Both the position numbers and the translations under genes were made by a program. 33,253 nt of DNA from Chlorobiaceae bacterium (GTDB lineage Bacteria; Bacteroidota; Ignavibacteria; Ignavibacteriales; Ignavibacteriaceae), in contig PNNF01000024.1 in NCBI GenBank assembly GCA_013824085.1, positions 1 to 33,253 of the forward strand. The letters run 5' to 3'. This document shows positions 1 to 33,253 of this stretch, piece after piece; within the stretch, counting starts at the first letter, position 1; every line of letters begins with the position of its first letter. The notes below the pieces were generated by a model, which was not told where the DNA came from, ran no database searches, and saw only the letters and a list, made by a program, of their open reading frames with translations.

Positions 1-2
1 TA

Positions 3-2222
3 AATGCGTTCATCGATCCTACATTAAAATCAATACTGATAGCTCCTATATTTGCTCAGAATAAATTTTATGGATTTTTAGGATTTGATGCTTGTCAGTT
101 TGTTCGAGAGTGGACATTCGGGGAGGAGTCAGTATTAGCAACGCTTGCTGTAAGCTATGGCGGTGCACTTGAAAGATATTATGTTGCTCATCAGCTAAAA
201 CAGAAGAATATTGAGCTTGATGCTGCTCTAATCGAAGCACAGTCAGCAGCTCGTGCAAAAAGTGAATTCTTAGCTGTTATGAGTCACGAAATCAGAACGC
301 CAATGAATGCAGTAATTGGAATGACGGGAATTTTGCTGGACACTAAACTAACTAACGAGCAGATTGATTTTGTTGAGACTATTAGAGTCAGTGGTGAGCA
401 GTTACTCGTAATCATAAATGATATTCTTGACTTCTCAAAAATTGAATCAGGAAAACTTGAATTTGAAAATCATCCTTTTGATATTCGCGATTGTATTGAG
501 GAAGCCCTTGATTTACTTAGCTCCCGAGCTTCGGAAAAGGGACTTGACCTTTTATATTTTATTGACGCCAATACTCCGCAAACAATAAAGAGTGATATCA
601 CAAGACTTCGGCAGATCTTAATTAATCTAATTTCTAATGCGATTAAATTTACTCAGCATGGAGAAGTTTTTGTTTCAGTCGATTCAAAAGAAATCTCTGA
701 GAAAGAATATGAAATTAAATTTCAAGTAAAAGATACTGGAATTGGAATCCGTAAAGAAAAAATAGATAAACTTTTTAAACCTTTCAGTCAAGTCGATTCT
801 TCAACAACTCGAATGTATGGAGGTACAGGATTAGGGTTAGTAATCAGTAGAAGATTAGCCGAACTTATGAATGGAGCGATGTGGGTAGAATCTGTTTTTG
901 GAGAGGGTTCTAACTTTAGCTTTACAATAAAAGTTGAAAAAGATGAAACCAAGCCAAAAATTTTCTTGAAAGGAAATGCTCCTCAATTAAAAAGTAAATC
1001 GATTTTAATTGTAGATGATAATTTTAATAATAGAAGAATCTTAAAAATTCAAACTGAAAATTGGGGATTAATTCCGACGGAAGTCGAGACTCCAAGTGCA
1101 GCACTCGAATTATTGAAAGCGGGAAAAAAATTCGACATCGCTATTCTCGATTTTCAAATGCCGGAAATTGATGGAATAACTTTAGCAAAAAAAATAAGAG
1201 AATTAGGAAATCAAAATTTTCCAATAATTATTTTAACTTCACTTGGTAGAAAAGAAGACCAAAAACTTTTAGATGAATTAAAGATTTCGAGCTTTCTAAA
1301 TAAGCCAATTAAACAGTCGCAATTATTCAATTCCTTAAACGCAATTTTTAGTGGCACTGCTAAACAAATTCGACAAGAAAAAACTTTTGCGCTTGACTCT
1401 GAACTCGGTAAAAAATATCCATTGAAATTATTAGTTGCTGAAGATAATACCATAAATCAAAAAGTTGCAATAAGAATGCTTGAGCGACTTGGTTACAGAG
1501 CAGACGTTGTTGCAAATGGTTTTGAGGTGCTTGAATCGGTTAAGCAAGTTCCATATGATTTAATTTTTATGGATGTGCATATGCCTGATATGGATGGATT
1601 GACGACAACAAAAATTCTCGTTGAAAAATATGATCAGCATGAGCGACCAATAATTGTAGCTATGACGGCTGATGCGATGCAAGGTGACAAAGAAATTTGT
1701 ATTGCAGCAGGAATGGATGATTATACGAGTAAGCCAGTGAGAATTGAAAGTCTGCAAGCAATGCTCGAAAAGTGGGGAATAAAAATAACCGCCAAAAAAG
1801 GAAACGTCATTGACAATTATAGAAAAGCAAAATCTGATTTTACTGTAATTGATGAAGACAAAATTTCTTTCTTGAGTGATCTTCAGACGGAGGAAGATAT
1901 TGTATTCTTGTTTGAATTGATAGACATCTACATCAAAGAAACTCCAAAAGTTATTCAGAGTGCATTTGAATCCCTCAAAGAGAAAGATTATAAACAATTG
2001 GTTTTTATAGCTCACAAATTAAAAGGTAGTAGTCTTTCACTTGGAATAGAAAAATTTTCTGAGCTTTGTCAATCATTAGAGAATAATTCTAAGAGAAATG
2101 AGTTTGAAGAATCTTCTAATATTTTAAATGAGATAAATAATATTTTGACTGTTGCAGTTAAAGAGTTGGAAGGACTGAAAGAAAAATATACAGAAATTTA
2201 TAACACTAAAATTTTAAAATAA
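3..2222 (+). CDS. Hybrid sensor histidine kinase, GAF-HisKA-HATPase-REC-REC-HPt (5' end outside window)
   Basis: A multi-step phosphorelay kinase. The frame is open to the left edge, so the gene starts upstream; the Met at 279 lies inside the HisKA box and is not the start. Counting from the first whole codon at 3: the end of a GAF-like sensor domain (about 1-65), a coiled linker, the H-box [10 protein letters not shown] with phospho-acceptor His95, the N-box ending SNAIKFT, G1 DTGIGI, an F-box and G2 [11 protein letters not shown]1 follows (phospho-Asp383 in [10 protein letters not shown], Lys434), then REC2 (Asp524 in [10 protein letters not shown], Lys577) and a C-terminal HPt domain with His671 in AHKLKGSS (codon at 2013). 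All catalytic residues are present in every module, as in BarA/ArcB-like kinases. No membrane segment is visible in this part; the signal sensed is unknown. A sixA-type phosphatase gene lies 770 bases downstream on the other strand. Confidence 0.95.
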
Positions 2223-2351
2223 TTTTTTTCATCTATTTGTTTTTCAAATCATTTTTAATCAGATTTTTTCTCCGAATAAAATTTACAATTTATATTTCTT
2301 GTAACTTTATCTCTAATCAATTTATTTTCCCAAATTTTTTTCAAAAATAAG

Positions 2352-2867
2352 ATGCACAAATTTTTAATAATTTTTTTCAAAACAATTTTTTCGTTCCTAA
2401 TATTATTTTCAGTCGTAAGCTGCAACGAGAGTGATCAAAGCAATTTCGTAATACGTGATGGATTAATTTTTAAGAACGAGAGTAAAACTCCATTCACTGG
2501 TTTGATGGTTGATGAAGGCGAGAAGACGCTGATTAAATCTGAAGTAACTGATGGAAAAAAACATGGAAAAAATTATTTTTATCAAAATGATAAATTGATG
2601 ATAGAAGGGAATTACAGTTTTGGAAAGATGAATGGGAGATGGATTTATTTTTTTGAGAATGGAAATATTGAGACTTCAGGAAATTTTAAAGATGATTTTA
2701 AAGATGGAATTTGGATTGGTTATTTTCCAACGGGACAAAAATTTTGGGAAGTGAATTATATAAATGACAAACCTGATGGAAAATATTTAGAATTTTTTTT
2801 GGATGGAAGAGTAAAATTTGAAATCCAATTTGAAATGGGAAAAGAAATAAATAGAAAAGAATTTTGA
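2352..2867 (+). CDS. MORN-variant repeat lipoprotein
   Basis: A 171-residue protein with an N-terminal hydrophobic signal segment ending in a lipobox (SVVSC, Cys24), so probably a lipoprotein of the cell envelope. After about residue 60 it is built of roughly 23-residue repeats of the type G-x-W/Y-x-x-Y/F-x-x-G/N-x-x, for example GRWIYFFENGNIETSG, GIWIGYFPTGQKFWEV and GKYLEFFLDGRVKFE. These match the MORN_2 (toxin-antitoxin-like MORN) repeat family, common in Bacteroidota envelope proteins and thought to mediate binding; the partner is unknown. There is no clear Shine-Dalgarno before the ATG. It stands alone between the kinase and the SRP RNA. Family assignment is good, function is not known. 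Confidence 0.8.
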   Translation: MHKFLIIFFKTIFSFLILFSVVSCNESDQSNFVIRDGLIFKNESKTPFTGLMVDEGEKTLIKSEVTDGKKHGKNYFYQNDKLMIEGNYSFGKMNGRWIYFFENGNIETSGNFKDDFKDGIWIGYFPTGQKFWEVNYINDKPDGKYLEFFLDGRVKFEIQFEMGKEINRKEF

Positions 2868-2897
2868 TAGCGAAGACGAAAAATTTTGTTAAATTTG
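2864..2897 (+). promoter_or_regulatory. Candidate promoter of the SRP RNA
   Basis: A perfect -7 box of the Bacteroidota type, TAAATTTG, lies at 2890-2897, placing the transcription start a few bases downstream at about the first base of the SRP RNA (2901). A TTGAT at 2864-2868 could be the -33 box, but the spacing is 21 bases rather than the 18 seen at the other promoters in this window. Confidence 0.55.
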
Positions 2898-2900
2898 CAA

Positions 2901-2990
2901 GCCGGATAAAGTTAACATTTTGGTACCCAATTCCGCCAGATCTGAAAGGAAGCAACGGTAAGTATTCAACTTGTGTAATTTTTATCCGGT
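2901..2990 (+). ncRNA. ffs: Signal recognition particle RNA (small bacterial, 4.5S type)
   Basis: The RNA scaffold of the signal recognition particle, which binds Ffh and targets membrane proteins. The conserved domain IV core is clear at about 2933-2957: CCGCCAG, then UCU closing on a GAAA tetraloop with GGA, then AGCAACGG. The outer stem is perfect: CCGGATAAA at 2902-2910 pairs with TTTATCCGG at 2981-2989, and short helices (UUGG with UCAA) bridge the two. The closing stem runs straight into a T-rich tract (2990-2998), so it may double as terminator. Length about 90 nt is normal for the small SRP RNA. The tetraloop is GAAA instead of the more usual GGAA, still GNRA. The 3' end lies 3 bases from the stop codon of the convergent sixA. 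Confidence 0.92.
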
Positions 2991-2992
2991 TT

Positions 2993-3472
2993 TTATTTGT
3001 ACGCTTTTGTTGGAATTAAAAACTCAAGTTGACCAGAACCAATTCGTACTTTTCCATGAAAAGAAATTTTAGCAATCATTCCTTTCTTGTAATTAATATT
3101 TGCTCCCGAGTTTGAAATTAAAGATGATACATGCCTTGAAAAATCTGGCTCATGTCCAACGAAGGCAATATTCATAGCCTTCAATGAATTTGCAATTTCA
3201 ATAATATCTAATGTATCACTTCCGAGTCCAAGCTTTTTATCTACAATTAATTTCTTCGAGTAATTATAAACCTGAACAATTATTTCTGCGGTTTGTAACG
3301 CTCTTGTAAGTGGGGAAGAAATTATTTGGTCAAAATGTGGAACCAAATTTTTCCAATTTTGTGCAGCTCTTTCGAGTTTTATTCTTCCTTCATTCGTTAG
3401 CTCTCTATCAAAATCTAATTTCGTAAGGGAACTATCTTCTGCTTCGCCGTGCCTAATAAAATAGATATTCAT
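2993..3472 (-). CDS. sixA: SixA-type phosphohistidine phosphatase
   Basis: A 159-residue single-domain member of the histidine phosphatase (phosphoglycerate mutase-like) superfamily. It begins directly with the catalytic motif YFIRHGEAED (nucleophile His8), followed by SSPLTRALQTAEI with the second phosphate-binding Arg and FVGHEPDFS with the second catalytic His. This short layout is that of E. coli SixA, which removes phosphate from the HPt domain of ArcB. A large HPt-bearing hybrid kinase sits just upstream on the opposite strand, which makes a similar job attractive, but this is inference. It is the last gene of a minus-strand group, 4 bases after its upstream neighbour; no Shine-Dalgarno is seen. 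Its 3' end nearly abuts the SRP RNA. Confidence 0.88.
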   Translation of the reverse strand: MNIYFIRHGEAEDSSLTKLDFDRELTNEGRIKLERAAQNWKNLVPHFDQIISSPLTRALQTAEIIVQVYNYSKKLIVDKKLGLGSDTLDIIEIANSLKAMNIAFVGHEPDFSRHVSSLISNSGANINYKKGMIAKISFHGKVRIGSGQLEFLIPTKAYK

Positions 3473-3476
3473 TTTT

Positions 3477-3776
3477 TTAATTTTCGTAGTTTACTAATAT
3501 TACAGTTACCAATTTTGCCAATTGACTAAAATTTTTGCTAAACTCTTTTCCCTTTGCTGATGCGAGTAACTCATCCATTTCATCTTTTGATGCAAAGTTC
3601 ACTTCACAAAATTTTAGATATTCATTCTCAAGAAGGAGAGAAGAATCAACTTTTCCTATCAACAATTTTTTTCCAGTTGCTTCCGATAATTGATTAACAA
3701 TATTCTCTTCAAATATTTTTTCTTGAAACTCATCTTCAGTTTTTTTTAATAAGAGCAACATTTTATACATCAACAT
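3477..3776 (-). CDS. Small protein, possibly EthD-like dimeric alpha/beta barrel
   Basis: A 99-residue cytoplasmic protein with no signal or membrane segment. The pattern of an N-terminal hydrophobic strand (YKMLLLLKK), a helix with FQEKIFEENI, a strand EYLKFCEVNF, then a helix with DEMDELLASAKGKEF and a final strand LVTVILVNYE resembles the EthD/dimeric alpha+beta barrel fold, where small proteins of about 100 residues are usual. I do not know its substrate. The ATG at 3776 is supported by GGAG five bases upstream and overlaps the 3' end of the preceding gene by 7 bases, so the two are probably translationally coupled; a second ATG two codons on is possible. Confidence 0.6.
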   Translation of the reverse strand: MLMYKMLLLLKKTEDEFQEKIFEENIVNQLSEATGKKLLIGKVDSSLLLENEYLKFCEVNFASKDEMDELLASAKGKEFSKNFSQLAKLVTVILVNYEN

Positions 3777-4948
3777 TTTACTCCGAATGAACTTATCATT
3801 TCTTCAAATATTTTTTTATTATTCTCGTATGTTCGCATCGGTGATTCAAATACAATCACAAATTTTAATGAGAGACAACTTATTTCAAAAAATCTAAAAT
3901 AATTATTTCCCTTCCGAATTTTTTCACTGAATCTAACAATATAGTTGCCAGCGACAGAGTCAGTAACAGTCGTTTGGATAAAATCTTCGATACGTTGACT
4001 CTCTTCAATTTTAATTATACTAAAACTTGCACCTAAACTTGGATTGAGAATATAAGTTCCAGTCTGCGGAGATAATAGTTGTTTTGAAATAGAAACATTG
4101 CGAAGCAGTCGCCAACCTTCAGGAACGAACATTGTAAACTGATCATTCCCATTTTTTATCTCATCCTTATCTGAAGCTGATTTTTCAATGCCGAGCGACT
4201 GATGCGCAGAGTTAATATCTCTTATTGCAGGTTCAATTCCATCAGCACTTTTATTAATCAATATAGTTACTAAACTATCAAAATAAATTGGATACTCTTT
4301 GTACATTAAACTATTTGGATCAAATAAAAAATTACTCCACATCTTCGACAAAGGAAAATCTGGGTGACCATTCAAAATTGTGCTTATCACTTCCGGAGTA
4401 ATATTATCAATTGTTTGATTTATTTTTATTACTCCATCATCGAAATCAGAAAAAATTCTTAGTGAGAGTGTGACAGTATCTTTTGTAATTCTGTAAAAAC
4501 TTTTTCTCTTTAAATTAATTCTATCTTTGGTTCTGAACTCTTCTGTCACTTCAAAAAACGAGAGATAATTATTTCCTATTTTTCTCCAAGACAAATATCC
4601 ATTCAACGAAAGATCTTTCAAGTAAAGAACAAGCGAGGAATCATAAACAGCGAATCGATTGTAGATTGGATTTTCAGATTCAATTAACAAAGTATAAAAT
4701 TGCTTATTATCAAAACTTTTTACACTATCGATTTTTAATTTATTTATGACCTTTGGAGGAGGGAGAGTTAAATCAAACAAATTCCCAAGTGTATCGTTCG
4801 CTGTGACATTTCCTTTTATTGCCTCGAAAACTAAATTCTCAAATTTATTTACATCAAACGTTTCAACTTTTTTTTCAGTGCAGCCGGTTAAACTTACAAA
4901 AAATAAAAGTAAAATTTTGAGTAGTGAAATATGTAATCTTGAAGTCAT
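3770..4948 (-). CDS. Lipoprotein of unknown function
   Basis: A 392-residue protein with a hydrophobic signal segment and lipobox SLTGC (Cys23), so probably anchored in the envelope. The middle is rich in beta-strand-like segments with no recognisable catalytic motif. The C-terminal part (about 275-392) starts with FTMFVPEGWR and continues with short beta strands, similar in character to PsbP/DUF-type domains that begin with 'vPegWr'; this likeness is weak. It lies 60 bases after the L,D-transpeptidase gene and overlaps the next gene, suggesting an operon. Not recognised beyond that. Confidence 0.7.
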   Translation of the reverse strand: MTSRLHISLLKILLLFFVSLTGCTEKKVETFDVNKFENLVFEAIKGNVTANDTLGNLFDLTLPPPKVINKLKIDSVKSFDNKQFYTLLIESENPIYNRFAVYDSSLVLYLKDLSLNGYLSWRKIGNNYLSFFEVTEEFRTKDRINLKRKSFYRITKDTVTLSLRIFSDFDDGVIKINQTIDNITPEVISTILNGHPDFPLSKMWSNFLFDPNSLMYKEYPIYFDSLVTILINKSADGIEPAIRDINSAHQSLGIEKSASDKDEIKNGNDQFTMFVPEGWRLLRNVSISKQLLSPQTGTYILNPSLGASFSIIKIEESQRIEDFIQTTVTDSVAGNYIVRFSEKIRKGNNYFRFFEISCLSLKFVIVFESPMRTYENNKKIFEEMISSFGVKC

Positions 4949-5008
4949 CTATATTGAGAAAATTATTAATTGCTAAAATAAAATTAATTAGTGAAACTTT
5001 GATAAGAA

Positions 5009-5887
5009 TTATTTATTCGAAAATTGTTCCTCTAAAATAATTGGAGTCAGTAAAATTTCGAACTTACGTTTTGGAATTTTGGTCTCTCTTGGCTCTAATT
5101 TATCAAATGAAAAATTTGGTACTTTTTGATTTACAGGAATATTTTTTCTAAATCCTATTGGCAACCCATTGTGCCCAACATTGCTCCGATCAATCACAAG
5201 TGGCTGAGGATTAGTTAAGAAAAAATTTCCAGCATACAAAGTCTCTATTCTTCTTCTAACCAAGTTTAACATTTCTCCTGCTTTAAGCTTCACATATTTT
5301 TTATTCTTATCAGCAAATGCAATTGTAACTGCAGGCTCTTCATTAACTACTAAAACTGGCGTTCCAAAATTTACTTTATCATAAATGTGTAAAGCGTCTT
5401 CGCGACTAATTCTAACACAGCCGTGAGAACTTACACGTTTGCCCAAATATCTATAATATCTATTTCCAAGCAACGCGTGAAATCCAATGCCGTGATTAAA
5501 GCCCATCCAATTCAGCAACAAAGTGCTATCAAATTGTACCGAATGCCAGCGAGGAAGTTTAGACTGAATTACAAATAGTCCTTCTTTTGTTTCAACAGCT
5601 TCTTCTAATTTCACATTTCCGGTTGATACTTTAAAGTCGAAAGGTTTTTCCCCTCGAATAAAAAGTTGAGCCATTTGTGTTTTTAGATTTACAATAATGA
5701 AAGCATCATCGCGTGTATAAATTGTATCTTTTAAGTTCGGGAAAGGGAGGAGATGAAATTCCGATATTACTTCTTTTGCAATATTATTACTGCTAATATT
5801 TTTTTGCGAGCTGTTCTGTGAAAACAAAAAATCACTTACAAAAATTTGAAGCAGTATGATGACAAATATATTATTCTTTTTTTGCAT
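5009..5887 (-). CDS. L,D-transpeptidase (YkuD domain)
   Basis: A 292-residue exported enzyme that forms or exchanges 3-3 cross-links in peptidoglycan or attaches proteins to it. The N-terminus is a signal peptide ending near FLFSQ (residue 24). The YkuD domain begins near residue 60 (AFIIVNLKTQMAQLF) and contains IGFHALL with His137 and the active-site motif SHGCVRIS with catalytic Cys157, His155 and Arg159. The final 90 residues are a basic extension of no known domain. The gene overlaps the end of uvrC by 17 bases, so the two are probably co-transcribed; the functional link to repair is not obvious. The catalytic motif is intact. Confidence 0.9.
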   Translation of the reverse strand: MQKKNNIFVIILLQIFVSDFLFSQNSSQKNISSNNIAKEVISEFHLLPFPNLKDTIYTRDDAFIIVNLKTQMAQLFIRGEKPFDFKVSTGNVKLEEAVETKEGLFVIQSKLPRWHSVQFDSTLLLNWMGFNHGIGFHALLGNRYYRYLGKRVSSHGCVRISREDALHIYDKVNFGTPVLVVNEEPAVTIAFADKNKKYVKLKAGEMLNLVRRRIETLYAGNFFLTNPQPLVIDRSNVGHNGLPIGFRKNIPVNQKVPNFSFDKLEPRETKIPKRKFEILLTPIILEEQFSNK

Positions 5888-7697
5888 TGAAGTATTCGAT
5901 TAATTTTATCGCTCTTTTTTTACCAATTATTTTGGTTAATGTTCCAATATCAGTGCTCCGAACTTGGCTTAGACTTCCTATTTCTGATAACAATTTTTTT
6001 GCTAATGAATTACCAATTCCGGGAACATCCAGCAATTCGGTAGTAATAGTTCTTTTCTCCCTTCGCAATTTATGAAAAGTAACAGCAAATCTATGTGCTT
6101 CATCTCTTATCTGCTGAAGTAATTTTAAGCTTGAAGATGTTTTGGGCAAAAGCACTGAATCTTTTTCATCCTTCAAATAGATCTCTTCTAATTTTTTTGC
6201 CAATCCAATTGCGGTGTAATCTTTTATTTCAAGCTTTTCCAAAATTTCAATAGCACTTGAAAGTTGTCCTTTGCCGCCGTCAATCATAATCAAATCAGGT
6301 AGTTTTGATTTTTCATTTATGAGTTTGGAAAATCTTCTTTCAATAACTTCTCGCATACTTGCAAAGTCGTCAGGTCCCGTAACAGTTCGAATAATATATT
6401 TTCTGTTCAAACTTCTTTTTGGTTTTCCATCAATAAACACAACCATACTTGCAACACTATCAGTTCCTTGCAGATTTGAAATATCAAAACATTCAATATG
6501 TTTCGGTAGATGCTTCAATCTTAAATCTCGCTGCAACGCAGCCAAAGTATAAGGAACATTTCCTTCTTTTTTCATTTTTTGTGTTTGTAATTCTTTCAAC
6601 TGAAGGATTGCATTTTCTTTACACATTTTTAGAAGTGATTTTAAGTCGCCTTCTCTTTTCGGAACTGTTATCTTTATTTTTTTTCCTAATCGTAATGAAA
6701 GCCAATCAAAGATTGCTTCAAAATCAGATGGCTCCGTCTCCAATACTAATTCGTTTGGGATTTCAACAAGCTCATCATAATATTGTTTAATTACAGCTGC
6801 ATAAATTTCTTCGAGTGATTCTCCTTCTTCGATAGAAATTTTTATCTGCTTTTTTGAAATAAATTTTCCGTCACGAATAACAAAGATTGAACAGGCAGCA
6901 TCCTTACCTTCAAATGCAAGCGAAACAATGTCACGGTCTTCTCTGTCAGTATTTACAATTTTTTGCTTTTCCGAAATAGAACTTAATTGAGAAATTTTAT
7001 CTCTCAGCTCTGCAGCTTTTTCAAAATTTAAAATTCTTACATTCTCTTCCATTTCGAGTTTCAGTTCATCAATCAAATTTTCAGTCTTACCTTTTAAGAG
7101 CTTAATGACTTGATTCACCATCGATTTATATTCAACTTCAGAAACTAAACCTTCACAAGGACCATCACATTTTTTTATATGATAATCTAAACAGATCTTG
7201 AACTTTTTCTTATCGATTGAATTTTGGTCGATGTTTAATTTGCAACTTCTAATTTTGAAAATTTGATTTATCATTCGCAGTGCAGATTTCATATCACGCA
7301 CATTCGTATATGGACCAAAATATTTTGAACCATCACGAATAAATCTTCTTGTCGGAAAAATTCTTGGAAAAATTTCGTTCGTAACTTTTATGTAGGGAAA
7401 AGATTTATCATCTTTTAGATTGATATTGTAGCGCGGCTTAAATTCTTTGATTAAATTATTCTCGAGAACTAATGCCTCAATTTCAGAATCAGTAATGATG
7501 AGTTCTAAATCAAAAATTTTTTTTATCAAGACGGCAGTTTTCAGACTCGTCATTGCATTTTGGAAATAACTTTTAACGCGGTATTTTAAGTTTTTTGCTT
7601 TACCGACATAAATTGTTTTCCCCTTATTATTTTTAAATTGATAAACTCCGGGTGAATCAGGCAAATGCTCTAATTTACTTTCAAGAATTTCATTCAT
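5871..7697 (-). CDS. uvrC: Excinuclease ABC subunit C
   Basis: The nuclease of nucleotide excision repair, which cuts on both sides of a lesion within the UvrABC system. It has 608 residues, the usual length. Domains in order: GIY-YIG nuclease (Tyr19, Tyr30, Arg40 and Glu79 in LVLENNLIK), a four-cysteine group (Cys152, 169, 177, 181) of the kind that holds an iron-sulfur cluster in E. coli UvrC, a UVR motif (about 205-240), the RNase H-like second nuclease (ECFDISNLQGTDSVAS, MIDGGKGQL, DEAHRFA) and two C-terminal helix-hairpin-helix motifs (LLDVPGIGNSLAKKLL). It starts 5 bases after the glgC stop, so the two are probably one transcript. No missing key residue. Confidence 0.97.
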   Translation of the reverse strand: MNEILESKLEHLPDSPGVYQFKNNKGKTIYVGKAKNLKYRVKSYFQNAMTSLKTAVLIKKIFDLELIITDSEIEALVLENNLIKEFKPRYNINLKDDKSFPYIKVTNEIFPRIFPTRRFIRDGSKYFGPYTNVRDMKSALRMINQIFKIRSCKLNIDQNSIDKKKFKICLDYHIKKCDGPCEGLVSEVEYKSMVNQVIKLLKGKTENLIDELKLEMEENVRILNFEKAAELRDKISQLSSISEKQKIVNTDREDRDIVSLAFEGKDAACSIFVIRDGKFISKKQIKISIEEGESLEEIYAAVIKQYYDELVEIPNELVLETEPSDFEAIFDWLSLRLGKKIKITVPKREGDLKSLLKMCKENAILQLKELQTQKMKKEGNVPYTLAALQRDLRLKHLPKHIECFDISNLQGTDSVASMVVFIDGKPKRSLNRKYIIRTVTGPDDFASMREVIERRFSKLINEKSKLPDLIMIDGGKGQLSSAIEILEKLEIKDYTAIGLAKKLEEIYLKDEKDSVLLPKTSSSLKLLQQIRDEAHRFAVTFHKLRREKRTITTELLDVPGIGNSLAKKLLSEIGSLSQVRSTDIGTLTKIIGKKRAIKLIEYFNAKKE

Positions 7698-7702
7698 TTA
7701 AC

Positions 7703-8944
7703 TTAGCCAAAAACATAATTCTTTGGTATTACTACAATTCCAGATTCAGTTACGGTAAATTTTTTATTATCTTCAGTTGGATCAAAGCCAATTTCCATAC
7801 CTTCGGGGATAGTAACATTTTTATCAATAATAACTTTTCTTAATTTTGTTCTGCGTCCAACATTTACGTTGTTCATAATAATCGAATCAGTTACGTAAGC
7901 ATAAGAATTTATCTTTACGTTGTTTCCAATTATTGATCTTTCTACCAATCCTCCCGAAACGATAGTCCCGTCACTAATGATTGAGTTTAGCGTTCTACCA
8001 ATTCTGTCGCCGCTATGCGAAACAGTTTTAGCTGGTGGACTTTGAGACTGATAAGTTCTGAGTGGCCAATCAAAATCATAAAGATTAAATTCGGGATCTA
8101 TAGAAATTAAATCCATGCTTGCTTCATACAAACTATCGAGCGTTCCAATATCTTTCCAATACGGTTTTGGTTTTTTATTTTCATCAACAAATTCATAAGC
8201 GAAAACAGTCATATTTTCTTTTATCATATACGGAATTACATCTTGTCCGAAATCATGATTTTTTATTTTCTTAGCGTGCATATCATTTAAGACATCTCGA
8301 AGCAACGTAGCATTAAAAACATAAATTCCCATATTGACGTAAGAAAATCCCGGCTTACTTGGAACTTCAATTGGATTGGCTGGCTTCTCAATAAACTCAA
8401 CTACTTTATTATTTGCGTCAACATTCACAATACCAAATCTACTTGCTTCCTCAACTGGAACATCGATACAAGAGATTGATAAATCAGCATTTTGATCGAT
8501 ATGATACTGAAGCATTTTTAGATAATCCATTTTATAAATATGATCGCCACTAAGTAGCAAAACCCATTTACTTTTTTTATCAGCGCTAAACAAATTCATG
8601 TTTTGATGAATTGCATTCGCAGTGCCAAGATACCAATCGTTATTAAATTTTCTTTGTGGTGGGACAGCATAAACAAATTCGCCCAACTCTGGATTAAAAA
8701 TGCTCCAGCCTTCAAACAGATGTTGATTAAGCGAATCAGATTTATATTGCACAAGGACGTAAATTTTTCTTAGTCCTGAATTTAAGCAATTCGAAAGTGC
8801 AAAATCGATAATTCTATATTTGCCTCCGAATGGAACCGCAGGCTTACTTCTGTGTGCAGTCAAAGGATGAAGACGCTCACCTTGGCCACCCGCTAAAATC
8901 ATTGTTGTTGTATCTCTTAGTACTGATGAACCTGGAAACATCAT
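7703..8944 (-). CDS. glgC: Glucose-1-phosphate adenylyltransferase
   Basis: Makes ADP-glucose from ATP and glucose 1-phosphate, the committed step of bacterial glycogen synthesis. The N-terminal nucleotidyltransferase domain shows LAGGQGERLHPLT, SKPAVPFGGKYRIIDF and NCLNSG; further on are SGDHIYKMDY and FIEKP, and the C-terminal quarter is a left-handed beta-helix (hexapeptide pattern around GGLVERSIIGNNVKINSYA). I chose the ATG at 8944 (413 residues), which has AGGTGA four bases upstream and gives the normal N-terminus, over the upstream in-frame TTG at 8995. It heads the glgC-uvrC-transpeptidase group. No other glycogen genes are in the window. The effector-binding residues were not checked in detail. 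Confidence 0.95.
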   Translation of the reverse strand: MMFPGSSVLRDTTTMILAGGQGERLHPLTAHRSKPAVPFGGKYRIIDFALSNCLNSGLRKIYVLVQYKSDSLNQHLFEGWSIFNPELGEFVYAVPPQRKFNNDWYLGTANAIHQNMNLFSADKKSKWVLLLSGDHIYKMDYLKMLQYHIDQNADLSISCIDVPVEEASRFGIVNVDANNKVVEFIEKPANPIEVPSKPGFSYVNMGIYVFNATLLRDVLNDMHAKKIKNHDFGQDVIPYMIKENMTVFAYEFVDENKKPKPYWKDIGTLDSLYEASMDLISIDPEFNLYDFDWPLRTYQSQSPPAKTVSHSGDRIGRTLNSIISDGTIVSGGLVERSIIGNNVKINSYAYVTDSIIMNNVNVGRRTKLRKVIIDKNVTIPEGMEIGFDPTEDNKKFTVTESGIVVIPKNYVFG

Positions 8945-9254
8945 ATTTTCACCTGTCGAAGTATTGTAATGAATTTGCAATCCAAAATAAAGCAAAAATT
9001 TTCAAAAAGAAAGCATTCATTTACTAGTAGCTGAAAAATATATTCCTTTGTTACTCCGAACTCCGAAAGCATTCGGCAGAGTCTCAGATCAATATTAACT
9101 GAGATGTTTCTGTTTACTGAACTTGACAGAAAAGAAAAATTAGAAATTGCGAATTAACAGTTTCTACAAGATATTATTAAAAATAAAGAGTGAAAATTAT
9201 TCAAGAAAAAATCAAAGCATTTCATCAAAACATTTTTAGGGGAATTATTTTTTA
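8945..9254. other. Intergenic region between divergent glgC and ychF-like gene
   Basis: No gene is visible. Two small inverted repeats are seen: CCGAA-AGCA-TTCGG at 9063-9076 and TCTCAG/CTGAGA around 9082-9106. Neither is followed by a T-tract, so they are not convincing terminators; they would lie in the 5' leader of glgC or upstream of it. No convincing glgC promoter could be assigned. Confidence 0.4.
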
Positions 9255-9285
9255 TTGATAAACTTCTTTTTCATAAGTATATTTA
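9255..9285 (+). promoter_or_regulatory. Promoter of the YchF-like gene
   Basis: TTGAT at 9255-9259, 18 bases, then TATATTTA at 9278-9285, which matches the Bacteroidota -7 consensus TAnnTTTG in all but the last base. The spacing equals that of the rplU and tRNA-Ala promoters. The expected transcript start is about 9290, some 30 bases before the ATG at 9319. Confidence 0.6.
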
Positions 9286-9318
9286 AAATCTCAATATGAA
9301 AAAATAAGATTGGACAAT

Positions 9319-10398
9319 ATGCAAATCGGATTGATCGGATTACAGAACAGTGGTAAAACGACATTATTTAATACTCTCGCAAGAACAACTATTGATGAAT
9401 CAATAAGTCACTCAATTGGAAATAGAACAGTTGTAAAAATTCCTGATACCAGATTAGATAATTTATCAAAAATATTTAATCCTAAAAAACAAGTGAATGC
9501 GACTCTTGAAGTTGTTGATATTCCAGGACTTCAACTCTCTGATGAAGGAAGAATAAAAATTTCCTCAGACTTTTTAACGAAAGTAAAAAATAGTGATGCA
9601 CTCATACACGTTGTTCGTCAATTTGAAAATGATACAGTTCCACATCCACACGAAGAAATAAATCCAATTAAAGATATTGAATTTCTTGAGACTGAATTTT
9701 TGTTTTCTGATATGGCGATGATTGAAAACCGTATAGAAAAAATTAATAAAGAATTATTGAAAACAAAAAATCAACAGTTGGAACGAGAGCTTCCACTTTT
9801 CAAAAAATTACAAGAGCATATCGAAACAGAAAAACCAATTCGCGATATGAAGTTAGATGAGAACGAAAGAAAAGTTTTAGCAGGTTATCAATTATTGACA
9901 TTAAAACCACTCGTTGTTGGAATTAATTTTGACGAAAACTCAAAAGAAAAAGTTGATGGTCTTATCAAAGCAATCGAAACAAGATTTTCAAAAAATAATT
10001 TTCATATTATTCCTTTCTTCGCAAAATTTGAATATGAACTTTCTCAACTACCTGCTGACGAAGCAGAAATATTTATGTCTGATTTCGGAATTGTTGAATC
10101 TGCACTCGATCGTATTTTAAGAATTATTTATGAGCTGCTTGGACTACAATCATTCTTTACAGTTGGTGAAGATGAAACAAGAGCTTGGACTATCAAGAAA
10201 AAATTTACTGCTCAAGATGCAGCAGGCGTAATTCATACAGATTTTTTCGACAGATTTATTAGAGCAGAAACAGTTCATTATGAAGATTTCATAAAGTATG
10301 GGTCATTTGCCAAGTGCAAAGAATTTGGTGCATGGCGTTTAGAAGGAAAAGAATACATCGTTAAAGATGGCGATATTTTAACAATACGACATAATTAA
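9319..10398 (+). CDS. ychF: YchF-like P-loop GTPase/ATPase with TGS-type C-terminus
   Basis: A translation-factor-related (Obg family) P-loop NTPase that in E. coli binds ribosomes and hydrolyses ATP. The start at 9319 gives MQIGLIGLQNSGKTTLF, the standard N-terminus; an upstream TTG at 9310 adds only three residues. G1 is GLQNSGKTT, G3 DIPGL, and the G4 position reads NFDE, the NxxE form typical of YchF rather than NKxD. The C-terminal YchF domain is clear (ETRAWTIKKKFTAQDAAGVIHTDF and WRLEGKEYIVKDGD). Odd: the conserved stretch after G3 that normally carries GEGLGN is replaced by LSDEGRIKISSDFL, and G1 has Gln and Ser instead of Pro-Asn-Val. It may be a divergent ortholog or a second paralog. 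It is followed by typA after 53 bases. Confidence 0.85.
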   Translation: MQIGLIGLQNSGKTTLFNTLARTTIDESISHSIGNRTVVKIPDTRLDNLSKIFNPKKQVNATLEVVDIPGLQLSDEGRIKISSDFLTKVKNSDALIHVVRQFENDTVPHPHEEINPIKDIEFLETEFLFSDMAMIENRIEKINKELLKTKNQQLERELPLFKKLQEHIETEKPIRDMKLDENERKVLAGYQLLTLKPLVVGINFDENSKEKVDGLIKAIETRFSKNNFHIIPFFAKFEYELSQLPADEAEIFMSDFGIVESALDRILRIIYELLGLQSFFTVGEDETRAWTIKKKFTAQDAAGVIHTDFFDRFIRAETVHYEDFIKYGSFAKCKEFGAWRLEGKEYIVKDGDILTIRHN

Positions 10399-10451
10399 TT
10401 TTATCCACTCCACGGGCAATTTCTATAATTTTTTTATTTATAAGGTGATTT

Positions 10452-12290
10452 GTGTTTAAAGCAGAAAAGATTCGTAACATTGCAATTATTGCGCATGTTG
10501 ATCATGGCAAAACTACTCTTGTTGATCATATCCTAAGACAAACTGGTGCGTTCAGAGACAATCAAATAGTTGAAAAACGTGTGATGGATTCTAATGATCT
10601 CGAAAAGGAGAGAGGAATTACAATACTTGCAAAAAATTTAAGTGTAAAATATTTAGACTATAAAATTAATATTATTGATACTCCCGGTCACGCTGATTTT
10701 GGTGGTGAAGTTGAGCGGACTTTAAAAATGGTAGATGGAGTTTTACTCTTGGTTGATGCTGCTGAAGGTCCACTTCCACAAACTAAATTCGTTCTAAAAA
10801 AATCTCTTGAACTTAGATTAAAACCAATTGTTGTCATAAATAAAATCGATAGAAAAGATGCTCGAGCAAATGAAGTATTGAATGAGATATTTGATTTATT
10901 CGTTGCCTTAGGTGCTGATGAAGAACAACTCGATTTCCCTTATGTTTATGCAATTGCTAAGCAGGGAATTGCAAAAATTGAATTGACAGATGAGAGTGAT
11001 TCACTAATTCCTTTGCTCGATATAATCATCGAAAAAATTCCTGCTCCTGCTGCAGGTGAAGATAATCCTTTCCAGATGCTTATCTCCTCGATTGATTACA
11101 ATGATTATCTTGGAAGAATTGGAATCGGAAAAATTCTTAATGGAAAAGTTAGAGTTGGCGATAACATTTTTTTGATTACTCGCGAAGGGGAAAAACAAGC
11201 TGCAAAAGTGACCAAACTTTATACATTCGAAAATATTAAAAAAGTTGAAATTGATGAACTTTTTGCGGGAGATATTGGTGCTATAGCAGGTTTAGAAGAT
11301 GTTGATATTAGTGATACGCTTGCAAGTCCATTAAATCCAGAAGCACTTCCATCATCAGCAATTGAAGAGCCAAGAATTACAATGAATTTTATTGTGAACA
11401 ATTCTCCTTTCGCAGGACTAGAAGGTAAGTATGTTACAACACGTAATTTGAGCGAGAGATTATCTAAAGAATTAAAATCAAATGTTAGCTTAAGAGTTGA
11501 AATGACTGACTCGCCTGATTGTTTCAAAGTTAGTGGAAGAGGCGAACTTCATCTCTCAATTTTGATTGAAAACATGAGACGCGAAGGTTACGAACTTCAA
11601 GTTAGTAAGCCACAAGTAATTATGAAAAAAATTCTCGGAGTTTTATCAGAACCAATTGAGCACGTTATTATTGATGTCCCTGAAGAATTTGTTGGAACAG
11701 TTATTGAAAAACTTGGCAAAAGAAAAGCTGAACTCAGAAATATGATTACCTTCAATGATAATACTCGTCTTGAATTTTTTATTCCATCAAGAGGATTAAT
11801 CGGATACAGATCAGAATTTTTAACTGATACAAAGGGGAATGGAATTTTACATCATAATTTTCATTGTTATGAACCATTCAAAGGTGAAATAGTTCAACGA
11901 CAAAGAGGAGCTTTGATAGCGATGGATTCAGGGCTTGCGTCGGCTTATGCGATGTATAAGCTTCAAGAGAGAGCTGTCTTCTTTGTAGATAATGGAACTA
12001 AAGTTTATGAAGGAATGGTAGTTGGAGAAAACTCAAAAGAAAATGATATGCGAGTTAATGTTACTAAAACAAAACAGCTCACAAATTTTAGAGCATCGGG
12101 AACTGACGAAGCAATTCGTTTAGAACCACCAAGAGCTATGAATCTTGAACGCAGTCTTGAATGGGTTACTGATGATGAGTATGTTGAAGTTACTCCGCAA
12201 TCAATAAGAATTAGAAAAAAATATCTGACTGAGTTAGATAAGAAAAATGCATTGATGAATCAGAAAAAACAGGAAAATTCTTCTAACTAA
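10452..12290 (+). CDS. typA: Translational GTPase TypA/BipA
   Basis: A ribosome-binding GTPase of the EF-G/LepA family needed for ribosome assembly or translation under stress. It has 612 residues, the usual length. GTPase motifs: AHVDHGKTTL (P-loop), ERGITIL (switch I), DTPGHADF (G3), NKIDR (G4). EF-G-like domains II, III and V follow (SGRGELHLSILIE is characteristic of domain III), then the TypA-specific C-terminal domain with FIPSRGLIGYRSEF and TNFRASGTDEA. The start is GTG at 10452, supported by AAGGTGAT just upstream; no ATG would preserve the conserved N-terminus. Likely transcribed with the upstream YchF-like gene. Nothing unusual. Confidence 0.97.
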   Translation: MFKAEKIRNIAIIAHVDHGKTTLVDHILRQTGAFRDNQIVEKRVMDSNDLEKERGITILAKNLSVKYLDYKINIIDTPGHADFGGEVERTLKMVDGVLLLVDAAEGPLPQTKFVLKKSLELRLKPIVVINKIDRKDARANEVLNEIFDLFVALGADEEQLDFPYVYAIAKQGIAKIELTDESDSLIPLLDIIIEKIPAPAAGEDNPFQMLISSIDYNDYLGRIGIGKILNGKVRVGDNIFLITREGEKQAAKVTKLYTFENIKKVEIDELFAGDIGAIAGLEDVDISDTLASPLNPEALPSSAIEEPRITMNFIVNNSPFAGLEGKYVTTRNLSERLSKELKSNVSLRVEMTDSPDCFKVSGRGELHLSILIENMRREGYELQVSKPQVIMKKILGVLSEPIEHVIIDVPEEFVGTVIEKLGKRKAELRNMITFNDNTRLEFFIPSRGLIGYRSEFLTDTKGNGILHHNFHCYEPFKGEIVQRQRGALIAMDSGLASAYAMYKLQERAVFFVDNGTKVYEGMVVGENSKENDMRVNVTKTKQLTNFRASGTDEAIRLEPPRAMNLERSLEWVTDDEYVEVTPQSIRIRKKYLTELDKKNALMNQKKQENSSN

Positions 12291-12432
12291 ATCTCTAAAG
12301 TTTTTTAGAACTTGTTACTTATTCTGAGAACGTGGATAGAAAAATTTAGTGGAATTGTTGAATCGTTGAATCGTGTATTAGTTCCAATTGTCGCCAGTGA
12401 CTCCAACGTTCTACAAAAACAAAAAAGTAACT
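12291..12432. other. Spacer before the tandem repeats
   Basis: No gene seen. It contains a degenerate fragment (GAACGTGGATAGAAAA near 12328) of the repeat tail found downstream, and a direct repeat GTTGAATC at about 12357-12374. No intrinsic terminator for typA is obvious. Confidence 0.4.
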
Positions 12433-13115
12433 GTCATGCTGAAGGAGCGCAGCGACTGTTTCCCTAAAGTGAAATAAAAAGAATCTCTTTGACCTTATCG
12501 GCTCTTCAAGAAAAAATTACAATTGCTCGCGAAGACGCTTTGCCTCAAATAAAACTTTTAATCCATCTTCCCAATCGTCACAACAGTCCCAACAAAAAAC
12601 AATAGAACGCGGATGACGCGGATAAAAAACGGATAATCGCGGATAGAAAAAAAATAACGATTGTCATTCTAAAGAAGCGCCGCGACTGTTTCCCTAAAGT
12701 GAAATAAAAAGAATCTCTTTGACCTTATCGGCTCTTCAAGAAAAAATTGCAATTGCTCACGAAGACGCTTTGCCTCAAATAAAACTTTTAATCCATCTTC
12801 CCAATCGTCACAACAGTCCCAACAAAAAACAATAGAACGCGGATGACGCTGATAGAAAGCGGATAATCGCGGATAGAAATAAAATTGACGATTGTCATTC
12901 TGAAGGAGCGCAGCGACTGTTTCCCTAAAGTGAAATAAAAAGAATCTCTTTGACCTTATCGGCTCTTCAAGAAAAAATTGCAATTGCTCGCGAAGACGCT
13001 TTGCCGCAAATAAAACTTTTTATCCATCTTCCCAATCGTCACATCTGTCCCAACAAAAAAAAATAGAACGCGGATGACGCGGATAAAAAACGGATAATCG
13101 CGGATAGAAATAAAA
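12433..13115. repeat. Three tandem copies of a ~230-base noncoding unit
   Basis: Copies start at GTCATGCT (12433), GTCATTCT (12663) and GTCATTCT (12894), giving periods of 230 and 231 bases. Most of each unit is identical between copies; differences are scattered single bases. Each unit has two parts: a GTCATTCTGAAGGAGCGCAG-type element with AAGAATCTC downstream, and a tail with repeated CGCGGAT words (GAACGCGGATGACGCGGAT, AACGGATAATCGCGGATAG). Inside each unit GCGAAG-ACG-CTTTGC (or a variant) can form a small hairpin. A minus-strand open frame across the array repeats itself with the unit and lacks any start signal, so I regard the array as noncoding. Words of the first type (GTCATTCTGA...AAGAATCTC) are widespread intergenic repeats in many bacterial genomes. 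No transposase is nearby. Confidence 0.85.
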
Positions 13116-13156
13116 ACAGAACGGCAGTTATTCAAATGAGCTTGATTCTAAAGGGT

Positions 13157-13561
13157 TTAAACGCTTTTCCTAATGCTTTCAGCGTTACAATAAAGGCAGG
13201 TACAAGATTCGTAAATTTCATCGTAGCCATAGTCGATAGACAATTCTTCACATGGATTTATATTCCGACTCGCAATTAACCAGAGTGAGTTTTCATCATT
13301 GTCAATAATTTCGCAGTTGTAATTGCAATCGTGGTTAATGAATTTTATTATTGGTTCATTCGAAGCATCAATATAATTATCACCATTCCAAAAGATATAA
13401 ACATTTCCATCATTTTCTTCACGCTTAATACATTCTGATTCAGAGATGACTTCACCCTTTATTAATAATATCTTTTCACCCTCTTTGATAAAAATATTTG
13501 TAAAGATTCCAAAACCGTGAATTCCTGAATCTGAAACTTGCAGAAAATTTTCTAAACTCAT
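13157..13561 (-). CDS. SET-domain protein (putative lysine methyltransferase)
   Basis: A 134-residue protein consisting almost wholly of a SET domain, the SAM-dependent protein-lysine methyltransferase fold. Features in order: SDSGIHGFGIF (the GxG SAM-binding strand, residues 10-20), FINHDCNYNCE (residues 74-84, the NHxCxxN SAM and substrate motif), NPCEELSIDYGY (103-113, with the catalytic Tyr of ELxxDY) and a post-SET cysteine cluster CTCLYC (Cys120, 122, 125), which with Cys79 could bind zinc as in eukaryotic enzymes. The gene starts 2 bases after the secreted-protein gene downstream of pfkA. It has no signal peptide, so the substrate should be cytoplasmic; none can be named. All key residues are present. 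It ends 42 bases from the repeat array. Confidence 0.88.
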   Translation of the reverse strand: MSLENFLQVSDSGIHGFGIFTNIFIKEGEKILLIKGEVISESECIKREENDGNVYIFWNGDNYIDASNEPIIKFINHDCNYNCEIIDNDENSLWLIASRNINPCEELSIDYGYDEIYESCTCLYCNAESIRKSV

Positions 13562-13563
13562 AT

Positions 13564-14010
13564 TTAAGAACCAGCCCGCAATTTACTTCTCTTTACAAGT
13601 ATGCCCACCAATTTTTCCATAAAAGAATTTGGAGTTATCGGAAAAATATATTTTTGTTCTTCTGAATATTTTAATAAATCATAAGAAAATCTTTTTATCT
13701 CTTTATTTGCCGGGTCATAATAGACGGCTTCTTTAAGTCCGAATGCATTTGCTTTTAAGTTTACTGTATAAAGAGTTTTCGTTCTCATAATGTTATCAGA
13801 AATTTGTTCGAGCTTCAAGACTGGTCTGTGCAGCTCTAAGATCCAAACATCAAATGGGGAAGTAGTAACAGTATCAATTTGATTAGCGTCGTACCAAATT
13901 TTTTGTCTCTCTTCTACAATTAATGGTTTCCAATCATGATTTTCCCTTTGCGGAAAAATCATGACGGAACCAAAAAAGAATATTATAAAAAAAATCGAAT
14001 TTATTTTCAT
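13564..14010 (-). CDS. Small secreted protein, possibly surface-adhesin E-like
   Basis: A 148-residue protein whose start I place at 14010: this ATG has AAGGAT seven bases upstream and begins a good signal peptide (MKINSIFFIIFFFGSVMIFPQ); the longer open frame to 14082 would run into pfkA and bury the signal. The mature part contains IWYDANQIDTV, FDVWILEL and YTVNLKANAFGLKEAVYYD, an order of short strands reminiscent of the surface-adhesin E domain found in small secreted bacterial proteins. The likeness is modest and the function unknown. It sits 22 bases after pfkA and 2 bases before the SET gene, so the three are probably one transcript. Confidence 0.7.
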   Translation of the reverse strand: MKINSIFFIIFFFGSVMIFPQRENHDWKPLIVEERQKIWYDANQIDTVTTSPFDVWILELHRPVLKLEQISDNIMRTKTLYTVNLKANAFGLKEAVYYDPANKEIKRFSYDLLKYSEEQKYIFPITPNSFMEKLVGILVKRSKLRAGS

Positions 14011-14032
14011 ATAGCAAATCCTTTGAATAAAA

Positions 14033-15145
14033 TTAATCACCAAAACAGATTCCAAGATCGCGAGCCGTTTGTAATGTGTCACTATTTAATTTTACCATTT
14101 TTGTTTTGTTTGCAACTTCATCAAGCTGCACATATTTCATGCCTGCTGGCGGATCGTATGCAACCATCACTCCAGAATGTCCTTGTTCTAAAGCACGCAC
14201 AGCAGCAGCTCCAAATCGTAGTGATAGAAGTCTGTCAAATGTAGTTGGGCTTCCACCGCGTAGCAAGTGTCCAAGAATTGCAGCACGAACTTCAAGTTTG
14301 CAAAGATTGCTTAAGTCTCGTGCAATTTTTTCTCCCGCTCCTCCGAGTCTTTCAGATTTACCAGCTTCATGTTCGATAATAGAAATATCTCCACCTTTAG
14401 ATCTAGCGCCTTCTGCAACCACAACAATGCAATAATTTTTTGACTTTGAAACTTTGTTGTTAATAAAATCTGCAATTACGTTTTTGTCATAAGGAATTTC
14501 AGGAATTAGAATCACATCTGCAGAAGCGGAAATTCCTGAGTTGAGTGCAATCCATCCTGCGTATCTTCCCATTACTTCAACGACCATTATTCTGCTGTGT
14601 GATTGAGCTGTGGTGTGCAATCGGTCAATACATTCAGTAGCGAACGAGACTGCAGTATCAAATCCGAAAGTCATTGCAGTTTGTTCTAAATCGTTGTCAA
14701 TAGTTTTAGGAACACCAACAACGCGCAATCCTTTTTTTGCAAAAAGATTTGCCATTGTCAAAGAGCCATCACCACCAATAGCAATAAGTGCATCGATATC
14801 ATTTCGTTTGAAGCCCGCCATAATTTCATCTGAACGATCTACTTCAACAATTTTACCATCAGTAGTTTTCATCGGAAATCTAAAAGGGTTTCCTCTGTTT
14901 GTAGTTCCAAGAATTGTTCCGCCATCACTTGTAATAGTTCTAACTAAATCGTAAGTGAGTTTAATCAATCCTGTTCCGTTTGGGAACTGATCGAGATGAT
15001 AAATTCCGTTGTATCCTTCGCGAATACCAATTATCTCCCAGCCTCTGTTGAGTGCTGAGATTACTGCAGCTTTAATAACTGCGTTTAATCCGGGGGCATC
15101 TCCACCGCCTGTGTTAATCGCAATTTTTTTTATTTCACTTCTCAT
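14033..15145 (-). CDS. pfkA: 6-phosphofructokinase (Gly104/Lys124 type)
   Basis: Phosphorylates fructose 6-phosphate in glycolysis. It has 370 residues, slightly longer than E. coli PfkA. Seen: TGGGDAPGLN near the N-terminus, IGGDGSLTMA, the catalytic PKTIDND and VVEVMGRYAGW, and GHLLRGGSPT. At the two positions that separate donor classes, GGDGS carries Gly (E. coli Gly104), the ATP-type residue, while PKTIDND carries Lys (E. coli Gly124), the residue of pyrophosphate-dependent and certain ATP-dependent enzymes. From family knowledge the Gly/Lys combination is usually ATP-dependent, but this should be treated as inference. GAGAG lies just before the ATG. It follows the OB-fold-like lipoprotein gene by 99 bases. 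Confidence 0.95.
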   Translation of the reverse strand: MRSEIKKIAINTGGGDAPGLNAVIKAAVISALNRGWEIIGIREGYNGIYHLDQFPNGTGLIKLTYDLVRTITSDGGTILGTTNRGNPFRFPMKTTDGKIVEVDRSDEIMAGFKRNDIDALIAIGGDGSLTMANLFAKKGLRVVGVPKTIDNDLEQTAMTFGFDTAVSFATECIDRLHTTAQSHSRIMVVEVMGRYAGWIALNSGISASADVILIPEIPYDKNVIADFINNKVSKSKNYCIVVVAEGARSKGGDISIIEHEAGKSERLGGAGEKIARDLSNLCKLEVRAAILGHLLRGGSPTTFDRLLSLRFGAAAVRALEQGHSGVMVAYDPPAGMKYVQLDEVANKTKMVKLNSDTLQTARDLGICFGD

Positions 15146-15244
15146 TTTTCTCTCAAATTATAGAAGCGAAAAATTAATAAAAAATTTTCCACTTCTATTT
15201 AATAAATAAAAATCTAAATAAATTTATCTGAACCTCACTGAAAA

Positions 15245-15946
15245 TTATTCAGCTTTAATTTTTGCTTTTTCAACAATATATTTATAAACATATCCAGAAC
15301 CAAAATCTTTGTTAGTAACCAAAGTTCCTTCTACAGTAACTATTTGTCCGACTGTAACTAAATCGTTTGAAGTAGCAACAATACTGAACGCATCGCCTGC
15401 TGCAGTTCCATCTTGAATATGAATCCAATTTAGATCCATAATTCCTTCATTTACTTTAACTGCTTTACCTCTAAATTTTACAGTTTGTCCATTTAAAGAT
15501 TCAGCACCAGTAATCATTTCAGCCACTGTTTTACCGCCTGCTAAAGGTGTTATCACTTCAGAAATCTTTTCTGTTTTAGATGCTTGAGAATGCATTGTTC
15601 CCATCACATCTTTACTTATGCCAAGCTCTGGAGTTTTAGAAGCATCTTCAACAAAAAGAAGCGAAGCAAAAGTTTTATTTAATTCTTCACTCTTAAAATC
15701 TTTCATCTCCATTGCTCTTGAAAAATAAATGGTCTCACCTTTTTTTACTTCCATCGGTGTAGTTGCCAACCAAATCTCGACGCCATTTTCTTCACCTTCT
15801 ACATATGTGTAACCTGCTGCATCTTGTGTACTAACGACTGTAACTGCTCTTACTCCTGCAGGAAGTTCTTTCGGAGTTTCTTTTTCTTTACCACAACCGA
15901 TTAATACAAAGGACATTAACAATAAAAAACTAATGAATAATTTCAT
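15245..15946 (-). CDS. OB-fold-like lipoprotein
   Basis: A 233-residue envelope lipoprotein: signal segment and lipobox FVLIGC with Cys18. The C-terminal part (about 135-233) reads as an OB-fold: AEMITGAESLNGQTVKFRGK, then NWIHIQDGTAAGDAFSIV and GQIVTVEGTLVTNKDFGSGY, the pattern of the small nucleic-acid-binding-like OB domains often found in exported proteins next to cytochromes. The N-terminal part (30-130) includes GYTYVEGEENGVEIWLATTPMEV, a similar short beta domain. The ligand is unknown; the likeness to NrfJ-type proteins is only suggestive. It is divergent from rplU across 168 bases. Confidence 0.7.
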   Translation of the reverse strand: MKLFISFLLLMSFVLIGCGKEKETPKELPAGVRAVTVVSTQDAAGYTYVEGEENGVEIWLATTPMEVKKGETIYFSRAMEMKDFKSEELNKTFASLLFVEDASKTPELGISKDVMGTMHSQASKTEKISEVITPLAGGKTVAEMITGAESLNGQTVKFRGKAVKVNEGIMDLNWIHIQDGTAAGDAFSIVATSNDLVTVGQIVTVEGTLVTNKDFGSGYVYKYIVEKAKIKAE

Positions 15947-16055
15947 TTTTTCTCCTAACTTATAGTTTAATTTAAAAAAGTTGATACGTTTTTATAAATT
16001 TTAGTTAATTAAGTATGTAAAGTAACAAATTTTGTTTTTTATTCACAAAATAAAA

Positions 16056-16086
16056 TTGACTTAAAATGAAGTATTTATTAACTTTG
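16056..16086 (+). promoter_or_regulatory. Promoter of rplU-rpmA-mdh
   Basis: TTGAC at 16056-16060, 18 bases, then TAACTTTG at 16079-16086, a perfect match to the Bacteroidota -7 element TAnnTTTG. The start of transcription is expected at about 16091, giving a leader of about 24 bases to the rplU ATG, with AGAGGA four bases before it. Confidence 0.75.
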
Positions 16087-16114
16087 GTGTTCAAAAAAAA
16101 GTAAAGAGGATTAA

Positions 16115-16423
16115 ATGTTTGCTATTGTTGATATTTTAGGACAACAGATTAAAGTAACTGAGAATGCAAAATATTATGTTCCCAAATTAAAAGCTGAAGC
16201 TGATAGCGAAATTACTTTCGATAAAGTATTAGTTCTGGCTGACGATAAAGGAACAAAAATTGGAACTCCTTATCTTGATACAATTAAAGTAACTGCAAAA
16301 GTTATTGCTCATCTTAAAGATGAAAAAGTTACAGTGTTCAAGAAGAAGAGAAGAAAAGGTTACCAAAAATTAAACAATCATAGACAACAATTGTCAAGGA
16401 TTGAAGTAACAAAAATCGGATAA
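16115..16423 (+). CDS. rplU: 50S ribosomal protein L21
   Basis: A 102-residue large-subunit ribosomal protein that binds 23S rRNA. The sequence is typical: MFAIVDILGQQIKVTE at the start, FDKVLVLADD in the middle and the basic C-terminal KKKRRKGYQKLNNHRQQLS motif that contacts rRNA. It is followed 19 bases later by rpmA, the usual pairing. The ATG has a Shine-Dalgarno AGAGGA at 16105-16110. Confidence 0.98.
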   Translation: MFAIVDILGQQIKVTENAKYYVPKLKAEADSEITFDKVLVLADDKGTKIGTPYLDTIKVTAKVIAHLKDEKVTVFKKKRRKGYQKLNNHRQQLSRIEVTKIG

Positions 16424-16442
16424 AATTTTATAGGAGAATGTT

Positions 16443-16697
16443 ATGGCTCATAAGAAAGGGCAAGGCTCAACTAAAAACGGTCGCGACAGTAATGCACAGA
16501 GACTCGGAGTAAAAAGATTCGGTGGTCAATCTGTATTAGCTGGAGCAATTCTTGTTAGACAAAGAGGAACAAAATTTCATCCCGGCTTAAATGTAAAAAG
16601 AGGTGGCGATGACACACTTTTTGCAGTAGCTGATGGTATTGTCAGATTTTCCGTTGGACGAGGAGATAGACAATATATTTCTATTGAAACTCAATAA
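16443..16697 (+). CDS. rpmA: 50S ribosomal protein L27
   Basis: An 84-residue ribosomal protein whose N-terminal tail reaches the peptidyl-transferase centre. The start [20 protein letters not shown] is the normal mature N-terminus, with no Firmicutes-type cleavable extension. Then follow GVKRFGGQ and [27 protein letters not shown] precedes the ATG by six bases. Second gene of the rplU-rpmA-mdh transcript. Confidence 0.98.
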
Positions 16698-16726
16698 ATA
16701 AATATAATTGAAATATAGGAGGCATC

Positions 16727-17653
16727 ATGAAAAAAATAACGGTTATTGGTGCAGGAAATGTTGGCTCAACAGCAGCTCAGAGACTAGCTGAAAAAGAAGT
16801 CGCTGAAGAGATAGTTTTAATAGATATCTTGGAAGGAATTCCGCAAGGAAAAGCTCTTGATATTTGGCAAAGCGCTGCAGTTGAAATGTTCGATACAAAA
16901 GTTATTGGAACAAATGACTACAAAGATACAGCGAATTCTGATGTCATTGTTGTTACTGCTGGCTTAGCAAGAAAACCCGGAATGAGTAGAGATGACTTGT
17001 TATTAGCTAATGCAAAAATTGTTGCTTCCGTCGTTGAACAATCTGCAGCAGTTTCACCTAATTCAATTATTATTGTTGTCTCTAACCCACTTGATGTGAT
17101 GTGTTATGTTGCATTAACAAAAAGCGGATTCCCAAAAAATAGAGTTTTTGGAATGGCGGGAGTGCTCGACACTTCACGATTCAAGAATTTTATTTCTCGA
17201 GAATTAAATGTCTCTGTAAAAAATATCACTACAATGATTCTTGGTGGACACGGCGACTCAATGGTTCCTTTAGTTAGATACACAACTGTTGAAGGCATTC
17301 CTCTATCGGAATTGTTATCACAAACTAAAATTGATGATTTAGTTAAACGTGCTCGGAATGGTGGAATCGAAATAGTTAATTTCTTAAAAACTGGTAGTGC
17401 GTATTATGCACCTTCTTCTTCTGTTGTAGAAATGGTTGAAGCTATTGCGAAAAATACAAAACGTATTCTGCCTTCTTCTGCTTTATTAAATGGCGAGTAC
17501 GGCATGAATAATGTTTACTGTGGGGTTCCCGTAAAATTGGGTGTTAATGGAATTGAAGAAATTCTTCAATTGAAATTAAATGATGATGAGATGAAAGCTT
17601 TCCAAATTTCTGCAAATGATGTAGCTGATAATATAAAGAAATTGAATTTATAA
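16727..17653 (+). CDS. mdh: Malate dehydrogenase (LDH-like type)
   Basis: Interconverts malate and oxaloacetate with NAD in the TCA cycle. It has 308 residues, the length of the LDH-like malate dehydrogenases of Bacteroidota and Chlorobi. Seen: VIGAGNVGS (NAD-binding GxGxxG), an acidic residue at the end of beta-2 (VLIDI) indicating NAD rather than [14 protein letters not shown] with the substrate-binding arginines and the Arg that selects malate, GVLDTSRF with the catalytic Asp, and [10 protein letters not shown] with the catalytic His. AGGAGG lies six bases before the ATG, the strongest ribosome binding site of the region. It is 29 bases after rpmA and is followed by an intrinsic terminator, so the three genes form one unit. 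Confidence 0.97.
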
Positions 17654-17675
17654 TTTTTTAGAAAAGTGAATTTTG

Positions 17676-17705
17676 AGGCTGTCGGTTGGCAGCCTTTTTT
17701 ATTTT
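17676..17705 (+). terminator. Intrinsic terminator after mdh
   Basis: GGCTGTC at 17677-17683 pairs with GGCAGCC at 17688-17694 (one G-U pair) around a GGTT loop, followed by six T residues. It lies 23 bases after the mdh stop and just before the 3' end of the convergent RsbW-like gene. Confidence 0.88.
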
Positions 17706-18114
17706 AAACGGAAACTATCAGAATTGTTTCTGTGCCAGTTGGAGTAATGTTATACTTTAATTCATCGCAAAAAATTCTCATCAAGTATAATCCTCGTCCC
17801 GAATCCTTCATCAAATTTTCTGGAGCAGTTGGATCAGGAATATTTTCTGGGTCAAATCCCAATCCTTCATCCTTAATGACAAAAATTAATTTATTCTCTT
17901 CGCGATCAACAGAAATGAAAACTTTTTTTGATTCATCTTTTTTGTTGGCGTGGATGATAGCGTTGGTAGTGGCTTCTGTAATAGCAATCAATAAGCCGGG
18001 AAGTTTGTCGGGATCTAATCCTTCCTCTTTTGCTACGTAACTAATAAACTCTTCTATAGTAATTAAGTTTGTCGGGTTACTTTGTATTTCTATTTCGTAC
18101 TTACTATTTGCCAC
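17704..18114 (-). CDS. RsbW-like anti-sigma factor/serine kinase (HATPase_c_2)
   Basis: A 136-residue single-domain GHKL ATPase of the RsbW/SpoIIAB group, which act as anti-sigma factors or as kinases of STAS anti-anti-sigma factors. N-box EATTNAIIHAN, G1 DEGLGFD, and G2 SGRGLYLMRIF are all present; there is no dimerisation or receiver domain. The start is a GTG at 18114 with no clear ribosome binding site. No partner sigma factor or STAS protein is in the window. It lies 50 bases after the outer-membrane candidate gene, possibly co-transcribed, and ends against the mdh terminator. Confidence 0.85.
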   Translation of the reverse strand: MANSKYEIEIQSNPTNLITIEEFISYVAKEEGLDPDKLPGLLIAITEATTNAIIHANKKDESKKVFISVDREENKLIFVIKDEGLGFDPENIPDPTAPENLMKDSGRGLYLMRIFCDELKYNITPTGTETILIVSV

Positions 18115-18164
18115 AGAATTTTCTTTTTGTTTTTCTAAGTTAATAAAAAGTAATTACACTACAA

Positions 18165-20054
18165 TTAAAAATTCCACAAAAGGTCGATATAAAGTGTAGC
18201 TTGATTTGTTCGTCCTTGATTTGTAACTTCAATAAAATCATACCAACCAGAGACGCTAAGATTAATTTTTTCTAAAATAAAATAACTTATACTTGAGTAG
18301 GGACCGACACTTGAATAATATGAATCAATTTTTTTATTTGCAGCTTGGTACGAAAATGTTTTGAGTGAAAATTTTCTTAAACCAATTGATGTAATTATTT
18401 TATTGTATCGCGATTGAATATATGTCAAAAAATAAATTTCTTCTAAAAATCTAATTGGTCTTGTCTTAAAATCTTTCCACTTAAAATCGCCTTGCTCTGA
18501 CAACTTTAAGTATCCGTTAAATTTCAAGTCAACATTCTTGTTAATCTTTAATGTTGATGAATCGACAAAAGAAAATTGTCTGAAAGAAAAACTTCTCAAA
18601 TTTGGATTTAAGTCTTCAAAATCAAAAACAGTATAATTTGCTGAGACTTCAAAACTATTGAATGAAGAAAAATAATTTGAAGAAAAATTTCCTCCTGAAG
18701 TTAATTTCAAAACTCTGTTCACGTTATTGTTTGAACTTCTTTTTGCAGAGATGTAAACGAGCTTATTCAAGTTGCCTTCAGTCGAAATAAAAAATTCAAA
18801 CAAAGGATTAATTATTCTGCTGTAACGGATTTTGGCGATTGATAACAGCTCGTCGCGGTCATCGAAGTTACGCTCATTTGGTGTATCATACAAAAATTTA
18901 TTTTGTAAAAAGCTTATAGATATTCGATCAGATTTGCTCAGGATGAATGACGTTTCAATTGAGATTGAAGTTCGAAATGATTTATTATTTTTTTGTGATT
19001 CGAGTTCTTCTCGTTGTGTTAATAAAATTTCATTTATTCCGGGAAAGCTCGAAACAGAAAATTTTTCGTCCTTCTCGTAATGATGAATTTTTAACATTGA
19101 AAAAAAATTAGTTGTTGAATAAGCAATGTTAGATTCAAATTCAAATCTAATCTCTTCGAGTCTGCTATCAAGTATTGAAGCTGAATTAACTTTGAGAGTT
19201 TTGTAGCGAAGCCCTCTATCAACATTTCTAAAAAATACAGCTCCTCTTGCATTGAACAATGTATTGTTGAATAATCGAGAGTGAAAAAAATTGTTCTCTA
19301 TTTTGTAATTGGTTTCAACTCTGCTTTGAATATTATTAACGATGTCAAATTCTCTGTTCGTAATTGAATCAGCGGCGAAGTAAAAATCTTTTTTATAATT
19401 TTCAAATGAAAAAATAATTTTATTCCGAATGTAATTGTCTATTGAATTTTCAGCGGAGAAACGAATCTCTCGCAATAAATTTTTTCGTGGCGAAATATCT
19501 TCGTTGTAAAATCGAGCAGCAGTGTTAATGGTGAAGTCACTCAATTTTTCATCTGCAATTATTCCTTCAAATCCATAAATAAAACCTTCATCTTTTTCAC
19601 CAACTTGTCGATTGCTTGAGAAGCCAAAATAGGGAGCGAAATAATTTTTTTGATTTATTACATACTTACCAAAGAGCGAAACATTTGCAGTTGATGCAGA
19701 ATTTATTTCTATTCTTCTTGAGTCTGAAAGGATATTATTTATCGCTGATAAGCCCAGCGAAAAATTGTCCAACAAATCTCCAGAGAAACCCATTCTAAAA
19801 TTCTGTTCGTCTTTAATACTTTTCTCCGCAATTTTAACAATCGTCGAAGAATAATTTTCATCAACAAATAAATTTATTGAATTGAATTTTTTTGAAACAA
19901 GAAATCCCGAACTAAAATTATAAGTGTTTAATTGTTTTCCGAAGCGACTAAAAAAATTGTTTGTGAGGTTATCATAATTAAATAAGAGCGTGTCTCTTCC
20001 ACTTTGTGCAAAGATAAAATTACTAATGAAAATTATTATGAAAAATGTTTTCAA
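18165..20054 (-). CDS. Putative outer-membrane beta-barrel protein
   Basis: A 629-residue exported protein with signal peptide ending in IFAQ. The rest is rich in alternating-hydrophobicity strands with many Asn, Ser, Phe and Tyr, no cysteine clusters, and ends with ATLYIDLLWNF, a C-terminal aromatic residue as expected for a barrel assembled by BAM. No known porin or TonB motif is seen; function unknown. The start is a TTG at 20054 directly after the TAA of the FN3 lipoprotein gene, with only a weak GAG upstream, so translation is probably coupled. The two genes may encode partners at the outer membrane. Confidence 0.72.
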   Translation of the reverse strand: MKTFFIIIFISNFIFAQSGRDTLLFNYDNLTNNFFSRFGKQLNTYNFSSGFLVSKKFNSINLFVDENYSSTIVKIAEKSIKDEQNFRMGFSGDLLDNFSLGLSAINNILSDSRRIEINSASTANVSLFGKYVINQKNYFAPYFGFSSNRQVGEKDEGFIYGFEGIIADEKLSDFTINTAARFYNEDISPRKNLLREIRFSAENSIDNYIRNKIIFSFENYKKDFYFAADSITNREFDIVNNIQSRVETNYKIENNFFHSRLFNNTLFNARGAVFFRNVDRGLRYKTLKVNSASILDSRLEEIRFEFESNIAYSTTNFFSMLKIHHYEKDEKFSVSSFPGINEILLTQREELESQKNNKSFRTSISIETSFILSKSDRISISFLQNKFLYDTPNERNFDDRDELLSIAKIRYSRIINPLFEFFISTEGNLNKLVYISAKRSSNNNVNRVLKLTSGGNFSSNYFSSFNSFEVSANYTVFDFEDLNPNLRSFSFRQFSFVDSSTLKINKNVDLKFNGYLKLSEQGDFKWKDFKTRPIRFLEEIYFLTYIQSRYNKIITSIGLRKFSLKTFSYQAANKKIDSYYSSVGPYSSISYFILEKINLSVSGWYDFIEVTNQGRTNQATLYIDLLWNF

Positions 20055-21068
20055 TTAATTTACTCGAAACTTAAAAAGGGGAGAGATGCTGTTTGGTTGA
20101 GTTTCATCTTTTGTATAGGTAATGATTCGCCAAAAATAATCGCGTGCTGGATAAATAAAATCAGCATCAAATAAAATACTCAAAGTATCATTCGTCAAAT
20201 CAGTATTAATTTCCTTACTCCAAATCTCTCCGAAGAATTCGTTTGTTTGAACAATTATTTTATAAGTAGTTGGAACGTTTAATGTTCTAATTCTAAAATA
20301 TCTAAAATACTTATCATTATAATTATTTTGAGGAAAAATTATTTCTGGAATTGGAAGAATTTTATCTGCCACTTGATTTGTCGGAAGACTTCTGAGTCCG
20401 CCTTTATCGACAGCAACAATGCGGTAGAAATAATATTTGTAATTTTCGAAGTCGAGTGAAGAATCGATAAAAGATGTTAGACTTGTTGATGCAATTAAAT
20501 TTGATGAGTCGGGAATAAAATTTTCAATTGTACTTCTAAAAATTTGATAGTGCTTAACATCAGACTCAATATTTTTTCGCCATCGTAAAAAAAAACTTTT
20601 TTCGTTAAGCCAATTTCTTCCGAAGACTTCCAATCCACGTGGCGTTATTGGTGCGTGAATATTGGGTGAAATCAGACTTACTGAAATTGAAAATTTACTT
20701 TCTCTTTCCGTTCTGTCAAATGCAGAAACGCGGATATAATAGATTGAGTCATAATCAAGAGAGTCGATGAAATAATAATTGTTTGGAGTTGTAGCAATCA
20801 AGAACCAATTGAGCGTATCATTTTTACTTAAGAAAATTTTATAACCTTGAAAATCATATTCGGAGTTAGTATCCCAAGCAATGAGTGCTTCGCCATCTTC
20901 AGAAAAAATTATTCTTAAATTAGTAGGAACAGCTGGCGGCAAAGAGTCATCAACAAAATCAATTGGTTGCTCTCTACCGCAGCTCATAAAAAAAAGTGAG
21001 CAAAGAAAAAGAATAAATGCAGGAGCATTTCTATTAAAAAATAAAAATGAAAAATATTTTCTAATCAT
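20055..21068 (-). CDS. Fibronectin type III-repeat lipoprotein
   Basis: A 337-residue lipoprotein: signal segment and lipobox FFMSC (Cys30). Two fibronectin type III-like domains follow: residues about 42-135 (PPAVPTNLRIIF, ALIAWDTN, FQGYKIFLSKND, YYIRVSAFDR) and about 140-235 (PITPRGLEVF, FLRWRKN, VKHYQIFRST, YYFYRIVAVDKGG). A third beta-rich region follows (240-337), containing FWRIITYTKD, that may be a degenerate FN3 domain. FN3 domains usually bind proteins or carbohydrates outside the cell. It ends where the barrel gene begins and starts 9 bases after the MBL/beta-CASP gene. Ligand unknown. Confidence 0.82.
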   Translation of the reverse strand: MIRKYFSFLFFNRNAPAFILFLCSLFFMSCGREQPIDFVDDSLPPAVPTNLRIIFSEDGEALIAWDTNSEYDFQGYKIFLSKNDTLNWFLIATTPNNYYFIDSLDYDSIYYIRVSAFDRTERESKFSISVSLISPNIHAPITPRGLEVFGRNWLNEKSFFLRWRKNIESDVKHYQIFRSTIENFIPDSSNLIASTSLTSFIDSSLDFENYKYYFYRIVAVDKGGLRSLPTNQVADKILPIPEIIFPQNNYNDKYFRYFRIRTLNVPTTYKIIVQTNEFFGEIWSKEINTDLTNDTLSILFDADFIYPARDYFWRIITYTKDETQPNSISPLFKFRVN

Positions 21069-21077
21069 TTGCTTTAA

Positions 21078-22475
21078 TCAAATTGAAATTATATCGCCTC
21101 GACTGGGAGCAACAACATTAGTAAAGCCATTCGCATTTAATTTTTCAATGAGAGATTGTTGTTGAGCTGACTCGCCGTGCACGAGAAAAATATTTTTTAA
21201 AATTGATTTATCAAAGTTCTCACAATATTCAATTATCTCTTTGTAATCTGCGTGTCCACTCAGTGAATTCATAAAAATAACTTCTGAATTTACTTTGTAG
21301 TCCTCTCCAAAAATTCTTACATTAGTTGCACCATCAATCAATTTTCTTCCTAAAGTATTTTCAGCGCAGTAACCGACAAACAAAATAATATTATTTGGGT
21401 TATGAATGTTGTTCGCAAGGTGATGCAGCACTCTGCCCGCTTCTGCCATACCTGAAGAGGAGATAATTATGCAAGACTCTGTAATCGAATTTAATTTTTT
21501 TGAATCTTCAACATCCCGAATAAAAGTTAATTTATAAAATCCGAATGGGTCATCATGCTTATTCATAAAATTTACGGTCTCTTCGTCAAAACATTCTGGA
21601 TGCAGTCGGAATATTTCAGTTGCATTAACACTCAAAGGACTGTCAACATAAACTGGTATTTTTACAGCGGGGTCGTCTTCAAAAATTTTATTCAACAAGT
21701 AAACTACTTCTTGTGTTCTACCCAAACTGAAAGAAGGAATTATAATTTTCCCTCCATTTGATTTTGCTTTTTTAATAACATCGCGCATCGAGTTTTGAGA
21801 AAGACGAATATCTTCGTGCAACCTTGAGCCGTAAGTACTTTCACAAATAAATAAATCAACTTGCGGAATTGGTTGAGGGTCTTTTAAGATTGGAGTATTC
21901 TTTCTACCTAAGTCTCCGGAAAAACCGATGCGGTATAATTTATTGTCTGAAACAATTTCTAAATAAGTTACCGCAGATCCCAGAATGTGTCCTGCATCTT
22001 TAAATAAAAGAGAAATATTATTTGCGATTTTAAATTCTCTGTCGTAGCCAACTCCAACAAAAAGTTTGTTAGTTGCATCAACATCTTTTTGGCTATACAA
22101 AAGCTCGAATAAATTTTTCCCATCCCGTTTTCTTTTTTTATTCACGAACTCAACATCTTTATTCTGAATGTGTGCGCTATCTTTTAACATCAATGCAGTA
22201 ATATCGCGTGTGGCGTAAGTTGAATAGATGTCGCCTGTAAATCCGTGCTTGACAAGATTTGGTAAATTACCTGAGTGGTCAATATGAGCGTGGGAGAGAA
22301 CAACAAAATCAATTTCAGCGGGGTCAAAGAATTCAAAATTTCTATTCAATTCAAAAGCTTCTTTACGCTTGCCTTGATACAAACCGCAATCCAATAAAAA
22401 TTTTTTGTTCCCAACTTTTAGATAGTGCATAGAACCAGTAACTGTTTTAGCTGCGCCGATAAATTGTAATTCCAT
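21078..22475 (-). CDS. MBL-fold/beta-CASP RNA-processing-type metallohydrolase
   Basis: A 465-residue metallo-beta-lactamase-fold enzyme of the beta-CASP group, related to CPSF73-like RNA endo/exonucleases. Zinc motifs: SHAHIDHSGN (His62, His64, Asp66, His67), GHILGSA, GFSGDLGR (bridging Asp), and GHADY plus VHGE near the C-terminus. The beta-CASP motifs STYGSRLH, PSFSLGRTQE and SSSGMAEAGRVLHHL are all present, followed by the RMMBL domain. No signal peptide, so cytoplasmic. RNA is the likely substrate by family, not shown here. First gene of a minus-strand group with the FN3 lipoprotein; divergent from nuoA. Confidence 0.92.
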   Translation of the reverse strand: MELQFIGAAKTVTGSMHYLKVGNKKFLLDCGLYQGKRKEAFELNRNFEFFDPAEIDFVVLSHAHIDHSGNLPNLVKHGFTGDIYSTYATRDITALMLKDSAHIQNKDVEFVNKKRKRDGKNLFELLYSQKDVDATNKLFVGVGYDREFKIANNISLLFKDAGHILGSAVTYLEIVSDNKLYRIGFSGDLGRKNTPILKDPQPIPQVDLFICESTYGSRLHEDIRLSQNSMRDVIKKAKSNGGKIIIPSFSLGRTQEVVYLLNKIFEDDPAVKIPVYVDSPLSVNATEIFRLHPECFDEETVNFMNKHDDPFGFYKLTFIRDVEDSKKLNSITESCIIISSSGMAEAGRVLHHLANNIHNPNNIILFVGYCAENTLGRKLIDGATNVRIFGEDYKVNSEVIFMNSLSGHADYKEIIEYCENFDKSILKNIFLVHGESAQQQSLIEKLNANGFTNVVAPSRGDIISI

Positions 22476-22546
22476 ATTTTACTTCTTTACTATTTATTGA
22501 ATAAAAGGAGAAATAAATTTACTTAACTTTTTTCGTATTGAATAAA

Positions 22547-22554
22547 CAAATATA
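22547..22554 (-). promoter_or_regulatory. Possible -7 box of the MBL/beta-CASP gene
   Basis: Read on the minus strand this is TATATTTG, a perfect TAnnTTTG, about 70 bases before the start codon. No TTG is found at the expected distance upstream, so the assignment is weak. Confidence 0.35.
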
Positions 22555-22580
22555 ATTTCATTTTTCAAGAAGAATTTAAA

Positions 22581-22611
22581 TTGACAATAAACTTGTTTTG
22601 TGATAACTTAA
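22581..22611 (+). promoter_or_regulatory. Candidate promoter of the nuoABCDEF operon
   Basis: TTGAC at 22581-22585, 18 bases, then TAACTTAA at 22604-22611, matching TAnnTTTG except for the last two bases. Layout and spacing equal those at rplU. It lies 28 bases before the nuoA ATG. Confidence 0.5.
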
Positions 22612-22639
22612 TTACTTAAATTTTCTAAAAATAGATAAT

Positions 22640-23008
22640 ATGATTGAACAATACATACCGATTTTTTTAGTGTTAGCATTTGCAATCACTTTTGGAGTGG
22701 TTACAGTTTTTTCATCTGAGATTTTTGGACCAAAACGTCCTACCTCAGAAAAACTTTCTACTTATGAAAGTGGAATGAAACCAATAGGAACAACGACAGA
22801 ACGAATTTCGATTAAATATTATATGGTAGCTATGTTATTTATAATTTTTGATCTCGAAGTAATTTTTGTTTACCCTTGGGCAGTACAATTCAGATCTCTT
22901 TATAACGAATTTGGAATGTTTGCTTTTTATTCTATGTTGGTCTTCTTGATTGTTTTTGAGATTGGTTATTTATATGCTTACAAAAAAGGAGGCTTTAATT
23001 GGGATTAG
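22640..23008 (+). CDS. nuoA: NADH-quinone oxidoreductase subunit A
   Basis: A 122-residue membrane subunit of respiratory complex I. Three transmembrane helices are visible (about 5-27, 60-80 and 90-112). The loop between the first and second carries [20 protein letters not shown], the conserved region with the YESG motif, and the second helix has [15 protein letters not shown] with the conserved Asp-Leu-Glu. No Shine-Dalgarno precedes the ATG. First gene of nuoABCDEF; it overlaps nuoB by 10 bases. Confidence 0.96.
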
Positions 23009-23502
23009 AAGCCAGATTAAATCAAGATGGATTTATCACAACTTCTGTGGACTTCTTAGCTGCTTGGGCAAGAAAAAGTTCAGTATGGCCAATGCCGATG
23101 GGAATTTCTTGCTGTGCTATCGAAATGATGTCTTCAGGCGGACCTAAATACGATATCGCCCGCTTCGGTTCTGAAGTTATGCGGTTCACTCCTCGTCAAT
23201 GCGATTTGATGATTGTTGCCGGAACAGTAACTTATAAAATGGCAAAAGTTGTAAAAAAAATTTATGACCAAATGCCCGGACCAAAATGGGTAATAGCAAT
23301 GGGAGCTTGTACATCAACGGGTGGAATGTATCGTTCATATTCTGTAGTGCAAGGGATTGATCAATTTTTACCAGTTGATATTTATTTAGCCGGATGTCCA
23401 CCGAGACCCGACAATTTATTAAATGCGTTAATTCAGATTCAAGCAAAAATTGAAAAAACTAGAGTGAGTCAATTTCAAGACGCTCCATATTTAGAAAAAT
23501 AA
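22999..23502 (+). CDS. nuoB: NADH-quinone oxidoreductase subunit B
   Basis: A 167-residue complex I subunit that holds the last iron-sulfur cluster, N2, next to the quinone. The cluster ligands are all present: tandem Cys38-Cys39 in SCCAIEM, Cys104 in MGACTSTGG and Cys133 in LAGCPPRP. The start is a TTG at 22999, inside the end of nuoA, supported by a strong AAGGAGG at 22987-22993; the first ATG in frame would remove the start of the conserved domain. Second gene of the operon. Confidence 0.96.
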
Positions 23503-23979
23503 ATGCAGACAATATTAGAACAATCGTTACAAACAAAATTTCCGGAAATAAAATTTGTTTTTTCCGAGTACAAAAATCTTATCGAAATAAAATTTGATAA
23601 GAAATATTTGACAGAAGTTGCACTTTTTTTGAAAGACGATCCACGCTTATCTTTCAGTATGTGCGAAGATCTTACTGCCATAGATTGGGCAACAAGTAAT
23701 AATCGCTTCTCAATGATTTATATCCTCTTCTCTTTAAGTAATAAATTCAGAATAAAACTTAAAGTAGATTTAGAAGAAGGGGAAAAAGTCGATTCGATTT
23801 CTGCAATTTGGAACTCAGCAAATTGGGCAGAAAGAGAAACTTATGATATGTTCGGAATAGAATTTAATAACCACCCAGATCTCAGAAGAATGTATATGCC
23901 AGAAGAATTTGAATATCATCCTTTGAGAAAAGAATTTCCTGTGATGGGAATTCCTGGATCACTCTCCCTACCTAAATAA
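23503..23979 (+). CDS. nuoC: NADH-quinone oxidoreductase subunit C
   Basis: A 158-residue peripheral-arm subunit of complex I (30 kDa family). The signature is at residues about 108-150: ANWAEREtYDMFGIEF, then HPDLRRMYMPEEFEYHPLRKEFP. It starts on the base after the nuoB stop, so translation is coupled. It is separate from nuoD, not fused as in some Gammaproteobacteria. Confidence 0.96.
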   Translation: MQTILEQSLQTKFPEIKFVFSEYKNLIEIKFDKKYLTEVALFLKDDPRLSFSMCEDLTAIDWATSNNRFSMIYILFSLSNKFRIKLKVDLEEGEKVDSISAIWNSANWAERETYDMFGIEFNNHPDLRRMYMPEEFEYHPLRKEFPVMGIPGSLSLPK

Positions 23980-23987
23980 AAAAGTTT

Positions 23988-25241
23988 ATGAAAAAATTAG
24001 TAAAAGAAGATATTCATCCAAAAATAATTCAGAGATTACTAAGTTCTGAAACTGAAATTTCATTTGATGACGCTTTAGAAAATGAAATGGTTTTGAATAT
24101 GGGTCCGCAACACCCAGCTACTCACGGAGTGCTGAGATTAGTACTGCGACTCGATGGTGAGACTGTTGTTGCGTGTGTGCCTGAATTGGGTTATCTCCAT
24201 CGTGGTTATGAAAAGATGGCTGAGAACATGACTTACTATGAATTTATTCCACATACAGATCGTCTTGATTATCTATCACCACCAGCGAACAATGTAGCTT
24301 TCGTTTTAGCTTGCGAAAAATTAGCAGGACTCGAAGCTCCGGTTCGTGCAAATTATATTAGAATGCTTGTTGCAGAACTAACAAGAATGGGTTCACATTT
24401 AGTTGCTATTGGTGCTCTTGCAATGGATGTTGGTGCTCTTACTGTATTCTTATGGACTTTAAGAGAGAGAGAAAAAATTCTCGATTTGTTTGATATTATT
24501 TGCGGTGCTCGTTTCACCACAAGCTATACACGAATTGGCGGAGTTGCATTTGATGTAACTGATGAAGCATTAAAATTAACGAAAAATTTTATCGATCAGT
24601 TTGAAGAAAAAATTGATGAAATTGAAAAACTCCTTAACTCGAATAAAATTTTTATTTCAAGACTCGAAGGTGTTGGAGTTGTTTCTGCAGAGGATGCAAT
24701 TAATTTAGGTTTGACTGGACCTTTATTAAGAGGCTCGGGTGTTGAGCACGATTTAAGAAGAGCAACTCCATATCTGTTTTATAATGAAATGGATTTTAAT
24801 GTTCCTACTTATAAAGAAGGCGATTGCTTAGCACGATATTTTGTCCGGTGCGATGAGTTGCGAGAAAGCGCCAAAATTATTTTGCAAGTAATGGATAAAA
24901 TGCCCAAAGGCGAAATTATCTTAAATAGTCCGAAAAAAGTTTTACCGAAAAAAACTGAAATCTATTCGAAGATGGAAGAATTAATTCATGATTTTATGAT
25001 TGTTAATTATGGAATCAATCCACCTGCAGGAGAAATTTATAGTGCTGTAGAAAATCCAAAAGGAGAGTTGGGCTTTTACATTGTAAGTAAAGGCGAAGGA
25101 CATCCTTGGAGATTAAAAATTCGTTCACCGTCTTTTGTAAATTTGCAATCTCTTCCAAAATTAGTTGTCGGACATATGCTTTCTGATGTCGTTGCAATTA
25201 TTGGAAGTATTGACCCGATAATGGGCGAAGCCGATAAATAA
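23988..25241 (+). CDS. nuoD: NADH-quinone oxidoreductase subunit D
   Basis: A 417-residue peripheral subunit of complex I (49 kDa family) that forms the quinone site with NuoB. Seen: NMGPQHPATHGVLRLVLRLDGE, ELGYLHRGYEKMAEN with the conserved His and Tyr region, DRLDYLSPPANN, GPLLRGSGVEHDLRR, and near the end RSPSFVNLQSLP followed by DVVAIIGSIDPIMGEADK, which ends on the acidic-rich tail where most homologs end with IDxVxGExDR. Eight bases after nuoC, 16 before nuoE. Confidence 0.97.
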   Translation: MKKLVKEDIHPKIIQRLLSSETEISFDDALENEMVLNMGPQHPATHGVLRLVLRLDGETVVACVPELGYLHRGYEKMAENMTYYEFIPHTDRLDYLSPPANNVAFVLACEKLAGLEAPVRANYIRMLVAELTRMGSHLVAIGALAMDVGALTVFLWTLREREKILDLFDIICGARFTTSYTRIGGVAFDVTDEALKLTKNFIDQFEEKIDEIEKLLNSNKIFISRLEGVGVVSAEDAINLGLTGPLLRGSGVEHDLRRATPYLFYNEMDFNVPTYKEGDCLARYFVRCDELRESAKIILQVMDKMPKGEIILNSPKKVLPKKTEIYSKMEELIHDFMIVNYGINPPAGEIYSAVENPKGELGFYIVSKGEGHPWRLKIRSPSFVNLQSLPKLVVGHMLSDVVAIIGSIDPIMGEADK

Positions 25242-25257
25242 AAATAAAAAAAGTATT

Positions 25258-25734
25258 ATGATGGAATTTAAATTCACTACTGAAAATATTGAAAAAGTAA
25301 ATAAAGAAATTTCTAAATATCCAACGAAACTCCCTGCAGTTATGGGCATTCTATACATTGCTCAAGAACAGAATGGCTGGATCTCGATGGAAGTGATTAA
25401 AGAAATTTCGAATATTTTAGAAGTAACTGAAGAAGAAGTTTTTGGTGTTGTTACTTTTTACACGATGTATCATCAAAAACCGATGGGGAAATATCATATC
25501 CAAGTTTGTACTAATGTCTCTTGTATGCTGCGCGGAGGATACGAAATTTGGAATTCGATGAAAGATAAAATTGGTATTGGAAATCTTGGTGTAACAGAAG
25601 ATCAAAAATTTTCACTCGAAGAAGTTGAATGTATGGGCTCTTGCGGAACTGCACCAATGTTGGCGATCAACGAAGATTACTACGAAAACTTGGATAAAGA
25701 AAAAGCACTTCAAATTATTGAATCACTCAAATAG
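25258..25734 (+). CDS. nuoE: NADH-quinone oxidoreductase subunit E
   Basis: A 158-residue thioredoxin-like [2Fe-2S] subunit (24 kDa family) of the NADH-oxidising module. The cluster N1a ligands are present: Cys84 and Cys89 in VCTNVSCML, Cys125 and Cys129 in VECMGSCGTAP. The N-terminal helical part with LPAVMGILYIAQEQNGWIS is also typical. Two ATGs in a row (25258, 25261) could start it. It is followed by nuoF after one base. Confidence 0.95.
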   Translation: MMEFKFTTENIEKVNKEISKYPTKLPAVMGILYIAQEQNGWISMEVIKEISNILEVTEEEVFGVVTFYTMYHQKPMGKYHIQVCTNVSCMLRGGYEIWNSMKDKIGIGNLGVTEDQKFSLEEVECMGSCGTAPMLAINEDYYENLDKEKALQIIESLK

Positions 25735-25735
25735 A

Positions 25736-27064
25736 ATGACAATGGAAAAAATTGTATTACCAGATATTGAAAACCTTCACCAACTCGATGTTTACTTAAA
25801 AAATGGTGGATACTCAGCGGCTCAAAAAGCTTTTAGTTTGACAAGTGATGAAATTATTGATCAAGTTAAAAAGTCGGGATTAAGAGGTAGAGGCGGCGCT
25901 GCTTTTTCAGCGGGAATAAAATGGAGCTTCATGCCAAAGTCTAACGACAAGCCAAAATATTTATGTATCAATGGTGATGAGAGTGAGCCGGGTTCTTTTA
26001 AGGATAGACAAGTATTCGAGTTTAACCCGCATCAATTAATTGAAGGCACAATTATTTCCTGCTTCGCTATTGGTGCAAAAGTAAGTTACGTTTACATTCG
26101 TGGTGAATATCATAAGTGGATAAAGTTATTTCAAAAAGCTTTGGATGATGCTTATGCAAATAATTTTGTCGGCGAAGGAATGAAACAAAAATTTGGAACT
26201 GATTTTTCTTGCGATATTTATATTCACAAAGGAGCTGGCGCCTACATTTGTGGTGAAGAAACTTCTTTGATGAATTCAATTGAAGGGAAGCGTGGATACC
26301 CAAGAATAAAGCCACCATTTCCTGCACAGTCGGGTTTGTGGGGCAATCCAACCACTATTAACAACGTCGAAACCATTACGAACATTCCACCAATTATAAA
26401 CAAAGGGTGGGAGTGGTTCGCATCAATTGGTGAGCCGAAGCATCCGGGAACAATTCTTTTTGGAATTAGTGGACATGTGAATAAGCCGGGAGTTTATGAA
26501 TTGCCATCAGGAACATTGTTGACTGAATTAATTTTTAATTATGCTGGTGGAGTTCCGGGAAATAAAAAAGTTAAATGCGTAATTCCAGGTGGTTCTTCAA
26601 TGCCGCCACTCAGAGGTGATCAGATTGAAGGTATCAAAATGGATGCTGAATCGTTGAAGATTGCTGGCTCTGCTATTGGAACGGGCGGAGTAATTGTGAT
26701 GGATGAAGATACCGATTTAGTAAAAGTTTTAGCTCGCATTGCTAAATTTTATTATCATGAAAGTTGTGGACAATGCACTCCTTGTAGAGAAGGCACTGGT
26801 TGGATGCTGAAATTATTGAACAGAATTGTGCGTGGTGAAGGCTCTAAAAAAGATGTTGATTTGTTAATAAGTGTTGCGAACAACATCGATGGAAACACAG
26901 TTTGTGCACTTGGTGAAGCAGCAGCTTGGCCTGTTAAATTTATGATTCAAAGATTCAGAGATGAATTTGACGCCAGAGTTAAAGATGAGATAATGATTCC
27001 TGTTTTAAATAAAGTTCATTCGATGAGAAAAACTGCAAATCCTCTTTCTCCAGTTCAAAATTGA
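25736..27064 (+). CDS. nuoF: NADH-quinone oxidoreductase subunit F
   Basis: The 442-residue NADH-binding flavoprotein subunit of complex I (51 kDa family). Seen: LRGRGGAAFSAGIKW (FMN/NADH glycine loop, 49-63), NGDESEPGSFKDR, KGAGAYICGEETSLMNSIEGKRGYPR-type motif at 165-190, and the [4Fe-4S] cluster N3 ligands Cys344, Cys347, Cys350 (ESCGQCTPCREG) plus Cys390. I start it at the ATG at 25736, right after the nuoE stop; a longer open frame back to 25625 only overlaps nuoE. It is the last nuo gene here; no nuoG follows. A stem-loop overlaps its stop codon. Confidence 0.97.
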   Translation: MTMEKIVLPDIENLHQLDVYLKNGGYSAAQKAFSLTSDEIIDQVKKSGLRGRGGAAFSAGIKWSFMPKSNDKPKYLCINGDESEPGSFKDRQVFEFNPHQLIEGTIISCFAIGAKVSYVYIRGEYHKWIKLFQKALDDAYANNFVGEGMKQKFGTDFSCDIYIHKGAGAYICGEETSLMNSIEGKRGYPRIKPPFPAQSGLWGNPTTINNVETITNIPPIINKGWEWFASIGEPKHPGTILFGISGHVNKPGVYELPSGTLLTELIFNYAGGVPGNKKVKCVIPGGSSMPPLRGDQIEGIKMDAESLKIAGSAIGTGGVIVMDEDTDLVKVLARIAKFYYHESCGQCTPCREGTGWMLKLLNRIVRGEGSKKDVDLLISVANNIDGNTVCALGEAAAWPVKFMIQRFRDEFDARVKDEIMIPVLNKVHSMRKTANPLSPVQN

Positions 27065-27118
27065 AATTGTTCGGTTTGTGATTCGTTGTGCAACTCGAAT
27101 AGATAGAACAAATTTCAA
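27061..27118 (+). other. Long stem-loop overlapping the nuoF stop codon
   Basis: TTGAAATTGTTC at 27061-27072 pairs with GAACAAATTTCAA at 27106-27118 with one bulged A, and inside this ATTCG (27081-27085) pairs with CGAAT (27096-27100). No T-tract follows directly; a run of eight T lies about 25 bases further on. It could be an operon-end structure or mRNA-stabilising element. Confidence 0.5.
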
Positions 27119-27444
27119 CTTGATACTGAACGAGACGAACATTTTTTTTGAAACTTAATGCGAAATTATTTTCTGCTAAAGAAAATTTTCTTCGCTCATT
27201 CCAAATCGCTAAATAAATATTATTCCTTCGTGGAAAGTCATCAATAAAAATATTTTATTGAAAAATTTTCCAATCTCATATAACTTACTCACATTTGCTT
27301 TTATCAAAATAATGAGAATTAAAAAAACAGTTAAGTACTGAAAGTGACTATTTATGTAATTAAGAAATCATTATGTTATCTTAAGAGGTGAATTTAAAAA
27401 ATAATTTAAATTGTGAGTAATCGAAAATTCACGAGGAATTCATC
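27119..27444. other. Gene-free stretch between nuoF and the CaCA antiporter
   Basis: Very AT-rich sequence with no open frame, tRNA, repeat or promoter I can support. The end contains the ribosome binding site CGAGGA before the antiporter ATG. Confidence 0.4.
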
Positions 27445-28362
27445 ATGAATGATTTTGTTATTTTAGCTGCAGGAGTTTTGTGCGCTGGTTTTGGTGGCGA
27501 ATTTTTTGTTAGAGGTCTTGTTGGACTTGCCAATTGGGCTAGAGTATCCTCAGGAATTATAGGAATAACAATTGCTGCATTCGCAACTTCAAGTCCCGAA
27601 TTATCTGTTGCCATAAGCGCTGCATTAGCTGGAAAGCCAGAGATTGCTATGGGAGATGCTCTCGGGAGTAACATTGTAAATATTGGTTTAATTTTAGCGA
27701 TTGCATTATTAATTTCAAGAATTAAATCTTCTCGCGACAATATAAAACGAGATTTTCCATTAGCTCTAATTATTCCTTTGTTTACAGGACTGTTAGCTAT
27801 AGATGGAGTATTATCCTTAATTGATGGGATGTTATTGATAACTCTGTTTATAATCTGGTTAGTAATTGCAATTACCAATGCACGGAAACAACGAAATAAA
27901 GAAATTGAAGTTCGTGGGGAATATAAAAAAAGTCATGTAATAATTTATTCACTTATTGGGATGTTATTTTTAGTTGCTGCTGGACAGTTGATTGTTGTTG
28001 GAGCAAAAGGAATTGCACTCTCTTTTGCGTTAGACGAATTTATTATTGGAGCCACCATTGTAGCTATTGGTACATCAGCTCCAGAACTTGCAACAGTTAT
28101 AGTTGCAAAACTTCGTGGGCATGACGAGTTAGGGATAGGAACTATTCTTGGGAGCAATATTTTCAATGGATTGTGGATTATTGGTGTGGCTGCTATTATT
28201 AATCCAATTTCAATTCACGCAGTGCATTTAGCTATCGTATTAGTTTTTGGAATTATCATGGTAATAGTAATTTTACCAACACGACAAGGAGAAATCCAAA
28301 GAAGAAGGGGATTGATATTGCTCATACTCTATGTTTCATATCTTGTAATGATTATTCTATAA
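27445..28362 (+). CDS. Calcium/sodium (CaCA family) antiporter, YrbG-like
   Basis: A 305-residue inner-membrane cation/proton or cation/sodium exchanger. It has the two inverted alpha-repeats of the family: GITIAAFATSSPELSVAISA followed by DALGSNIVNIGL in the first half, and GATIVAIGTSAPELATVIVA followed by ILGSNIFNGLW in the second. About ten hydrophobic helices; a short basic loop (ITNARKQRNKEIEVRGEYKK) separates the halves. The two SPE/APE acidic residues that bind the cation are present. The ion cannot be deduced; calcium is the family default. GAGGA precedes the ATG. It stands alone and ends just before the second repeat cluster. Confidence 0.92.
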   Translation: MNDFVILAAGVLCAGFGGEFFVRGLVGLANWARVSSGIIGITIAAFATSSPELSVAISAALAGKPEIAMGDALGSNIVNIGLILAIALLISRIKSSRDNIKRDFPLALIIPLFTGLLAIDGVLSLIDGMLLITLFIIWLVIAITNARKQRNKEIEVRGEYKKSHVIIYSLIGMLFLVAAGQLIVVGAKGIALSFALDEFIIGATIVAIGTSAPELATVIVAKLRGHDELGIGTILGSNIFNGLWIIGVAAIINPISIHAVHLAIVLVFGIIMVIVILPTRQGEIQRRRGLILLILYVSYLVMIIL

Positions 28363-28363
28363 T

Positions 28364-28655
28364 AGAACTCGGATTTTTTAGATCAGCGATTATCAGCGGT
28401 TGGAAATCAGCGTCATCAGCGTTCCAATTTAGCAGTAAGAGAACGCGGATTTAAATCAGCGATTATCAGCGTTTGAAAATCAGCGTCATCAGCGTTCCAA
28501 TTCAGCAGAAATAGAACGCGGATAAAGCGGATGCTACGCAACGCGGATTTAAATCAGCGATTATCAGCGTTTGAAAATCAGCGTCATCAGCGTTACAATT
28601 CAGCAGTAAGAGAACGCGGATAAAGCGGATGCTGCGCAACGCGGATTTAGTTCAG
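28364..28655. repeat. Cluster of short repeats with CGCGGAT and ATCAGCG words
   Basis: Three units begin with ATCAGCGATTATCAGCG at 28382, 28455 and 28553 (spacing 73 and 98; the extra 25 bases are a GATAAAGCGGATGCTACGCAACGC-like insert), and a fourth partial unit follows at about 28613. Each reads ATCAGCGATTATCAGCG, a short gap, ATCAGCGTCATCAGCGTTCC, then AATTCAGCAG and GAACGCGGAT. Read on the other strand the core is GAACGCTGATGACGCTGAT and CGCTGATAATCGCTGAT, the same pattern as the tail of the 12433-13115 units with G changed to T at the same place. The copies are not CRISPR: no unique spacers. No coding capacity. Confidence 0.8.
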
Positions 28656-28720
28656 CAGCCAAAAAAATTGACACAGAAATAAAAATTTCATCAGGAAGGA
28701 ACTTTATTTTTACAAAAAAA

Positions 28721-29347
28721 CTATTCTTGTTTTACTAAAATTGATTCGACAATTTTTGCGACTTCATCACATTTGTCTAATATTTTTTCCGTAGTTTGAA
28801 AAATATCTTTCCATTTCATTATATAAATCGCGTCAGTGCTTTCAGAAAATAATTCAGCAATAATATCGTTACGCAGTTGATCACCTTCATCTTCAATTCT
28901 ATTTGCTTCTGCTATAGCAATTTTTATTTCAGAAACATTTTTCATCGTTCTTAAACCATTTACTGATTTTGACACAGCATCAACAGACTTTTCAATAAGA
29001 TCTACAACTTGAAAAAAATTATGATTGATCTCAGTAATTTTATATGATTTCATTATGTTCGCTAACTTCAGATGCAAATCTATTATCGAATCCATCTCAT
29101 TAGCTAACTCATACATATCCTTTTTTGCTAACGGAGTGATAAAAGAATTATCAAGTTTCTCTACTAAATCGAAAACTGCGGTGTCAGCAACTCTCTCAAT
29201 ATCTTTCAACTTTTTTACTTCAATATCATTCAGTTCGCCATTACGAATCATAGTTGAAAATTGCTTCGATGCGTGAATACACTCGTATGATAAAATATCG
29301 AGGAGATTAAAAAATTCATATTCTTTTGGAAGCAGATTAAACGACAT
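28721..29347 (-). CDS. DUF47/PhoU-like phosphate transport regulator
   Basis: A 208-residue all-helical protein with the DUF47 (Pit accessory, PhoU-related) pattern: FFNLLDILSYECIHASKQF near the start, ERVADTAVFDLVEKLDNSFITPLAKKDMYELANEMDSIID with the metal-binding acidic motif, then EANRIEDEGDQLRNDIIAELF and WKDIFQTTEKILDKCDEVAKIVES. Such proteins usually sit beside a Pit phosphate permease, which is absent here. ATAGGC lies seven bases before the ATG. The role as regulator of phosphate (or arsenate) uptake is family knowledge. Confidence 0.9.
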   Translation of the reverse strand: MSFNLLPKEYEFFNLLDILSYECIHASKQFSTMIRNGELNDIEVKKLKDIERVADTAVFDLVEKLDNSFITPLAKKDMYELANEMDSIIDLHLKLANIMKSYKITEINHNFFQVVDLIEKSVDAVSKSVNGLRTMKNVSEIKIAIAEANRIEDEGDQLRNDIIAELFSESTDAIYIMKWKDIFQTTEKILDKCDEVAKIVESILVKQE

Positions 29348-29532
29348 TTTGTGCCTATGAAATTATGTTAAAATTTAGAATGCAAATTAAAAAGAAAAAT
29401 AAACTTTATCTCAAAAATATTTTTTTCCAAACTTAATCGACGTCGAAAAATATCTTAAAAAACTTATGTGCAAAGAAAAGAGAGATAAAGAATCAAACGA
29501 TAGAAAAATAATTTCACCGAACAAAAATCAGA

Positions 29533-29934
29533 TTAATTATTTTTTGCCCCTTCTTTTATCCAAGTTCTAATTCCTTGTATTTGATTTATAGTCAATGGCG
29601 GGAAACCCAATGGTGGCATTGGTCTAACGCTTGCACCTGTTATAGACCAAATCATTCTTGAAGTTAAAGTATCACCAGGATTAACAATTCCGGGCACAAC
29701 AGTATTTGTCCAAGAAGTAAAAGCTAATGAGCCAGCTCTGTCTTTGTCATTATGACAGCCACTACTATTGCATTTCATATCGAAGACAGGGAGGAGATGC
29801 TCTCCAAATTTTACATTTTGTTCTGGAATTACTCTATTATCTAAATCATGAATTGTTATTGTATCATCACAGGAACTAAAAATAATTAGTGCAGACAGAA
29901 ATATAGTCATCGAAAGAAATTTTAAATTTTTCAT
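29533..29934 (-). CDS. Lipoprotein with variant c-type heme motif (CxxxxCH)
   Basis: A 133-residue lipoprotein: signal segment and lipobox IFSSC (Cys22). A small cytochrome c-like domain follows with KCNSSGCHND, that is Cys55-x4-Cys60-His61, four residues between the cysteines instead of two, then a glycine- and proline-rich part with VRPMPPLGFPPLT (candidate Met ligand near 108) and a C-terminal helix INQIQGIRTWIKEGAKNN. This is the pattern of the planctomycete-type cytochrome c domains often found in Bacteroidota exported proteins. Heme attachment is inferred. Its ATG overlaps the nitroreductase stop (TAATG), so the two are coupled. Confidence 0.78.
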   Translation of the reverse strand: MKNLKFLSMTIFLSALIIFSSCDDTITIHDLDNRVIPEQNVKFGEHLLPVFDMKCNSSGCHNDKDRAGSLAFTSWTNTVVPGIVNPGDTLTSRMIWSITGASVRPMPPLGFPPLTINQIQGIRTWIKEGAKNN

Positions 29935-30563
29935 TATTCTAATATTTCAAAAATTTCGTTAAAAGATTTTTTTTCTTTGATTGGTTTTTCTGTTGAAGAT
30001 TTTCCAACAGCTATACAAGCCGCAATAGTAAAGGGTGATTTTATCTCTAACAAATTTTCAATCTCTTCGCGAGCAATTAAAAGTCCAGTAATCCAGCAGC
30101 CTGCGTAATCCAAATCAACTGCGGTCAATAATAAATTTTGAACTGCTGCACCTATGCTCTGAACATTTGGATAATTTCTAATTTTATTTATTTCATCATG
30201 TGTTAAATTTATTTTTGTAGCAATCTTATCAATTACAGCTTCATAAGGTTGGGACAATACTAATATTATTGCAGGGGCATTTACAAAAAAAGTCGAGGAA
30301 ATATCAACAGCTAATTTTATTCGTTCAATTTCTTTTTCATCAGTTGTAGGAAATATCGCTTCTATTTTTGCGTGTATTACATCAGCTATTTGATTAATGA
30401 TTTTTTTGTTTGTGATCGCCAAAAATTTATATGGCTGCGAGTTATTGATACTTGGAGCAAGTGCAGCACTTCTCACCATCTCTTCGAGGACTTTTTTCGG
30501 TACTGGATCTGACTTAAAATGACGAGCAGAAAATCTATTTTCAATTGCTAATAAAAGTTCCAT
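29934..30563 (-). CDS. Nitroreductase-family flavoprotein
   Basis: A 209-residue FMN-dependent NAD(P)H oxidoreductase of the nitroreductase superfamily. Seen: IENRFSARHFKSDPVP near the start (RFSARxF, FMN phosphate contact), SAALAPSINNSQPYKFLAI, and VQSIGAAVQNLLLTAVDLDYAGCWITG. The start is the ATG at 30563, with GGAAA upstream; a longer open frame to 30656 would run through the tRNA-Ala gene and is not credible. Nitroreductases reduce nitro compounds, quinones or flavins; the substrate here is unknown. Overlaps the cytochrome lipoprotein gene by one base. Confidence 0.92.
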   Translation of the reverse strand: MELLLAIENRFSARHFKSDPVPKKVLEEMVRSAALAPSINNSQPYKFLAITNKKIINQIADVIHAKIEAIFPTTDEKEIERIKLAVDISSTFFVNAPAIILVLSQPYEAVIDKIATKINLTHDEINKIRNYPNVQSIGAAVQNLLLTAVDLDYAGCWITGLLIAREEIENLLEIKSPFTIAACIAVGKSSTEKPIKEKKSFNEIFEILE

Positions 30564-30614
30564 TTTAATTTCCAAATTATTGAATATAAAAAAAGAATTG
30601 AAGAGAAATAATTG

Positions 30615-30687
30615 TGGAGCTAAGCGGGATCGAACCGCTGACCTTCTGAATGCCATTCAGACGCTCTCCCAGCTGAGCTATAGCCCC
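30615..30687 (-). tRNA. tRNA-Ala (anticodon GGC)
   Basis: A complete 73-nt tRNA on the minus strand. Acceptor stem GGGGCTA pairs with TAGCTCC (one G-U), D-arm AGCTCAGCTGGGAGAGC, anticodon stem TCTGA/TCAGA around loop ATGGCAT, T-arm CGGTTCGATCCCG, discriminator A. CCA is not encoded. It lies 52 bases before the nitroreductase gene on the same strand. Confidence 0.98.
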
Positions 30688-30705
30688 AATATTTTTTCTA
30701 TGATT

Positions 30706-30736
30706 CAAACTTAATTAAGTAGAGAGAGATATTCAA
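30706..30736 (-). promoter_or_regulatory. Promoter of tRNA-Ala
   Basis: Read on the minus strand: TTGAA at 30736-30732, 18 bases, then TAAGTTTG at 30713-30706, a perfect TAnnTTTG. The tRNA begins at 30687, about 18 bases on. Same spacing as at rplU. Confidence 0.75.
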
Positions 30737-30809
30737 TCTATTTTTTTGTAAAAAATTTAGTTTATTTTTATTCTACAAAAAACAAAGAGTTTATTATTAG
30801 GTATTCTGG

Positions 30810-32162
30810 ATGAGTTTTCTACCTGTAAATTATTATTATAAAGACATCTTAAAAATTGCTATTCCTGCAGTTGCGGGACTGTCAACTCAAATGGTCGTAT
30901 CATTAGTGGATGCTGCAATGGTTGGAAGACTCGAGAATCCAAAATTTGCATTGGCAGCTATGGGAGTTGGTGTGCTTGCGACTTGGGCTATCGTAAGTTT
31001 TTTTTCGTCGCTTGCTTCAGGAACTCATCTAATTGTTGCAAGAAGATTCGGAGAAAAAAAATATAAAGAGTGCGGCGAAACTTTAATCAACTCGCTTTAT
31101 ATGGCTTTATTGATTGGTACAATAATTGTTTTGTTCGGAGTTTTTTTATCGACAACGGTGGGACATTTTTTTGCTAAAGATCCTAAAGTTGGTGACCTCG
31201 CTTCGGAGTATATTTTTTTTCGTCTATTAGGAATTCCATTTTTTTTGATGACAGTTTCTTATCGCGGATTTTTCTTTGGATTGGGGAACACCAAAATTTT
31301 TATGATATCCGGAATTCTTACAAACATATTTAACATAATTTTTAATTATGGTTTTATCTATGGAAATTTTGGGCTGCCAAAAATGGGTTTAGCTGGTGCT
31401 GGTATTGGCTCAAGTCTAGCTACGCTTTGTGATGCAATTTTCTATTTGATAGTTTCCTTAAATGCAAATTTTAGGGTGAAGTTTAGTTTGTATCAAAATC
31501 TAAAAATCATTCCTCAAATATTAAAATCAATTTATAAAATCGCTTTACCAATTTCATTTCAGAACGTCTTCATTCTTGTTGGATTTCTTTCATTCATTTC
31601 TGTTACTGGATTAATAGGAGTTGCTGAACAAGCAGCTACACAAGCAATTATTAGTCTCCTATTTCTTTCCTTCTTACCATGTTATGGATTCGGAATAGCC
31701 GTGCAAACATTGGTCGGAACGTCTGTTGGAAAAGGTAAAAAACTTCTTGCAAAAATTTATGGTTTAGAAACAGCAAAGATTGCGACTTACTATACTGTTT
31801 CCTTAGCGCTCTTATTTATTTTCATTCCACATTGGATGCTTAATTTAATTACTACAGATCAAAGTATTATCGATATAGCTATACCTGCGATGCGTATTGC
31901 GGGCTTTGCTCAAGTGTTTTATGCAACGGGAGTTGTTCTTGCAAATGGACTTCAAGCAATTGGTAAATCTGCGTTTGTTATGCGAGCAGAAATTTTTGCA
32001 AACTTAGCTTTGTTCGTTCCGCTTTCATATTTGTTCGGAGTTGTTTGGGGATTTGGATTAGAAGGTGCTTGGTTAGCATTGCCAGTTTATATAATTATTT
32101 ATGCTGCTATTATTTTAATTAAGTTTAAGTATGGCAAGTGGAAATCATTAATGAAAATTTAA
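30810..32162 (+). CDS. MATE family efflux transporter
   Basis: A 450-residue inner-membrane exporter with about twelve helices in two similar halves, the usual size for MATE drug/sodium or drug/proton antiporters. Typical stretches: KIAIPAVAGLSTQMVVSLVDAAMVGRL in helix 1, ALAAMGVGVLATW, SLASGTHLIVARRFGEKKYKE, and in the second half QAIISLLFLSFLPCYGFGIAVQTLVGTSVGKGK, the mirror of the first. The substrate is unknown. The ATG at 30810 has AGGT about nine bases upstream. It is convergent with the MFS gene, overlapping by four bases (TTAA shared by both stops). Confidence 0.93.
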   Translation: MSFLPVNYYYKDILKIAIPAVAGLSTQMVVSLVDAAMVGRLENPKFALAAMGVGVLATWAIVSFFSSLASGTHLIVARRFGEKKYKECGETLINSLYMALLIGTIIVLFGVFLSTTVGHFFAKDPKVGDLASEYIFFRLLGIPFFLMTVSYRGFFFGLGNTKIFMISGILTNIFNIIFNYGFIYGNFGLPKMGLAGAGIGSSLATLCDAIFYLIVSLNANFRVKFSLYQNLKIIPQILKSIYKIALPISFQNVFILVGFLSFISVTGLIGVAEQAATQAIISLLFLSFLPCYGFGIAVQTLVGTSVGKGKKLLAKIYGLETAKIATYYTVSLALLFIFIPHWMLNLITTDQSIIDIAIPAMRIAGFAQVFYATGVVLANGLQAIGKSAFVMRAEIFANLALFVPLSYLFGVVWGFGLEGAWLALPVYIIIYAAIILIKFKYGKWKSLMKI

Positions 32163-33253
32163 TTTTGTAAATAAGTAGTGAATGACTTTGTTCGATATGT
32201 AAGTAAAAAAACAATTACAAAAATTATTGATGCTAATACAAAAGAAAAATTTAGTCCAAAGTATCCGACAATTATTCCTGAGCTTATTGGTCCCAACATA
32301 TTACCCAATATTTGAAAGCTCGAACCAATACTTATCAGTCCTCCTTTTCTATTTGACTCTGAATTTTTACTTATCGCTGTGAAGAGAAGTGGAATAATTA
32401 ATCCATACCCCAGCCCGAGCAATATTCTGATCGGAATCAATAGATAAATATTTTCAACAATAGCGTGGAGCAAATACATGACTGAAGTAATTGCTGTTGC
32501 TATCAATAAATTTTTTCTTATTCCTGTTTTATCAATTCGACTTCCGAGCCACGCCGCAGAAATTGTAGAAAAAATTCCGAGAATGCTGAATAAGACTCCT
32601 GTTACGAGTGGAAGTGATTTTTCATCAATTGAAAATGTTTCAATGTATAAAACGAATATTGGACTTATTAGCTGAACACCGAACGAAGTCAATAAAATCA
32701 AGAGTGAAACGCGCAACAAGATTTTATTTGTAAATAGATATTTCCAATTAGCAAGGAAATTATGTCTTGATTCATTTGGTGCAGGCTTGGTTTCTTCCTT
32801 CATTAAAAAGAAAGTAACAATTCCGACTAGAAAAATTAAAGCACCAATTACAAGGAAGACATTTCTAAAACCCAATACGTTAGAAATCAGTCCGCCAATT
32901 AACGGACCAAAAATATTTCCTGCTGTGTAAGCTGATTGCGTTAGTCCCAGCGCATAACCAACTTTTTCTTTTGGAGTATTTGCACCAATTAAACCAATAG
33001 CAGCGGGATAGAAGCCACTTAGAGCACCTTGAAGTAATCTAAATAAAAAAAGTTGATATTCATTTTGTGCAGTGGAAGTAAGCATCATTGCAATTGATAG
33101 ACCGAAAATTGCTCGCAATGTCATTAACTTTCTTCCATATTTATCGCCGAGACTTCCCCAGATAGAAGTAGTAAAAAAAGAGATAATAAAAGGACCAGCG
33201 AAAACTAATCCACTCCAAAATGCAGTATCGGAAACTTCAGTAACGCCGAGATC
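32159..33253 (-). CDS. MFS transporter, 5' end cut by the window
   Basis: A major facilitator superfamily permease; 364 residues are visible and the gene continues beyond the right edge. The frame is open from 33253, and GSLGDKYGRKLM at about residues 34-45 of the visible part is the MFS motif A after the second helix, so only a short N-terminal stretch is missing; the Met at 33124 is inside this motif and is not the start. About ten further helices follow, with GANTPKEKVGYALGLTQSAYTAGNIFGPLIGG (motif of helix 5, antiporter-type GP). This is the layout of drug-resistance (DHA1/TetA-like) exporters. The 3' end overlaps the MATE gene by four bases. Confidence 0.9.
   Translation of the reverse strand, partial: DLGVTEVSDTAFWSGLVFAGPFIISFFTTSIWGSLGDKYGRKLMTLRAIFGLSIAMMLTSTAQNEYQLFLFRLLQGALSGFYPAAIGLIGANTPKEKVGYALGLTQSAYTAGNIFGPLIGGLISNVLGFRNVFLVIGALIFLVGIVTFFLMKEETKPAPNESRHNFLANWKYLFTNKILLRVSLLILLTSFGVQLISPIFVLYIETFSIDEKSLPLVTGVLFSILGIFSTISAAWLGSRIDKTGIRKNLLIATAITSVMYLLHAIVENIYLLIPIRILLGLGYGLIIPLLFTAISKNSESNRKGGLISIGSSFQILGNMLGPISSGIIVGYFGLNFSFVLASIIFVIVFLLTYRTKSFTTYLQN

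Follow-up and report, generated by a model that had tools for sequence, protein, structure and literature searches.

A compact, putative SET-domain lysine methyltransferase of Ignavibacteria and its usual but separable exported partner

The window, a stretch of 33,253 nucleotides that forms the entire contig C24 of a 2.65-Mb Ignavibacteria genome (75 contigs, 98% complete), contains a minus-strand locus in which pfkA is followed by a gene for a small exported protein, named here SM, and then by a gene for a SET-domain protein. The genes and motif codons of this locus are as follows.

13157..13561, minus strand: SET-domain protein of 134 aa with an ATG start; Pfam SET (PF00856); acidic
13187..13204, minus strand: CTCLYC codons, residues 120–125, the post-SET cysteines; seen by sequence conservation, of low confidence in the fold model
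13229..13249, minus strand: EELSIDY codons, residues 105–111; aligns with EELTYDY of human KMT2A
13313..13336, minus strand: NHDCNYNC codons, residues 76–83; aligns with NHSCEPNC of human KMT2A
13502..13519, minus strand: HGFGIF codons, residues 15–20, the SAM-binding GxG; aligns with HGRGLF of human KMT2A
13564..14010, minus strand: SM, 148 aa, protein-E/Adhesin_E-like fold; the usual upstream partner of SET
14033..15145, minus strand: pfkA, 6-phosphofructokinase (Pfam PFK, 1.2e-96); a neighbour in this lineage

The mechanical open reading frame of SM begins at GTG 14082 inside pfkA, and the start was taken instead at the ATG from which the N-terminus resembles a signal peptide. The original prediction, whose range of 13157–14010 spans both small genes, had placed a small secreted protein 2 bases before SET and pfkA at 24 bases or less. 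The first spacing was confirmed; the second came to 22 bases, measured from the pfkA stop to the SM start, and the identity of PfkA was confirmed by its Pfam match. No terminator-like site was found between the pfkA, SM and SET genes and, given this and the 22-base interval, read-through from pfkA into the pair would be plausible in this genome. Past SET lies a tandem repeat with a unit of 231 bp in three head-to-tail copies (12432–13116, 94% matches), followed by typA on the opposite strand. A 27-base stretch of this repeat, TGTCATTCTGAAGGAGCGCAGCGACTG, has eight occurrences in the genome with up to three mismatches, three of them here, and the reversed control gave 0. A second tandem array with 73- and 98-bp units (28377–28656) shares the word CGCGGAT with the repeat beside SET. 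Upstream of pfkA, a 233-aa lipoprotein-like open reading frame (15245–15946) gave no Pfam match at E ≤ 0.01.

The 134-aa protein was the only SET match in its own genome at E ≤ 0.001, and the full Pfam profile was covered with 65.3 bits against a curated cut-off of 22.4 (7.4e-18). Residue conservation was counted in 49 aligned members, excluding L080 (26% identity). G16 and G18 of GxG, N76, H77, C79, Y111 of ELxxDY and C120 were found in all 49, C122 in 48, and C83 and C125 in 47 each; the window's protein has every one of these invariant and near-invariant motif residues. Residues 76–83 presumably make up the cofactor pocket and supply the first zinc cysteine (C83), and Tyr111 is what we take to be the catalytic Tyr. 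The post-SET cysteines are predicted zinc ligands; their motif is CxCx2C here, differing from the CxCx4C spacing of KMT2. A conserved stretch between the SET motifs, with the approximate consensus ECERREEEENNVYIFWNGD, looks like a signature of this SET subfamily. The family members are 41–61% identical to the window's protein, so the open reading frame is not a chance one.

The predicted model of the SET protein had a mean pLDDT of 85, with block means of 86–96 up to residue 110. Residues 111–134 were modelled poorly (block means 64, 59 and 44); the catalytic Tyr and the post-SET cysteines fall here, and these features therefore rest on sequence conservation. The best Foldseek matches of the model were KMT2/MLL SET domains (E 2.6e-08, about 30% identity), and KMT2D matched the SET family profile at E 4.4e-21. 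The human KMT2/MLL domains (PDB 4z4p, 2w5y, 7w67) have the SET fold, GxG, NHSC and ELxxDY in common with the window's protein, which differs from them in being a free-standing protein of 134 aa with no partner domains, in its CxCx2C motif and in having Ile in place of Tyr before DY. The protein is strongly acidic, with 25 Asp/Glu against 9 Lys/Arg and a net charge of −16, which is also the median of 60 members. The intact SAM-binding, catalytic Tyr and post-SET Cys residues first read from the DNA were thus borne out by the Pfam match and by conservation in the 49 members, and the protein is very probably an active lysine methyltransferase.

The model of SM was confident (pLDDT 92), and its N-terminus appeared signal-peptide-like by eye. 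The fold was that of Haemophilus protein E, with Z 9.5 and an rmsd of 4.6 over 112 (residues 22–146) at 8–9% identity. Protein E filled the top five entries of the VIA-align comparison (Z 8.2–9.5), followed by TdeM in sixth place (8.0), and Foldseek matched SM to protein E with E 0.024 and prob 1.00. Among 35 SM members (35 of 36 were used for A1, L049 being excluded), 8 matched Pfam Adhesin_E (PF16747) at E ≤ 0.01, the best of them at E 1.9e-6, and the SM of L065 reached 23.5 bits against a cut-off of 23.7. The window's own SM gave no Pfam match and lies outside Adhesin_E as so defined. The shared fold does not imply adhesion and says nothing firm about the function of SM.

The arrangement of the two genes was compared across 50 loci, left from 52 after L077 and L082 were dropped as copies of L037 and L042; the near-identical L049 and L056 were both counted. 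In 36 of the 50, SM is the gene directly upstream of SET and shares its strand. The gap from SM to the first possible SET start ranged from −56 to +5 and was exactly −4 in 17 of the 36, which is a common sign of translational coupling; SET would usually be co-translated with SM. Among 164 genomes of the order, 78 have a strong SET match and 94 have SM at more than 100 bits (of 113 genomes with any SM match, those with weaker ones were excluded; G128, a weak match of another subfamily, was excluded from the SET list). Both genes occur in 57 genomes, adjacent in 48 and apart in 9, while 21 have only SET, a few of these cases sitting at contig ends, and 37 have only SM. In 20 loci where SM has no SET beside it, clpS, an M20 peptidase or a transglycosylase comes directly after SM in 17, and in 2 of these 20 genomes SET sits elsewhere. 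The same clpS, M20 peptidase or transglycosylase clusters follow SET in other genomes (one representative of each was Pfam-named), and several SET-only genomes, among them L139, L143 and L145–L147, keep the same flanks around SET without SM. For A2, 44 of 49 were used (L037, L055, L056, L064 and L073 excluded). When adjacency was placed on a tree of SET proteins (80 rows, 135 columns; L035 and L055 excluded), 11 changes were needed, and well-supported branches force at least 5 of these. A single ancestral SET–SM locus, with repeated losses of one gene or the other, makes the simplest history. The pair is an old one whose members are nonetheless separable.

The linkage to pfkA behaved differently. 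The original prediction had proposed conserved linkage as a check, and pfkA was found within 6 kb of SET in only 8 of the 50 loci; it stands directly upstream of the SM–SET pair, with no listed open reading frame between, in two loci, the window and L051. On this count pfkA linkage was rejected as a functional clue, and SET is not a conserved member of a pfkA operon.

Matches to the SET subfamily were obtained in 79 of the 164 genomes of the order (78 strong), in three families. The remaining 85 gave no match, so the modification made by SET would not be essential. In a phylum sample of 395 genomes, strong subfamily matches were found in 11 more genomes of three other families; among the raw tally of 155 are many weak hits on other SET proteins. 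The statement that SET proteins are uncommon in bacteria did not hold in the group examined, where 33 of 59 relatives had a Pfam SET match. The named relatives with the locus carry designations such as Ignavibacteria, Ignavibacteriales, Melioribacteraceae or Bacteroidetes and are mostly metagenome genomes; they include Stygiobacter electus 09-Me, which we take to be a cultured strain. Second, divergent or partial SET-like matches were obtained in a few genomes that also have the main one, at L080 (G013:C2), L081 (G018:C7), G020:C35:68276-68446 and G143:C370. In a sister SET clade (L172–L182; families f39, f24 and f51), SM was not adjacent in the 11 loci read. The SET gene there is divergent from its neighbour, identified as surE in the single member examined, and the spacing of the post-SET cysteines is altered in several members.

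The reading that we prefer is that of a compact, cytoplasmic, SAM-dependent SET lysine methyltransferase, mainly vertically inherited in Ignavibacteria and usually co-translated with SM, with an endogenous substrate that is probably basic; taken whole, it stands about an even chance of being right. The protein has no hydrophobic N-terminus by eye and would stay in the cytoplasm, where it would methylate an endogenous protein, and an endogenous, cytoplasmic substrate is likely. Ile occupies the position before DY, where other SET enzymes carry the F/Y switch, and for this reason the enzyme may add more than one methyl. The substrate would be basic, because SET is strongly acidic and nucleoid proteins are the targets in two prokaryotic precedents, of which one is disputed; that it is a nucleoid-type basic protein in particular is a tentative and rather unlikely proposition. 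One precedent, Go1-SET of Methanosarcina, is archaeal and was compared by description; in the review PMC3980110 it is reported to act on the organism's own chromosomal protein MC1-alpha. The other is chlamydial cpnSET, for which methylation of the H1-like protein Hc1 is reported in the same review (PMC3980110). This result is disputed, as passages of PMC3980110 and PMC6426960 report that NUE did not methylate Hc1.

The report on cpnSET was the reason to look for Hc1. The neighbours of SET had been described as not being chromatin proteins, which is right for those examined; elsewhere the genome encodes an Hc1-type histone-H1-like protein (L197, G000:C1:101862-102023, 67.6 bits) as well as HU-family proteins. 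Hc1 was found in 142 of the 164 genomes of the order, and its presence was not associated with that of SET (68/78 with SET vs 73/85 without). The alignment columns of Hc1 were compared between these 68 SET and 73 SET-less genomes, i.e. 141 of the 142, G128 being left out. Lys42 was kept in 66/68 SET genomes vs 52/73 SET-less ones. This position was chosen on the first 80 genomes (38/40 with SET vs 28/40 without, p 0.006) and then tested on the held-out 61 (28/28 vs 24/33, p 0.0026, uncorrected for ancestry). When genus-by-state units were used and labels were permuted within family, the family-wise p for Lys42 was 0.046 over the variable columns and 0.0076 over nine Lys columns. Leu14 showed an association with SET at least as strong as that of Lys42 (family-wise p 0.026), and Asp50 was also strongly associated in raw counts. 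A p for Leu14 and Lys42 taken as a pair was set aside as evidence, the pair having been picked with both columns in view. Lys41 went in the opposite direction in raw counts (36/68 with SET vs 53/73 without, p 0.02), and lysines 20, 35 and 59 are nearly invariant with SET present or absent and cannot discriminate.

Position 42 of Hc1 is Arg in 10 of 10 genomes of the sister clade (f39 and f51) that have both proteins, which contradicts Lys42 as a universal SET site. Furthermore, the SM tree of 46 genomes offered 8 independent SET contrasts in all, only 5 of which fall on supported branches; 0 or 1 of these 5 shows a difference at Lys42, so the association can be accounted for by common ancestry. 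Among single candidates for the substrate, Hc1 is the most specific, though weakly supported, and Lys42 as the site is doubtful, at roughly one chance in ten. Equally doubtful is the fuller account in which SET methylates Hc1 at or near Lys42 and gives the bacterium its own lysine-methylated chromatin protein; in that account, loss of SET would have freed Lys42 and Leu14 to change, and the site would have moved in the sister clade to a lysine beside 42.

A different kind of cytoplasmic substrate, namely a translation factor, a ribosomal protein or the electron-transfer flavoprotein EtfB, would agree with the preferred reading in most respects and differ in what is methylated. Such proteins are targets of seven-beta-strand methyltransferases elsewhere. 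Near SET, typA was found within 6 kb in 13 of 50 loci, etfB in 8 and clpS in 6. Synteny alone is no proof of a substrate, however, and the clpS–etfBA flank also occurs in the SET-less genome G001. EtfB was rejected as a candidate, because G001 has a recognition-loop region that reads like that of seven SET genomes (one more SET genome gave no match to the search string). A substrate of this general kind is still a real possibility, though we would put it at little more than one chance in three.

The regular position of SM immediately upstream of SET, with overlap of start and stop in many of the 36 loci, would also fit an enzyme–substrate pair in which SM is methylated before export. The two genes nevertheless occur without each other in the numbers of genomes given above, and SM looks exported while SET does not. 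No lysine of SM is invariant, and the best conserved, Lys78, was kept in 30/36 SET-linked vs 15/18 SET-less SM proteins examined. Since no conserved SM lysine tracks SET, SM is unlikely to be its substrate, and we hold the pairing to be improbable.

The preferred reading of a cytoplasmic enzyme with an endogenous target was also weighed against that of a secreted effector which, as in Chlamydia and Legionella, would have its targets in the histones of a eukaryotic host or grazer. Histone methylases are the solved structures closest in fold, and the characterised bacterial SET proteins tabulated in the review PMC3980110 were mostly assayed on eukaryotic histones. The chlamydial cpnSET/NUE, compared by description, is likewise a bacterial SET protein in a cell with an Hc1-type protein; it is longer, and nuclear-localisation and type III secretion signals are reported for it in that review, with signals at residues 206–208 (PMC3980110). 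The window's protein has only 134 aa, no second domain and an N-terminus that by eye is not hydrophobic, and there was no secretion gene among the Pfam-named neighbours. Furthermore, the gene is present in nearly half of the order sample, and the named records are mostly environmental metagenome genomes with no host in their titles. An effector role is accordingly very improbable.

As for origin, a branch with 94/88 support in the tree of SET proteins separates 72 rows, the subfamily together with the very divergent L081, from human KMT2A and KMT2D and six further SET proteins of Bacteroidota; the tree is thin, with few columns and long branches (as warned by the program) and with only two eukaryotic rows. 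Because of this separation and the recurring locus, long and mainly vertical inheritance in Ignavibacteria is favoured over recent transfer, and transfer from eukaryotes could not be kept as the default explanation. A phage or defence origin was rejected, as viral contigs (from a pattern scan) were without a relative and PADLOC gave no match. Although the best solved relatives of SET are eukaryotic, a recent acquisition from a eukaryote, its function not settled, is barely credible against that branch, a locus that recurs with either gene absent in places, a spread over three families of the order and three others of the phylum, and the bacterial origin of such genes argued in the review PMC3980110.

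These results together describe a well-conserved prokaryotic SET protein, by its sequence a methyltransferase, whose exported partner is unusual, though separable. In the open-access literature searched, no report on this SET subfamily was found. Very little is known about the endogenous substrates of bacterial SET enzymes, and the literature covered centres on secreted effectors. As SET is present in some and absent from other close relatives, Stygiobacter electus 09-Me being among the relatives concerned, lysine methyl-proteomes can be compared with and without the enzyme, and Lys42 of Hc1 offers one specific, falsifiable candidate site for such a comparison.
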